Positions 1 to 64,000 of a DNA stretch of 64,000 nucleotides are shown piece by piece (positions within the stretch are counted from its first letter, which is position 1; every line of letters begins with the position of its first letter). A program made the translations under genes and the position numbers. The notes under the pieces are model-generated. The model searched no databases, had not been told where the DNA came from, and was given only the letters and a program-made list of their open reading frames with translations. The stretch comes from Acidobacteriota bacterium (GTDB lineage Bacteria > Acidobacteriota > Terriglobia > Acidiferrales > UBA7541), in assembly GCA_003223215.1 (NCBI GenBank), contig QHYH01000087.1:62001-126000 (forward strand), read 5' to 3'.

Positions 1-867
1 CAAAGAGGGAAGACGTGCTGTTCGAATGGAAAATCACCGGACACTACCGCTACTACGGGCCAGCACTCTTCTAGTCTAGTCTAGAAGCTGTTGCACAACT
101 TACAAAAGTCATTGATTCCATTGGGCCAAAGTTGGGTCGTGGCACATCTTCCAGTGTCAGAGCCACTTGCACAGTGCCGATTTGGGTGCCGCCCGCGTCC
201 AGGGTGCGACTGAATTCGATGACCCAGGTAGCCGGGCATTTCCCACTGGAGACCGGTGAAGAAGAGATTGAAATGATTGTTCCTGTTTGGGCCATTGTGC
301 TGGCAACCGCAAAACAAAGAGCCTGGGTGAAGGGTTGGAAGAAACGCTGACGGTCCATCGCTTGGACGTGAGAGCGGTGTTGCGGCGGAAACAATCCACC
401 ACCAACCCGATCGAACCGTGTCTGTCGGGGTGCCGCGGGCGGCGCGGAACATAGAGCGCTGCGAGAAGGAAATCAGCCGCTGCGCTGGACAGCCAGCGGA
501 CTCCTCCGAAGCAGGGAAAAAGTTCCGACGCATCAAACGCTATCAAGAAACCCTGTTGCTGAAGGAGCCTTTGAACCGCTCGCCTATTCAGCAGAAGAAG
601 TTGCGGACCGCAGAAGCCGCTTGAACTTGATTGCTGGGAGCATTACAGTGCAAAACATTGAGAGTCGCGGCAATCAACTAAAACTCGGACATCCTCCCCA
701 GGTCTGTGGCTTGCGCGACGCTTACAACCTGGGCGAGGATTGGGTCTCTGACATTTTCATGTGGCTAAACCAGGCGCCAATTACCGTCATGAGCGAAAGC
801 TATCGAACGGATTTGATGCTCAAGAGGCTTGAGGTGGAAACGCGGAAGCGATAACAGGACAAGAACA

Positions 868-1476
868 ATGGCCGGACAAGACCTGCAACGTCGAGAAATG
901 CTTCGCATTATGGCCACCGCCGCTGCCGCGTCGAAGTTTCCAGGATTCGCCAAATGGTCGTTCATTTGCTCGCACGACAAGTCCGTAGAATCCATTCGAC
1001 CAGAAGGTTATCAGCCGCTGTTCTTTTCTCCCTCCGAATACGCCTTAGTGGAACGTCTTACGGAACTCATCATTCCCAACGATACGACTCCGGGCGCGAA
1101 AGAGGCGGGCGTCTCGGAGTTTGTGGACTTCATGGTGGCCCGCAATACTGACAAGCAATATTCCATGCGCTTGGGAATCAGTTGGTTGAACGCGCACTGC
1201 GAGCGCCTGTTCGGCAGAACGTTCATGTCACTCGTTGAGGCGCAACAGGTGGCTGTCCTCGAGCCGCTGGCGTACAAAGCGAAGCATCGCGCGGGCGAAG
1301 AAGATGGCCGCAAATTCTTCCTCGCTATCAAAGAACTCACGGTCATGGGTTTTTACACCACCGAAATCGGGTACAAGGAAATCGACAATCCGGCGCTAAA
1401 GTTCCATGCGAAGTCGCCCGCATGCCCGCACGTCGATGATCCCGGACACAAACATTTGCCTCCGCCCAAATGGTGA
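868..1476 (+). CDS. Gluconate 2-dehydrogenase subunit 3 family protein (twin-arginine-like N-terminus)
   Basis: ORF 829..1476 with likely start MAGQDLQRREMLRIMATAAAASKF; FFSPSEYALVERLTELIIPNDTTPGAKEAGVSEFVDFMVA is typical of the family; 6 nt upstream of a GMC oxidoreductase. Confidence 0.85.
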   Translation: MAGQDLQRREMLRIMATAAAASKFPGFAKWSFICSHDKSVESIRPEGYQPLFFSPSEYALVERLTELIIPNDTTPGAKEAGVSEFVDFMVARNTDKQYSMRLGISWLNAHCERLFGRTFMSLVEAQQVAVLEPLAYKAKHRAGEEDGRKFFLAIKELTVMGFYTTEIGYKEIDNPALKFHAKSPACPHVDDPGHKHLPPPKW

Positions 1477-1482
1477 GGCGCC

Positions 1483-3159
1483 ATGCCGAAACAAATCTAT
1501 GACGTGATCGTGATTGGAAGCGGTGCCGGCGGCGGCATGGCCATCAAAACGCTCTGCGAAGCCGGCCTCAAGGTCTGCTGTCTTAACGCCGGGCGCAGGC
1601 TCGATCCTGCCAAAGACTTCCGCAACCATCGCAAACCATGGCAGATGACATTTCGCGGGTTCGGCGATCCCGCAAAGCGCTCGGAATCCGTTGGTTATAT
1701 GGACAGCGAATGGGTGCCGGGCGTGTGGGAACACGAAATCAGGTATACCACCGCTCCCGGAACCGAGTGGACTTGGCCACGCTGCTGGGCCGTGGGAGGA
1801 AAAACCAATTTTTGGGGAAGGTCCTCCGCCCGGTTTGGCGATATCGATTTCCTCGCTGCTTCGCTCGATGGCTACGACGTGGATTGGCCGGTCGCCTACC
1901 AGGAGATCGCTCCTTACTATTCGCGCGTCGAGCGCATGATTGGAGTGTCCAGTTCAATCCAGAACCGCCCCAGCAATCCCGATGGTGAATACCTGCCGCC
2001 GTTTAATCTGCGCTGCCTGGACCACATCTTGCAGAAAGGTGCCGAAAAAATCGGCGTCCCTTATCTTCCTGACCGCATTGCGCAACTCACCGTCGATCAC
2101 GCCGGTCATCCCGCGTGTCATTTTTGCGGCGCCTGCACCACGGGATGCGACACCGGCTCCTTTTTCTCGACGCCATGGCGTTTCTTGCCGCTCGCGGAAG
2201 GGACCAAGAATCTCGAACTCCGGACCGACGCGCTGGCAAAGAATATTCTTGTGGATGAAAGGGGCCTCGCGAATGGCGTTGCGTACATCGACCGCAAGTC
2301 CCGGCAGGAGGTGGAGGTTTATGGCCGGGCAGTCATCGTGGCGGCCACCAACGTCGAAACCGCGCGCATTCTGCTCAATTCCAAGTCGCGTCACTGGCCC
2401 ACAGGTATTGCGAATTCCAGTGGCCAGCTAGGCCGCAATCTGTGCGACCACCTTTACGGAGAGTCTGCCTACGGGTATCTGCCCCAGCTCTTAGGTCAGC
2501 CAAGCTTCCCGGACAGCGTTGGCGACAACACCATCGTGTGGATGCCTCGTTGGCAAAATCTGAAAGATCCGCACGAAGAACAATTCATCCGCGGCTACAG
2601 CGTATATCCCGGCGGGGGCTGCGGCGAATACCCTTGGTATGCTACTCGGGCCGAAGGCTTCGGTTCCTCCTACAAGCGCGAAGTCAAGCGCCGCTACCCA
2701 ACACCGATCAGCTTCACCCTGCAAGCTCCTTCGTTGAGAACGGACACTAACTTTGTTGACATCGATCCGGAAGTGAAAGACGTCTACGGGATTCCGTGCG
2801 CGCGGATTCATTTTCAGTGGGACGAAAACGTTTTGAAAATGTGGCAACACTCAAAGCAGGCCTGTGCCGATTTGCTTCGTGCGGCCGGCGGCGTGGTCGA
2901 AGGCTCCGGCGATTCACCGAACGTTCCCGGCTGGAGCCTCCACGATACCGGGACGTGCCGAATGGGGCACGATCCCAAGAAATTCGTCACCAACGCTTTC
3001 GGACAGGCTCACGACGTGCCGAACTTGTATGCTTGTGACGCCAGCGTCTTTCTCAATTGCACGGACAAGACGACCACCCTCAGTATCATGGCCTTTAGCC
3101 TGCGTTCCTGTGAGCACCTGATCGAAAGGTTTCGCCGCGGCGACCCAAGGTCCGCCTGA
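1483..3159 (+). CDS. GMC family oxidoreductase
   Basis: 558 aa; N-terminal FAD-binding VIVIGSGAGGGMAIKTL; C-terminal HDTGTCRMGHDPKKFVTNAFGQAHDVPNLYACDASVF. Confidence 0.93.
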   Translation: MPKQIYDVIVIGSGAGGGMAIKTLCEAGLKVCCLNAGRRLDPAKDFRNHRKPWQMTFRGFGDPAKRSESVGYMDSEWVPGVWEHEIRYTTAPGTEWTWPRCWAVGGKTNFWGRSSARFGDIDFLAASLDGYDVDWPVAYQEIAPYYSRVERMIGVSSSIQNRPSNPDGEYLPPFNLRCLDHILQKGAEKIGVPYLPDRIAQLTVDHAGHPACHFCGACTTGCDTGSFFSTPWRFLPLAEGTKNLELRTDALAKNILVDERGLANGVAYIDRKSRQEVEVYGRAVIVAATNVETARILLNSKSRHWPTGIANSSGQLGRNLCDHLYGESAYGYLPQLLGQPSFPDSVGDNTIVWMPRWQNLKDPHEEQFIRGYSVYPGGGCGEYPWYATRAEGFGSSYKREVKRRYPTPISFTLQAPSLRTDTNFVDIDPEVKDVYGIPCARIHFQWDENVLKMWQHSKQACADLLRAAGGVVEGSGDSPNVPGWSLHDTGTCRMGHDPKKFVTNAFGQAHDVPNLYACDASVFLNCTDKTTTLSIMAFSLRSCEHLIERFRRGDPRSA

Positions 3160-3525
3160 GAAGCTGAGGGAGCAGGCTCAAGTCCCGCATGGATTGCTTC
3201 TCGCGTGGTGTCGGGAGGTATCAGGAGAACGGCCATCGCGTTGTCGACGACAGCACTCTTGATCGTTTGCAAAAAGCTTTGTCGAGTCACAAGTAAAACG
3301 GCATTCGCAGCCCTGTTGGATTGACCTTGGTTAAGTTCCTGGCGGACATAGTTGATCGGTAATTTATACTAGGAGCTGCATTTACGATTTGAGGACTTAA
3401 TCACAAATCGACCGCCGCTCAGAACCAGTCCCATGCGCTGACAGGGGCAATCACCCGGTGGTATAAGTAATTTTCAACGCTCCTGGCCCGCCAGGCTCGT
3501 CCGTCGAAAAGTGATTAGAGCAGCC

Positions 3526-5316
3526 ATGAGTGAATCGCCCTCCTCCGAAACTGCAGAGCCTGGCCGCATCATTAGCCATACCACGCCCGTAAATCGAACC
3601 GGCTGGATACGCTGGTTTCCCGGGTTGGACACTCTGCGTCATTACAAGTCGTCCTGGCTGCGGCACGATTTTGTCGCGGGCTTGGTAATGACCACAATGC
3701 TCGTTCCTGTCGGTATCGCGTACGCTCAGGCATCCGGTGTGCCTGGTATCAACGGCCTTTACGCGACTATTGTCCCGTTGCTCGCATACGCTCTGTTTGG
3801 TCCAAGCCGCATTCTTGTCCTGGGCCCTGACTCTGCGCTCGCGCCGGTGATCCTGGCTGTCGTGCTGCCTCTTTCGGCTGGAGAACCGCAACGTGCGGTG
3901 GAGCTAGCGGGAATGCTGGCAATCGTTTCCGGCGTCGTATGTATTGCTGCGGGGCTGGGGCGTTTAGGTTTCGTCACAGAGCTGCTTTCAAAGCCCATCC
4001 GCTATGGCTATATGAACGGCATCGCACTGACAGTACTGCTGAGCCAAGTTCCAAAGCTCTTCGGCTTCTCTGTCACTGCAAAGGGACCGTTGCGCCAAGT
4101 CTGGGGAATCGTCGACAAGATCCTCAAAGGGAACGTAAACATTACGGCACTCGCGATAGGAGCCGGCACCCTCGTTCTGATACTTTTGCTGAAGAGCAAA
4201 CCGCGTCTTCCAGGTATTCTGATCGCGGTCGTCGCGGCCACGGTCATAGTCGCGGCCTGCGACCTCGCTCATCGCGCCGGCGTGTCCGTGCTTGGTCCCC
4301 TGCCGCGCGGATTGCCCTCGCCAACATTTCCCTTTGTCCATGTCGAAGACTGGGTATCGATCCTCATGGGCGGCGTCGCCATAGCGCTCGTTTCATTTGC
4401 CGATACGAGCGTGCTTTCTCGAACCTACGCTGCACGTCTGCGGACGCAGGTTGACCCGAACCAAGAGATGGTGGGCCTCGGCGTCGCCAACCTTGCCTCG
4501 GCTTTCTTTCAAGGCTTCCCGATCAGTAGCAGCTCATCGCGGACGCCGGTGGCCGAGGCAGCAGGTGCTAAGACACAGTTGACTGGAGTCGTGGGCGCAC
4601 TTGCCATCGCACTTCTGCTGGTATTCGCACCTGAGATTCTGCAGGATCTGCCGCACCCAGCCCTCGCAGCCGTGGTCATCGCTGCGGCCATCGGTCTAGT
4701 TGAAGTGTCCGACTTACGCCGCATCTATCGTATCCAGCGCTGGGAGTTCTGGCTTTCGATGACCTGCTTCGCAGGTGTGGCCGTGTTCGGTGCCATTCCT
4801 GGCATCACCATCGCGATCGTGATTGCAGTGATTGAGTTCCTTTGGGATGGCTGGCGTCCGCATTCGGCAGTGCTTGGCCGCGTCGAACGTATAAAGGGCT
4901 ATCACGACATAACCCGTTATCCCGAGGCACGGCAGATCCCCGGCCTCGTGCTGTTCCGGTGGGATGCGCCTCTCTTTTTCGCGAACGCCGAGCTGTTCCA
5001 CGAACGCGTCCTGGATGCTGTTGCTAAATCAACCACGCCCGTCGACTGGGTGGTCATCGCGGCGGAACCGGTCACGAGCGTCGATGTCACCGCGGCCGAT
5101 GCCGTCTCCGAGCTGGATGACACCTTGCATGCCTCCAGCATCGAGTTGTGCTTTGCGGAGATGAAGGATCCGGTCAAGGACAAGCTCAAGCGCTTCGGAC
5201 TATTCACGCGCTTTGGCGAACAGACCTTCTTTGCGACTCTCGGCGAAGCGGTCAATGCTTACCTTGCAACGCATCCCGTAGACTGGGTCGACTGGGAAGG
5301 TCGTGACAAGTCCTGA
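3526..5316 (+). CDS. SulP family anion (sulfate) transporter with C-terminal STAS domain
   Basis: LRHDFVAGLVMTTMLVPVGIAYAQASGVPGINGLYATIVPLLAYALFGPSRILVLGPDSALAP is the SulP signature; C-terminal STAS-like region; ORF opens at GTG 3511, ATG at 3526. Confidence 0.93.
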   Translation: MSESPSSETAEPGRIISHTTPVNRTGWIRWFPGLDTLRHYKSSWLRHDFVAGLVMTTMLVPVGIAYAQASGVPGINGLYATIVPLLAYALFGPSRILVLGPDSALAPVILAVVLPLSAGEPQRAVELAGMLAIVSGVVCIAAGLGRLGFVTELLSKPIRYGYMNGIALTVLLSQVPKLFGFSVTAKGPLRQVWGIVDKILKGNVNITALAIGAGTLVLILLLKSKPRLPGILIAVVAATVIVAACDLAHRAGVSVLGPLPRGLPSPTFPFVHVEDWVSILMGGVAIALVSFADTSVLSRTYAARLRTQVDPNQEMVGLGVANLASAFFQGFPISSSSSRTPVAEAAGAKTQLTGVVGALAIALLLVFAPEILQDLPHPALAAVVIAAAIGLVEVSDLRRIYRIQRWEFWLSMTCFAGVAVFGAIPGITIAIVIAVIEFLWDGWRPHSAVLGRVERIKGYHDITRYPEARQIPGLVLFRWDAPLFFANAELFHERVLDAVAKSTTPVDWVVIAAEPVTSVDVTAADAVSELDDTLHASSIELCFAEMKDPVKDKLKRFGLFTRFGEQTFFATLGEAVNAYLATHPVDWVDWEGRDKS

Positions 5317-6075
5317 TTGACGGGGTAACCGCCGAAGTAGATTTGGGCGAAGAGAGCTTTACGGGTTAGCGGAACTTAGCAGGCACGAACGGCGAGCCAT
5401 ATAGATTAATCGCATCTTGCGAATTGACAGGCACGCAAGGGCGAATAGCACGCCGAGGCAACGCCGGTCGAAGTGAAACTGCCGCGTAGCTTCCCGGCGT
5501 CTACGAGCTTGTCCCCCACTTGAATAACTTGCCGGGCACTGCTAACTAAGTGGAATCTACTTCGCTCTTTTCACAAAGTGGAAATTCTGAATACGGCCTG
5601 CATCCAGCACAAACCAGGAAACCTGCCAGTTCGCCTGATCGTGGGTCAACCGCACCGCCCCGATCTGCCCGGTAAAAACATCTCGCACCGCTGTACGTAC
5701 TCGCCCATAATGCTCGGCTCGTCGTCAACTTGAAGAAGAGTACGCACTTGGCCGGACATTCCGACGACAACCCGGGCGCCCACAGCGAATCGTTGCTTGG
5801 TCTCTGCTCGTGGCATTGATGAGATATACGCGGCGCCAATGAAGGTCGCAACGACCTTTTGCGTAGTGCTGGGACGAGGACGTCTGCCACCTTTTCGAAA
5901 GCCAACATGTTAAAATCAAAAGGAAGTGGGAGACTTGCCGCTAGGAGGACTACGGTGAAACAACTCACGGCCTACCTAGTGAAACTGTCCCCAAGCCAGT
6001 AGTGCAGACAGCATGGGGATTCAAGAGCCCTGGCAACACAAGTGGTAATTGCTGTCTCGCAGGGGTGGTGAACAA

Positions 6076-6228
6076 ATGACAGTCAAAATCCAACTCAGCC
6101 CTAACCTATACGACAACATTCGCACCCTAGTCCACGATGCACTTAACGAGCAGAAAAACAGGCAGAAAATCGAGCAGCTTGCGATGAAGATCCGCGCTCA
6201 ACTCGACCAACTGTCTGGTCCAAAATAG
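6076..6228 (+). CDS. Small hypothetical protein (50 aa)
   Basis: ATG..TAG reads MTVKIQLSPNLYDNIRTLVHDALNEQKNRQKIEQLAMKIRAQLDQLSGPK; preceded by an AGGGGTGGTG RBS-like stretch; below the ORF-track size limit. Confidence 0.4.
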   Translation: MTVKIQLSPNLYDNIRTLVHDALNEQKNRQKIEQLAMKIRAQLDQLSGPK

Positions 6229-6414
6229 TTCCACAACTGGTCCAAAAGTCGATTTCGGCACTGTTCTAAACGACTTAATACGACTCAATATTCCTGTAAA
6301 TCCTTGAAAACACATCATCCGGGTCGGAACACAAGACATTAAGGCTCCGGGTCTCAGGCTCACTGGGCGGATGCCGGGATTCAAGAGGAAACCCAAATGA
6401 AGTGAGGTGCCATT

Positions 6415-6663
6415 GTGCTTGATGAGAAGCAAGTCCGCGCCATTTTGGTCTGCGCTTTTGAGAACCTGCAGAGACAGAACACCGTCCTATATTCTTTGAC
6501 AACCGAACTTGAAGCCGTTCGGGATGTGCTTTGCGAGCATGCGCCGACATACAAGGCTTTGTTGGCGCAAAAGCGAGCGCATTACGTGGCAGAACTAAAG
6601 TCAACAGTCGCCGATGATTTCTCAAAATTTGAGCAGATAATTCAGCAATTGAAAGAACCTTAG
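6415..6663 (+). CDS. Small hypothetical protein (82 aa)
   Basis: Protein-like helical composition, MLDEKQVRAILVCAFENLQRQNTVLYSLTTELEAVRDVL; no competing ORF of better quality. Confidence 0.5.
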   Translation: MLDEKQVRAILVCAFENLQRQNTVLYSLTTELEAVRDVLCEHAPTYKALLAQKRAHYVAELKSTVADDFSKFEQIIQQLKEP

Positions 6664-6788
6664 CTGGCCGGATCTGCGTCTTAGGGGTGTACCACGAGAG
6701 AACCGATTCTTGCGAACGGCGCTGCGGTTCGCTGCCGTTCTTTAGCACTTTTGGGCCATTCCCATCACGCCGACGGGCTGGGAAATTT

Positions 6789-8654
6789 CTAGGCCGGCTT
6801 CTCGTGTTTGCGCTCGCGATCTTGCCTCGCGGCCAGTTGCGGGCGAAGGCTCGCTAGGTTCTTCAATGTGTTGTACCAAAACGCCGCGCCCAGACTGAGA
6901 AAGGCTATCGTGAACAAAAGGCCTGGCCCTGCGGTCGAGGATAGCGGCGAGAGTCGCTCGTCCTGGAAGAGCTTGAACTCGGAGCGCGCGAGTTCACTCT
7001 TCAGCGAAGCGGACTGGTCAATGAGCTTGTCGGAATCGCTGACCAGCTCGGCGTTTACTTCTTGCTGATACTCGGCAGCAAGAGTCTCGCGCGCTGAATT
7101 TCCATCTAAGGTCGCGCGAAGCCAAGACTCTGCTTCCTCACGGCTTGCAAATCCCGGCGAAGTTTCAAGGGCGTGCATCGCTTTGGATTTCGCTTCAGAG
7201 GTGACACGGTCTTCGGCGGGAGCTGCGGTGGCCGCGACTTTTTCTCGCTTTTTGCTCCGTGCTTTCCGCTTTGCCGGTTCAGGGATGGCCGGGGCGGTGC
7301 GCAAGATCGAAACCATGGCCTTGCGGTAGACGTCGGGCACCACAGTGTGCGCGTTTTCCTTGGGACGTGAGAGTTGCTCCGCGTGCTTGTCCAGGGCTTC
7401 CGCACTAGCAGCCAATCGTGCCCGCAATTCAGCCTCTTCCGACATCGACCGGAACAGCCGGGCGGAGTCAAAGTGCGCGGCAAAGACGAAAATACAGGAA
7501 AGCACGATCGTTACAAGGCGTGCTTCGAAGGCGAAGCGCTGCGAGGCCCTGTCCATGACGTGATCGAACCAAGCCCGGAGGCCTTCCAAGCGCGGCTCGG
7601 ATGGAGTAGAGACCGAGGCTAATGCTCCGGTGGCAGGAGTGGATTCCGGCTCGAGTTCCTTCGCTGGTGCGGTCGCGTTTTCCATTGCGACGGCGTGGCG
7701 CGCTTCCGTTTCGACCGGCTCGGCATGGCGAACGATGCCTTCGTCGAAATCCTCAGCCGGGGAGAGACGTTCCTTCGCTGGTGCGGTCGCGTTTTCCATT
7801 GCGACGGCGTGGCGCGCTTCCGTTTCGACCGGCTCGGCATGGCGAACGATGCCTTCGTCGAAATCCTCAGCCGGGGAGAGACGTTCATTCTGCGGCGACG
7901 ACGCCTCCGAGGCGCGGCGGACAATGCCCTCATCGCAATAGGGCTTCAAGCGCACCGGCACACCCTCTTGCGGCGCTCCTGGCCTCGACCTGGCTCCCGA
8001 TTTGTTCTCACTCCACGCCATCATCAGCATTGCGCGCTGGGCAGGATCGGGCAAGGTTCCGGGAAGCGGTTCGGCGAGCTTTTCGAGGATGGCGGGCAGC
8101 TCTTCTACACGGATGGAAGTGGCCAGGCGCCACCGGCTGAGCAGCCCGCCAAGAATCGCTCCTACGAGCGCCCCTGTGCCCAAGGGATGCTGGCAGAAAT
8201 TGATCACTGAAACATAGCCAGCCAAATGGTCCGTATATAGCCAAGTATCTGCGAACCAGTGCTTGGCGATAGCCATTGCGATTGGCGTGATGACGAGGCC
8301 TCCAACCGCACCCATGATCAACGGCAACAGGGGAATGGAAGCGCTGATGCCTTGCAGCTTTCCTGCGGTCTCCGGCGGAATGAAGGGAACCTGGTCCACA
8401 CGAAGGGAAAAGCGCGAAAAGATCGAGTCAGAAATCGTGGGATGACGCAGGACTCTGCGGGCAATTTCCTTTGCCCAGCGTCTGGCTTCCTGATCCGGAT
8501 AGGCGGTTTCGAACAGGTCCACCAGGCCGCGCTGCAAATTGACACCGCGCAGGCCTAGCAAGCTGACGACCACCTGCGTGACCGCCGTGATGAACAGGCT
8601 GGCGACAAGCATGAGGACGACAAAAGCAATGACGGTGTCAAGGTGTGGAAACAT
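6789..8654 (-). CDS. Membrane protein with internal 38-aa tandem repeat, function unknown
   Basis: 621 aa; N-terminal TM (VIAFVVLMLVASLFITAVTQVVVSLLGLRG), several further TM segments, central repeat RLSPAEDFDEGIVRHAEPVETEARHAVAMENATAPAKE x2. Confidence 0.8.
   Translation of the reverse strand: MFPHLDTVIAFVVLMLVASLFITAVTQVVVSLLGLRGVNLQRGLVDLFETAYPDQEARRWAKEIARRVLRHPTISDSIFSRFSLRVDQVPFIPPETAGKLQGISASIPLLPLIMGAVGGLVITPIAMAIAKHWFADTWLYTDHLAGYVSVINFCQHPLGTGALVGAILGGLLSRWRLATSIRVEELPAILEKLAEPLPGTLPDPAQRAMLMMAWSENKSGARSRPGAPQEGVPVRLKPYCDEGIVRRASEASSPQNERLSPAEDFDEGIVRHAEPVETEARHAVAMENATAPAKERLSPAEDFDEGIVRHAEPVETEARHAVAMENATAPAKELEPESTPATGALASVSTPSEPRLEGLRAWFDHVMDRASQRFAFEARLVTIVLSCIFVFAAHFDSARLFRSMSEEAELRARLAASAEALDKHAEQLSRPKENAHTVVPDVYRKAMVSILRTAPAIPEPAKRKARSKKREKVAATAAPAEDRVTSEAKSKAMHALETSPGFASREEAESWLRATLDGNSARETLAAEYQQEVNAELVSDSDKLIDQSASLKSELARSEFKLFQDERLSPLSSTAGPGLLFTIAFLSLGAAFWYNTLKNLASLRPQLAARQDRERKHEKPA
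7655..7882. repeat. Perfect 114-bp tandem direct repeat (2 copies) inside the CDS
   Basis: 7655-7768 and 7769-7882 read identically (gttccttcgctggtgcggtcgcgttttccattgcg...ccggggagagac). Confidence 0.95.
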
Positions 8655-8920
8655 GGTGGCTTTCCGAGATGAGGCCCATGAAGAGTATAGAAGAGACTAC
8701 GATGACGGTGCAGAAAACGCAGGATGAGTATCTTTATCGTTAAGAGGAAGGGCACGGTTTAGAAGTAATGTCTGGTAAACGGTCGCTTGAGTCGTAGAGA
8801 AAAACGGTGAAGCAGCTATTACCGTTTCACGACTGCACGAGCCAACATAAGGTCCCGGTACGCAGAAGGCCGGTTACCATGCAGGTATTGCCGGTGTGGG
8901 CTATGAGATAAGGCTTTAGT

Positions 8921-9751
8921 CTACTTCGGTTGAACTGCGGTCACTTGCACCAAGATGATGGCCCAATCGTCGACTTGAGGAACAAGGACCACGCTCATCC
9001 TGTGAATCCAGACCCGCTCCAGGCTAGCGAGGATTGCATTTTTCCACAGCACAATAACAACTAGCAGGTTGTTCGTGTCCGCGATGGTTTCTTCAATGAT
9101 GTACGTGGCATTCTTCTTTGTGTAAGGGGCAAAGAGGGTCTCAGATTCCCTAGAGATTTCCTCTCGATTCCATCGTTTTCCATAGACATCAACGAATTGC
9201 GCATCCTCTGCGAAAAAAGTCAGCAGTTCCTTCGCCTTATGCCATTTAAGCCCAGCAAGGAAAGTGTCCAACGTAGCTATCGCTCTCGTGTTTGATTTTG
9301 GCTGTACATTGGTCCTCTCAGCGCCCAGGATCTTTGCCATTTGCTCTCGAAGCATTGCCGGGTCGAGACCCCTTGCCTTAAGAATTTCGCTAACAAACGA
9401 ACGCTCTAGGCGCAACAAACCAAACAGTAGGTGCTCAGTCCCGACGTGGCGGTGTCTCAGTCTGTCGGCCTCTTCACCGGCCAGGTTCAGGACCTTCTTG
9501 GATTCCGATGTCAGAGGCACTTCCACGGAAGTCGAGATGCGTTCGCGTGATGTGATGTGCCTAGCGATTTCTGAACGAATTTCTTCTTCGGCGTTGACTT
9601 CACCTAGAAACCGCTTTGCAAGCGCTCTGTCCTCTCGTAGAAGCCCCAATAACAAATGTTCGGTCTCGATGTAGGGGCTGCCGTACTGACTCGCTTCGTA
9701 GCGCGCAAAGAAAACCACACGCCGTGCCTTCTCCGTGTAGCGTTCAAACAT
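8921..9751 (-). CDS. Clp N-terminal (R) domain protein fused to an NTF2/SnoaL-like domain
   Basis: FERYTEKARRVVFFARYEASQYGSPYIETEHLLLGLLRED and a second repeat VGTEHLLFGLLRLE; C-terminal half resembles SnoaL-like/DUF4440; no AAA+ domain. Confidence 0.8.
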   Translation of the reverse strand: MFERYTEKARRVVFFARYEASQYGSPYIETEHLLLGLLREDRALAKRFLGEVNAEEEIRSEIARHITSRERISTSVEVPLTSESKKVLNLAGEEADRLRHRHVGTEHLLFGLLRLERSFVSEILKARGLDPAMLREQMAKILGAERTNVQPKSNTRAIATLDTFLAGLKWHKAKELLTFFAEDAQFVDVYGKRWNREEISRESETLFAPYTKKNATYIIEETIADTNNLLVVIVLWKNAILASLERVWIHRMSVVLVPQVDDWAIILVQVTAVQPK

Positions 9752-9876
9752 GAGATGGTCCAGAGGAAACTAGCCCATAGATAGGAATGTTACGGAAGGC
9801 CATCTGAGTCTTTCCAACCTCGCGCCAACTCCCTCGATGAGAAGGTTTTCGACTGCTATCCCTGACTAAGCGTACG

Positions 9877-10060
9877 TTCCGTGGGGGCGACGATGACTTC
9901 GTGCCCCAACATGGTTAACAGCCGACTGACCCAAGGAGAATGCGTTCCGGTCTCCAGGGCAATGCAACTCCAGGGCATTTTTTCAAATGCCCGCCTCATC
10001 GCTTCCGAGGTCGTCGGCAGTTTCTGCCGTAGGATGACTTCGCCCGCTTCCACCCTCTTC
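9877..10060 (-). pseudogene. IS110-family transposase N-terminal fragment (remnant)
   Basis: Minus-strand peptide RRAFEKMPWSCIALETGTHSPWVSRLLTMLGHEVIVAPTE matches the IS110 DEDD-domain pattern (VALEAGTHSPWISRLL..LGHEVIVA); truncated. Confidence 0.7.
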
Positions 10061-10182
10061 GACGATCCCTCGTCGTTCAACATCAATTCGCGGATTTTAG
10101 AAGAGTTTGACCCAGCTTTGACGAACTTTTCGTCTCGTGCCCCGTATAGCTCTCTATCGCTCATCGCGCGAAAAGGGGTTTC

Positions 10183-12622
10183 GATGGACACGGTTCGACA
10201 GGACGTTCGATTCGCTGTGCGCACGCTGGCAAAGAGCCCTGGTTTCGCCGTCGTAGCCGTGATCACGCTGGCGTTGGGCATCGGAGCTTCCACGGCGATC
10301 TTCAGCGTGATCGACAACGTGCTCATGGAGCCGTTCCCGTACCCCGATGCCGACCGCCTGATGTCCCTGCAAATCCACGACACGGAGCGCAATGAGCCGG
10401 GGGGCCGCGCCGGCTTTCAGGGGCCCGAATTCCTCGACTATGTCGAGCAGAATCACGCATTTGATCGGGTGATCGCGAACGACAACGAAGACGTTCTCTA
10501 CCGATCGGGCGGGGGGACGGAGCGTTTCAACGGGAACCTGGTGACGCCGGGGACGTTTGAGTTCCTGGGCATGCCGGCACTTTTGGGGCGCGTGATGCAG
10601 CCCGCCGACTACGAGCCGGGCGCACCGCCGGTCTTTGTCCTGCGCTACAAGGTCTGGGTCAACCGCTTCAGCGCAGACGCCAAGATACTCAATACCGCGT
10701 TCATCTTGAACGGCACGCCGCGCACGCTGATCGGCATCATGCCGCCTCGCTTCGCCTGGGGCGATGCGGACTTGTGGCTCCCCGAAAAGCCCAGCCGCGC
10801 GGAAGGACAGCTCCGCAGCGGGTTCCCAAAATATTGGTTCATGTTGGGTCACTTGAAGCGCGGGGTTTCCATTCGCGAAGCGCAATCTGACTTCACGGTC
10901 ATCGCCAACCGACTCGCGAAGGTGTATCCCAAGGACTACCCCAAACATTTCAACGTGCATCTCGAATCGCTGACCAATCTCGTGGTAGGACAATTTAAAA
11001 CGACCCTGTACATCGTGCTCGCAGCGGTTGGGCTGTTGCTGCTGATCGGCTGCGCCAATGTAGCCAATCTGCTTTTGGCCCGAGGCACGGCCCGTGAAAA
11101 AGAATTTGCCATACGCGCTGCCTTAGGAGCCGGCCGGTGGCGCGTGGTCCGTCAGCTCCTTGTGGAAAGCTTGCTGCTGGCGCTGGGAGGTGCGGTGCTG
11201 GGCGCGCTGCTCGCTTGGGGAGGGCTGAAGGCGCTCGTTGCGCTGATTCCCGCGCAGATCATCCCCGCGGAGGCGGTCATTCGCGTGAACACGCCGGTCT
11301 TGTTGTTCACATTGTGCGTCGCTGTACTCACGGCGCTCGTATTCGGCTTGGCGCCCGCGTTACAAGTGGCTCGCCGTGACCTGAACGACCCTCTCCGCGA
11401 CACGGGCAAAGGAACTGGCGGCAGTTCCACGCACGGCCGGTTGCGCAACGCGCTGGTGGTGATGGAAGTGGCGCTCTCGCTAACGCTTCTCGTTGGGGCC
11501 GGTCTGCTGATGCGCAGCTTCGTCGCGCTTCGCCAAGTGCATCTCGGCCTGCAGCCTGACCACGTGCTCGTGGCGCGGCTCCCCCTTCCCGAGGACCGCT
11601 ACAAAACCTCCGATCAAGTTGCCGGCTTCTATCGACCGTTGTTGCGGCGGCTTGCAGTCTTGCCCGGCGTGCTGGATGCCACAGAAACGAGCACCTTGCC
11701 TCCGTATGGTGGAATTCCCAGCGACATCGATGTCCCAGGCAAAACGCACGCGGAGAAGTGGGACGCGATTTTCCAGCTGTGCAGCGAAGGTTATTTCCCC
11801 ACGTTGAAAATCCAGCTTATCGACGGGCGGCCCTTCACCGAGGCGGAGGTGGAAGGCAAGCGCAAGCTCGCGGTCGTCAACCAGACCTTCGTGCACAAAT
11901 ATCTTGCAAGCGAAAATCCGCTCGGGCAACGTGTGCACATTGCCCAGCTTGAAACTCTGCCCGATAAATTGCCGGACGCGTGGTTTGAAGTCATCGGCGT
12001 GGTTGCAGATGTCAAAAACCGAGGTTTGCAGGAGCCAATCCAGCCGGAAATCTGGGTGCCGTACACCATGACCGGCACCGGCTATCGCGGCGTTTTGGTG
12101 CGCACCGGGAAAGAGCCGCTGTCGCTATTGAATGACGTGCGCCATGAAATTTGGGCCACAGACAGCAACGTGGCGCTCACCTTCACCGGAACGCTGGAAG
12201 GCTATATCAGCAAGTTTTCCTACGCTGGACCGCGCTTCGGTTTCTTCCTGATGACTATTTTCGGCTCCATAGGGTTGGTGCTGGTGACTATTGGTGTGTA
12301 CAGCGTGCTAGCATACACCACCGCGCGGCGCACGCACGAAATCGGCATCCGCATGGCGTTAGGCGCGGAGAAAGGCCACGTGCTGAAGCTGATCATTCGC
12401 ATGGGTGTGGGACTCGTGGCCATTGGCACAGTCATTGGCTTGATCGTCAGCCTATCGATAGCGCGCGTGATCGCCACGCAGTTATGGGGAGTGTCGGCGT
12501 ACGACCCGGCCACGCTGGTGTCTGTGGTCGCGTTGCTGCTCGTGACGGGCGCGGTGGCCTGTTGGATTCCAGCTCACCGTGCCACCAAGGTCGATCCGCT
12601 AGTCGCGCTGCGGTACGAGTAA
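10183..12622 (+). CDS. ADOP-type ABC transporter permease (MacB/FtsX domains)
   Basis: MDTVRQDVRFAVRTLAKSPGFAVVAVITLALGIGASTAIFSVIDNVL; C-terminus KVDPLVALRYE; the ORF track extends upstream through the IS110 remnant but 10183 is the family-typical start. Confidence 0.92.
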
Positions 12623-12717
12623 CTCATGGCTCTCGGAGAGCCACAACGAAGGATGAAAATGGACCCAGGCACCTATGCTTTGTTTTCAACGCGATAGGCA
12701 GCTATTTTCATAGGAGT
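12620..12717. repeat. ADOP 3' element, copy 1
   Basis: taactcatggctctcggagagccacaacgaaggatgaaaat...attttcataggagt; near-identical arms recur at 15485-15583; contains GGCTCTC-GAGAGCC hairpin. Confidence 0.8.
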
Positions 12718-13051
12718 AAATAGAAGATCGCGTACACCAGTTCCTGGTAACGAGCTTCCCGGCAACTTGGGTACTCGTCGATACTTGTACGATTTGAAGG
12801 CACTCGTGTTCATTTCTCTCCAAGACGCCATACAGTGGGTTCTTGATTTGAGTAGATTGCTGCATGCCTACAAAAATTAAGTCGCAACGAAGGCCTGCCG
12901 CGAGATATCTAGCAAACTTAGGCGACACCTCCTAACCCCGGGATCAACTCATTCGTCAAAACGGAGACAATTGAGGAACCTGGCGAGGCCCTGCAACGCT
13001 CTCGAACAGATTCCAGAAGCGGTTCCAGAAGGCTATTCACAAGGTGGAGAG

Positions 13052-15487
13052 ATGCTGCGAGACGTGCGATTCGGACTTCGGATTCTACTAAAACAACCGA
13101 GCTTTAGCCTGATTGCGATGCTAACCCTGGCGCTGGGAATTGGAGCCACCTCGGCGGTCTTGAGCCTGATTCAGGGCGTGCTTCTAACACCGCCGCCCTA
13201 CCGGCGACCACAGCAGCTGGTGCTCGTCACGACCGCACGAACAGACGGCCAAAAAATGGACAGCCCGCGCGGCTGGCCAGCCCAGCAATGGATGGAATGG
13301 CAAAAAGAAGCGAAAGCCTTTCAAGGAATTGCCGCTTACGACTGGACCTTCAATTTTCTGATCCGCAACGATGGCAGCCAATCTATGCAGGGCATGTGGG
13401 TCACGAACGACTATTTGCCCGTCATGGGACTGAAAGCAGTTGTGGGGCGAGGCTTCGAGGAGTCAGATTTTGGGCAAGGGCCGGTGAAGGTAGTCCTCTT
13501 GGGGTACGAGTTTTGGCAGCGCGCGTTCAACGGCGATCGGCAAATTATCGGCAAGACAGTGCGCATCAGCCGATGGGATATACCGCCTACGGTGATCGGC
13601 GTGATGCAGCCGGGAGTGCGCTTTCTGCCTTCGCCGGGGGCGGCCAAGGAGCCGAATTACGACGTCAATGCGACGGTCGATTTTTGGATACCCGCGGCGC
13701 CGGACCCGAAGTATCTCAAGGACCCATATTGGAATCTGGTGGCGCGACTACGGGATGGAACGACCGAACGGCAGGGACAGCAGGAACTGGCCCTCTTTGC
13801 CGCGCGAGAGGCACAGTCGGAGAAGGACTTTGCAGGGTTTACGCCGCAGCTCGCATCCGTGACCGAGGAAATGAATCAAGATGGCCGGAGGATTTTGCTT
13901 CCGTTGTTGGGAGCAGCGACACTGGTTTTGTTGATCGGTTGCGGAAACGCGGCAGCGCTGCTGCTGGTGCGTGGACTGCAACGCCAGCAGGAGTACGCGG
14001 TGCGCAGCGCGATCGGGATGGGGCGCATCGCTCTTTTGCGACAGGTCTCGACCGAAAGCCTATTGCTGGCCTTGATGGGCGGAGCAGTTGGAGTGGGGCT
14101 GGCCTTCGGCGTCGTGAAGTTATTCAAGCTGATTGCCGGACACGCTATTCCGCGGCTGGATGGCGTGACGGCTGGGTGGGCAGTGCTGGGCTGGGGATTG
14201 GGCGCTGCGGTGCTGGCTTCGGTTTTTGCAGGAGCTTTTCCAGCATTGCGGGCTTTCCGGTTGGATCCGATGGAGGTGCTGAAGAATGCCGGGCCGAAAG
14301 GGACGGCAGGAATCGGCGAGCGGCGGCTGCTGCGCGGAGTCACGATGGTGCAGATGGCACTGACGCTAGCGCTGCTGGTAGGCGCCGGGCTGTTGATTCG
14401 CACGATGGTGAATATTGCGAGGGTCCCGTCAGGCTACAACACTGGACACATTTTGACCATGAGCGTCACAGAAGTGCAGAACCGGTCGACTTGGGGTAGC
14501 TTTCATCGGCAGGCTTTAGAGCGAGTTGCTGCGCTTCCGGGTGTACAGAACGCGGCGTTTGCTTGGGGAGTCCCGTTGACAGGCAACAATTGGCCGGCGA
14601 CTTTGGAAATCGAAGGACAGCCTCCGGCGATGAGGGAGAGCGACAAGACGGCTGTGCCCCTGCGCGCCGTCACGCCCGATTATTTCAAATTGATGGGCAT
14701 GGCGTTGATTGAGGGTCGGGAATTTCGCTCGACGGATGATGATAAATCGCCGAAAGTGGCGATCGTGAACCAGGCGTTCGCGGACCGTTACTTTTCGCAT
14801 GAGAAAGCGATCGGGCGGAAGCTCTGGATGAACGGTCGGAATAAGCCCGGCATGGAGATTATCGGCGAAATCTCCAACAGCCGCACCGATGACCTCACAC
14901 AAGAAGCGTCGCCGGAGATTTATCTGCCGCTATGGCAGGCGACCGCGTTTTCCAAGCATCTAGTGGTGCGAACGACGGCGGACCCACGCGCCGTGGTGAT
15001 TGCGGTGGAACGCGAACTGCACGCCATTGACCCAACGGCCGCTATCGAAAACGTGAAGACCCTGGAGCAGATTCGCGATGATTCGCTGGCGTCCCGCAGC
15101 TTTGCGATGCAGCTTCTCATGGGGTTTTCGCTTGTGGGAGGCGCCCTGACGCTCGTGGGGGTTTACGGTGTGCTTTCACTGTCGGTCGCTTCAAGGAGAC
15201 GGGAGTTGGCCATTCGCAGCGCGCTTGGCGCTAAGCAAAAGGACATTCGCAAACTGATCTTCGGCGAGGGACTTCAATTGATTTCGAGAGGTGTGCTCGC
15301 CGGAGTTGCGCTGGCGATTGCTTTGTCGCGCGTGCTTAGGTCCTTCTTGTTCGAGGTGCAACCCAACGATCCTGCCACGTTGATCGTTGTTGGAGTGCTG
15401 TTCGTGGTAGTCGCGCTACTCGCCTGTTGGGTACCGGTTCGCCGGGCAGCAAGGGTCGATCCGCTGGAGGCGTTAAGATACGAGTAA
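13052..15487 (+). CDS. ADOP-type ABC transporter permease (MacB/FtsX domains)
   Basis: MLRDVRFGLRILLKQPSFSLIAMLTLALGIGATSAVLSLIQGVLL; C-terminus RVDPLEALRYE. Confidence 0.92.
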   Translation: MLRDVRFGLRILLKQPSFSLIAMLTLALGIGATSAVLSLIQGVLLTPPPYRRPQQLVLVTTARTDGQKMDSPRGWPAQQWMEWQKEAKAFQGIAAYDWTFNFLIRNDGSQSMQGMWVTNDYLPVMGLKAVVGRGFEESDFGQGPVKVVLLGYEFWQRAFNGDRQIIGKTVRISRWDIPPTVIGVMQPGVRFLPSPGAAKEPNYDVNATVDFWIPAAPDPKYLKDPYWNLVARLRDGTTERQGQQELALFAAREAQSEKDFAGFTPQLASVTEEMNQDGRRILLPLLGAATLVLLIGCGNAAALLLVRGLQRQQEYAVRSAIGMGRIALLRQVSTESLLLALMGGAVGVGLAFGVVKLFKLIAGHAIPRLDGVTAGWAVLGWGLGAAVLASVFAGAFPALRAFRLDPMEVLKNAGPKGTAGIGERRLLRGVTMVQMALTLALLVGAGLLIRTMVNIARVPSGYNTGHILTMSVTEVQNRSTWGSFHRQALERVAALPGVQNAAFAWGVPLTGNNWPATLEIEGQPPAMRESDKTAVPLRAVTPDYFKLMGMALIEGREFRSTDDDKSPKVAIVNQAFADRYFSHEKAIGRKLWMNGRNKPGMEIIGEISNSRTDDLTQEASPEIYLPLWQATAFSKHLVVRTTADPRAVVIAVERELHAIDPTAAIENVKTLEQIRDDSLASRSFAMQLLMGFSLVGGALTLVGVYGVLSLSVASRRRELAIRSALGAKQKDIRKLIFGEGLQLISRGVLAGVALAIALSRVLRSFLFEVQPNDPATLIVVGVLFVVVALLACWVPVRRAARVDPLEALRYE

Positions 15488-15583
15488 CCCATGGCTCTCG
15501 GAGAGCCACAACGAAGGATGAAAATAGCCGCTCACTGTTGAGCCAATCTTTTCAATGAGATACGCGGCTATTTTCATAGGAGT
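15485..15583. repeat. ADOP 3' element, copy 2
   Basis: taacccatggctctcggagagccacaacgaaggatgaaaatagccgc...gcggctattttcataggagt; forms inverted repeat atgaaaatagccgc/gcggctattttcat. Confidence 0.8.
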
Positions 15584-15699
15584 GAAGTCGTGCCGTTACC
15601 CTCCAAATTTCTTTGACGCGCTCCGGGTCCTGGTGGATCAGAGATCAACCAGGGGAACATTCGGGATGAGGGATTGCACCGTGGAGCGCACGACGCCCA

Positions 15700-15776
15700 G
15701 CGCTTTTCCCGGGTCGCTGTTTGTTCGCACGCAAAGAGCGCGCGTCGATCCCATGGTCGCGTTACGTTATGAATCG
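15700..15776 (+). pseudogene. C-terminal remnant of a third ADOP permease
   Basis: Peptide LFVRTQRARVDPMVALRYES ends with the ADOP C-terminal motif (RVDPxxALRYE) but has no upstream permease body. Confidence 0.65.
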
Positions 15777-15913
15777 AGGCTCAAGATGAGAGCCAACCTA
15801 TTGCAAGGCTTCATTTCCTTAGTAACTCTTCGTAAACGCCGAAACCGGAGAGGTTCGTACTAAGCTTCCTATGTCCGGTTAGCGTCCGAGTCCACGCCGG
15901 TTAAAATTGGAAA

Positions 15914-16342
15914 CTAATAACAGGACTTAAGGCAGAGGTTACAGTCGCAACGTGCCGTTCTGTCAGACCTACCCAGTTCTACCAATGGGTACAAGTGGCG
16001 CTGACTTCCTGCTTCACTGAGGCAGGTTTTCACGCGAGCCTTGCGGTCCGCGCCAGAGCCTTCGTCTCCGCAGGTGTTAATTCGGGCGCAACTCGCCCTG
16101 TCGAGTGCGTACTGACGTAGATTCGTCGCCCCGTTGGTCTCCCGGTCGTGGACGGCATCACACTGGCAGGTGCACTCTCGGGCTGACAGCGGGAGGTCTT
16201 CCACCACGCGACCGCACACCGAGCACATCTTGCTCCTCAGGAGCCAGCGACCGGCTATTACGAGCTCCGCGCCGTTCAACTTCGCTTTGTACTCCAACTG
16301 CGATCTTCCGGGCCAGCTTCCGGTGTCACGAACAATACGCAC
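15914..16342 (-). pseudogene. TnpB (IS200/IS605/IS607-type OrfB) C-terminal fragment
   Basis: RSQLEYKAKLNGAELVIAGRWLLRSKMCSVCGRVVEDLPLSARECTCQCDAVHDRETNGATNLRQYA: zinc-ribbon region of TnpB; N-terminal two thirds absent. Confidence 0.8.
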
Positions 16343-16579
16343 GAGTTGGGACGAGTTCAGAACTTAGTCATCGAAACGAAAACTGGACAACACCTTGAAT
16401 GGAAGGGACGGCGCGCGTCGTTTAAGGCGCGGGGCATGGCCTCTTCGATTGGAAGCCACAAGCTTTACAAGAAACTTACAAGATGCTTGCGCTTCCGCAT
16501 CGAAACCGATGGAGAGTGCCTGCAACGTAGGGGAAAGGTCGCCGGCCTCCCCGCACGGCGAGCCACGCGAGGAGCAGGC

Positions 16580-16720
16580 ATGAATACTCTCTTTCAGGCA
16601 GAGGAATCTTCTTTGAGTAAAAGCAAGAAAGTCGCCATTGCAATTGTCGCTTTGGCGTTCTTAGGCTTCGCCGTGTGGGGGGGCGTTGAGATGGCTTGGC
16701 GTCTCGCCTCTGGCCGCTAA
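16580..16720 (+). CDS. Small single-TM hypothetical protein (46 aa)
   Basis: MNTLFQAEESSLSKSKKVAIAIVALAFLGFAVWGGVEMAWRLASGR; one hydrophobic helix. Confidence 0.35.
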   Translation: MNTLFQAEESSLSKSKKVAIAIVALAFLGFAVWGGVEMAWRLASGR

Positions 16721-17085
16721 GGGGGATGCACTTCCACGCCCGAAGTTGTGCCATTGGCGCCGTTCTCGCTCGCAAATTCGCCTTGTCGCGTGTTTACCCA
16801 ACAGTTCTCATCTTCGGAGGGGTGCGCTCTGCTCGCGCCAAGCTGCCCAGGGCGATGGTGCTTAGTTTCCGCGATTATGTACGGCTTGCAGCTCTAAAGC
16901 CCGAGGCTCTCACGAATCATTGGCGAAGAGTCGAAGGCGAAGGGGACGGATGCTCTCACCTCGCAGCAAATGGACGGCACCATTAGCGCTGCGACAAGAA
17001 CACCAGGCGCAGATAATTTTCGCTTCGACTCGTCGTTGAAACGAGGATGGTGGTGTCGGGGGTGCTTAACCTTCGATCGGTGACG

Positions 17086-18921
17086 CTAAGGCTTCAACTT
17101 CAGAAAAGTCACTCCGTAGCTGCCCAGCGTCACCGATATTTTCTGGCCGGGCGTGATACCAACTGCGGTCGGGCCGCTAGTCGCGTTGGTTTTTGCATCA
17201 ATTGTTATGGACGTAGCGCTGGAGAATGTTCCCAAGGACGAAACATCGGCAATCACGGTTCGCGGATCTCCAGGCCCGTTATTGTCGGTGGGAGCATGCA
17301 CCGCGTGATCCACAATCATGAGCACCACGGATCCATCGCTACTCTTTGTCGCAACAATCTCCACGCTCGACGTCTCGGTCGCAGACAATTGCAGGATGTC
17401 GGGCCCGGGTGACGTCGGAGTGGAAGGAAACATCTGCGCCAACCAATAATCCACCCAGTAGCTCAGATACGTGCTCCCGGTGTTGAAGTCCACTTCGCCG
17501 GACTGCGTATCCGCGGCGTAAAGCCAGTGATACAGCGCCTGATTCCCCGCTTTGCCAAATTCCGAAAACACGTAGGGCCGAAATGCCGCAAAAAACGGGT
17601 TCGTCCCTCGCGGGTCGGAAACGAATTTCATCGTTGGATTGCAATTGCTCGTTCCGTCGGGATTGGGATAGTCCGCGTTCACGTTGTTTTCCGTGACCCA
17701 GAGCGGCACGCTTGCCAGGTCTGATCGCGTTCGCAGTTGCTGGTAGACGTAGTTGATGTATTGCACCATCTGCGGCACGCGAGAAAACAACGTCGCGTCC
17801 ACGTCTTGCTGATTGCAGGTGGGATAGAAATGCGTAGCGACGACATTCACCTGCGCGCTCACTCCTCCGTTGGCGGGGGCGGCCACGAACGGCGGCAGGT
17901 CCGTTGTCGGGTCCGCCACCGCAAGTTCCAATGCGGAAATCTTTATCGTGTAGTCGACACTGAGCATCGCGGGAACCACCGTGTTGTACAGCTGGATGTA
18001 CTGGCTCGCCGTCAGGCCGTTGATGTTGTATTCGTTGAAGATGCCCCACCACGTGATCGGGTGTTGCGGGTAGCTCGGCGACACGAGAGTAGTTCCGCCC
18101 CAGGTGAAACCACCCTTGTTGTAATACCTCACTAGGTTCGCGCTGTAATCGGCAAAAGCTTGCACATTTGCAGAGTTAAAAATGAAATGCCCCGTCGTGG
18201 GATCATTCAAAAACGCCGGCGCCACGGCGATCTGAAACTCCGGGCTGTTATCCGCCGCGCTCAGCACGGGCTGCACAACGGCATCCAAGGTGGCGAAGTT
18301 CCAGTCCGTCGCGGCCCCAGTGTTCACCTTCATGGGGACGCCCTGGCTGACCGCCTGGAGCCGAATGTGTTGCGGACCAAGTTTGGTCAACTGCGTCGGC
18401 TCAGTCGCCGTGTGATTCTGAAAGAATTGGTAGTTCCCCTCCGACGGCTGGAAGGATGTGGACATAAATTCGTCCAATTTACCGCCAACACCAAGGGTCG
18501 TATCGACGGCGTTCGCGACGGAAGCGGCAATCGCAATCACCAGCACCAACGGCTGGCTCGCGGTCCGCGTCCCCTCTGTCACTACGACATTCGCAGAATA
18601 TGTTCCAGACGGTGTCGTGCTTGTAGCGACCAAAGAAAGGGTCCCGGTCAATCCACCGGCCGCGGGTACAAATTGCCAAGTGACCCCGCTCGGCAAATTG
18701 CTCGCCGTAACAGATAGCGAACTCGCCGAACTTGCCCCGCTGACCGTGGCACCGACAGCCGCCGGGGTGCCGTCTTGAGGCGCAACCACCGTGCTTGTAG
18801 AAAGGGATACCGTAAGGGGCCCTGGTGGTATTCCTGGCCCGCCGCCGCAACCTGTGGCAAAGGCCCAGGCCGCCAGCACGGCAACGAGCATCTCCGTCTC
18901 GAGAAACCGTTCAGGCTTCAT
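17086..18921 (-). CDS. Secreted lipoprotein with Ig-like N-terminal region and glycoside-hydrolase-like (TIM-barrel) domain
   Basis: Lipobox-like AFATGCGGG; putative catalytic context WWGIFNEYNINGL and LWVTENNVNADYPNPDG; C-terminal beta-rich domain. Confidence 0.7.
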   Translation of the reverse strand: MKPERFLETEMLVAVLAAWAFATGCGGGPGIPPGPLTVSLSTSTVVAPQDGTPAAVGATVSGASSASSLSVTASNLPSGVTWQFVPAAGGLTGTLSLVATSTTPSGTYSANVVVTEGTRTASQPLVLVIAIAASVANAVDTTLGVGGKLDEFMSTSFQPSEGNYQFFQNHTATEPTQLTKLGPQHIRLQAVSQGVPMKVNTGAATDWNFATLDAVVQPVLSAADNSPEFQIAVAPAFLNDPTTGHFIFNSANVQAFADYSANLVRYYNKGGFTWGGTTLVSPSYPQHPITWWGIFNEYNINGLTASQYIQLYNTVVPAMLSVDYTIKISALELAVADPTTDLPPFVAAPANGGVSAQVNVVATHFYPTCNQQDVDATLFSRVPQMVQYINYVYQQLRTRSDLASVPLWVTENNVNADYPNPDGTSNCNPTMKFVSDPRGTNPFFAAFRPYVFSEFGKAGNQALYHWLYAADTQSGEVDFNTGSTYLSYWVDYWLAQMFPSTPTSPGPDILQLSATETSSVEIVATKSSDGSVVLMIVDHAVHAPTDNNGPGDPRTVIADVSSLGTFSSATSITIDAKTNATSGPTAVGITPGQKISVTLGSYGVTFLKLKP

Positions 18922-19081
18922 GCCACACCTACTTCGTATTAGGCTTCATCGAGGGCCACGGGCATTTTACCTCGCTCTGTTCCTGGGACAGCTGTCGACA
19001 ATTCCGTCGCTCAATCCATTCCCATAATAAGATAATTCCAACGTGGCGTAGGGCCACTTCTGTCCGAACGGTGGATGGATC

Positions 19082-19258
19082 GCGGTGCCTGGGCTGTTCC
19101 ATCTGCGACTGGCGGCGGGGCCGCCTCTTTACGACTTTGGGCCAACCTCGGGGCAAAAGGGATATCAAGTGTCGTCGGATGGGCGACGTATCTTGGTGAA
19201 CTCTCGAGCGGACATCGAGGGCCTGGTAACGGGATATCACACTAATGCACAACGGTAA
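19082..19258 (+). pseudogene. C-terminal remnant of a PD40/WD40-like protein (kinase- or TolB-like)
   Basis: Reading frame AVPGLFHLRLAAGPPLYDFGPTSGQKGYQVSSDGRRILVNSRADIEG; resembles the YDVTPDGQRFLVN tail of PD40-repeat proteins. Confidence 0.4.
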
Positions 19259-19954
19259 TATTCGCGCCCCATCCACGATGGTAGCGCCGGCGGCTTGGCT
19301 GGCGATCATTATGACCACTGCAACAGTCCTGCTGCTAGCAAGCCTGCATGTTTTGAGCCCAGAATTTGCGCCTTCTTGGCACATGGTGAGTGAATACGCC
19401 TTCGGTCATCATGGTTTGCTGCTGGCGCTGATGTTTCTATCGTGGGGCATTAGCTCCTGGGCACTGGCAGTCGCGATTTGATCGCAAGTCAAAACCGAAG
19501 TCGGCAAGGTGGGTTGTGGTCTCTAATCGTTGCTGGCATAGGGGAGGCGATGGCCTCCGTTTTTGATGTCACTCACTACACGGGGCACGCTATCGCAGGG
19601 CTGCTGGGAGTTGGCGGTTTTCCCGTCGCTGTGTTGCTTTTGAGTGTAGACCTTGGCCACACCGAGGAGTGGCTTGGCGCTAGAAGGGCGCTGCTCTGGA
19701 TCGCGAACCTTAGTTGGATAAGTGTGGTGCTGTTGATTGCGACGTTGGTTCTGATGACCATGCAACTCGCCCGGGCAAATGGCGGCCATTTGCCCCAGCA
19801 TGCGCCGAAATCATTGCCGCCTGGAGTGCTTGGATTAGACGGGTGGGCGAACCGGCTCATTGTGCTTTCAAACTGCTTGTGGTGTTCGTTGCTGCTTGGC
19901 ATGCGATTAAAGTGGAACAAAATCGTGACCAAGCGGAGGCAACTTAACCTCTGA
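19245..19954 (+). pseudogene. DUF998-like membrane protein, broken by in-frame stop and frameshift
   Basis: ORFs 19245..19481 and 19478..19954 together give a complete DUF998-like multi-TM protein (SEYAFGHHG ... GEAMASVFDVTHYTGHAIAGLLGVGGFP). Confidence 0.65.
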
Positions 19955-20103
19955 CTCATAGATGCCGGCAAAACACCCTTATCGTCCGCATTGGTACAGA
20001 TGGGCATGCCGGGAAGCGGAGTTGGCCATTTGCAACTGGCAATACCGATGTAAACTCCTTGCGAGTCTGTTTGAGTGATTCGAAATTCGGGGAGGCAACA
20101 TCT

Positions 20104-21012
20104 ATGCGCAAAATCACTCCACATTTGTGGTTCGACAAAGAGGCAAAAGAGGCAGCCGAACTTTACACTTCTCAGATTCCAAACTCAAAGATCGCGAATG
20201 TAAAAACTCTTCATAACACGCCGTCAGGGGATTGCGACTTGGTGTCGTTCGAGCTTTCGGGCCAGGCGTTTATGGCCATAAGCGCGGGACCACTTTACAA
20301 GTTCAATCCGTCGGTTTCTTTTCACGTGAAATGTAAAGCAAGAGACGAAGTCGACTCGATCTTCGAGAGACTTTCCAATGGCGGAAAAGTTCTCATGCCG
20401 CTTGGCAGCTATCCGTTCAGCGACCGGTACGGCTGGCTGGAAGACAAGTATGGACTGTCGTGGCAGGTGATTTTGGCAGGCGAGCGCGAGATGAAGCAAA
20501 GGATCTCTCCTGTGCTCATGTTTGTGGGCAAGGTCTGCGGCAAGACGGAAGAGGCGATCAATTATTATGCAGAGGTTTTCAAGAATTCACCTGCCGGTGC
20601 CACAGCTAGCACCAACGTGAATATACTTGCGCGTTACGGAACGGGCGAGGAACCGGACAGAGAAGGGACAGTAAGGTACGCTTCGTTCACGCTTCTCGGC
20701 CAGGAGTTTGGGGCCATGGACTCTGCGCGGGAGCACAAATTCGCTTTCAACGAGGCGATATCGTTCATGGTTCCCTGCGATACGCAGGGAGAAATCGATT
20801 ATTTTTGGGAAAGGCTTTCCGCCGATCCAAAGGCCGGACAGTGCGGCTGGCTCAAGGACAGGTACGGCCTATCCTGGCAGATCACTCCCACGATCATGAA
20901 CGAGATGCTCGCCAGCAACGATCAGGAAAGAACGGCACGCGTAACCCAGGCCTTCCTCAAAATGAAAAAGTTCGATATCGATGCGCTGAAGCAAGCATAT
21001 GGAGGGCAATAG
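20104..21012 (+). CDS. PhnB-like/VOC protein with two tandem domains (3-demethylubiquinone-9 3-methyltransferase-like)
   Basis: MRKITPHLWFDKEAKEAAELYTSQIPNSKI; two repeats each with DRYGLSWQ-type motif (DKYGLSWQV, DRYGLSWQI). Confidence 0.88.
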   Translation: MRKITPHLWFDKEAKEAAELYTSQIPNSKIANVKTLHNTPSGDCDLVSFELSGQAFMAISAGPLYKFNPSVSFHVKCKARDEVDSIFERLSNGGKVLMPLGSYPFSDRYGWLEDKYGLSWQVILAGEREMKQRISPVLMFVGKVCGKTEEAINYYAEVFKNSPAGATASTNVNILARYGTGEEPDREGTVRYASFTLLGQEFGAMDSAREHKFAFNEAISFMVPCDTQGEIDYFWERLSADPKAGQCGWLKDRYGLSWQITPTIMNEMLASNDQERTARVTQAFLKMKKFDIDALKQAYGGQ

Positions 21013-21088
21013 GAAAGATGTGTTTCATGGCTAGGAGCGTATGCCTCGCATGGCTGGTCCGGCTATCGGCACGCATCGCATCGTTGAC

Positions 21089-22642
21089 TCAGTAGATTCG
21101 GAAGCTCCCGCTGCAGTGCATCATGCTCATCAAGTAGAGCATGCCGTCGTAGTAGCGCTGTTCCCCTGACGGCACCGGTGTGTTCCACAGCTCCTCCAGA
21201 AACGCCTTCGATATCGGCCCCGGGGTGGCCGCAAAGCTGCCTACCGCAGCCGTGGCGACCATACCGGCGGAATGCCGCATCGACAGCGGCTTGCCATCGA
21301 GGGTGTAGCGATCGGCAAAGCTGTGAATGTCCTGCCCATAAAGGAACTTCTGAATGCGGTCGCTGAGCGCGGTCTCTCGCACATCTTTCTTCCACCACGA
21401 ATAGTCGACCGACCAATTGCCGACGCTTCGCCACGAGTCGTATCCGAACGGCGTCGTCGTTCCATCGTAATGCACAACCTGTGTACCGTCGAAGTTGTTG
21501 TTATCGGGAGCAAGCCCGGTCTCAGGCCCAGTGACCTTGCTGAACATATCCCGGCTCACATCGGCGGCTTTGGCCCAGAACTCGCTGTCCTCCGACGGTC
21601 CCCAGCGCGCCCACAGTTCATAGAACGCCGGCAGATGATAGGAAGCGTCCGTAAAGTTCGCGTCTACGTTCGGCACAAAGCGGATCATGTAATGATCCTC
21701 ATCCAACATCGGGCCGATGGTTTGCGACCGCGCCGCCATGTCCCGAGGGGCACGAAAGAACGGCAGTGGTTTCCCACTTTTCGCGGCTTCCTCCGCCTGC
21801 CGCTTGTTGTTAGGACTGGGCCAGGGATGATCGGGCGGAACAAAGGGCGGATCGTCAGGATGTATGCGGAACGGCCCTGTCGCGGTTAGTACCGGATGGT
21901 GCCTCATTCCGCGCAGGATCTTGTCGGCTTCGGCCTGATAGTTGTAAATGCCCCGACCATTTCCCCAGCGGTGCGCCGCGAAGTAAAGCGCCATCGCAAA
22001 ATACTCTTCCCCGTCGGGTGCGGCGCCGGTCGCGCGCGGCGTGCCGTCGGTGTTCATCGACCACGCGAAGTAACCCACTGACGGATTCTTCTCGTCCGTG
22101 ATCAACATAGAAGTGTTCGCCCAGTTCCATATAGCGTCGAATTCGCGTTTCTTGTTGAGCTGTACCGCGATCATCATGCCGTAGCTCATGCCCTCGGAAC
22201 GCGCGTCGTTGTTCGCCCAATCCGTGATGTAAGCCAGCGGCCCGTTGGCATTCGCTCCAGTCTCGAAGTAAATCCGTTCTTCCTGGCCGTCGCCATGGAA
22301 AAGTTGCTGAAACGCCTTCTCGATCTTGGCGTGGCTCTCGGCCGACGAGTGACCCAGTTCGGAAAACAGATCGTGATACTCGTGCATCTTGTAGGCGCCG
22401 TTCCCGTCACCGGGTATCCGCGGAATGTCTCCAAGCGGGGCGTTGACATGTGGCACGCGAGGGCTGAAGGGCAGCGCCTGCGCCGGCACAGGCGCTGGTG
22501 ACGTTTGGGCGATAGCGACACCGGAGGATAGTAGTGAAATACCAAAAGCGAAAAGTGCGATAAAACGGCGGATAAGCAAGGCGCAACCTCGCAGGACAAA
22601 CGGAACATGCTGCGGTACTCGGCATGCATTATACAAGCGCAC
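21089..22642 (-). CDS. Glycoside hydrolase family 8 protein (endoglucanase / reducing-end xylose-releasing exo-oligoxylanase-like), secreted
   Basis: NDARSEGMSYGMMIAVQLNKKREFDAIWNWA, DGEEYFAMALYFAAHRWG: GH8 signature; signal peptide FIALFAFGISLLSSGVAIAQ. Confidence 0.88.
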   Translation of the reverse strand: MRLYNACRVPQHVPFVLRGCALLIRRFIALFAFGISLLSSGVAIAQTSPAPVPAQALPFSPRVPHVNAPLGDIPRIPGDGNGAYKMHEYHDLFSELGHSSAESHAKIEKAFQQLFHGDGQEERIYFETGANANGPLAYITDWANNDARSEGMSYGMMIAVQLNKKREFDAIWNWANTSMLITDEKNPSVGYFAWSMNTDGTPRATGAAPDGEEYFAMALYFAAHRWGNGRGIYNYQAEADKILRGMRHHPVLTATGPFRIHPDDPPFVPPDHPWPSPNNKRQAEEAAKSGKPLPFFRAPRDMAARSQTIGPMLDEDHYMIRFVPNVDANFTDASYHLPAFYELWARWGPSEDSEFWAKAADVSRDMFSKVTGPETGLAPDNNNFDGTQVVHYDGTTTPFGYDSWRSVGNWSVDYSWWKKDVRETALSDRIQKFLYGQDIHSFADRYTLDGKPLSMRHSAGMVATAAVGSFAATPGPISKAFLEELWNTPVPSGEQRYYDGMLYLMSMMHCSGSFRIY

Positions 22643-22992
22643 CTGATTTACCCGTGCGCCCTAGCTCTGCAGTAAATTCTCAGTCCTCTGTTTGTCGTCG
22701 GCTTATCGGACACGGCCTCACAGGTCTTTACCCGATGGGCTTTTGCAGCCTCTGCCCGATTGTTTCTCGTGGTTCGACGAACTTATGCAGTAACTTGGTA
22801 AAGCCATGGGTCATGGCAGGTGCTCGATGCTATCTATAGCTAGGTCGAGCACCAGAAAGCATGCCACAAAATGTGTCCTGTTTCCGCAGGCCTCTTGTAC
22901 TGATTCGGCGCAGATCTGCGGTGGCAAGCGCACAGATGATATCGGATCTACAGTTGTACTGTCTTCGAACTCCAAAAGGGGACGCCAGTTAC

Positions 22993-25125
22993 ATGCGACG
23001 CATCATCTGTGCCGTTCTCCTTAGTTTGCTCGCTGCTGGGGCGGATGCTCAGGCTCCCACGGTCCGAACCGGCACGACGGAGGTTCTTGTCGATGTGGTC
23101 GTGCGCGACAAGAAGTCGAAGATTGTGCGCGATCTGAAGCCGGAAGAAATCCAGGTTCTCGAAGACGGCGATCCGCAGACGATCCGCCACTTCGAGCTGT
23201 TCGAGGGCCGCGCGCCTGGAGACGATACCGGACCGGCTTCAGCGGCTGCCTCCGCGGCAGCTCTTGCCCACGCGACTCCCGCCGCTCAGGCCCCATTGGT
23301 GAGAACCCTTCGCGAAGCCACGGTCGTCTCTGTTGTTGTAGGCAGCCTCAATCCGGAAGGGCGTAAGTCCGCGCGGGATGCCGTGCGGGACTTCATCAAA
23401 AACGAGCTGCGCCCCAACACCTTTGTGGGCGTTTTCGCCTGGACGTACACCGGGATGCAAACGCTCCAGGGGTACACCAACGATGGCGCGCGTATTTCTG
23501 AAGCCATGGAACGGGTGGTGAAATGGACGGGTTTGCGGAAAATCGATGACGCCGACCTCGTGCCCGATACGGTGGAAAGCGCGACACCACCGGCGAGGAC
23601 CGCCCCGGGGCCTGCGGCGGAAATCGAGTCGATGCTGGCCACCCATTGGATGGAGGAGTACCTGGACGCCTACGACGCGAGCATGCGGGAACTCCTGGCG
23701 ATCCGCGGCCTCGCGCAGGCGCAGGCCCAGCTCCCGGGCAGAAAGTTGGTGTTCCTGTTTGCCGGTGGACTGATCGTGCATCCGGATACCGTCGAAGTGC
23801 TGAAAAGCGCGATCAGCGCGGCCAACCGCTCCAACGTCACGATTTACTCGGTGGATACGGTCCGCGACATAGGTCAGAACTTGGAGGCTGGCCGGCGTTT
23901 GCTCGCGGCCGCTGCCAACTCGAGCATGGCGACTCAAACGGCGGCCATAAACGGCGGCAACCGGGCAGTCACTCCTGACCAGGTGGTGATGTTCGAAAAC
24001 GCGGAGAGCTCGATCCGGGCGGACGAGCGCGGCAACTTGCGTGTTCTGGCGGAATCCACGGGCGGAGCGTCGCTGCCCGTGCAAGACCTGCGCGAACCAT
24101 TTCGCCGCGCCATGGAAGAAGCTCGCACGCATTACGAATTGACGTACTCTCCGGCAAGATCCGAAAACGACGGTCGTTTCCGGAAGATCGCGGTCAAGGT
24201 GGTACGGCCGGGTGTGAAGGTATTCGCCCGCAGCGGGTACTATGCGCTGCCCTTGTTGCACGGCGAGGAAATCTATCCCTTCGAAATGGCGACGTTGCAG
24301 GCCATCAATGCGACCCCAGCGCCGCAGCAGCTTGATTTTCACTCTGACGTGCTCCGGTTCCGGCCCGGTTCGCAGCGCAGCCAGCTCTCATTCGCTTGTC
24401 AGGTTCCGGTGCGCGGCCTTTCGGTCGCCGAAGACAAGGATTGGGCCAAGGTACACGTTTCGATCACCGCCCTGATCAAAGATGCTCAAGGCCAGGTGGT
24501 GGACAAGCTCAGCAAGGATCTTCCGTATGCCGTGCCGCGCGCTAAAGCCGACGAACTTCGACGCGGCGTGGTCAGCTTCACCAAGCCATTTCGCCTGCCT
24601 CCGGGACGCTATTCGGTTGAAACCGCGGCGGTGGACCGCGACAGCGCGCGTGCAGGGGTGCTCCGTTCCGTGCTCGTGGTGTCTCCTGCGCCCAATGGCT
24701 TGGCGGCGAGCGATCTCGTACTCGTGCGGCGCGTGGATCCCGCCGAGGAGCCACACCCTGCGGCTGACCCGCTGCTCGCGCGAGGTGGCAAGGTCGTGCC
24801 CGAAGTGTCCGGGGTGGTCGATCGGGCCCTCCCTGGCGACTTGATTTTCTACGGCGTGGGTTACCCGCCCCTGCCGGTTCAGAAGACGCTGCGGGCAACT
24901 TTAGAGATTCTTAGCGATGGCCAGCCGATAATGCGTTCACCCGAGACCGACGTGCCGGTCGAGGCGAACTCCGCGGCCCCCTTCCTGGCGAGCATGCCTC
25001 GGGCAAAGCTCCAGCCAGGACACTATGAAGCCGTCCTAACACTCCGCTATGGAGACCAGTCGGCGCGTAGCGAAACCACTTTTGTGGTGGAGACTGGCGA
25101 GAGTACGGCGAAGCAGCCTCAATGA
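22993..25125 (+). CDS. VWFA-related domain secreted protein (Acidobacteria type)
   Basis: MRRIICAVLLSLLAAGADAQAPTVRTGTTEVLVDVVVRDKKSKIVRDLKPEEIQVLEDGDPQTIRHFEL; internal VWA-like LPGRKLVFLFAGGL; THYELTYSPA. Confidence 0.88.
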   Translation: MRRIICAVLLSLLAAGADAQAPTVRTGTTEVLVDVVVRDKKSKIVRDLKPEEIQVLEDGDPQTIRHFELFEGRAPGDDTGPASAAASAAALAHATPAAQAPLVRTLREATVVSVVVGSLNPEGRKSARDAVRDFIKNELRPNTFVGVFAWTYTGMQTLQGYTNDGARISEAMERVVKWTGLRKIDDADLVPDTVESATPPARTAPGPAAEIESMLATHWMEEYLDAYDASMRELLAIRGLAQAQAQLPGRKLVFLFAGGLIVHPDTVEVLKSAISAANRSNVTIYSVDTVRDIGQNLEAGRRLLAAAANSSMATQTAAINGGNRAVTPDQVVMFENAESSIRADERGNLRVLAESTGGASLPVQDLREPFRRAMEEARTHYELTYSPARSENDGRFRKIAVKVVRPGVKVFARSGYYALPLLHGEEIYPFEMATLQAINATPAPQQLDFHSDVLRFRPGSQRSQLSFACQVPVRGLSVAEDKDWAKVHVSITALIKDAQGQVVDKLSKDLPYAVPRAKADELRRGVVSFTKPFRLPPGRYSVETAAVDRDSARAGVLRSVLVVSPAPNGLAASDLVLVRRVDPAEEPHPAADPLLARGGKVVPEVSGVVDRALPGDLIFYGVGYPPLPVQKTLRATLEILSDGQPIMRSPETDVPVEANSAAPFLASMPRAKLQPGHYEAVLTLRYGDQSARSETTFVVETGESTAKQPQ

Positions 25126-25792
25126 AGGGGAGGCACGCGGATACAGGTTGAGATTTGTCTCTGCGTCCCAATGCTCGCTTATGTCACTATTCGGCAAGCA
25201 GCTGTGCGGCTGCCCGGAAAAGAATTTGAGGCGGCATCCCGGGACTTCGTTTGCCAGGGGTTGGGCGGGCTGTTCCCCCGCTAAGTATTCTCGATTGTTA
25301 AACGCTGGCGTTGTTGCGTGTACCGGTCTATCTTGGCGACACGTTCTTTTCACTAGGAGCTGCCGATGTATCCATACGGTCCATCGGCCACGTAAGGCAA
25401 CATTCCCAGTACTTGTCGGGTTTTCAGGTGATGCAGCCATGACCACGACCACCTGGCTTGGTCGTGCATTTGTCGCAGTCTTCGCGGTCCTCATGCGCGA
25501 TGACTGGTTAAAGAGGCAGACCTAGTTGGCTGCGACCAGAGAAGATTGCCGACATTAAGCGCAGCGGCCTTGCGTCGTATGTTGCGCGACTAGATCGATC
25601 TGTCAGCAGGGTTCGATTCCGCATTCGATCATTGACGGCTTCGGACCCGTTGCTTGCACCCTGGTGTCTTTCAGTCGCTTGCCAAAGACCAGTTTGAGGT
25701 CACTGGGCTTTAACAGAATCTCCGGCGGCTTGTTTCGTATTCCTCGTATTCCGTCGATTTTTCTGGTTGAATCAGGCAATCGAGGTGTGAGT

Positions 25793-27157
25793 ATGCCCAA
25801 GGTATCGTCATTTTTCGTTTTACTTTTCTTTCTAGTTTTTTCAGGAATCGTGTCGGCGAACGGCTCTCAAGCGCTGGATGCACAAGATGCAGCACGTACA
25901 TCTAACGCTAGCGTTTCCGGCCGATGGATCGTCAATGCGGACGTTTTCGGGACACCGCTTTTCTACCAGATGCATTTGAAGGAAGAGGCGGGAAAACTTA
26001 TGGGAGATTTTGCGGGCGACAAGCTCGAAGGAACAATTACTGGCAATTCGATCCATTTTGTTGCCAAAGACGAGCAGGGGGGCACGGAGGAATGCACAGC
26101 CACAGTGAAAGACGGAACCGTCTCCGGGACAATCGTGTTCACCGATGCTGGCGACGCGGCGCATCCGAACGCACATAAGTTCACGGCGACTATCGCTCCT
26201 CAGCGCCGGGTGGGTGTGCCGCAACGGCACGAATTCACGCCGACAACGTTTTACCGGCAATTTTCGGCGGCGAACAAACCGGTGCTGACTGTTTCGCCGG
26301 GGGACACGGTGCATACGACGACAGTGGATGCTGGCGGAACGGATGAGAAAGGCCTGACGCGTGTACTGGGAGGAAATCCAGAGACGGGGCCTTTCTATGT
26401 GGAGACGGCGATGCCGGGAGACACCTTGGTGGTGCAACTGACGCGGGTGCGCTTGAACCGCGACTGGGCGATGAGCGACGACGCGATCGTTCCCCGCGGA
26501 CTGGACACGGATCTTGCCGTGAAGATGAAGGACGGCGGAAAGTCCGTCCGCTGGCATCTGGACACGGCGCACGGCGTGGCAACACTGGAGAAACCATCCG
26601 AACATTTGGCACATTACTCCGTGCCGCTGCGACCGATGCTGGGATGTGTGGCGACCGCTCCGCCTCCTGCAGCGAGCGCTCCAGGAACGGGCGACTCGGG
26701 TGGGTTTGGCGGGAACATGGATTTTAATGAAGTGGTGGAGGGCGCGACGATATATTTGCCAGTAAGGACGCCTGGTGCCCTGCTTTATGTAGGCGACGGC
26801 CACGCGGCGCAAGGCGACGGCGAATTGAACGGCAACGCGCTCGAGACGTCCATGGACGTAGAGTTCACCGTGGACGTGATCCCCGGGAAACGAGTGCCGG
26901 GACCGAGGGTGGAGTCGGCTACGCACATCATGGCCATGGGATTGGATGGGTCGATTGATGACGCGTTCCGTAATGCAACGGCAAATATGGCGGCATGGCT
27001 TGAGGAGAAATATGCATTGACGCCGCCGGAAGTGGCGGAAGTGCTGGGCACATCGGCGGAGTATAAAGTGAGCGAAGTTGCTGACCGCAACGCTGGCGTC
27101 GTGCTGAAAATTAACAAGGAACACCTACAGACACTGACAAGTAAGTCAGCAATGTGA
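25793..27157 (+). CDS. Secreted acetamidase/formamidase family protein with N-terminal beta-rich domain
   Basis: PVLTVSPGDTVHTTTVDAGG, GPFYVETAMPGDTLVVQLTRVRLNRDWAMSD, RPMLGCVATAPP: FmdA/AmdA signatures; signal peptide from MPKVSSFFVLLFFLVFSGIVSANG. Confidence 0.88.
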   Translation: MPKVSSFFVLLFFLVFSGIVSANGSQALDAQDAARTSNASVSGRWIVNADVFGTPLFYQMHLKEEAGKLMGDFAGDKLEGTITGNSIHFVAKDEQGGTEECTATVKDGTVSGTIVFTDAGDAAHPNAHKFTATIAPQRRVGVPQRHEFTPTTFYRQFSAANKPVLTVSPGDTVHTTTVDAGGTDEKGLTRVLGGNPETGPFYVETAMPGDTLVVQLTRVRLNRDWAMSDDAIVPRGLDTDLAVKMKDGGKSVRWHLDTAHGVATLEKPSEHLAHYSVPLRPMLGCVATAPPPAASAPGTGDSGGFGGNMDFNEVVEGATIYLPVRTPGALLYVGDGHAAQGDGELNGNALETSMDVEFTVDVIPGKRVPGPRVESATHIMAMGLDGSIDDAFRNATANMAAWLEEKYALTPPEVAEVLGTSAEYKVSEVADRNAGVVLKINKEHLQTLTSKSAM

Positions 27158-27282
27158 CAAGGGCGGGTAAGCGTGGCACGCAAAGCTTACAGTCCATACC
27201 AATAGGTCCGGTTAGCCGGCAGACTGGCAGATTTCGGGTACTTGCCTGATTGACGGTGAAATTGGATGCCCGTCCTGCCAGG

Positions 27283-27579
27283 TTAGCCTAAGGAGCCTAG
27301 GCGGAGTGTCCAGGGCACAATCTGCTTGATGCGCAGAAGGTCCTTGCTGGTCCAGGAATCGGCGGAGAGACGAGCATGTATCTCGTTCGCGTCGTCTGCT
27401 CGAATGATCAGCAAAACGTCTGATGTACCTTCGAGCGGCCCTCCGAGAAGCACAAAACCTTCCGCGTGCAGAGCGTTCATAAAGTCAGCGTGACGACGCC
27501 AGTCGGCCTGTTGCTCCAAAGACAGCGAGTCATTCCACGCAGTCCCTCGCGAGCGCGTGACGGCGAAAAGTCTCGACAT
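27283..27579 (-). CDS. YCII-related domain protein
   Basis: MSRLFAVTRSRGTAWNDSLSLEQQADWRRHADFMNALHAEGFVLLGGPLEG...LLIIRADDANEIHARLSADSW. Confidence 0.8.
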   Translation of the reverse strand: MSRLFAVTRSRGTAWNDSLSLEQQADWRRHADFMNALHAEGFVLLGGPLEGTSDVLLIIRADDANEIHARLSADSWTSKDLLRIKQIVPWTLRLGSLG

Positions 27580-27944
27580 AGAGTTCTCCTCCAGCTCAGC
27601 GATAATAGGTGAAGTTCCCTTGCATTTCCGTACTCGGCGCTCGGCTGGCGTCGCGTATCCAGGATTCGGGGGAACGATCTGATGGCCGCTCGGGTCGCGA
27701 CCGTCATGACAGCAGTGAGGACCGTCCGATGGTCCGCTCGCGGGAAGAGTCGTCGCGAAATCGAACAGCTGTCCGCCGCGAGATTCCGATTTGACAGCCA
27801 CGGAGAACCAATCGCATAAACGAACATTTAGGTTTTAAGTACGAACTTGGACGGCTTGCGGACTAACCGGACAGTATGACCCATCCAGTCGTGATCGAAT
27901 TGAGTAGTGCTGGTTTTCGTTCACGGAGCCGCCAATCCGTTCTG

Positions 27945-28607
27945 TCAAGTCACATGCAGGGCCACAGACTCCAACAACTCCTTGATGCCGTTCCAGCTAA
28001 TTTGCACGCCGATACAAACGAGAAGAAACGATGCCAATTTCGTGATTACCGTCATCGCGGTTCGCCCCAGCGTTCGTGCTAGACGATCGGCAAATCCGTA
28101 GCACAGGAAGATGCTGAAGGCGATCAGCACGAAGGCAACTAATGCCGTCAAAATTGTCAACGGATGCAAGGTGTGACGGCGTGCCGCGTTTGCTCCGAGC
28201 GTGATGGCAACGGAGATTGATCCTGGACCCACGGTTAGCGGCAACGTTAGAGGGTAGAACGCCCGATGAAATACGTCCTGCGGTGCAATGCTCTTACGGG
28301 CACTCTTATCGCACCCTTCATCGTTTTCCATCAGTGTCGCCCACCCCATCGCAACGAGCACCATTCCTCCGCCGACCTGCACTACCGGTAGCGAAATCCC
28401 AAAGAAAGCCAGGATGTAGGTACCGACAAAATACGAGCCAACCAGCAGCACGAAACTGTCAATGGCAATTCGCCACGATAATGCTTTTCGCGCGTCCGAA
28501 CTGTATTCACCGGTTAGAGCCAGAAAAAAGGGGCTGCCTCCGATTGGGTCCACAATGGGGAAGATTGCACTGAGAATCAGAAGTAGATTTTTCGCCGCTT
28601 CCAGCAT
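27945..28607 (-). CDS. MarC family (UPF0056) integral membrane protein
   Basis: FPIVDPIGGSPFFLALTGEYS; PLTLPLTVGPGSISVAITLGA; 220 aa, multi-TM. Confidence 0.9.
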   Translation of the reverse strand: MLEAAKNLLLILSAIFPIVDPIGGSPFFLALTGEYSSDARKALSWRIAIDSFVLLVGSYFVGTYILAFFGISLPVVQVGGGMVLVAMGWATLMENDEGCDKSARKSIAPQDVFHRAFYPLTLPLTVGPGSISVAITLGANAARRHTLHPLTILTALVAFVLIAFSIFLCYGFADRLARTLGRTAMTVITKLASFLLVCIGVQISWNGIKELLESVALHVT

Positions 28608-28840
28608 GCGTTAGACTTCCCTCCTCTGCCCTGCCAATACTTTATCGGTCTGGCCGGATCATTTTCGCAAATTCGGCTTGTCATGGAGCCACTAAAGTGT
28701 GGGCGTTGATTGCAACAGAATAGAAGAACCTACGGCGCTCCCTTGACGCCACAAGTATCGCCAGCTCCTGGTGAGACTTTCGCGGATTTCAAGTGCGAGA
28801 AGGTAACGCTTACTGGACATGTGGGTACTACCCGCCAATT

Positions 28841-29653
28841 TTACTCAGATTTTGGCTTGCGAAACTTGCGACGAAGGTCGGGCCAGAATTCCTTGGCCAC
28901 GTTGCAGACCGCATTCAACATGATGTCCGTGCCCCAGACGCCGAGCGTGTTGCCTAACGTGCGCTGGTTCTGTAAATGGTAGGTGTTGGAAATTCCGGCT
29001 GCAACAGCGTTGCCCGCAATTTCGGAGGAATTGAATTGCAGATCGCCCTTATCGGTGCGAGCGACAAAGATGCGGCTCACAGAATACATCGTACGGTGCC
29101 AAATGCCGCCGCTGCCAAGCTGGAAATAGCGGGGGTCTTGATGCAGGAGCGTCGGGAACACCGAGGTCGTCATCAATGTGCCGATTCCCGTGTCGGCGTA
29201 GAACGTGCCATAGCGCTTCGCGTATCCGCTGAAGCTCTGCCCATACGACGGATTGCTGTTCCGTGCCTGGCCCGTCAAGGCGATCATTCCGATGAAAGAA
29301 ATGGTGATGGGATCGGACATCGTTTTCGCGGAGAGCTTGAACTTTGTCTTTGCGGCGAGCGGCTCGAACTGGTTTCGGTTTTCGACGGTTAAGTAGTTCG
29401 GCAAGACGAAAAAGAGGCGATCATTCTTTGCCGCGATCTTTGATGGGATCGCCGCTCCTGTCGGTTCAATTCCGGAGCTGACTGTCGGGCTAGCTTGCGC
29501 CTGCGCGGGCGCAGCCGTCAGCACACCAGAACTAGCAGACGATTGTTCCTGCGCGTGAATTGGAATCACGCACAACAGCAGGGCCGCAGCAGAGATCCCG
29601 AAAAGTCTTCCAGCGGTCGCGAATAGGAAATGGATTCCCTCTGTTTTCGCCAC
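28841..29653 (-). CDS. Secreted hypothetical protein (270 aa)
   Basis: Signal peptide (FGISAAALLLCVIPIHAQEQ), DNAVFPTLLHQDPRYFQLG-like body, no antisense competitor of similar quality. Confidence 0.7.
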   Translation of the reverse strand: MAKTEGIHFLFATAGRLFGISAAALLLCVIPIHAQEQSSASSGVLTAAPAQAQASPTVSSGIEPTGAAIPSKIAAKNDRLFFVLPNYLTVENRNQFEPLAAKTKFKLSAKTMSDPITISFIGMIALTGQARNSNPSYGQSFSGYAKRYGTFYADTGIGTLMTTSVFPTLLHQDPRYFQLGSGGIWHRTMYSVSRIFVARTDKGDLQFNSSEIAGNAVAAGISNTYHLQNQRTLGNTLGVWGTDIMLNAVCNVAKEFWPDLRRKFRKPKSE

Positions 29654-29894
29654 CTCAGGATGATGCTAAGGTCTTTCATTCCGCAATACTGGTCCAAAGT
29701 ACAGGTGTTTCCTGGAAGCAAACTGTCGTCTCAAGTCCTGAGTACAAGCTAATCGCCGAAGTGCCTATTGGGAGGAACGTCTCCGGTAAGCCCACCTTAT
29801 CAGTCAGATTCAACGAGTTTGACCCTTTTGCTTGTTCGGCACTCGAGTCAATGTGCCTAGAATCCGGACGAAAGCAATGTGCTAAACTTCGCTC

Positions 29895-30791
29895 ATGAAG
29901 CGGGAATCAATCTTCAGTTCGCCCGCTCGCTTTGCCGCACTTGCAATCGTATTTTTCGCTGGCTCTGCTCAGGCAAGCGCGCAAGAAACGGCTCCTCCTC
30001 GTCCCGAGGCGCAAATCCAAGAAGTTGCGAGTCGAATCCTCCAAGAAGCGGAGAAGGCAAATTGTAAGTCGCGGGGCTGCAGAATTCTTGTCACCGACTT
30101 TGTTGTTCCCTCTGGCTTAACGTCTCAATTTGGTTTGCAGCTCGCCGACCAGTTCTCAAATGAGCTTGCATCTCAGCAGCGTGGCATCCAGATCATCGAC
30201 CGCTCGAATCTTAGAGAATATCTTGAGAAAGAACGCATTTCGTCGGATCTCGTGAGTAACGATAGTGCAATCCGTTGGCTGGGTAAGGCGCTAAATGCCA
30301 CCACAGTCCTAACGGGCGTCACCAAGCATCTAGGATCGTTCGTGCACGTTCAGTTGAAATTGCTCTCTTGCGACAAGGAAAAGACTGCAGCAATTGAGGA
30401 ATTCACTCTGCCACGACCAGACTCAACGAACACCCTCAGCGGGTTCGATCCAATCGCACAGGCCGCTTCCAAAGATAGATGGGCTTCAGCTCCTGCGGCG
30501 TATGGGGCCGGTCCTGGTGAAGCCACGTTTCCTGTCTGTCTGTACTGTCCGCCGCCCCCGTACTCGGATGCTGCCCGCGCCGCGAAATTCGAAGGACAAG
30601 TCGTTTTAGACGCAGTGGTTTCCGAGGATGGCAGGGTGAAGTGGACAAGAATAGTCCGGGGCGCGCCCTTCGGCTTGAACCAAGAAGCTTTGAACACTGT
30701 CCGACAGTGGAAGTTTAAGCCGGGTGTCCACGACGGAAAACCGGTGTCAGTACTTCTTCCATTAGACCTTGGATTTCGGCTTGTTGATTAA
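29895..30791 (+). CDS. TonB C-terminal domain protein with FlgO/CsgG-like N-terminal region
   Basis: TonB_C-type end PPPPYSDAARAAKFEGQVVLDAVVSEDGRVKWTRIVRGAPFGLNQEALNTVRQWKFKPG; N-terminal FSNELASQQRGIQIIDRSNLREYLEKE. Confidence 0.8.
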   Translation: MKRESIFSSPARFAALAIVFFAGSAQASAQETAPPRPEAQIQEVASRILQEAEKANCKSRGCRILVTDFVVPSGLTSQFGLQLADQFSNELASQQRGIQIIDRSNLREYLEKERISSDLVSNDSAIRWLGKALNATTVLTGVTKHLGSFVHVQLKLLSCDKEKTAAIEEFTLPRPDSTNTLSGFDPIAQAASKDRWASAPAAYGAGPGEATFPVCLYCPPPPYSDAARAAKFEGQVVLDAVVSEDGRVKWTRIVRGAPFGLNQEALNTVRQWKFKPGVHDGKPVSVLLPLDLGFRLVD

Positions 30792-30819
30792 GAGCGGCTG
30801 TTGGCGTTGGGATAGAACG

Positions 30820-31760
30820 CAGGCGCTGTATCGGTGGGCAGCGGGGAGTTGCCGTTACCGGCTCCTCATCGGAACATGCCGGTGCCTCGTTCCGCGCCTC
30901 GATCAGTTTCCTACGTCCCCCCGTTTCATCCCGGACGGCGGGATTGCCCCGGTCCGGTTGGGGACAGCAGCTTTCCCCTTGGAGCCTTCCCACGATGACT
31001 AGCCACGTTAAGCGATGGCCCGCATCCTTTGGCTACCACCAGGTTTGCTCCAACGCTCGACGCGCTCGTTTACACCGACATGCGCCGGCCACAGTGTGCC
31101 GACTGGTGTGCGTTGCACGCCCGCCACTACCCAGGGCCCCTTTGCTCCGGAGGCGTTACCCTCCATCCTCGCTACTACGAGCCCATGCGCGTGTCCTGTG
31201 GCCTCCATGCCCCTTCGACCTTGGTCTCGTAGGCACTGGTCTTCGCCGCTTAAGCCATCCACGGCTGGTCCACCGGACCGTCCTAGCTTTGACTGTGTGG
31301 CTTCTTCCGAGAGTGTCGTGCCCCGTGCGCCGGGTGCTCACTTGGTGCGTATGGTCGGTTTCGTCCCAAGTGACAACGGCCTTCACCACCGACGGATGGT
31401 TCGGCGCGCTCCCAGGTCTCCCGCAAGCGACTTCACGCGGACGCCTACTTTCGACGCTGCAGGCATTCTCTTCGATTACAACCCTCCCGTTCACTTGCCC
31501 TCCTGGTCGCTCCCACGCAGTGATGCGTGACGAGGGCTTTGTCGCTCGAGCTTGCTTGGGATTCGTTTCCTCGTCCCAAGTCGAGCCAGTTACCCGGTTG
31601 AATCGACCAATTTCCGGGGCAGGATTCGCACCTGCTAGTCCCACAGTTTTGCTAGCTGCACCCATCGGATTAGAGAATGACCGGCGCGCTGATCCACTAC
31701 TCCCGCAAAGGGTCCGCAGCACGTGCGGCTACGTTCAAACAAGCTTCGCGGAGAAGTAGA
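30820..31760 (-). ncRNA. Structured-looking noncoding block, possibly a group II intron-like remnant
   Basis: About 0.94 kb with overlapping ORFs on both strands but no recognisable protein; minus strand contains GGGACTAGCAGGTGCGAATCCTGCCCC and many short G-rich complementary segments; no RT ORF. Confidence 0.25.
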
Positions 31761-31789
31761 TTTTGTCAGTCGGAAACCTTCCCGCAGCC

Positions 31790-33025
31790 CTACCAATTTG
31801 TAATAGAGCCATCTGGCCGGAAGTACGTCTGCGCGCGATTCGTATCGTATTTCGTTACTTCCAGAATCGGAGTCAGCTTGCTCATATCCAGCTCGACGCC
31901 GAGTCCCGGTCTGTCGTTGGGATAGAGCTTTCCGCTCTTGAAATCCAGGCTGACGGGCACATGCGAAAGCTCCTTTCCTTCAAACCCATATTCCATCAGC
32001 AGCGGACCCGAGAATGTGCCCAGCGAATTCACCAGCGCTGCCGTGGCGATCGGTCCGGTGAAATGAGGCACGATGCCCACGAAATGCGTCTCGCAGATCG
32101 CCGCGATCTTCATCATCTCCGTAATGCCACCCACGTTCGGTAGGGTAGCGCGGACGTAGTCGATATCGTGGTTCTCCACGAGAGGATTGAAATCCCAGCG
32201 ATTCCCCCATTCCTCGCCCGCCGCAATCGGAACCTTGACTAACTTTCGGAGGCGCGGAAGGTCTTCGCCAAATGCCTCCGCGCGCACGGGATCCTCGACA
32301 AACAAAGGCGCAAGGCTTTCGATCAGATCGCATCCGCGAATCGCGTCAGAAAGATCGAATCGCTGATGAAAATCGATGCAGAAATCCCCGTCCTTCCCTA
32401 CGCCTTCGCGCGCCTGCACGCATTCCTCGTAAAGCTGATTCACCTTTTGGTGCGTATTGAAGGTGGTATTCGCGGGCGTGTCGGCCGCGCCCATGCGGAA
32501 GGCACGATAGCCGGCAGCAATGGTCGCCGCCGCGCGATCCTTCACGCTCGTGCCTGGCTTGATCCCTGGTATGATGCCGCCTGTGTTGTAGCACTCGCAG
32601 TAATTCCGCGCCATGCCACCCAGGATTTCGTGAACCGGCAGTTTCAGCACCTTGCCTTTGATGTCCCACAGCGCAAGATCGAGCGCGCCGAGCGCATGTT
32701 CTCTTTCGCGCCCAGGAGGATAAAAGAACGACCGCGACATGTCCTGCCACAGCCGTTCGATATGCTGCGGGTCCTGCCCGATCAGCCGCCCGGCACACTG
32801 TTTCAGTGCATCGGGAAAACCGCCTTCGCCAATACCGGTGATTCCCGCGTCGGTCTCGATGGTCACCACCGTATCGGCCTGATTGAACAGTGGGTTCGGG
32901 TTGGTGGGCGCATAAGCCCGTACGCGCGTGATCTTCATCTTCGGCAATGCCGCTTCGAGCAGCGAAAGATGCGTGAACGCGTACACTCCTGCCGCTATCG
33001 ATTTCAGAAAGAATCGCCTTTTCAT
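31790..33025 (-). CDS. Mandelate racemase/muconate lactonizing enzyme family protein (enolase superfamily), exported
   Basis: KITRVRAYAPTNPNPLFNQADTVVTIETDAGITGIGEGG; LDLALWDIKGK; metal-ligand regions DFHQRF, FVEDPV, AGEEWGNRW; N-terminus MKRRFFLKSIAAG. Confidence 0.9.
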   Translation of the reverse strand: MKRRFFLKSIAAGVYAFTHLSLLEAALPKMKITRVRAYAPTNPNPLFNQADTVVTIETDAGITGIGEGGFPDALKQCAGRLIGQDPQHIERLWQDMSRSFFYPPGREREHALGALDLALWDIKGKVLKLPVHEILGGMARNYCECYNTGGIIPGIKPGTSVKDRAAATIAAGYRAFRMGAADTPANTTFNTHQKVNQLYEECVQAREGVGKDGDFCIDFHQRFDLSDAIRGCDLIESLAPLFVEDPVRAEAFGEDLPRLRKLVKVPIAAGEEWGNRWDFNPLVENHDIDYVRATLPNVGGITEMMKIAAICETHFVGIVPHFTGPIATAALVNSLGTFSGPLLMEYGFEGKELSHVPVSLDFKSGKLYPNDRPGLGVELDMSKLTPILEVTKYDTNRAQTYFRPDGSITNW

Positions 33026-33270
33026 AAGCCTCCTTCCTTGGGCGGTCGAGAGCGCCCCGTCGCAGCCCCTGAAGCGCCCCGAGAACACTGTTTCCGCACG
33101 CCGCTAGGTCATTGGCGCACCTACGGTCGACTCCAGGCTTCTAACACGAGCGAAGCGGATTCACAACGAAAGACATGTGAATTATGGGAATAATGGGAAT
33201 TGTAGAAAAGAAGCTCTTCGGGACGCGGTTGTTCGCGTTCTGGTAGAATCGCCCAGCAGAGAAGGTCACC

Positions 33271-33414
33271 ATGAACAAACCGGCACGAGTCGTTCTGGGC
33301 CACGCCCTCTGGAAGTCGCTCGCAGACAAGGCAGACGAGAAGACTACCTATAAGCTCAGCGATGGAGTAGCAGCCGTCGCCCTTACCGTAAAACACTTCG
33401 GCGTGTCGGCTTAA
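33271..33414 (+). CDS. Small hypothetical protein (47 aa)
   Basis: ATG..TAA MNKPARVVLGHALWKSLADKADEKTTYKLSDGVAAVALTVKHFGVSA; AGAAGGTCACC-type spacing upstream; missing from the ORF track by size. Confidence 0.4.
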   Translation: MNKPARVVLGHALWKSLADKADEKTTYKLSDGVAAVALTVKHFGVSA

Positions 33415-33506
33415 TGCTTATGCAAAGGTTTTGCGCGCCACCACCCGAGATAGCAGGCGTACAAGAACCGGTGCTGACATCTTCGATAAGCGGTAGTGCC
33501 AGCGCC

Positions 33507-34493
33507 ATGGCAAAACTGATTTTATTGCTTACCCTTAGCCTGGTGGTCACTGCGCATGCTCGCGCAGACGTCAAAGTGGAAAAAATTGCATACAAAGGGT
33601 GGCGTAATTGCTACCAAGTAAGCAACGGTGAAGTGGCACTCGTTGTGACCAGCGACGTTGGTCCGAGAATTATTAGTTTTGGGTTCGTTGGCGGCCAGAA
33701 TCTCTTCAAAGAATTTTCTGACCAACTCGGAGGAACCAGAGAAGAAAAGTTCCAGCTTCGTGGTGGAGATCGTGTCTGGAAAGCTCCCGAGGATCCGGTT
33801 GCGACTTGGGCCCCCGACAATATGCCGGTTGAAATAACGATTACGCCAAACGGACTGATTGCCAAGGCTCCTGTCGAACCACTCACAAGCCTCCAGAAAG
33901 AGATTGAGGTGCGCATGGCGGCTTCGGGAACGGAGGTGATCGTCCTTCATCGTATTACTAACCGTTCGTTCTTCCCACTCGAATACTCCGCATGGGCGCT
34001 GACGATGATGGCGCCCGGTGGGATTGCCATCACAGGTTTTCCGCCGCGCGGCAAGCATCCTGCGAACCTGGAGGCCACTAATCCTCTGGTGATGTGGGCG
34101 TACACCAACCTGTCAGACAAACGCTGGGTCTTCACGAAAAAATACCTGGCCTTGCGCCAGGACCCGGCTAACTCCGAAGCGCAAAAGTTGGGGATGTTTA
34201 ACCCCAACACCTGGGGCGCCTACGTCCTAAATGGCGAAGCATTCATCAAACGCGCTCATGCAAATTCCGGAGAGACGTACCCGGATTTCGGGTGTTCGTT
34301 CGAGACTTTTACCAACAACGAGTTTTTGGAACTAGAGACGCTCGGTCCGTTGATAAAGCTGCCGCCTGGAAAAACCGCCGAGCAGGTCGAGCAATGGAGT
34401 CTGCACCGCAACGTAAGGCTAACGGCTCTCACGGATGATGCGATTGACGCGTTCATTCTGCCTTTGTTGCGCGCTGGTGCGAGCGCAAATTGA
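33507..34493 (+). CDS. Secreted DUF4380-like protein
   Basis: MAKLILLLTLSLVVTAHARADVKVEKIAYKGWRNCYQVSNGEVALVVTSDVGPRIISFGFVGGQNLF resembles the DUF4380/aldose-epimerase-like fold. Confidence 0.7.
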   Translation: MAKLILLLTLSLVVTAHARADVKVEKIAYKGWRNCYQVSNGEVALVVTSDVGPRIISFGFVGGQNLFKEFSDQLGGTREEKFQLRGGDRVWKAPEDPVATWAPDNMPVEITITPNGLIAKAPVEPLTSLQKEIEVRMAASGTEVIVLHRITNRSFFPLEYSAWALTMMAPGGIAITGFPPRGKHPANLEATNPLVMWAYTNLSDKRWVFTKKYLALRQDPANSEAQKLGMFNPNTWGAYVLNGEAFIKRAHANSGETYPDFGCSFETFTNNEFLELETLGPLIKLPPGKTAEQVEQWSLHRNVRLTALTDDAIDAFILPLLRAGASAN

Positions 34494-34645
34494 CGGGCCT
34501 TATCTTGACGTGCTGCTGCGAGACTAACCCATGTTGAACTTCCGGAAATGTAACAGCTTTAGAAGGGCAAGCCGCCAACTACACAGTCACCTTAAAGCAG
34601 TTTCCGCGCTCACCCTGATTCGGTAGAGGAGGTTCGACGTCGCCT

Positions 34646-37369
34646 TTGGACAAACCCAGTCGCAGAGAATTCTTAATCACTAGTTCTTCCGCCGCTCTTG
34701 GCGCGGCAGTCTCTTTGTCCGGCAACCGGCCGGATTCCCCAGCCGCAGACTCTCCCAGCACCCCAGTTTCCGAGGCGCTTCCGTATTCCTCGGAGGAACT
34801 TTTCGCAAGTGGGCCCCAACAAAGTTTCACCGGCGACCGTGCCGTCCAAATTGCTATGCCAGTGGGAGGGATCGGAGCCGGTTGCATCTGTCTGAACGGC
34901 TACGGCGGCCTGCAGGATTTTTCTATCGGGAATCATCCCTCAACGACCGCGTTGCCCGAGGGCTTCGCGCCCTCCAGAGCCGCTTTCGCGATTCTCCATA
35001 TCAAAGGGGCTTCGCCGGTCACCAAACTTGTCGAAGGACCGTTCCCAGTCCTGAAAATTTACGACCAGGGGCTTCAGGGAGAGGGATACCGTCGTGGAGG
35101 GTTCGAAGGCTTCCCGCGTTTTGGAAAGTGTGTTTTCAAAGGAGAATACCCATTCGGAGAAGCCACGCTCAGCGACTCATCAGTCCCGTTGCAGGTCACG
35201 CTGACCGCTTGGAACCCGTTCATCCCTCTCGATGACAAGAACTCCGGCATACCCTGCGCCATCCTCGAATACACGTTTCACAATCGTTCACCGCATCCTG
35301 TCGAGTACGAATTCTCCTACCATCTTTCCCATTTGGCTCCCGGATGCAGCAGAGAGGAATCGGCCAGCCGCAATACCGTCATCCCTAACCGCGGTGTGTT
35401 TCTGCACAACTCGGAGAAGCCAAATTCCGAAAGCTTCGGCAGCGCCGCACTGATCGCCGTCGGCAATAAGCCGCGCATCAAGGGCATGTGGCTACGCAGC
35501 CCCGGTTGGGAATTCGACTCGCTCTCGGCACTCTGGCACGAAGTCTCCACGGCGAATTTCACTGCTAATGAAGGATCGAACTCGATCGATACCAATGGCC
35601 GGAATGGCTGCTCGATTTTGCTTGAGGGCGTCCTAGCCCCCGGCAAATCGAAAACCCATCCCATCGTCATCACTTGGCATTTCCCCAATTGCTACCAACA
35701 AGTTGGAGGTCTTCCGCTTCCTGAATCTCAAGACGCTCCTGGCTGCCGTTCCTCTGCGGAAGAGAAGTCTCCTCCCTGGCGCCCCTTCTATGCCTCGATT
35801 TGGAACGATGCCCGCGAAACGGCCCTTTATGTCGAAGAACATTACGCCTCTTTGCGAGCACGCACGGTTGCATTTAAGGAAGCCCTGTTTTCCTCCACTT
35901 TGCCGCCGTACGTGCTGGATGCCATCTCCTCCAATTTGGCCATCCTCAAGTCTCCCACCGTACTGCGTCTGGAAAATGGCGATCTTTGGGGTTGGGAAGG
36001 GTGTTTCCCCGATGCTGGCTGCTGCCATGGTTCCTGCACGCACGTGTGGAATTATGCCCAGGCCTTTCCTCACCTTTACCCGAAGCTCGAATCCACTCTC
36101 CGCGAATTGGAGTTGGGCCGTTCCATGGACGAAAACGGCCATGTCACATTTCGCTCAGCGCTCCCTGAAGGCCCGGTCAAACACGACTTTCACGCTGCCT
36201 CCGACGGCCAGTTGGGCGGAATTATGAAAGTCTTTCGCGACTGGCAGATTTCCGGCGACCTCGACTGGCTCAAGAAAATGTATCCCCTGGCGAAACGCAG
36301 CCTGGACTACTGCATTCGCACTTGGGATCCCGATCATCGGGGAGGCCTCTTTGAGCCTCATCACAATACTTACGATATTGAATTTTGGGGACCGGACGGC
36401 ATGTGCACCAGCATTTATCTTGGCGCCCTCTCGGCATTTGCAGACATGGCTGGAGCTCTTGGCCAGACCGAAGAAGCCGCGTTTTACAACGATCTGGCCC
36501 ACCGTTGTGCGCGCTTCATGGAAGAACAACTCTTTAATGGGGAGTATTTCCAGCAGAAGGTGCAATACCTGGAGTTGCGCAACACTTCGTTCGCCACCAT
36601 GATCGCCCAGGTCGATGAAGGCAGCAGCGAAATGCAGAAACTTCTGAAACGAGAAGGGCCGAAATATCAGTATGGAAACGGATGCCTCTCTGACGGAGTC
36701 ATTGGCGCGTGGATGGCGCGCATCTACGGTATCGATACGCCTCTTGCCCCGGAAAAAGTTCGCCAGACGCTGCAAGCCATCTTCAAGCACAATTTCAGGA
36801 CCGACCTCAGCGAGCACGCCAACGCACAACGTCCTGGCTACGCTATGGGGCACGAACCCGGTCTGCTCTTGTGCACATGGCCCCGCGGCGGCAAGCCCAC
36901 GCTGCCTTTCGTCTACTGCGACGAAGTCTGGACTGGCATCGAATACCAGGTGGCCTCCCATCTCATCGCGGAGGGTTTCGTCAAAGAAGGATTGACCATC
37001 GTTAAGGCCCTGCGCAGCCGCTATGACGGCCGTATTCGCAACCCTTGGAATGAATATGAGTGCGGCAACTATTACGCTCGTGCCATGGCTAGTTATGCCT
37101 TGCTCAGCGCGCTGACCGGTTTCCGCTACTCCGCCGCCCAGCGAGCGCTCTGGCTTGGTCCCCAGGTGAGCACTCGCCCATTCAAGACTTTTTTCTGCAC
37201 GGCTTCCGGCTTCGGCACGATTATTCTGGATGCCCGGACGCTCCGCATTCAAATGCTTGAAGGAGAGCTGTTACTAGAAAAGTTGACATTGGCCGAAGGG
37301 ACGCATGCCAGGAGCTTTGAGTGGAAAACCACCGTCCGGCCCGATGCGCCTGCCATCAAAACCCTATGA
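34646..37369 (+). CDS. Glycoside hydrolase family 116 protein (glucosylceramidase-like), Tat-type signal
   Basis: Tat motif SRREFLITSSSAALGAA; IAMPVGGIGAGCICLNGYGGLQDFSIGNHP; LENGDLWGWEGCFPDAGCCHGSCTHVWNYAQAFPHLYPKLE; TTG start. Confidence 0.9.
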   Translation: MDKPSRREFLITSSSAALGAAVSLSGNRPDSPAADSPSTPVSEALPYSSEELFASGPQQSFTGDRAVQIAMPVGGIGAGCICLNGYGGLQDFSIGNHPSTTALPEGFAPSRAAFAILHIKGASPVTKLVEGPFPVLKIYDQGLQGEGYRRGGFEGFPRFGKCVFKGEYPFGEATLSDSSVPLQVTLTAWNPFIPLDDKNSGIPCAILEYTFHNRSPHPVEYEFSYHLSHLAPGCSREESASRNTVIPNRGVFLHNSEKPNSESFGSAALIAVGNKPRIKGMWLRSPGWEFDSLSALWHEVSTANFTANEGSNSIDTNGRNGCSILLEGVLAPGKSKTHPIVITWHFPNCYQQVGGLPLPESQDAPGCRSSAEEKSPPWRPFYASIWNDARETALYVEEHYASLRARTVAFKEALFSSTLPPYVLDAISSNLAILKSPTVLRLENGDLWGWEGCFPDAGCCHGSCTHVWNYAQAFPHLYPKLESTLRELELGRSMDENGHVTFRSALPEGPVKHDFHAASDGQLGGIMKVFRDWQISGDLDWLKKMYPLAKRSLDYCIRTWDPDHRGGLFEPHHNTYDIEFWGPDGMCTSIYLGALSAFADMAGALGQTEEAAFYNDLAHRCARFMEEQLFNGEYFQQKVQYLELRNTSFATMIAQVDEGSSEMQKLLKREGPKYQYGNGCLSDGVIGAWMARIYGIDTPLAPEKVRQTLQAIFKHNFRTDLSEHANAQRPGYAMGHEPGLLLCTWPRGGKPTLPFVYCDEVWTGIEYQVASHLIAEGFVKEGLTIVKALRSRYDGRIRNPWNEYECGNYYARAMASYALLSALTGFRYSAAQRALWLGPQVSTRPFKTFFCTASGFGTIILDARTLRIQMLEGELLLEKLTLAEGTHARSFEWKTTVRPDAPAIKTL

Positions 37370-37485
37370 CCCAAAAGGAAATGCCCTATTGTCGCGGATC
37401 TTGACCCCTTATTGTTTCGACACAAGCTATAGACAGAGGTCAGGCGGTGTGTTTGAATTACCGGCACGATAACGAGGATAAGCCC

Positions 37486-37992
37486 ATGCTCTCTCCGTTC
37501 CACCTGTCCAAAGTGCGAAGCGACGGTAGCCTTCAGTGGCTGGAAGGAGCGATAAGTGTGGAACGTGCGACAGCACGAGTGAAAGTGCTCTCGGCATCCT
37601 CACCAGGCGCGTATGTCATCACCAATTTGACGGGTAAGGTCGAATTCCCACCGAAGCGGACAATGTTTCAGATTGGCTACGAAGAAAAAGAACTAAACGC
37701 CAGGGCCGAACTGTTTCGCCGCTGCGGCCTTGAGGTCATATCCGTCGCTGACAACGAGTCTGCAAAGCGGGCTCTGGCCTCGATTCGCAATGTCGATGTA
37801 TTCGTCGTAGGCCAAACGGCACCGGAACAAATGAGAAAAGAAATGGTCGAGTGGCTGAAAGCGAATTTTCCAAAAGTCAAAATTGTTGCCCTGATTCAGT
37901 CCGCCAATCGTCAGGTCCCGCGTGCCGATTACAATATCGTGCTGAACAATGGGAAAGAGTGCCTGTCCCTCCTAGCGGCCACGGCGAGTTGA
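37486..37992 (+). CDS. Hypothetical protein with degenerate receiver-like C-terminal region
   Basis: 168 aa; AELFRRCGLEVISVADNESAKRALASIRNVDVFVVGQTAPEQMRKEMVEWLKANFPKVKIVALIQ resembles a receiver fold. Confidence 0.6.
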   Translation: MLSPFHLSKVRSDGSLQWLEGAISVERATARVKVLSASSPGAYVITNLTGKVEFPPKRTMFQIGYEEKELNARAELFRRCGLEVISVADNESAKRALASIRNVDVFVVGQTAPEQMRKEMVEWLKANFPKVKIVALIQSANRQVPRADYNIVLNNGKECLSLLAATAS

Positions 37993-38247
37993 TTCCACAC
38001 CTTAGCTGTTCACGCTCAAGCTGCCAGCAAATGCTAAACCTGACCCAAAAAGTCACGGTGACAAATCAGGCTGGCTCTAGTAGGTTCGGAATTTGAGGCT
38101 ACCCAGGTGGAGCGGCGAGTTCCGGACGGGTTTGACTCCCGCTGTGGACCATCATCCATCTTTTCACGGCGCGCGCGGCTAGCCGTTCACCAGCACCTTG
38201 CGGCGCGCGTCCCTATAGCAGCGGGGCTATTGCTTAGGGAAACGGAA

Positions 38248-40596
38248 TTACATCCCCGCCGCAAGCGGATTCGGCGGGGGCTTCAACTCGTATTCTTTTG
38301 GCGGCTCCGCGCCCATCAGGTAGCGGACGAAATAGTCCCATCGTCTTCGCACCATATACGGTTCATTGCCGAAGCCATGCCGGCGATTCGGCAGCAAGAG
38401 CAGGTCAAAATCCTTGTTCGCTTTGATGAGCGCGTCAACCACGAGCAGCGTGTTGTACGGTGGCACGTTGTCGTCCAGCGTTCCGTGCGCCAGCAGCAGG
38501 TGGCCCTTCAAATTCTTGGCGATGTTCTGATTGGCCTGGTCGTCGTAGTTCGTGGTTCCGTCCGGCTTCCGCTCGAGCAACCCTTGATACCGTTCACCCC
38601 AGTCGTCTTCGTATTCGCGGTTGTCGTGATTCCCCGCTTCGGAGATTCCCACTTTGAAGAAGTCCGGATACCGGAACATGGCATCCGCCGCAGCGTAACC
38701 TCCGCCCGAGTGGCCGTAAATCCCCGCTTTCTCGAGGTCAATCCAAGGATACCGTTGCGCCAGTTGCTTCATCCCGGTCAGTTGGTCAGGTAGCGTGTCG
38801 TCGCCCATGTTGCCGAAATACGTATCGTGGAATTTCTTCGACCGCTTCGGATTCCCCATCCCCTCAATCTCGACCACAACAAATCCCAATTCGGCGAGCG
38901 CTTGCGTGTCTCCGCGTGCCGAGAGGAAAGACCAGCTTCCCACGCTCCCGCCCTGCGGTCCCGGATAAATGTGATTAACGATGGGATATTTCTTCTTCGG
39001 ATCGAAGTTCGTTGGCTTGAAAAGCAATCCATAAAGATCCGTCGTGCCATCACGTCCCTTCACCGTGATCGCTTCGGGCGGCTTCCATCCCGCCGCGACG
39101 AGCTTCGAAATGTCTGCTTTCTCGAGCGTTGCCAGCGTCTTCCCATTCGCAGCGCGCAACACGCTCACCGGCGGCGCATCCGGCTTCGAAAAATTATCCA
39201 CAAAATACCGCCCCGAAGCCGAAAGCGTCACATCGTGGTTCGCATCTTCGGGTGTCAGCAGTTTCAGCCCGCTGCCGTCAAAACCGACGCTGTAAAAGTG
39301 CGTGAAATACGGAATGCCCTTTTCTCTGCGATCGGCCAGGAAATACAGCGTCCGCGCCTTCTCATCGACCCGCAACAACTGGGTCACCACAAATTCGCCT
39401 TGGGTGATCTGATTTTTGAGCTTTCCGCTACCTAGGTCGTAGAGATAAAGGTGCCCCCAGTTGTCGCGCTCGGAATACCAAATGAATTCGTTCGACGCGG
39501 GAAGATAGCGCCAGTTCACCCTGCCCTGGCCCGATTCGTACTGCGTGGCCACGGATTCTTCCATCACGTCGCGCACCGCTCCGGTCTCCGCATCCGCGAT
39601 GCGGAGCGTTTCCTGCTTGTGATCTCTCGACGTGGAGACAAACGCCAGCTTGCTCGAATCCGGGCTCCACTCGACGTCCTCCCATTCGCTCCCCCGACAA
39701 ATGACGTGGTCGCACAACGTCGAACGATGCTGGTCCGGCGGCATTTGCAGCCGAATCACCTTTGGTGCATCCACGTCGATGAACACTCTCTCGATCATCG
39801 ACACCACGTCATCCCCCGGCAGCGGATACTTCCAGGCTTGCAACGCCGGATGGCCAACTTTCGTTTCCACCAGGTACATCTCTCCCACGTTGCGCTGGTC
39901 TTGCTTGAAGGTGGCGATTTTCTTGGAATCCGGCGACCACAACAGAATGGGATTGTCGCTCTTGGTCCAGCCGGCATTGTCCAACGCATAGGAGTAGTCC
40001 CTGACGCCGTCCGTCGTGAGCTGTGTCTCTTTGCCGCTGGACACGTCGCGCACCCACAAGTTGTATTCCCGAACAAAGGCGAGCTTCTTACTGTCGGGAG
40101 AAGCTACGCTGTTCTCCACGCCCCCGCTTACCACCACGCACTGAGGGCCCTGCCGGTCACACTGAAACTGTCGCTTGCCGATCCGAAAAGAAACGAACTG
40201 CCCGTCCATCGATAGTTCGATTTCCCGAAAAGGAAGCTTGTTGTCCTCATATGTTTTCCCGGCGGCCACCGAAAGAGCGGCAGCGAGCTTGGCGTGGTCG
40301 AACACCGGCTCCTTGGTGAGTTTCGCCGGATCGAACAGCACGAACTTGTCTCCCTCAGGACCAGCGTCGCGGTACCACAGGCGCTCGTTTGCGGTCCACA
40401 CAGGATGCACCGCGTGGTAAACGAGCGGGTTCGTGTTATACCCCATGAATTTTTCCGCATGCGCGTACTCAGCAGAAGTGACTTCGTGTGGTGAACCCGC
40501 TTCCTGCGGCTGGGCGGCCATGTACGCACTGAAACTCATGGAGATCGCGAACAGGGTCAGGCCCCGCAGAGGATGATCGCTAGTTTTCAAGAGCAT
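38248..40596 (-). CDS. S9 family peptidase (dipeptidyl peptidase IV-like)
   Basis: Nucleophile elbow GIYGHSGGGYAAADAMFRYPDFFKVGISEAGNHD; HGTLDDNVPPYNTLLVVDAL; RRHGF; N-terminal beta-propeller region. Confidence 0.93.
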   Translation of the reverse strand: MLLKTSDHPLRGLTLFAISMSFSAYMAAQPQEAGSPHEVTSAEYAHAEKFMGYNTNPLVYHAVHPVWTANERLWYRDAGPEGDKFVLFDPAKLTKEPVFDHAKLAAALSVAAGKTYEDNKLPFREIELSMDGQFVSFRIGKRQFQCDRQGPQCVVVSGGVENSVASPDSKKLAFVREYNLWVRDVSSGKETQLTTDGVRDYSYALDNAGWTKSDNPILLWSPDSKKIATFKQDQRNVGEMYLVETKVGHPALQAWKYPLPGDDVVSMIERVFIDVDAPKVIRLQMPPDQHRSTLCDHVICRGSEWEDVEWSPDSSKLAFVSTSRDHKQETLRIADAETGAVRDVMEESVATQYESGQGRVNWRYLPASNEFIWYSERDNWGHLYLYDLGSGKLKNQITQGEFVVTQLLRVDEKARTLYFLADRREKGIPYFTHFYSVGFDGSGLKLLTPEDANHDVTLSASGRYFVDNFSKPDAPPVSVLRAANGKTLATLEKADISKLVAAGWKPPEAITVKGRDGTTDLYGLLFKPTNFDPKKKYPIVNHIYPGPQGGSVGSWSFLSARGDTQALAELGFVVVEIEGMGNPKRSKKFHDTYFGNMGDDTLPDQLTGMKQLAQRYPWIDLEKAGIYGHSGGGYAAADAMFRYPDFFKVGISEAGNHDNREYEDDWGERYQGLLERKPDGTTNYDDQANQNIAKNLKGHLLLAHGTLDDNVPPYNTLLVVDALIKANKDFDLLLLPNRRHGFGNEPYMVRRRWDYFVRYLMGAEPPKEYELKPPPNPLAAGM

Positions 40597-40930
40597 GTGG
40601 GTGCCTCTGAAGGTATGGAAGTTTCTGTGACGCGAAAGGGCACGTAGGCAGGTAGATCCTAGCCAAAGCAATGAGCCGTGGCAATGAGCGAGTCTCTACG
40701 CCCTGGGATGTGCTCACGTTTGGCACGGACTCGTCCTTGACGACGGCAGTCGGGTGGGACAATGTGACCGGCGTGTTAACTCCCAACGGGCAAGCGTTCG
40801 TAAACGCCAGCGGGACTTGTCCGGTTTCCCGATTTACCAGGCAAGTAGAACTAGGACGCGTGTTGATTGATTACCACCGTAGCCCGATGCCATGAGCGCC
40901 GGTCTGAGGATAGTCGGTCGTGACCTTCCG

Positions 40931-41560
40931 TCACTCCTCCGCGAACCGGTAGCTTGCATGGCAGTCGTAATTAATGCCGTGCTTCTTTTTGAGTTCTTGA
41001 ATGTAGTGGAGGGTCGTTTGCGTGTGCGGCCCGACACCCTCATTCGTATGCAGTAGCATCTCCTCAAGACAACTGTCTATGCTCATGCGTTTGTGTTTTG
41101 CCAAATCCTGGAGCAGCGCGGCAAGCCGTTTCTCTAATCGGACCGGTACGTTCACTCGCTCGATCTTGACCGGCGGCCCCGCATTGCACAGGTGATGCCC
41201 AAACGAAAGATAATATCCGTTCAAGTCGCGTACAACGTAGTCTCGCATTCCGTATTCCCTGTCGCCGATCTCTTGCGCAACTGCGGCGCCTTTGGCGCGA
41301 TGAAATTCGTAGAGCACGTCCGCGTCGCCGACGTGAAAGTACACGCAGCACCCCTTCGGATCGGGCGTCCCTTTCCGCAGGAACATCTCCACTTTGCCGA
41401 GATTCACGCCCGCGAAGGTGGGCGGAGGACCACCCCAAGTGAACCCGACTTTGAAGCCTAACTGCGTCGTATAGAATTCGACGGCGGCAGAAACGTCGCT
41501 AACCGCAAGGCCAGCAAAAGTTTTGTCACATTCGACGAAGGGAGGCGCGGAGGTCGTCAT
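40931..41560 (-). CDS. Glyoxalase/VOC family protein with C-terminal extension
   Basis: KTFAGLAVSDVSAAVEFYTTQLGFKVGFTWGGPP ... VRDLNGYYLSFGHHL; extra C-terminal ~70 aa VNVPVRLEKRLAALLQDLAKHKRMSIDSCLEEMLLHT. Confidence 0.85.
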   Translation of the reverse strand: MTTSAPPFVECDKTFAGLAVSDVSAAVEFYTTQLGFKVGFTWGGPPPTFAGVNLGKVEMFLRKGTPDPKGCCVYFHVGDADVLYEFHRAKGAAVAQEIGDREYGMRDYVVRDLNGYYLSFGHHLCNAGPPVKIERVNVPVRLEKRLAALLQDLAKHKRMSIDSCLEEMLLHTNEGVGPHTQTTLHYIQELKKKHGINYDCHASYRFAEE

Positions 41561-41946
41561 GACTTCTCCTCTCCAGTGGCATAGAGCAGAATTCCGGTCT
41601 TAATTCAAACGGCTAGCATTTTACGCCGATTTTGTCTCTCGATGGTGCGGGCGGGAGCTGTGCCTAGTAAACGAGATAACTGGTGAAGTCAAATACTGGG
41701 AGCCAAGTTACCGATTTTGCGACTTATCCGGCACTGGCGAAAAAACGCCATCCGCCGAGGATTATTGAGGGAACTTTTCCCGCCTTTTTCGGGAACCTCT
41801 ACCGAAGGGGCGATTCTCGACAGATGGGGAAAACCACTTCACCTGATGCTTGGCTGCGCAACACCAGGTGACGCCGGGCATTGACGCGTCGCTTTGGTAA
41901 TGATGTTCTGAGAACGTAATTTAACGCACGAGGAGGGAGGGGCGGT

Positions 41947-42156
41947 ATGCCCTGCAAGTCGTGCGGGTCAGTCAACCAGAAGAAATTCAGCGCGGAGATG
42001 GGCATCCATTTTCCCGAACTAAAAGATATTGACAAGCCCGTCGTGTGGGTATTCCCGGAGATTGTTGTCTGTTTGGATTGTGGCACCGCGGAATTTGCTG
42101 TGCCGCAAGCTGAACTGCGCGAACTTGCAAAAGGCGACGCGACTGAGGCAAGGTAA
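41947..42156 (+). CDS. Small zinc-ribbon-like protein (69 aa)
   Basis: CKSCGSVNQKKF ... VVCLDCGTAEF, two CxxC motifs; AGGAGG-type RBS (gaggagggaggggcggt) upstream. Confidence 0.75.
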   Translation: MPCKSCGSVNQKKFSAEMGIHFPELKDIDKPVVWVFPEIVVCLDCGTAEFAVPQAELRELAKGDATEAR

Positions 42157-42178
42157 CCTGGAATTGAGTCTTACTATC

Positions 42179-43189
42179 TCACTGAGAATAAGCGGCTGAG
42201 TGTTCTGCACAGATGCTTTGGAAAATGTGCTCGTCTTCCTCGCCGTGAAAGCTGCGCAATGGATATGCGCATAGGATATCTACTTCGTGTGTTTTGACTA
42301 GTTCGTCGCACCCTTGTTCGAGCCGGATCGCTGCATCCGTTTTACCTTCTGCCCACAAGCGGCCTAGGCATTCACCACAAAAAGCGACGCGGGGATGTTC
42401 TGCCTTCGCTGCTTTGGCGGCCTCCTTGATCAGACCGCTGAAGTCTTCGAGAAATCGGACGGGGTCAGGCAAACCATCTACCAGGAGTGTGGCGAGCGTG
42501 TCGGCAACATCCAGTAAAATGAACGTACCTTGCTGAATGGCGCCGTCTGTATCCACGCCCTCGGCCTTCAGTCTTTGACGCAGGCTCTCTTGGTGTGACT
42601 TCGTAACGAGCGCAATAGCTGCGTTATCAGCTTTTAGGGCAGCAGCAATGAAGCGCGTAAAGCTGTCCAGAAGAACCGTGTCATCAGAAAACATCAGAAG
42701 CTCGTGGCGGTGAGGGGCTTTCTCTCCTGAGGTGTCGGTGAGGCCTTTTATGCTGCTGCTGACAAATTGCTTCCCCCGAAGAACCGCATCGACGGCAAGC
42801 ACTAGCTCCCTTCGTGCATCTATCTTTCGAACGTAACCCAGGCCTCCCGTGCTCAACGCTGCCTGTACCATATCCGAAGAATGGTACAGACTTAGAAAGA
42901 TTATCTTGGATCCGGGGCAAAGTTGTCGTATCCGCCGGGCAGCTTCGATTCCATTTAGTTTTGGGAGACCGATGTCCAGCACAATCAAGTCCGGCTTCAG
43001 TTCCTCAGCCTTCTGGATGGCTTCTGGTCCATCCACAGCTTCGGCTATGACTTGCCATTGCGGCCGTGCCTGAAATAACGAACGGACTTGCCGTCGCCAG
43101 TCTTCATAATCATCAGCAATTAGAACGCGAATTGATGACAACAGTGGCTCCTCCACTTCTGCCCGTGTATAGGAACACGCCGCGTGCAA
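42179..43189 (-). CDS. Response regulator: N-terminal receiver domain plus MEDS/DcmR-like sensory domain
   Basis: SSIRVLIADDYEDWRRQVRSLF..DLIVLDIGLPKLNGIEAARRIR; then HELLMFSDDTVLLDSFTRFIAAALKADNAAIALVTKSHQESLRQRL typical of MEDS. Confidence 0.85.
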   Translation of the reverse strand: MHAACSYTRAEVEEPLLSSIRVLIADDYEDWRRQVRSLFQARPQWQVIAEAVDGPEAIQKAEELKPDLIVLDIGLPKLNGIEAARRIRQLCPGSKIIFLSLYHSSDMVQAALSTGGLGYVRKIDARRELVLAVDAVLRGKQFVSSSIKGLTDTSGEKAPHRHELLMFSDDTVLLDSFTRFIAAALKADNAAIALVTKSHQESLRQRLKAEGVDTDGAIQQGTFILLDVADTLATLLVDGLPDPVRFLEDFSGLIKEAAKAAKAEHPRVAFCGECLGRLWAEGKTDAAIRLEQGCDELVKTHEVDILCAYPLRSFHGEEDEHIFQSICAEHSAAYSQ

Positions 43190-43540
43190 ATTAGTTGCAC
43201 GAACCTCAAAGCCCTACGCTTGTTGACTTGCCCACCGGAATCTGCGGGCTGGATTATAGCGCGGAGCATCGCGCTGCGGACCAACTACTATCTCATTTCA
43301 CCGTTTCTAGCAACGCGGTTACGGTCTAGTGGACGCGGAAGGCAAAAGACTTTACGCAGCTTCGACTATTTACATGCCCGGTGGGGCGCGGAAGGCGCAT
43401 GAGACCGAATCGACGGGCGTGGTTGCCTAAGCAAGATTGCTCTGAGGCAGCGACAGCCTACTTTTGCGAGATTAGGATCTCCATAAAGAAGGGAACCGAG
43501 CGGGGAAGACGTTCAGCGATTGAATTTCGTTCGATTCATA

Positions 43541-43577
43541 AAGCCCCAGGTGGCGGGTGGTCCTGGGGCTTTTTTTG
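43541..43577 (+). terminator. Rho-independent terminator
   Basis: aagccccagg-tggcgggtggt-cctggggctt followed by ttttt; perfect 10-bp stem with T tract. Confidence 0.85.
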
Positions 43578-43967
43578 TGTGTGTTGCGGCAACCCTCATA
43601 CTATCTGGCTAAAGTCCCGTTAAACGGGGTGAGTGGCGCTCGGGACTACTCGGGGGATGAGCATCTTCAGCCATAGTGGCCGCCTCCGGCGCGTGCGCGC
43701 CCGCGGACTCCTTCAACTCCTGATTAACGTTAGAGATTTATCGGATGCGCGCACTTGAGAAGGATCTGCGCGTGGGCGCGATGCTCCGGCGCGCGTTCGA
43801 TAAATCCGTCTGGACGTGGCCGCTGGTGGTTGCGGCGGATGCGGGCTGACGGCAGACCCCAATCTAATGGCTATGGGGATTGAATCTTCAGCCGGGAGAG
43901 CACGTCACAGAATTTATCGGGCACTTGGGCCGCTGCAGGGTTGTTAGGTTTTTGGTGTGGATATAAG

Positions 43968-44435
43968 ATGGCTCCGGAGAGTCAGGGGGCAATCGTGGCC
44001 CATCAAGCACCACTTAAATATATCTTCTACATTGCCGCCACACCAGAGCAGGTGTGGGAAGGCTTTGTGTCGCGGGAGTCAAACCGCATCATCTTCTCGG
44101 GCGCTGAGATTCAGACGGACTTTAAGCCCGGTGGCCAGCTCGCGTGGGTGGGCGCGGGACCCGATGGCAAGACCATGACCTACGTTCGAGGGAAGGTACT
44201 GCGGTTTGAGCCGCCAAAAGTCTTTCAGTACACATTCACAATGGGCCAAAATGACAAGGCCTCACGTGCAACTATCGAACTGGTGCCCGAGACCGAAGCC
44301 ACCAAAGTAACGGTGACGCATGACGAGTGGGCTGAAGATGACCCCACCTACACTGCCTGCGCCGATGGATGGCCACGTATTCTTTCCCGCCTGAAGACGC
44401 TGCTTGAGACCGGGAAGACATTCAAGCCGCATTGA
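43968..44435 (+). CDS. SRPBCC/AHSA1-type (activator of Hsp90 ATPase homologue-like) protein
   Basis: LKYIFYIAATPEQVWEGFVSRESNRIIFSGAEIQTDFKPGGQLAWVGAGPDGK ... WPRILSRLKTLLETGKTF. Confidence 0.85.
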   Translation: MAPESQGAIVAHQAPLKYIFYIAATPEQVWEGFVSRESNRIIFSGAEIQTDFKPGGQLAWVGAGPDGKTMTYVRGKVLRFEPPKVFQYTFTMGQNDKASRATIELVPETEATKVTVTHDEWAEDDPTYTACADGWPRILSRLKTLLETGKTFKPH

Positions 44436-44464
44436 TCACGCCACCACCGGTTTCGGAGGTTTGA

Positions 44465-44979
44465 ATGGACATCCAGGATGCTCAACGCGAAGTGCGGTCC
44501 GTCTACGTTGGCGGCTTCTGGGGACAGCTCGTCGCGTCTGTAATTTGGATGATGTCCGCGGCGCTAGGCACGTGGGTAACTCCAAAAGCGTCTATTCTAA
44601 CCATTGTCATCGGGGGATTCTTCATCTTTCCGGCCTTGAGCAGAGAGAATCCGTTCAATAGCCTCGCGATGCAGGTCGCGTTTGTGCTGCCGCTTTCGAT
44701 GCTGCTTCTTGTGCCCGTGGGTCTCTACCGCTTGAATTGGTTTTTTCCGGCTCTGATTGTGCTTGTGGGTGCGCACTATTTGCCGTTCGCTTCTCTCTAC
44801 GGGACGCGCATGTTCCTGTTCCTCTCAGCAATTCTGGTCGCCGTGGGTGTCCTGTTCGCACTTTGTTTTTCAGGAACGTTAGCCTTGGCGCATGGGTCGC
44901 TGGACTGGCCCTATTCGCCTTCGCCTGGATTGGGCGCTGCATCGCGACCGGCGAAGCTTCCGCGCCTTCCATTCACTGA
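44465..44979 (+). pseudogene. DUF7010-like small multi-TM membrane protein with a C-terminal frameshift
   Basis: ORF 44465..45166 keeps TM character until ~44865; the last TM helix continues in another frame (FFRNVSLGAWVAGLALFAFAWIGRCIATGEASAPSIH*, stop 44977-44979) across a run of 5 Ts. Confidence 0.65.
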
Positions 44980-45267
44980 TTCGCCTGATGGCTCGCTGGG
45001 ACGAAAGCGGGATTATCGAGACGGAGATTCCCAACGACGGTCTCAGTCGGCACCGACTCCTCACAGCTCCTGGTTAAGCGGGATTACCGCCAAAGTTCGT
45101 ACTGGCGGCCTTTTCCGCTTTGCGGGGCGGGCTCAAGGCGGGTCGGCGAGCAGATTTCGGCAATGAATCGTTGCAATTTCGTGTACTCCGCTTTGGCTTG
45201 CTTGAAGATAGGGATGCCTCGGTCAGCGTCTTTCCAAAAGCAGTACGCGTTACCGACTACAGCCCAA

Positions 45268-46833
45268 TCACGGTTTGTCTTGCGGGCCAGCGGGTATCAC
45301 ATCCAGCGTTGTCTCCCTCGGCAAATCCGCATCCACCTTCACCGCTCCCGTTCCGCCGCTGTGCACGAACTTTGCTGAGCGCACCGCCTCCACTGCCAGA
45401 TTCACGTCCTTCCTCGGTCCTACCGTCTTCACCACGCTTCCCCGAGCAGGCACCACAAATCGCAACGTGATCGGCCCAACAGCAAGCCCCTCCACCGGTG
45501 TCACGATCAACTCACAGGTCACATCCCCGTCCGTTAAGTTTGAAATGCTGTACGACCCGTTCGGCGTTTTCAGGTTCTGCGCCGTATCTACGTTGAACAA
45601 TCGAAAATCGCCGAACGAGTGTTTCCGGTAGTATTTCTTCCCGCGTCTCTCTGCATACACTTCCGCGGTCTGCGGCAACCAGATTTCCTGTCCGGTTGAG
45701 GCGAACTTCACTCCCGTGTACTCAATCTTCTGGTGTTGTTCGGTCAATTCAATCTGCGGGATAGGTTCGGCCAACTCCGACTCCAACCACACCACCTGCG
45801 CCTTCCCGGGATCGATCCACGCTCGTCCCCGCAAATACACTGGAAAGCTCATGCCGCCCACCCTGTACGATTCGATACGCGGCGGCCGGTCCTTGCGTTG
45901 TTCAAACCGCACCTGCCAATATTCGCGTCCCTCGTCGCGCACCAAGCCTTCGCACTGAAAATTGAAGTCCGCCGCAAAGTCAGGGTGAAACAAAAGCACG
46001 ATCGCCGGCAATCCTAGCGTCGCCAGGTGCGCGGGAAATTGTTCATGATCCGTGCTGCCATTTCGGTATTCCTCCAGCCAAAACGCTCCGGTGCGATCTC
46101 GCCCCACCACCACTACATACTCGAACTTCCGTTTGTCCGGGCCTTTGCGCTCTCCCGATTTATCGATCGCGTAGTGCTCCACCAACTCCGTCGCGGTGAA
46201 CTTCTCCATTGAGTTCACAAACTCCCTGACGTTTTCTCCAGTTGCTTTCAACACCTGTTCCGTCGGACACGCCACGTGTTCATCCACCGGTAGCACTTTT
46301 TCCTTTGCTCCCGGCATTTTTCCCATCTCTGTTTCCGTCTTCGGCGGGGCTTCCAACTTCGGGCTGGTCTTTGCCTCAGGGATCGTTGGCAGTTCGAGCG
46401 GTTTCACGAGCAACGCGGACGCTTTTGTTGCCGGTCTCGGCTTCATCACCACAAAAACTGTTTTCTGCTGATTGCTGGTCTCGAGGATCGCGCTCAGCCG
46501 CACCGTCAGAAATCCCGGAGCGCTCACTTCCACGTGATACTTCCCTGTGGCGATGCCGTAAAAGACGACATCACTCGGGGTATCGCCTGGTTCCCCGACC
46601 ACCTCATATCCTTCATCCGGAATCACTCGTACATCGGCCACTCCGGAAAATGCTGTTTCATCCTCCAGCCGCAAACACACTTTCAGCGAGCCAGTCTCGG
46701 CTTTCTTCGTTGGCTCCGCCAGCGCGCTTGCCGCGGGTTCTTGTGCCGCTGTACGCGAGCTTCGTGCGGGACCTATCAGGAGATAGGCCGCGAAAGGAAC
46801 TAGCAAATACGCTCGACGCATCACTAAGTCCAT
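45268..46833 (-). CDS. Secreted protein with carboxypeptidase-regulatory-like N-terminal domain
   Basis: 521 aa; signal peptide; GSLKVCLRLEDETAFSGVADVRVIPDEGYEVVGEPGDT..GKYHVEVSAPGFLTVRLS. Confidence 0.7.
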   Translation of the reverse strand: MDLVMRRAYLLVPFAAYLLIGPARSSRTAAQEPAASALAEPTKKAETGSLKVCLRLEDETAFSGVADVRVIPDEGYEVVGEPGDTPSDVVFYGIATGKYHVEVSAPGFLTVRLSAILETSNQQKTVFVVMKPRPATKASALLVKPLELPTIPEAKTSPKLEAPPKTETEMGKMPGAKEKVLPVDEHVACPTEQVLKATGENVREFVNSMEKFTATELVEHYAIDKSGERKGPDKRKFEYVVVVGRDRTGAFWLEEYRNGSTDHEQFPAHLATLGLPAIVLLFHPDFAADFNFQCEGLVRDEGREYWQVRFEQRKDRPPRIESYRVGGMSFPVYLRGRAWIDPGKAQVVWLESELAEPIPQIELTEQHQKIEYTGVKFASTGQEIWLPQTAEVYAERRGKKYYRKHSFGDFRLFNVDTAQNLKTPNGSYSISNLTDGDVTCELIVTPVEGLAVGPITLRFVVPARGSVVKTVGPRKDVNLAVEAVRSAKFVHSGGTGAVKVDADLPRETTLDVIPAGPQDKP

Positions 46834-47092
46834 ACCGGCTGATTTGTCAGGGGACCTGTGCTCTTATTGAAGGGGCAAATGGAGAGAGACCGTTCCAGCG
46901 CGGGCTCCCCATCGCAATCCGTCCTAGAGCCTTTGTGACGCTAGTGAACTCCATTCTGCTGCCTCTGTCAAGAAGCCTTTCGGTGCCGCGTGCACGACCT
47001 GGAAGTGCCATCCGGCAGGTTTTCGTTTTTTGTGGCGTAGTTCTGAACGTCTGTATACGCACAGATAATATGCAGCACAAAAAGGAATCCTT

Positions 47093-47569
47093 ATGCCTGA
47101 CGATGTCGCAACATTGGGGACCCAAAGATCCAAGCTCCTGGAGGAGTTTCTCAGCTGGGGTGATCTTCGACCTGGCTCCATTACCGCAGTGATCCGACGC
47201 TGCGGCAAGCCTTCCTGCCACTGCGCCAAACACCACGACCCTGGACATGATCCGCAATTTCGCCTCACTCGCCGAGTCGCGGGCAAGACGGTAACGGAGA
47301 GCTTTGCCAATCCCACAGCGCTGCGCAAGGCGCAGCAAGAGGTGGCCGAGTTTCACCGCTTCCAGAAGCTCAGCCAGGATTTGGTCACCCTCAACGAAAA
47401 GATCTGTCGACTCCGCCCGGTCACGCAGGAACGCGGCGGCTGGACGGCGGCTGCTGCGGTCCATCAGGAGGTGGCGCGGGAAGTAAACCAACTCCTCGGC
47501 CGAGTTTTTGCGCCGTTCAGCCAACGCGATTTTGGCTCTACGTTGCTCCCACCTCAACGGCCGCTTTGA
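47093..47569 (+). CDS. DUF6788-like transposon-associated protein
   Basis: LRPGSITAVIRRCGKPSCHCAKHHDPGHDPQFRLTRRVAGKTVTESFANPTALRKAQQEVAEFHRFQKLSQDLV; family is usually found next to transposase genes, none intact here. Confidence 0.6.
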   Translation: MPDDVATLGTQRSKLLEEFLSWGDLRPGSITAVIRRCGKPSCHCAKHHDPGHDPQFRLTRRVAGKTVTESFANPTALRKAQQEVAEFHRFQKLSQDLVTLNEKICRLRPVTQERGGWTAAAAVHQEVAREVNQLLGRVFAPFSQRDFGSTLLPPQRPL

Positions 47570-47912
47570 GGATTATTGGGAAGGGCGCCGGGCGGCTTGA
47601 CTGCCACTTCTATGTCGCGCACCGCGTTCGAACGGGGTAACCGGACATGTCAGCCGCGCTTATTGGTGGAAGGCTTCTTACTGCGCTCTCCTCGCTGTCC
47701 AGTTGTAGTCAGAGAGCGCCATTTATTCTTTTGTGTTTGGTGCGTTTTCCAGGGCCGAATCACCTGAGGGTGGCGCGGCTTGTCCATGGCGCCTCCATAA
47801 AAGCCTCATTGTACTTCAAGCGGCTGAGTCTAAAACGGTTTTATCAAAGGGCGCGCAGCCCCCCAGCCCGTTTACTCCTCAGCCGAAACGCGCCTCCGGC
47901 AAAGCACCTGCC

Positions 47913-48359
47913 TTAATGAGAACCTGCCGCGCCCTTCATCTGCCCGTTAGCCAGGCGGCACAGCCAAGAATAAGCGCGACGACCACAGAAAGCACCATCG
48001 GCGGCGGACCAAAATACAAAAAGCTCAGTACGACGCCAGGCAACTGCAGGATAAAGAACGCCCAGCCCATGAAGCCCGCTGCGGTTGGAGTGGAACGCGC
48101 CAACTGCCCAAGATGCCACGACAGAAACGCCGACAGGAGCGTCGATACCGTGCAGGACAAGCCGAAGCCGCGGTAGAAATCGCCGTAAACTGTAGCTCCG
48201 CCCGCGTAACTCAAAGCGAACGGCATTCATCGAGTCATAAACGGCGCGCCCTTCGGCGGAAGGTGCGCGCAGACTCAAAAAACCATACGTATGGCCGACG
48301 GCAAAGAGCACAAAGACAATTGCTGCGACCCGGTATAGTAGCGTCGCTGTCATCACCAC
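47913..48359 (-). pseudogene. LIC_13387-like small membrane protein, frameshifted
   Basis: MTATLLYRVAAIVFVLFAVGHTYGFLSLRAPSAEGRAVYDSMNAVRFELRG (frame 1) continues as YGDFYRGFGLSCTVSTLLSAFLSWHLGQLARSTPTAAGFMGWAFFILQLPGVVLSFLYFGPPP (ORF 47936..48226), shift near 48181-48200. Confidence 0.7.
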
Positions 48360-48458
48360 TACCTCCTTCCAAAATTTCTGGTGGGGTACTTTACCACGAG
48401 AGATGCCGGGGCCACGCTAAGTCCGGGTAAGGCTTAGGGTTGTATATTCGATAGTGGC

Positions 48459-49529
48459 TCAGTTTCCCGGTGACGCAACCAAACACCGATCCATCCACTC
48501 CAGAATGAGCTTGCGCATCTCCGGCAGCTCCACATGGGCGCAATCGAACAACTCTACGCGGAGCTCCGCTTCCTTCCCATACTTCCGGTAAAGCGGCAAT
48601 AAATAATCACGCACCTTGTCCACACCTGCTGGCGGCGTTAGTGCATCGCGCTTCCCGTTCACGCTGAGGTGCGCCCGCGGCACAATCAGCTCATTGATCT
48701 CCGCGGTTTGAAAATGTTTTAACAACGACGGTACGTAGTAGTAGATCCCGTGCCCCTGCAAGCCATGCGCTTTGATCAATTCTTCGTAATCCGTCAGGCA
48801 GCACACATCCATGCAGAGCTTCACGCGAGGATCGAGCGCCGCGAGCCACCACGCTTTCGTCGAGCCCATGGACATGCCCAGCGCTCCCAGCCGCTGGTTG
48901 TCCACCTCCGGGCGGCTCGCGAGGTAGTCCATCGCGCGAAATTCGTCGAACATCATCATCCCGTACAGTACTTGCCCCTTCCACAGCATCAGCTTGAAGG
49001 CGTTTTCTTCGCCCTCGTGACCGTTCTTCTCGTGCTTGCGCTCGCCAAAGCACCAGCTATCGATCGCCAGCGTCACTAGCCCCTTCTGCGCGCACACGGA
49101 CGCATACGCAGGCGCGACCTCCACACCTTTGACCAGCATCTCTTTGCCCAGGTCGTACATGCCGCCATGCCAGTGGATGTACAGCAGTCCCGGCGCGGGC
49201 GTTTGCCTTTTACGCGGAATCAGCAGCAGGGCCGGCGCTGGCTCCACACCGTTCAAATCGAGAACCAGCCGCTCCAGCGTATAGTCTTCGTGCTCTTCCT
49301 TGCTGACGAGCTTCGCTGGCCCCGGCTTATGCTCCCACGGCAAATCGCCCAGGAGTTCCCATAACTCTTTTCGTCGTTCCTCTTGCCGGGCCAGAAACGC
49401 GTCGTCCATAGGTTGCTGCCGAGCATGCTGCGCCAGGGCATTGGAGGCAGGAACAGCCGCTGAAACCGCGGCAGCAGCGGAAGCGTGTAGGAATTCGCGT
49501 CTAGTGGAAAGTGTATTGGCTGGCCTCAT
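48459..49529 (-). CDS. Exported alpha/beta hydrolase (dienelactone hydrolase / acetyl xylan esterase-like)
   Basis: Tat-like TRREFLHASAAAAVSAAVPAS; nucleophile region RLGALGMSMGSTKAWWLAALDPRV; ATG at 49527-49529. Confidence 0.85.
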   Translation of the reverse strand: MRPANTLSTRREFLHASAAAAVSAAVPASNALAQHARQQPMDDAFLARQEERRKELWELLGDLPWEHKPGPAKLVSKEEHEDYTLERLVLDLNGVEPAPALLLIPRKRQTPAPGLLYIHWHGGMYDLGKEMLVKGVEVAPAYASVCAQKGLVTLAIDSWCFGERKHEKNGHEGEENAFKLMLWKGQVLYGMMMFDEFRAMDYLASRPEVDNQRLGALGMSMGSTKAWWLAALDPRVKLCMDVCCLTDYEELIKAHGLQGHGIYYYVPSLLKHFQTAEINELIVPRAHLSVNGKRDALTPPAGVDKVRDYLLPLYRKYGKEAELRVELFDCAHVELPEMRKLILEWMDRCLVASPGN

Positions 49530-49989
49530 CGCAAAACTCCATTCTGGATAGTTGGCAGTGGGTGCTGACCGCACGCAAAACAGTGGGGCCCCTCCCCCGT
49601 CTCGCACATTTGCACAACAATCGGATTGTCGCAGATGTGATGGTGCTTGTCCGGCACGGACTTACCAGACCTTTCGCAGCAAATTGCGAGCAGTTGCGCA
49701 GACTGCCCGGACTGTGGACCTGTCGAGCATTGCCCTCCTGACCTCGGAGGTCGTGAAGAGTGCGGCGTGGAGCGAGTAGCGCGGACACGACGAGGCCATA
49801 TCTCTTATCTGCCGTCGTTCTCCGGAACGCTTTTCTTAGCTTGTTTCATCGCGAGTCGAGCAAATTTGTATTCTTCAGATTCGTCGGCGGGCTGTTTAGG
49901 TCTCACATTATGCTACTGAGCGCCGCTGCAGGCGATAAACCGTTTGCAAGCGTTGCAAGCGCGACTCGTTTAGTCCGAAACTCAGCCGC

Positions 49990-51654
49990 TCATGGCAGTT
50001 CACCGTCTGGAGGGATCAGTTTCAGGACTACGCTTTTTCGTGTACCCTCGTCCAGTTGGACGATCTCCCCGCGAGCCCCGTAAGACTTCATAAAATCAGG
50101 TTGGCGGACATCTCCCTGCAATTCTTCAAAGGCAAGCACTGTGTACTTACCGGGATTTAAGCCGCGCAACCTGAAATGGCCGCTGTCATCGGTGGTATCT
50201 CGCTGGTAAAGATCCGAGCGCATTCGGTGCTCCGCGCTCGGAACATCCACAACTGTGGCATTCGCGATTGGCTGGCCGTTGCCGTCAACAACTGTCCCCG
50301 CAATACTCGCTCCGTTTCCGCTGATCACAACGTCCAGCCATGGCTCGGGACGGACCGGAAAACCAGAATCCGCTACATCCCGACCCTCAAGATTGATCGA
50401 TTTTGTGAAGTAATCGCGCAAATCATCGGATTTGGCCCCAACCATTAGTTGGTAATTGCCTCCAGGTACATTCTTCAGTTCGAAGGTTCCGTCAGTGTTC
50501 ACACTGGAAATTGTGGGAATGTCCATCCCTCCTTCCCACGCCACTTCCGCACCGTGTTCCTCAGCAGGGATCAGGGCCACGGTCAATTGCGTCCAATCGA
50601 GTTTCTGGCCCGTATCCAGGCGGAACTTCCCGCGAACTTGCCCACCAGCCTCTGGCTGAAGTCGCAATCCCTCCACCGGGGCATTGCTGACTTCGATCGC
50701 ATTACCCAAGCGCAGCATCTGTATCGCTGGTTGACCGCCCTCAAATGTGACGATGATTAGCCTTGCCACATAGGATCCGGGTAAGACGTTTGTAAATTCG
50801 AATCTGCCTCCCTCACCAAGCTCTTGCGGAGATATCTGCGAGCGCCCACTCCCCTTCGCTTGCAACATGATCTGAGCCATGATGCCCTTGCTCAGCACTC
50901 CCGTTACCGACCCGCTGACGCGGTACGCCCGGCCCGTCAGGAGGCCAAAATTAATCCGTGTTTCGGACCCAGGATGAATCTCCACCGCAACAGCTTGGTC
51001 CTCATCCAAAACGCCCGGGTAATGCGTGGTTAGGTATATCGATCGATCTTTCCCACTGTTGTTCTCTTTCAAATTCGGCGGTCGGGATCCTTGCGGGGGA
51101 GAGGCAGTAATCTTATAGCGTCCCGCTCGCAAGTCGGAGATACGAAATTCCCCAAGATCGTTAGTGGCTCCACTGCCAAAGTCATGGGACTTCCGTCCCG
51201 CTCGAACAGAGCCAGCCCTCATCGCCGAAACGCTAACATCACGCATCGCATCACCGTCCAAGTCTACGATCTTCCCAGTGATGACGGCGGCAGGCTGCAT
51301 GTGCAAGATCAAGTCGTTTGGGGCGCTGCGCGGTTGCACCGAGACAGAGATGCGGCGGTTGCCGGTACCGGACTGCACAAATCCGGGGCGCTCGACGACG
51401 ACGAGGTACTGTCCAGGTTGAACGTCCTCGATCGTGAATTGACCATCCGCATCGGTAACAGCCGAGTGTTGCGCGACGGCGGGTCCTTTTTGTCCACTCA
51501 ACTGCACGTTTGCCTTTCTTATCGGTTGCCCGTCCAGCTCCTGTAAGACCTTACCTCGTATGCTCAGCGTAGAAGTCTCTGCCGGCGCGTTCGTTTGAAT
51601 TGCACAGTCGGTTTGAACCAGGAAACAAGAGAATACAATGACCAAGAGTCTCAC
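49990..51654 (-). CDS. Carboxypeptidase-regulatory-like multi-domain secreted protein
   Basis: Repeated IRGKVLQELDGQPIRKANVQLSG, ITGKIVDLDGDAMRDVSVSAMR, IAGTVVDGNGQPIANATVVDV modules. Confidence 0.85.
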   Translation of the reverse strand: MRLLVIVFSCFLVQTDCAIQTNAPAETSTLSIRGKVLQELDGQPIRKANVQLSGQKGPAVAQHSAVTDADGQFTIEDVQPGQYLVVVERPGFVQSGTGNRRISVSVQPRSAPNDLILHMQPAAVITGKIVDLDGDAMRDVSVSAMRAGSVRAGRKSHDFGSGATNDLGEFRISDLRAGRYKITASPPQGSRPPNLKENNSGKDRSIYLTTHYPGVLDEDQAVAVEIHPGSETRINFGLLTGRAYRVSGSVTGVLSKGIMAQIMLQAKGSGRSQISPQELGEGGRFEFTNVLPGSYVARLIIVTFEGGQPAIQMLRLGNAIEVSNAPVEGLRLQPEAGGQVRGKFRLDTGQKLDWTQLTVALIPAEEHGAEVAWEGGMDIPTISSVNTDGTFELKNVPGGNYQLMVGAKSDDLRDYFTKSINLEGRDVADSGFPVRPEPWLDVVISGNGASIAGTVVDGNGQPIANATVVDVPSAEHRMRSDLYQRDTTDDSGHFRLRGLNPGKYTVLAFEELQGDVRQPDFMKSYGARGEIVQLDEGTRKSVVLKLIPPDGELP

Positions 51655-51975
51655 GAGGGGCCTCCTCGCACAGGAACTCTCATGCAGCGAACCTGCCGAA
51701 AGGCAGTTATATCACGATAATTTCAATTTGGCGTATTCCGAACGAGCTGATCGGAGAATGGCGCAATTCCAGATAACTACTGGCAACGGGCTTCCACCAA
51801 CAAACGGACTTCATGCCCTCCTTACCGGACTTCTTGCGCCCAGTACCCAACCAGTCTTGTTAGCGCGTTCCTTGCGAGTTATGCTTGCAAAATGCTACAA
51901 CACGCGGAACGTCAAAATCGTCGGCCTCACGCAGTCGTTGAACGCAACCTGGCACAGGCTGAAGGATAGACTCCA

Positions 51976-52449
51976 ATGAAGCCCAAGGAGAAAAAGCAGC
52001 GAACAGTGAGGAGTCCGGAGCCCAATGGCAAACGCGCCCAGCTTCGGCCGATTGGTTTGATCCGATCTAGCATCAAGCAGCGCAGCGAAGCGCCCAAACA
52101 AGGTTCGGAGGGGGCGCCCGACGCATGGCTCGAAGTGAGTCCTTTGGTGGCGAAGGGGCTGCATGGCCTCGCGGTAGGCGACGACATCATCGTTGTGACT
52201 TGGCTACACCTGGCTCGCCGCGATGTCCTGAAGGTGCACCCCCGTTCAGACCGGACCAGACCAGTTACCGGCGTATTTGCGACCCGCTCGCCCGACCGCC
52301 CAAATCCTCTCGGCCTTCATCCTGTCACCGTCCGCGAGGTCGAGAAGAACCGCCTGCGGATCGGTCCCATCGAAGCCATCGACGGAACGCCTGTCGTCGA
52401 CATCAAACCCGTGCACTGCGGCGTAACAAGCCGGATGAGTCGCTGCTAA
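51976..52449 (+). CDS. trmO: tRNA (N6-threonylcarbamoyladenosine(37)-N6)-methyltransferase TrmO (TsaA/YaeB family)
   Basis: VVTWLHLARRDVLKVHPRSDRTRPVTGVFATRSPDRPNPLGLHPVTVREVEKNRLRIGPIEAIDGTPVVDIKPV: family signature. Confidence 0.9.
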   Translation: MKPKEKKQRTVRSPEPNGKRAQLRPIGLIRSSIKQRSEAPKQGSEGAPDAWLEVSPLVAKGLHGLAVGDDIIVVTWLHLARRDVLKVHPRSDRTRPVTGVFATRSPDRPNPLGLHPVTVREVEKNRLRIGPIEAIDGTPVVDIKPVHCGVTSRMSRC

Positions 52450-52689
52450 TACGCCTTTCCCCTTTCGGCGCTTACGCCGGCAATCAGATACATAGAGCTT
52501 TTTCGGGACGTCATGGGTGTGCCTCTTGGGAATACGGCTTATGAGGCAGCTGGCCGACTGACTCTCCGCCAGGAAGAAGCAGGCTCAGAATTGCGGCACG
52601 ACGGTCACAACTAATTCGAATTCCGTGAGTTCTTGGAGGGCGTCTCGCGCATTGCCGATGGACCCCAAAACGGAAAATGGATCTGCGGC

Positions 52690-53000
52690 ACGTCAACGTC
52701 CTTTACGATGAGTTCGGTGGACGCGCGCGTGCTGTACACAACGGAGATTGACGCCGACGATCGCGGGCTCGCTCTGGACTCGAGCTTCTGAACGGCTTGG
52801 CGGCGGTGCACCACCGCGAGACAGTTCAACGTGCAGAAAACGTGCTCGCTGAGCTTGCCACTGGAACCGGGGGCACATACTTTCACAACAATAAGGACCT
52901 GCAACGCGGGTTGCAGCAATTGATGGCTCGACCAGAGCACTTGTACGTGTTGGAGTCTTCGCTGGATGGCGTCAAGCGCGACGAGGCGCGTCGTGCCACG
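52690..53000 (+). pseudogene. VWFA-related protein remnant
   Basis: SSVDARVLYTTEIDADDRG in one frame, then AENVLAELATGTGGTYFHNNKDLQRGLQQLMARPEHLYVLESSLDGVKRDEA in another; typical C-terminal half of VWFA-related proteins. Confidence 0.7.
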
Positions 53001-53002
53001 CT

Positions 53003-55066
53003 TTACTTTTTTTCTGGCTTGTCCGCGGGAAGGAGCGATTTGTCGTACAAGGAGCCGTAGGCTAGATACTGCTCCACTGCGTCTGACGGGTAGCTGATCT
53101 TGACGTCCTGTACGTGTCCCTCCGCTGCAGCGCGTGCGGTCAGTTTCGAATTGATGCCTGCCCAGTACGTTGGCACATTCAACTTCTTGTGTCGCGCCAC
53201 AACCTGATCGCGCAGCTTGGGCTCGAAGTGCACGGCGTATTCGTCGACCAACCCCTTGATGGCGTCATAATCGCCCTCGGCTTTGATGCGCATTAATTCT
53301 GTCAGTAGCATTCCCACGCCTTGGCGCATTTTCGCGTAATCCTGTACGCGTATATAGGTTTTTTCGTCGCGGTCGAATTGTTCGATGGCTCCGGGGACGC
53401 GCGCGCGGATGTAGTTCACGATCAACTGCCGGTCGCGTTGGTGATCCTCTTCGATGGAGTCGCCCTTCGGAATGCGGCGCAATTGCGTCAACGCCGCCAT
53501 CGCTGCGCTGTCGTACATGGCCTTGGCGACCTCTTCCTGATTGCTGACCAACCCCAGCTCTTTCAGCTTCGGATCCCACGCGTTCCATAGCGCGCTGAGG
53601 TCTGCGCGACCCTCTTCCAGCGTCGAGAAATAGCCCTTCAGATACGGCTCGGCTCCGCCCTTTAAGCGTTCGCTTAGCTTTCCGGAACCATGCCCAATTA
53701 CTTCGTGAAGAGCGGTCATCAGATCTCCGGCTTCATTTCCGTACTTGACGCTGCGTTCGGCAATTTCCGGGCTCGCCGAAAACTCTTTGGCCATTACGTC
53801 TCCCGTAGCGTTATTGAGCGCCCGAGTGCTGCTGGTAAACAGAAAATTCTTTGTGCCGTATTTCTCATGAATTTCGTTTTCATTCGGCAAGTTATCGCCA
53901 ATCACTGACACGCTGAAATCCCCCGCCTCGACAAGCGTCTCGACGGCTTTCACCACTGGCGGCTGAAACGTTTGCTTCCTGTACTTCGCATCCCAGGGTG
54001 CTTTTTCCTCGAAGTAGTCGGCGTTTTGACCCAGGCGGATCATCATTTCCGTGACCGGTTTGTCGGTGATACTGACGAAGGTTTGCGAACTGGCCTTCGC
54101 TCCTCTGGCGTCCCGGTAAATTTCGACGAAGCCGTTGACAAAATCGACGATCGCGTTGTTCTGGACCCAATCGATTCCGAATCGTAGCCAGTCGCCGGGA
54201 TCGCCTGTCTGGTAGTAGCGCACTAGATCCCTGATTACTTTGGCCTGGCTGGGATCCGCTACTAGCTGGGCCTTCTCTAGATACCCATTTGCGCGTTTCA
54301 AATATGTCGCGTAGAGCCCGGGAGCAACTTTCCCGTCTGGCGTCCCCGCGCGATAGACCTCTTCTTCCAACTTGCCGTTCTTGCCTCGCGCCACGCGCGA
54401 GTTCAGCGGATGGGTATCGTGAAAATCCTTCAGATCTGCCAGCGTTACGCCAACATAGAACGTATTCGAACTCGCCCGGATGGCGTCCAGCCCACCAGTC
54501 GGATTCTTTGCTGTGAGCATCGGCTCGAAATTGGCGTCAAACAACGAATCGCGCAGATTCTCCAATTCCGCGTTCAACTCCGCGGATGTTGTAATCGGCG
54601 GAAGATCACCGCTCTTACTCGAGAACGCGCCGCTCTTCTGCGCAATCAGCGCAGCCTGCTTCAGTTCCTCGAAAGCGAAGCCCGGTAGGAATTTCTGCGA
54701 GGTCAGTTCGTTGTGATTGCCTTTATTGGCCCAGAAGAGCTTCGCGAAATCCGTGATCCTGGTGCGCACACCTGCGTCGATCCCTTTCGGGTGTGCAACG
54801 ATTCCCTCGAGCAGCCGTTTTTGCCGCAAACCGAATCTTGAGAATTGATCGTAAACGATAGGATCGACAGCAATCGAGGCTTGTGTCAGCCAGTACGCTA
54901 ACTCCTGCTGCTTCGCGTCTAATGAATTGAAGCTTTCGGCTTCCACGCGCACAAATCCGGTCTCCGCAACTCGCTCCACGAGTGAATTATGCTGGCCGCT
55001 CTGGCCCATTGCGGCTGTGGCGCCGGATAGAACTAATAGAAACAGTTCAACGATTCGCTTGCACAA
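53003..55066 (-). CDS. Dipeptidyl-peptidase III-like (M49) metallopeptidase
   Basis: 687 aa; zinc motif TALHEVIGHGSGKLSERL, followed by LEEGRADLSALW; signal peptide LLVLSGATAAMGQ. Confidence 0.88.
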   Translation of the reverse strand: MCKRIVELFLLVLSGATAAMGQSGQHNSLVERVAETGFVRVEAESFNSLDAKQQELAYWLTQASIAVDPIVYDQFSRFGLRQKRLLEGIVAHPKGIDAGVRTRITDFAKLFWANKGNHNELTSQKFLPGFAFEELKQAALIAQKSGAFSSKSGDLPPITTSAELNAELENLRDSLFDANFEPMLTAKNPTGGLDAIRASSNTFYVGVTLADLKDFHDTHPLNSRVARGKNGKLEEEVYRAGTPDGKVAPGLYATYLKRANGYLEKAQLVADPSQAKVIRDLVRYYQTGDPGDWLRFGIDWVQNNAIVDFVNGFVEIYRDARGAKASSQTFVSITDKPVTEMMIRLGQNADYFEEKAPWDAKYRKQTFQPPVVKAVETLVEAGDFSVSVIGDNLPNENEIHEKYGTKNFLFTSSTRALNNATGDVMAKEFSASPEIAERSVKYGNEAGDLMTALHEVIGHGSGKLSERLKGGAEPYLKGYFSTLEEGRADLSALWNAWDPKLKELGLVSNQEEVAKAMYDSAAMAALTQLRRIPKGDSIEEDHQRDRQLIVNYIRARVPGAIEQFDRDEKTYIRVQDYAKMRQGVGMLLTELMRIKAEGDYDAIKGLVDEYAVHFEPKLRDQVVARHKKLNVPTYWAGINSKLTARAAAEGHVQDVKISYPSDAVEQYLAYGSLYDKSLLPADKPEKK

Positions 55067-55407
55067 TGCTTCCTCCTTGGCCCCAAGCTAACAAGTTCAA
55101 CCTCGCTGACGAGCATTAATCGCTTTGGACTGCAACCACAACGGGCTATGCGGTTTCCCTTCTTTGGCAGAGGCTCATTGTATTCGCAAGGCGTCTCGAA
55201 TGTCTCCATGGTTGATTCTCGGATGGGCCCACTGAGGTTCGCTTTTCGACGGAACGCCACTTTGCGGCTCAAACCTGCTTGCCGTCTTCAGGGTATGCTG
55301 AAATCACACGAAGAAACGGATGCCTGGGCCGGCCCGGGCGACATCATCGATACGGGTGTCCTCGGCTGTCTTCGCGTTCATCTATAAAAAGGCCGCACAG
55401 GCGTCCG

Positions 55408-55689
55408 ATGATGGTAGCCACCTGCGCGCGCACGGCCGCAGGACTCGGGCGCTTTCCCGCACCCATCCTGCCTGGCTATTTGTTCTATGCTGGCGTGGAT
55501 CTACTGAGCCTTCTTGGCGACTTGATGGTCCATCGCGCTGTCCATCGCGTTTATCTCTTCGTGCTTCCTCCGTTCATCCTTGGCCAGACGATCGTGACCT
55601 ATATTGCCTATCACAACGTGCCGTTCTGGCCGACAATCGCCCACGCGCTACTTGGATTGCAGTGGTCGAACCGTGCTTGCTGCCTGTGA
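55408..55689 (+). pseudogene. C-terminal remnant of a multi-TM membrane protein
   Basis: GRFPAPILPGYLFYAGVDLLSLLGDLMVHRAVHRVYLFVLPPFILGQTIVTYIAYHNVPFWPTIAHALLG: clear TM helices but short, no credible N-terminus. Confidence 0.45.
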
Positions 55690-55777
55690 CTAGCAGCTGC
55701 TTTGGACGGATGGTCGGCAAGCCGCACGTGTGATTTTCAAGTGTCCGCTAAGCCAACTACCAGCAGTTGGTTCTGAT

Positions 55778-56965
55778 TCAGCGTCGGTTGGCTTCGGTCA
55801 GAGCGAGAACGGCGTAAGCCGTCGCTGCGTCGTTCATGAAGCGCGTGGTATCCGGACCTAGGTGATGCTCTTCGTTTTTGTTTAAAGAGTAGGCGGGCCA
55901 GTAGCCTTCCGTCTTGTATTGATTAGCCGCCAGCCAAGCGATCGCCTGCCTCTGTTGTGCATTTTCCGGTGAAATCCCCGCTTGTTGCAGCGCGAAAGTG
56001 ATCAACCCGGTGGCATACCCGTCGCTCTTCCCTTCCTGTGGTGTTCCGTCCCGTCGTTTCCAGGCCCCAGCCAGTGAGGACAGGCTCCAGCCTCCATCCG
56101 CCTGCTGCTTAGCCAGAACCTCATTGATGATCGCCCGTTGCTGTTCCGGCTTGAGAAGTCCGGGCAACCTTGCCGAGGCCCACAAAAGAACGACACGATT
56201 GAAGGTGGGCTGCGCCGTGCTTTCGCGGTTCAAGTATTTCCGCAGCATCTTGAGGTTATTTTGGATTTCGGGCCTGGCGCGGTAATTCGCGGGGGCAGTG
56301 CCCGCTGCGATGGCCGCAAGAGCGGCTCCATAATAGTCTGAATCGTCCGCTTCCCACGGCTCATTAGCGAACCGCAGCCACAACCACGCACCCCTTTTTC
56401 GTCCTTTGATTTGCTGCTCCGCCCACATGTTATCCAACGCCGCGCGCGCGTCGTTGCTGAGTTCCCGGTTCTCGGCTTCATTGCTGGCAAGAATCAGCGC
56501 GTTGAGAACAGATTCCGTTCCGCGAGACTCGGCCGTCTTGTACGCGCCGCGATCCGCGTCGCTGTAAAACGGCGCGATTTCCTTCCAAAGCCTTACACGC
56601 TTCTTGACATTGTCCAGGAGCCGGCGTTCGTTCGCCGACGGAGCTTGTTCTGCAAGTGCCTTTCGAAGAGCAGGCCGCGAAAGCGCGTAAGGCACTGCTG
56701 TGTGACATGACACACAGAAGGTATCGTGATCGCGGGCGGCCTTTGGCCATTCCATCCACCAGCTTTGCCTTTGATCGAGGTAAGCGGCGGCCGCCTTCTG
56801 ATCCCAGGAGCTTACGCTTTTCGTTCCAGGCTGATCGGCGTAAGTCGCCATAGCCTTCCTATCTCTGGAGCCAGCGGCTCTGGTGTCCGTGTGCCAACAG
56901 ACCGCAGTGATTCCCGCCACGAGGAACGCCGCTAGGGAGCCTATTTGCTGCACGCTCGAATTCAT
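55778..56965 (-). CDS. Exported protein with single CxxCH haem-binding-like motif and prenyltransferase/squalene-cyclase-like repeats
   Basis: HDTFCVSCHTAVPYALSRPALRKAL; later NEVLAKQQADGGWSLSSLAGAW and NQYKTEGYWPAYSLNK; signal peptide. Confidence 0.75.
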   Translation of the reverse strand: MNSSVQQIGSLAAFLVAGITAVCWHTDTRAAGSRDRKAMATYADQPGTKSVSSWDQKAAAAYLDQRQSWWMEWPKAARDHDTFCVSCHTAVPYALSRPALRKALAEQAPSANERRLLDNVKKRVRLWKEIAPFYSDADRGAYKTAESRGTESVLNALILASNEAENRELSNDARAALDNMWAEQQIKGRKRGAWLWLRFANEPWEADDSDYYGAALAAIAAGTAPANYRARPEIQNNLKMLRKYLNRESTAQPTFNRVVLLWASARLPGLLKPEQQRAIINEVLAKQQADGGWSLSSLAGAWKRRDGTPQEGKSDGYATGLITFALQQAGISPENAQQRQAIAWLAANQYKTEGYWPAYSLNKNEEHHLGPDTTRFMNDAATAYAVLALTEANRR

Positions 56966-57129
56966 AGGGATCGCCTCCCATTACGCATAAGTCGAAAACA
57001 GATCTCGCGCTCCGAGCGAGGAAGCACAGAGATATCTATCGAGGTTACCACGATAACCGCGGCCCGACGTGCTTTTTGGGCCTGCCAACGAAAGCGCGCT
57101 GCGCACAAATCTCCTCTCGCACCGAGGGC

Positions 57130-57402
57130 CCGGACCCGTCATATTGGCAGTGATCCGACGTCGAACGCTATGACCCGGATCTGTGAACCGACGAATTCTA
57201 TTTCCTTAACCAGGCAGGCCAAGCCGAAATTCAAAGCGACCTCTTGTACGACTACCGCACGAATGTCGACGCCTACCGCAAGTGGCAAGCACGGATGCGC
57301 GAGACACAACCACGCCTGCCGGTGATTTGGGGTAAGTATGACCTTTCGTTCGATCCAAGGGAGCCCGAGCGCTATCGCAAAGACGTACCGAACTCAGAAT
57401 AG
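57130..57402 (+). pseudogene. Alpha/beta hydrolase (epoxide hydrolase/haloalkane dehalogenase-like) C-terminal remnant
   Basis: SDVERYDPDL*TDEFYFLNQAGQAEIQSDLLYDYRTNVDAYRKWQARMRETQPRLPVIWGKYDLSFDPREPERYRKDVPNSE*; interrupted by TGA at a likely Trp position. Confidence 0.65.
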
Positions 57403-57530
57403 CTCCCGATAACGGGTTAACCGCTAAAGTCCGGCCCCGTTCTTGCGGGCGATCCCGTCTTTGTCCTAGCGCAAAACGAGGGTTGGCCGCCGATGCTATA
57501 CGATTTTGGTGCCCTCCACAGGTCCTAAGG

Positions 57531-57893
57531 ATGTTGAGCCGTAAGCGCAGACTTATAAGTCCAACGTCCCTGCTCGTCACCATGCTTTGTGCGGTCGTGG
57601 CATTCGGCATGTCCGTCCTATATCGCGACTACGCTGTGAAGGCCGCGGTGCCACTGATCTTCTTGATCGGCCTTATTCCTGTGGTACATCTATCCGGTCG
57701 GATGGCAAGTCTAGTAGTCGCGATTATTGCAGGTTTCATTTTTGCGGCGTGCTTATTTGAGCCATATGGAAGCCTTGCCATTCGCGGCGCAGCAGACCGA
57801 ATAGAAATGTTGGTGTTTGCAGTTGCCGCACTAGGAGTGATTCATTTTTCGCCAATCCCGGAGGGTCGGCGAAAGCCGACTGCACGAACCTAG
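57531..57893 (+). CDS. DUF4118-like (KdpD-type) membrane protein
   Basis: MLSRKRRLISPTSLLVTMLCAVVAFGMSVLYRDYAVKAAVPLIFLIGLIPVVHLSGRMASLVVAIIAGFIFAACLFEPYGSLAI. Confidence 0.65.
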   Translation: MLSRKRRLISPTSLLVTMLCAVVAFGMSVLYRDYAVKAAVPLIFLIGLIPVVHLSGRMASLVVAIIAGFIFAACLFEPYGSLAIRGAADRIEMLVFAVAALGVIHFSPIPEGRRKPTART

Positions 57894-58159
57894 ACGATGG
57901 TCGTGCACAATCTGTTGCAGTTCGATTTCGCCCCAGAGACCAAACGCACACTTGGCCGCGTGACATAAAGCAGGAAAACTCCCGCAATAGTGACGCCAAC
58001 TGCTCCCTGAGGTGCGTGGGAAGGCAACCGGAATCCCACCCTGACTAGGACAAAGCCATTGATCCGACGAAGAACTATCAACACGAGTAAATCAGTAAAT
58101 CGCTAACGCGGAATCGTGGGCCCGAAAAAGAAATCCTGAGCGAGATTTTTAGTCTCAGC

Positions 58160-58300
58160 ATGGAGCAGACACGGGCGCTCGAAACGCGGCCGAGCGCCGA
58201 GGTAGTTGCCCAACGCGAAGAGCGTTTATACCGGATCCGAAGTCTCCTTCAGCAGGTCAGCCAAGATAAACATTCCAAGCTGATGGAGTTGTCCGAATGA
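58160..58300 (+). CDS. Small hypothetical ORF (46 aa)
   Basis: MEQTRALETRPSAEVVAQREERLYRIRSLLQQVSQDKHSKLMELSE; no further support. Confidence 0.25.
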   Translation: MEQTRALETRPSAEVVAQREERLYRIRSLLQQVSQDKHSKLMELSE

Positions 58301-58721
58301 GCCAACAGTAGGCGGCGACTGCTCTTCATATCAGTCGTTAATCACTAAGTCGTGAGTGGTTTAGCAACCCCGCTTGCAATTGCGTGAAGAGCGCCCAATC
58401 TGTTTCTGCACCTCGGGGGAAACTCGACGCAATGTTTCCTACATAGGTCCTCTTCACTGAATCCCAGCCTTGAGCACGGAGCGAGACTCGCAAAGGGAGG
58501 CCTCCCTTCTAGGTTCTCTAGGGCAATCCCGATGGGGCTTGCCACGAAGGCATCGTAGAAAACTCCTTCTGGTTCACGAGTTGAACTCCATCTCGGTTTG
58601 CCCGCATATGTCACGGGGTGAGCGCGCGTGCCACGCACGCCGCGTTGATTCACGACCATGCCCATGGCCGCTACGTAACTAACGGGTTGATTTGGGCGCC
58701 AGGAATCTTGCCGGTTTCGGA

Positions 58722-59492
58722 CTAGTTCGTTGGCGGAAGCTCGAGGAGTGGCGGGTTAGCGTCGGGATGATCGCGCAGATATTGGTCCAAGGGCTCGTCG
58801 CGCATTACGACGCGAAATCCTCGGCGCGTGTTCACATCGATGGTTTTCTCGAAATCCAACTCGTCCGAGGCAGCTATCTCCTCGGTGGATTTCGCTCCAC
58901 GCTCCTCGATGGTAATGAAATGTACCTCGCTGTTCACGAACCAATAGTCGGCCACGCCATATACGGTGCCGTCTTTCAGATAAAGCCACACCAGGTCGCG
59001 GTCTCCGGGAACGTAGATGTACGCTGGATATTCATATGTGGGTAGGATGACGTAATTGTGAAAACCATACCCATAGGCAGAGAAAGGCGAGCCGCAGCAG
59101 TCAAATCCCCAACTCCAATAAGGACAGTAGTTCGGCCACCGTCCATAATTGAACCACCAGGCTGGCCCGAACCAGAAAAACCGTGGGCCGAAGAACACGC
59201 GGTGGCGAAAAATCTTAACTGGGCCCTGGTGAAAGGGGAAAGTATCCGGCTCGGCTCTCGCCGGACGCTGTCCGGTAAACACTCGCGGCCGCGAAATCGT
59301 CGTATGTGCTGCCGACGGTTGAACCGGTGGAACAAGTACACGCGGCGAGACCACGCGCCCGCCGGCTGCGGGGTGCGCAACAGCCCGTTGCGCCAACGCA
59401 ACAGCAGGCTGAAGGAAAGCGCAAGCCAGCACACAACCAACAACAAGCAAAAAGGTTCTGGGCATCGAACTGCGAACGGCGAATGGCGCCAT
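58722..59492 (-). CDS. Secreted hypothetical protein
   Basis: Signal peptide SMPRTFLLVVGCVLACAFLQPAVALAQ; Trp/Tyr-rich FFGPRFFWFGPAWWFNYGRWPNYCPYWSWGFDCCGSPF. Confidence 0.75.
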   Translation of the reverse strand: MAPFAVRSSMPRTFLLVVGCVLACAFLQPAVALAQRAVAHPAAGGRVVSPRVLVPPVQPSAAHTTISRPRVFTGQRPARAEPDTFPFHQGPVKIFRHRVFFGPRFFWFGPAWWFNYGRWPNYCPYWSWGFDCCGSPFSAYGYGFHNYVILPTYEYPAYIYVPGDRDLVWLYLKDGTVYGVADYWFVNSEVHFITIEERGAKSTEEIAASDELDFEKTIDVNTRRGFRVVMRDEPLDQYLRDHPDANPPLLELPPTN

Positions 59493-59797
59493 AGCGCTAC
59501 CCTCCTTGCAACCTCCTGGGTCGAAGCTGCGAGGATCGCACGGACCTAACACGCCTGTAATCTTAATACCTTTAGCTGGCCTTTGCATCACGAGCTTGCA
59601 TCAGGCCAAATCCAGTAAGCATGAACGAAGTGAACCTATTTTCTCGATTCAATTGGCTGTCCTGGGCGGACCTCCTTTCCATGCACTCCGAGAATGTGGG
59701 GTGAGTTCTCACTTTTACCGCTCGCAGGCGCCACACCAGGGTTGGTCACTTGGGTCACTTGGGTCACTTGCCCGGTAAGTCCTTGCGTGCATTCTTG

Positions 59798-60526
59798 TCA
59801 TCTCTCAAACCAACGAACTTGGAATGCCTGAGCCGACCACTCCAAAAACTCAATCCGCGCAACGGCCTCCGGACGAAGCCAGACGCATTCCTTCATTTTT
59901 TCGGCGGTGAGTTCACCACCCCAGCGAGATTTGTTCGTGTCCGGCAGGTTAACAAAGGGCATCGTTGGGGATACGAGGGGACGGATTTTCTCGAAGACCT
60001 GGAGACGTGATGCCGGAACAAAGCCGTTGCGGACACGGGCAACATAGACCAAATCTTTGCCGCGATAGTAGCCGACGATGAGGGAGTCAAAGCCGTGTGG
60101 CCCAGGGACATATCCGCCGATCACATACTCCTGTCCCTGATTCACGCGGTATTTAATCCATGCGCCTGTGCGCTTTCCAGGCTCATACAAGCTATCTTTG
60201 CGCTTCCCGATGACGCCTTCAAGCTGTTGCTGGCGCACAGCGGCAAGCATGTCAATGGCAGCGATATCGCATTGCTCCGAGATGCGGATGCGGGACGAGC
60301 GCAGCTTGAGAACTGACTTCATGAGTTCTCGGCGTTTCGTCAGCGGCGTCTTCGTCGGGTCGCGCCCATTCCAAATGAGCAGGTCGAAGACGAAATAGCA
60401 AATGCGCGAGGCTCCGGCCGCGAAGTGCTGGAGACGGTGAAAATCCGATCGCTTCCGGCTCGTTTTGGCTGGATTTGGCTGATACCTACCGGTCGGGCCA
60501 GCGTTTCGTTTGCCTGATTTAAGCAT
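59798..60526 (-). pseudogene. ATP-dependent DNA ligase (LigD ligase-domain type), N-terminally truncated
   Basis: YFVFDLLIWNGRDPTKTPLTKRRELMKSVLK...LEGVIGKRKDSLYEPGKRTGAWIKYRVNQGQEYVIGGYVPG; lacks the KxDG adenylation motif, and only ~70 nt remain upstream. Confidence 0.75.
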
Positions 60527-60642
60527 TGCCGATTCCTGCTGTGCCTAACTCGATAAACGGTCTGGGTTGTGCACGGCATCGGTTACGCGCTTTTCAAAGC
60601 GTTGCAGTAAGATGTGGCGCCTAAGCGAGGGAGGTAAGAAAA

Positions 60643-63600
60643 ATGTTGCGATTCGTGGCCGGACTTTTTGCCCTGTTATTGGCGAATGTTTGCCTGGCGG
60701 ACGAAAATCCTCCCCTGCTATTACGGCATCCCACAGTGAGCGCGACGCAAATCGTCTTTGTGTACGGAGGTGATTTGTGGAGCGTTGCGAAAGAGGGAGG
60801 AACCGCGCAGCGGCTGACGGCCGCCAACGGAGCGGCGTCCCGACCGGTGTTTTCGCCGGACGGAAGTGAGATCGCCTTTACAGGCACGTACGACGGGAAT
60901 GCGGATGTTTATCTGATTCCGGCCGGAGGAGGCACGCCGCGGAGGCTAACTTATCATCCATCGCCGGACCTCGTTATGGGTTGGACGCGCGACGGAAAGC
61001 AAGTATTGTTTGCGTCCACGCGCAGCAGCAGCATCTCCCGACACAGCAAGCTTTTCACAGTATCGCGCGAAGGAGGATTTCCATCCGAACTGCCGCTGCC
61101 AATTGCCGCGGAAGGTTCGTATTCGCCCGACGGTAAGGACCTAGCCTACGTTCCGTTGGATCATGCCTTCGAGATTTGGAAGCGCTACCGCGGCGGGAGG
61201 ACTTCGCCGATTTGGATAGCCAAGCTTTCCGATTCCAGCGTGACCACCATTCCGCGCGACAATTCTAACGACTTCAATCCCATGTGGGTTGGCGATCGCG
61301 TGTTTTTCCTCTCCGATCGCGACGGACCGATGTCCCTGCTGAGCTATGACACGAAAACCAAGGGCGTCAGCGTGGCGCTGAAGAATGATGGGTTGGACTT
61401 CAAGTCGGCGAGCGCCGGGCCGGGCGCGATTGTGATCGAGCAATTTGGGGCTATCTGGCTTTACGATTTGAAAAGCGCAACGACCCATAAAGTTGATATC
61501 CGGATTCCTGCTGATTTGCCCCAGTTGCGTCCACGATTCATCAACGTCGCAAACAGAATCGCCAATGCGGATATTTCTCCGACAGGGTTGCGCGCTGTGT
61601 TCGAAGCGCGCGGCGAAATCCTTACCGTGCCTGCCGAAAAAGGCGACGTTCGTAACCTGACGAACACGCCCGGTGCGGACGACCGATATCCCTCGTGGTC
61701 TCCCGACGGGACCAGGATCGCGTACTTTTCGGATCAATCGGGAGAGGTCGCCCTCTATATCAAGAACCAAAATGGGCAAGGAGAAGCGCAGAAGGTCGAC
61801 CTGGGCACGCCGCCTTCCTATTTTTACCTCCCGACCTGGTCTCCGGACAGCAAGAAAATTGCCTACGCGGACAAGCGACTGCACTTGTGGTACGTGAACC
61901 TGGAAAACAAAACGCCGGTCAAAGTGTTTCGCGACCGCTTCACAGGCGACCAACAGATCTACCGGGCTGCCTGGTCCCCAGACAGCAGATGGCTAGCTTA
62001 CACGCAGCAAGAGTTAAGCCACATGCGCTCCGTGCATTTGTATTCACTGGAGACAGGGCACAGCCAGCGCGTTACGGACGGAATGAGCGATTCCTTTTCC
62101 CCGGTGTTCGACCGGAGCGGTAAATATCTTTATCTATTGTCGAGCACGGACGCAGGCCCGACCATGGACAGTTCGATGGACAGTTTTAACCGTCCGGTAA
62201 CCAGCAACATTTACGTCGCTGTATTGCGCAAAGACGTGCCTTCGCCGCTCGCACCTGAAAGTGACGAGGAGGGCCAGGGCAAAGTGGAAACAGGAAAGAC
62301 AGAAGCATCAAAGACAGACACCGCTAAGGCCGAAACGGCAAAGACCGACGGCCAGGAGAGGGAAAAACCGAAACCGCCGGAACCTGTAAAAGTGGATTTC
62401 GAAAAGATTGGCCAGCGTATCCTTGCGCTGCCGATTCCTGCAAGGAATTATTTGGAGATTATTCCCGGCAAGGAAGGCGTGCTCTTTCTTTTGGAGGGTC
62501 CGCTCGTCGATCCGCTCAACGGCCCCAGCACGCTGACAGCAAGCCGATTTGATTTGAAATCGCGCAACACCGACAAGCTGTTGGAGAACATCCGCTCGCT
62601 CCACGTGTCGTCGAACGGAGAGAAATTGCTTTACCGGCAAGCTGGTGGTCCGCCGCCGGCGGGAAATACGCCCCCGCCGCAGACTTGGGTGATCGCGCCG
62701 GTGCCGCCGGCGCCGTCTTCAAGCGGGCCTGGAGCGGTTGGCCCGGTTGGAGGAGGTGGTGGGCTTCCGGGAGCGAAAACTCTGAATCTAATTTCGATGG
62801 ATGTTCGTGTCGAGCCCATGACGGATTGGAAGGAGATCTATCACGAGGCCTTCCGCATCGAGCGCGATTTTTTCTATGACCCAGGATTTCACGGCCTCGA
62901 TCTGGCGGCTACGGAAAAGAAATACGCGGCTTATTTGCCGGGCTTAGCTTCGCGTGAGGACTTGAACTACATTTTCGCCGAGGCTATGGGCGAGCTCAGC
63001 GTGGGCCATCTGTTCGTTTCCGGCGGCGACGGTCCGGAAGTGAGACGCGTTCCTGTGGGACTTCTCGGAGCGGATTATAAGATCGAAAATGGGCGTTACC
63101 GTTTCGCGAAGATCTACGACGGCGAAAATTGGAATCCCCAGTTAAACGCGCCTTTGACGCAGCCCGGCGTGAATGTTGTTGAGGGTGAGTATTTACTGGC
63201 TGTCAATGAGCGCGAAGTGCGCGGCAGCGACAACATCTATGGCTTTTTTGAAGAGACCGCCGGAAAATCTGTGCTGCTCCGCGTGGGGCCGAATCCGGAC
63301 GGCACGGGCTCGCGCGACGTGGCCGTTGTCCCGGTTGAGAGCGAGTCCGGTCTTCGAGAATTGGCGTGGGTGGAAGGCAACCGCCGAAAAGTCGACCAGC
63401 TGAGTCATGGAAAGCTGGCGTACATCTATCTTCCCGACACGGCATCCGGGGGATACACGTTCTTTAACCGCTATTTCTTTGCGCAAGCCGGCAAGCAAGG
63501 AGCGGTCGTGGATGAGCGGTTTAACGGCGGCGGAGCAAACACGGACTACATTTTGGATTACTTGCGGCGCACATTGATGAACTACCGCACCACCCGTGAT

Positions 63601-64000
63601 GGTGAAGACATGACCACGCCTGTGAGCCTGATTCTCGGCCCCAAGGCAATGATCATCAATGAATACGCGGGGTCCGGAGGGGATGCGATGCCTTGGCATT
63701 TCCGGCAAGCCAAAATCGGTAGGTTAGTGGGAAAGCGTACGTGGGGCGGGCTGGTGGGTTTCCACGGGCCATTCGAAATTTTGATGGATGGAGGAGTTGT
63801 GACCACGCCCAGCCGCGGGTTTTGGACCCCAAACAATAAGTGGGAAGTCGAGAACCAGGGAATCGCTCCGGACATCGAGGTCGAATTGGATCCCAAGGCC
63901 GTGCGAGAAGGCCACGACCCCCAATTGGAGCGAACGGTCGAGATCCTTCTTGCAGATTTGGCCAAAAATCCCCCGCCAGTGCACCAGCGGCCGACGTATC
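60643..64000 (+). CDS. Tricorn-like protease (PD40 beta-propeller plus S41-type peptidase core), continues past the window end
   Basis: Starts MLRFVAGLFALLLANVCLADENPPLLLRHPTVSATQIVFVYGGDLWSVAKEGGTAQRLT; catalytic region MIINEYAGSGGDAMPWHFRQAKIGRLVGKRTWGGLVG; no stop before the window end, so absent from the ORF track. Confidence 0.92.
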   Translation, partial: MLRFVAGLFALLLANVCLADENPPLLLRHPTVSATQIVFVYGGDLWSVAKEGGTAQRLTAANGAASRPVFSPDGSEIAFTGTYDGNADVYLIPAGGGTPRRLTYHPSPDLVMGWTRDGKQVLFASTRSSSISRHSKLFTVSREGGFPSELPLPIAAEGSYSPDGKDLAYVPLDHAFEIWKRYRGGRTSPIWIAKLSDSSVTTIPRDNSNDFNPMWVGDRVFFLSDRDGPMSLLSYDTKTKGVSVALKNDGLDFKSASAGPGAIVIEQFGAIWLYDLKSATTHKVDIRIPADLPQLRPRFINVANRIANADISPTGLRAVFEARGEILTVPAEKGDVRNLTNTPGADDRYPSWSPDGTRIAYFSDQSGEVALYIKNQNGQGEAQKVDLGTPPSYFYLPTWSPDSKKIAYADKRLHLWYVNLENKTPVKVFRDRFTGDQQIYRAAWSPDSRWLAYTQQELSHMRSVHLYSLETGHSQRVTDGMSDSFSPVFDRSGKYLYLLSSTDAGPTMDSSMDSFNRPVTSNIYVAVLRKDVPSPLAPESDEEGQGKVETGKTEASKTDTAKAETAKTDGQEREKPKPPEPVKVDFEKIGQRILALPIPARNYLEIIPGKEGVLFLLEGPLVDPLNGPSTLTASRFDLKSRNTDKLLENIRSLHVSSNGEKLLYRQAGGPPPAGNTPPPQTWVIAPVPPAPSSSGPGAVGPVGGGGGLPGAKTLNLISMDVRVEPMTDWKEIYHEAFRIERDFFYDPGFHGLDLAATEKKYAAYLPGLASREDLNYIFAEAMGELSVGHLFVSGGDGPEVRRVPVGLLGADYKIENGRYRFAKIYDGENWNPQLNAPLTQPGVNVVEGEYLLAVNEREVRGSDNIYGFFEETAGKSVLLRVGPNPDGTGSRDVAVVPVESESGLRELAWVEGNRRKVDQLSHGKLAYIYLPDTASGGYTFFNRYFFAQAGKQGAVVDERFNGGGANTDYILDYLRRTLMNYRTTRDGEDMTTPVSLILGPKAMIINEYAGSGGDAMPWHFRQAKIGRLVGKRTWGGLVGFHGPFEILMDGGVVTTPSRGFWTPNNKWEVENQGIAPDIEVELDPKAVREGHDPQLERTVEILLADLAKNPPPVHQRPTY

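Follow-up and report, generated by a model that had tools for sequence, protein, structure and literature searches.

A group II intron without an intron-encoded protein in an acidobacterial genome and its relatives with an atypical domain V

The minus strand of the 64,000-nucleotide stretch of Acidobacteriota DNA analyzed here (the window) contains an 857-nt group II intron, 31662..30806, which carries no intron-encoded protein (IEP). It lies between an enolase-superfamily gene (31790-33088, minus), which shares its strand and lies upstream, and a TonB-C gene on the other flank (29895-30791, plus; TonB_C and FlgO domains). We assign a probability of about 0.9 to the reading in which the block is a group II intron that has no ORF, contains all six domains in their canonical order and entered its site by reverse splicing with the help of an IEP supplied in trans. 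Domain order, domain I, domain VI (DVI) and exon pairing are those of a group II intron whereas the triad and bulge of domain V (DV) are non-canonical, and therefore the element is classified as a variant. The original prediction, a structured noncoding block of ~ 0.94 kb without a credible gene, is borne out, as five ORFs tested have no match in Pfam or NCBIfam and a group II intron occupies the place. The element is real, but the limits proposed for it, 30820-31760, need adjustment, the true extent being slightly smaller. The odd, overlapping reading frames on which a structured or mobile RNA had been postulated are a weak argument in themselves, although the conclusion holds. DV and DVI, the splice-site pairing and an entire family of relatives go beyond that prediction.

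Extent and parts of the intron

The intron is complete, with ends GGUGCAGC...CUAUCCCAAC. Its 5' end was set by the alignment of shared ends together with the pairing between exon and intron (EBS1-IBS1), and its 3' end by a covariance model of DV and DVI, termed R1, which was built from five related copies of the family designated group A and excluded the window copy. The group A alignment terminates at the same CUAUCCCAAC. Compared with the terminal sequences GUGYG...AY, the 3' AC agrees; at the 5' end the alignment gives GGUGCAG, which a shift of one nucleotide would turn into GUGCAG. In Bradyrhizobium erythrophlei the boundaries are defined by two copies (L175 and L185), both inserted into other group II introns. 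Their joined flanks reproduce the uninterrupted outer introns except for one T, which fixes the B. erythrophlei intron as UGAGCAG...CCCAGU; the window 5' end at 31662 follows from the same alignment as the UGAGCAG boundary. A corresponding empty site of the window copy was not found in congeners, where only the enolase side matches and the neighborhood is not conserved.

Rfam model RF02003 matches part of domain I at 31637..31471 (E 6.5e-14), its 65.8 bits exceeding the gathering score of 49. The suspected likeness to group II intron domain I, for which an Rfam search had been proposed, is thereby substantiated. The hairpin AGCAGG-UGCGAAU-CCUGCC, previously recognized in the sequence, maps to 31636..31618 of the minus strand; in the domain I consensus derived from 13 relatives it forms a paired element. 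Further downstream, a domain I loop at the structural position of EBS1 in the other copies contains CGUCGG (31394..31389), which forms 6/6 pairs with IBS1 CCGAUG (31668..31663), the final six nucleotides of the 5' exon. The pairing extends to 7/7 with the first intron base, and this 7-mer is found only once in the intron. Across the family, with EBS1 taken as six bases of the fixed loop in the best six-base register and permuted sets treated likewise, 64 of 66 base pairs form over 11 distinct loops, compared with a permutation mean of 48.5 and none as high in 20,000 permutations.

The segment 31185..31143 (GUAGUAGCGAGG...GCAAAGGGGCCC) is assigned to domain III by analogy, using a 59-nt similarity to the IEP-bearing intron on contig C10 of the same genome and the family alignment; it is shorter than in the relatives and lacks their apical extension. 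The domain IV region follows at 31142..30962. Pfam and NCBIfam recognize in it neither an encoded IEP nor a reading-frame remnant of the kind kept in Thermosynechococcus elongatus introns, and they identify no reverse transcriptase (RT) or other protein family in any frame tested, in line with the predicted absence of an RT from the block. DV (30961..30928) and an extended DVI (30927..30806) were located by R1, which matches 30961..30806 with 62.4 bits (E 4.7e-13), against 7.5 bits for the runner-up in the 64-kb window; both helices covary in the family. DV and DVI thus stand at the 3' end, downstream of domain I, in the canonical order. The DV triad is AAC (30959-30957), followed by an upper helix with a GCAAU loop and a 2-nt CC bulge (30938-30937). 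DVI, with the stem GGGGGGACGUAGG / CCUGCGUUCUAUCCC, has as its branch point a bulged A at 30813; the distance to the 3' end, 8 nt, falls within the expected 7–8 nt.

These features suggest how the element would behave. Base pairing of EBS1 with IBS1 would have directed its reverse splicing into the intergenic site, where an IEP acting in trans would then have reverse transcribed it, and, if transcribed from the upstream enolase-superfamily gene, it would be spliced as a lariat out of the 3' untranslated region through the bulged A of DVI. Cellular splicing, catalysis, mobility in trans and present activity of the window copy are predicted from sequence.

The 5' exon region (window ~ 31700-31760) shares a 57-nt stretch, at 78% similarity, with congener DNA directly upstream of an integrase-like ORF (L018 1501-1557), and may be a remnant of another mobile element. 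A 172-nt congener fragment (L046 3065-3235) is 89% identical to window 31142-30971 in the domain IV region and stands without the remainder of the intron. A second domain I of the same Rfam class is located ~ 0.6 kb left of the window start (G000:C259:61238-61376, minus; also L039 5239-5377).

Domain V and covariation

The AAC triad, CC bulge and five-base loop of DV are shared by the window and nearly all group A copies, although the frequency of AAC is biased upward because the scan that collected many of them required a middle A and R1 was trained on AAC copies. Two plasmid matches obtained by BLAST, from Mycobacterium riyadhense and Cupriavidus, likewise have AAC. Opposite the triad, group A has G and A in place of U and U. 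Group II introns have AGC or CGC triads (PMC4424553); the window copy possesses neither these nor an AY bulge, yet it keeps the five pairs between triad and bulge. Applied to the letter, this DV feature would leave the element outside the group II introns. Most group A copies also have an unusual 5' end, UGAGC or GGAGC. Inspection of J2/3 by eye revealed no consistent change that would compensate for the AAC triad.

Up to E 10, the Rfam DV model RF00029 reports nothing in the window; up to E 1, it finds the DV of the outer introns but reports none for other group A copies. Standard RNA models therefore only half recognize the family: domain I is detected, DV is not. It has been argued that ORF-less bacterial introns could have escaped notice only by having a DV that departs from those already known (PMC4424553), and group A is that exception, a family of ORF-less introns with atypical DV. 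A 2022 survey required a match to the Rfam domain V model at a 24-bit threshold (PMC8919778); that model, applied here with an E-value limit of 1 instead, is silent on group A. If the AAC triad is catalytic, the family would provide a natural test of tolerance in the active site held in common with the spliceosome.

The structure-based reading had been staked on covariation among homologues, which is present. In two sets of group A matches, DV and DVI contain 14 and 18 pairs changed on both sides, with 96.1% and 96.9% of the cells paired and 0/500 shuffles as high, and pairing falls sharply when the structure is slid by one column. In the second family of the genome, group B, the DVI stem contains six both-side-changed pairs in six sequences, and 97.8% of the DV-DVI cells are paired (0/500 shuffles). 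These DV/DVI alignments were fitted to the model and are biased towards it. A consensus structure for the whole element was derived from 13 full-length relatives, with the window left out, and projected through a sequence alignment that included the window. The window copy forms standard pairs at 164/208 positions (78.8%), compared with 30–52% when slid by up to 4 columns. In fifty of its pairs neither base is that of the majority pair and pairing is nonetheless kept, at 51–57% identity to the relatives.

The alternative that deserves most weight is that the window copy is only the relic of a group II intron, dead and unable to splice or move any more, and we consider this to have a sizeable minority chance. 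It is a single divergent copy, at the stated distance from all 13 relatives, its domain III lacks their apical extension, and it keeps 79% of the consensus pairs, compared with 86–98% for the relatives in leave-one-out fits; the copy is possibly somewhat more worn (mild decay) or less well aligned. However, drift free of selection should have broken the pairing, DV/DVI and EBS1-IBS1, while the 50 both-side changes preserve pairing, DV, DVI, the bulged A and the 3' end are intact and EBS1-IBS1 is still perfect, all of which argues against a relic.

Relatives, mobility and spread

The genome contains 15 matches to the RF02003 domain I model. An all-against-all comparison yielded two RT-less sets with common ends: group A (the window copy and those on C183, C192b, C108 and C47) and group B (C159, C192a, C197, C72 and C80). 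C192b, of group A, is inserted in DVI of C192a, of group B. The proposed check for repeats with sharp boundaries thus gave a positive answer, with copies in the same genome and elsewhere. The D1-only Rfam match had suggested a 5' fragment of an IEP intron, which the common 3' ends and DV/DVI eliminate. Full-length RTs are encoded elsewhere in the genome, outside the block: contig C147 combines a domain I of a different class with a full-length RT, and contig C10 combines domain I with a 442-aa RT/maturase and a canonical DV (AGC triad, AC bulge). The C10 intron, of the RF02003 (group-II-D1D4-4) type, resembles group A in its domain I fold and in the 59-nt stretch at the domain III position but differs in its encoded protein and its DV.

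Group B is a second ORF-less intron family, GUGCAGCGAUGC...CUACCCGAC, with an AGC triad in most copies. It occurs in arrays, both tandem and nested (L033 17496-18394; L034, whole contig; L074-L081), with DVI covarying strongly, and has matches in 44/399 genomes of the class. The group A copy on contig C108 (L045 6186-6334) has a domain V without the upper helix and is probably dead.

The relatives behave like mobile elements, as in B. erythrophlei GAS478, which contains ten strong group A copies. The nine measured at full length are 97.5–100% identical, 916–918 nt long and ORF-less, with differing flanks. At least four copies (L175, L181, L186 and L211) lie within the domain III-like segment GUAGUA..GUGGAG..AAG of other group II introns, L185 is elsewhere inside a group II intron, and one more copy is directly behind another group A copy. 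With ten near-identical copies in a named strain, splicing and mobility are directly testable there. Several group A copies retain the 3' end and are missing variable 5' parts (elements of 122–663 nt), which is what incomplete reverse transcription would be expected to leave, but other rearrangements or contig ends could account for some of them.

None of the group A copies examined encodes an IEP, and the intact ones contain no RT, their lengths of 742–918 nt leaving no room for one; mobility is therefore probably in trans. Among congeneric genomes, all ten with an R1 match also match the group II RT/maturase model, compared with 11/26 of the others (Fisher P 0.002). Genome size and an overall abundance of introns confound this association, and one of the positive genomes (G029) has RT fragments only. 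The co-occurrence is compatible with a protein supplied in trans, but would also be seen in genomes that are simply rich in introns. Most likely, group A is a group II intron that moves without a protein of its own, relying on the proteins of other introns and often inserting into these introns.

R1 matches 36/399 genomes of the class; several of the congeners are soil metagenome-assembled genomes of group 2 Acidobacteria, which points to a similar origin of the window. When one genome per species was scanned with a pattern that required A at the middle triad position, 51 stretches were returned, of which 40 matches pass R1; the hosts include Acidobacteria of groups 1–3, Bradyrhizobium, Methylomicrobium and Candidatus Thiosymbion. 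A plasmid search with the window DNA gave no match, and one with a Bradyrhizobium copy gave partial matches in M. riyadhense, Cupriavidus and Niallia, with group A DV/DVI confirmed by R1 on the first two. The family is thus present in at least three phyla: Acidobacteriota, Pseudomonadota and Actinomycetota. That it constitutes an overlooked RNA-only lineage with a working AAC core, a parasite of group II introns that borrows their RTs and enters their ribozyme domains, is proposed tentatively, at a little short of even odds and against a literature on ORF-less introns that was covered in part.

This behavior also bears on the idea of a cellular structured or regulatory RNA with a borrowed domain I fold. 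The intergenic position, the conserved structure and the lack of a protein would suit such an RNA, but the family has copies at many unrelated sites of one genome, inserts into other introns, includes copies that lack 5' parts and matches its sites specifically through EBS1-IBS1, which makes the idea very improbable.

Comparison with known systems

The closest known systems include other ORF-less introns. Those of T. elongatus (Mohr et al. 2010, PMC2882425) likewise have no IEP, pair well through EBS/IBS at their insertion sites and form nested twintrons with IEPs acting in trans, as inferred for group A. However, they go back to a single deletion of the ORF from a resident IEP intron, and parts of that ORF survive in them, whereas no such remnant is recognized in the window and the group A lineage spans several phyla. 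C.te.I1 of Clostridium tetani (Zimmerly and Semper 2015, PMC4424553) is also a bacterial ORF-less intron with no close IEP intron at hand. It was described as the single known case, in a genome without an IEP-related gene, in contrast to the group A genomes examined, where group II RTs are present. The nested ORF-less introns of Methanosarcina acetivorans (PMC4424553) share the repeated insertion into other group II introns; group A differs in being bacterial and in placing its inner introns in the outer domain III or domain VI.

The circularly permuted (CP) group II ribozymes (Roth et al. 2021, PMC8637638) are ORF-less, ~ 900 nt long and known from several phyla, and the odd environment of the DV triad is a further point of likeness. 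Their order is D5-D6-D1-D4, whereas that of the window is canonical. A CP RNA is scarcely credible here, as DV and DVI are 3' of domain I in the window and its relatives, and the matched empty sites in Bradyrhizobium place the splice sites at the outer ends. A protein gene in one of the overlapping frames is the least probable explanation of all: open frames reach 271 aa, but the five tested have no Pfam or NCBIfam match that would reveal a conserved protein family, and the conservation is explained by base-pair covariation.

Two neighborhoods of other group A copies contain additional features. An Acido-Lenti-1 RNA (RF01687; 49.4 bits, L083 482-527) shares its contig with a group A intron. 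On the M. riyadhense plasmid (L261 1501-2148), the group A DV/DVI, where no feature is annotated, follows an annotated group II maturase-domain fragment and is possibly another nested insertion.
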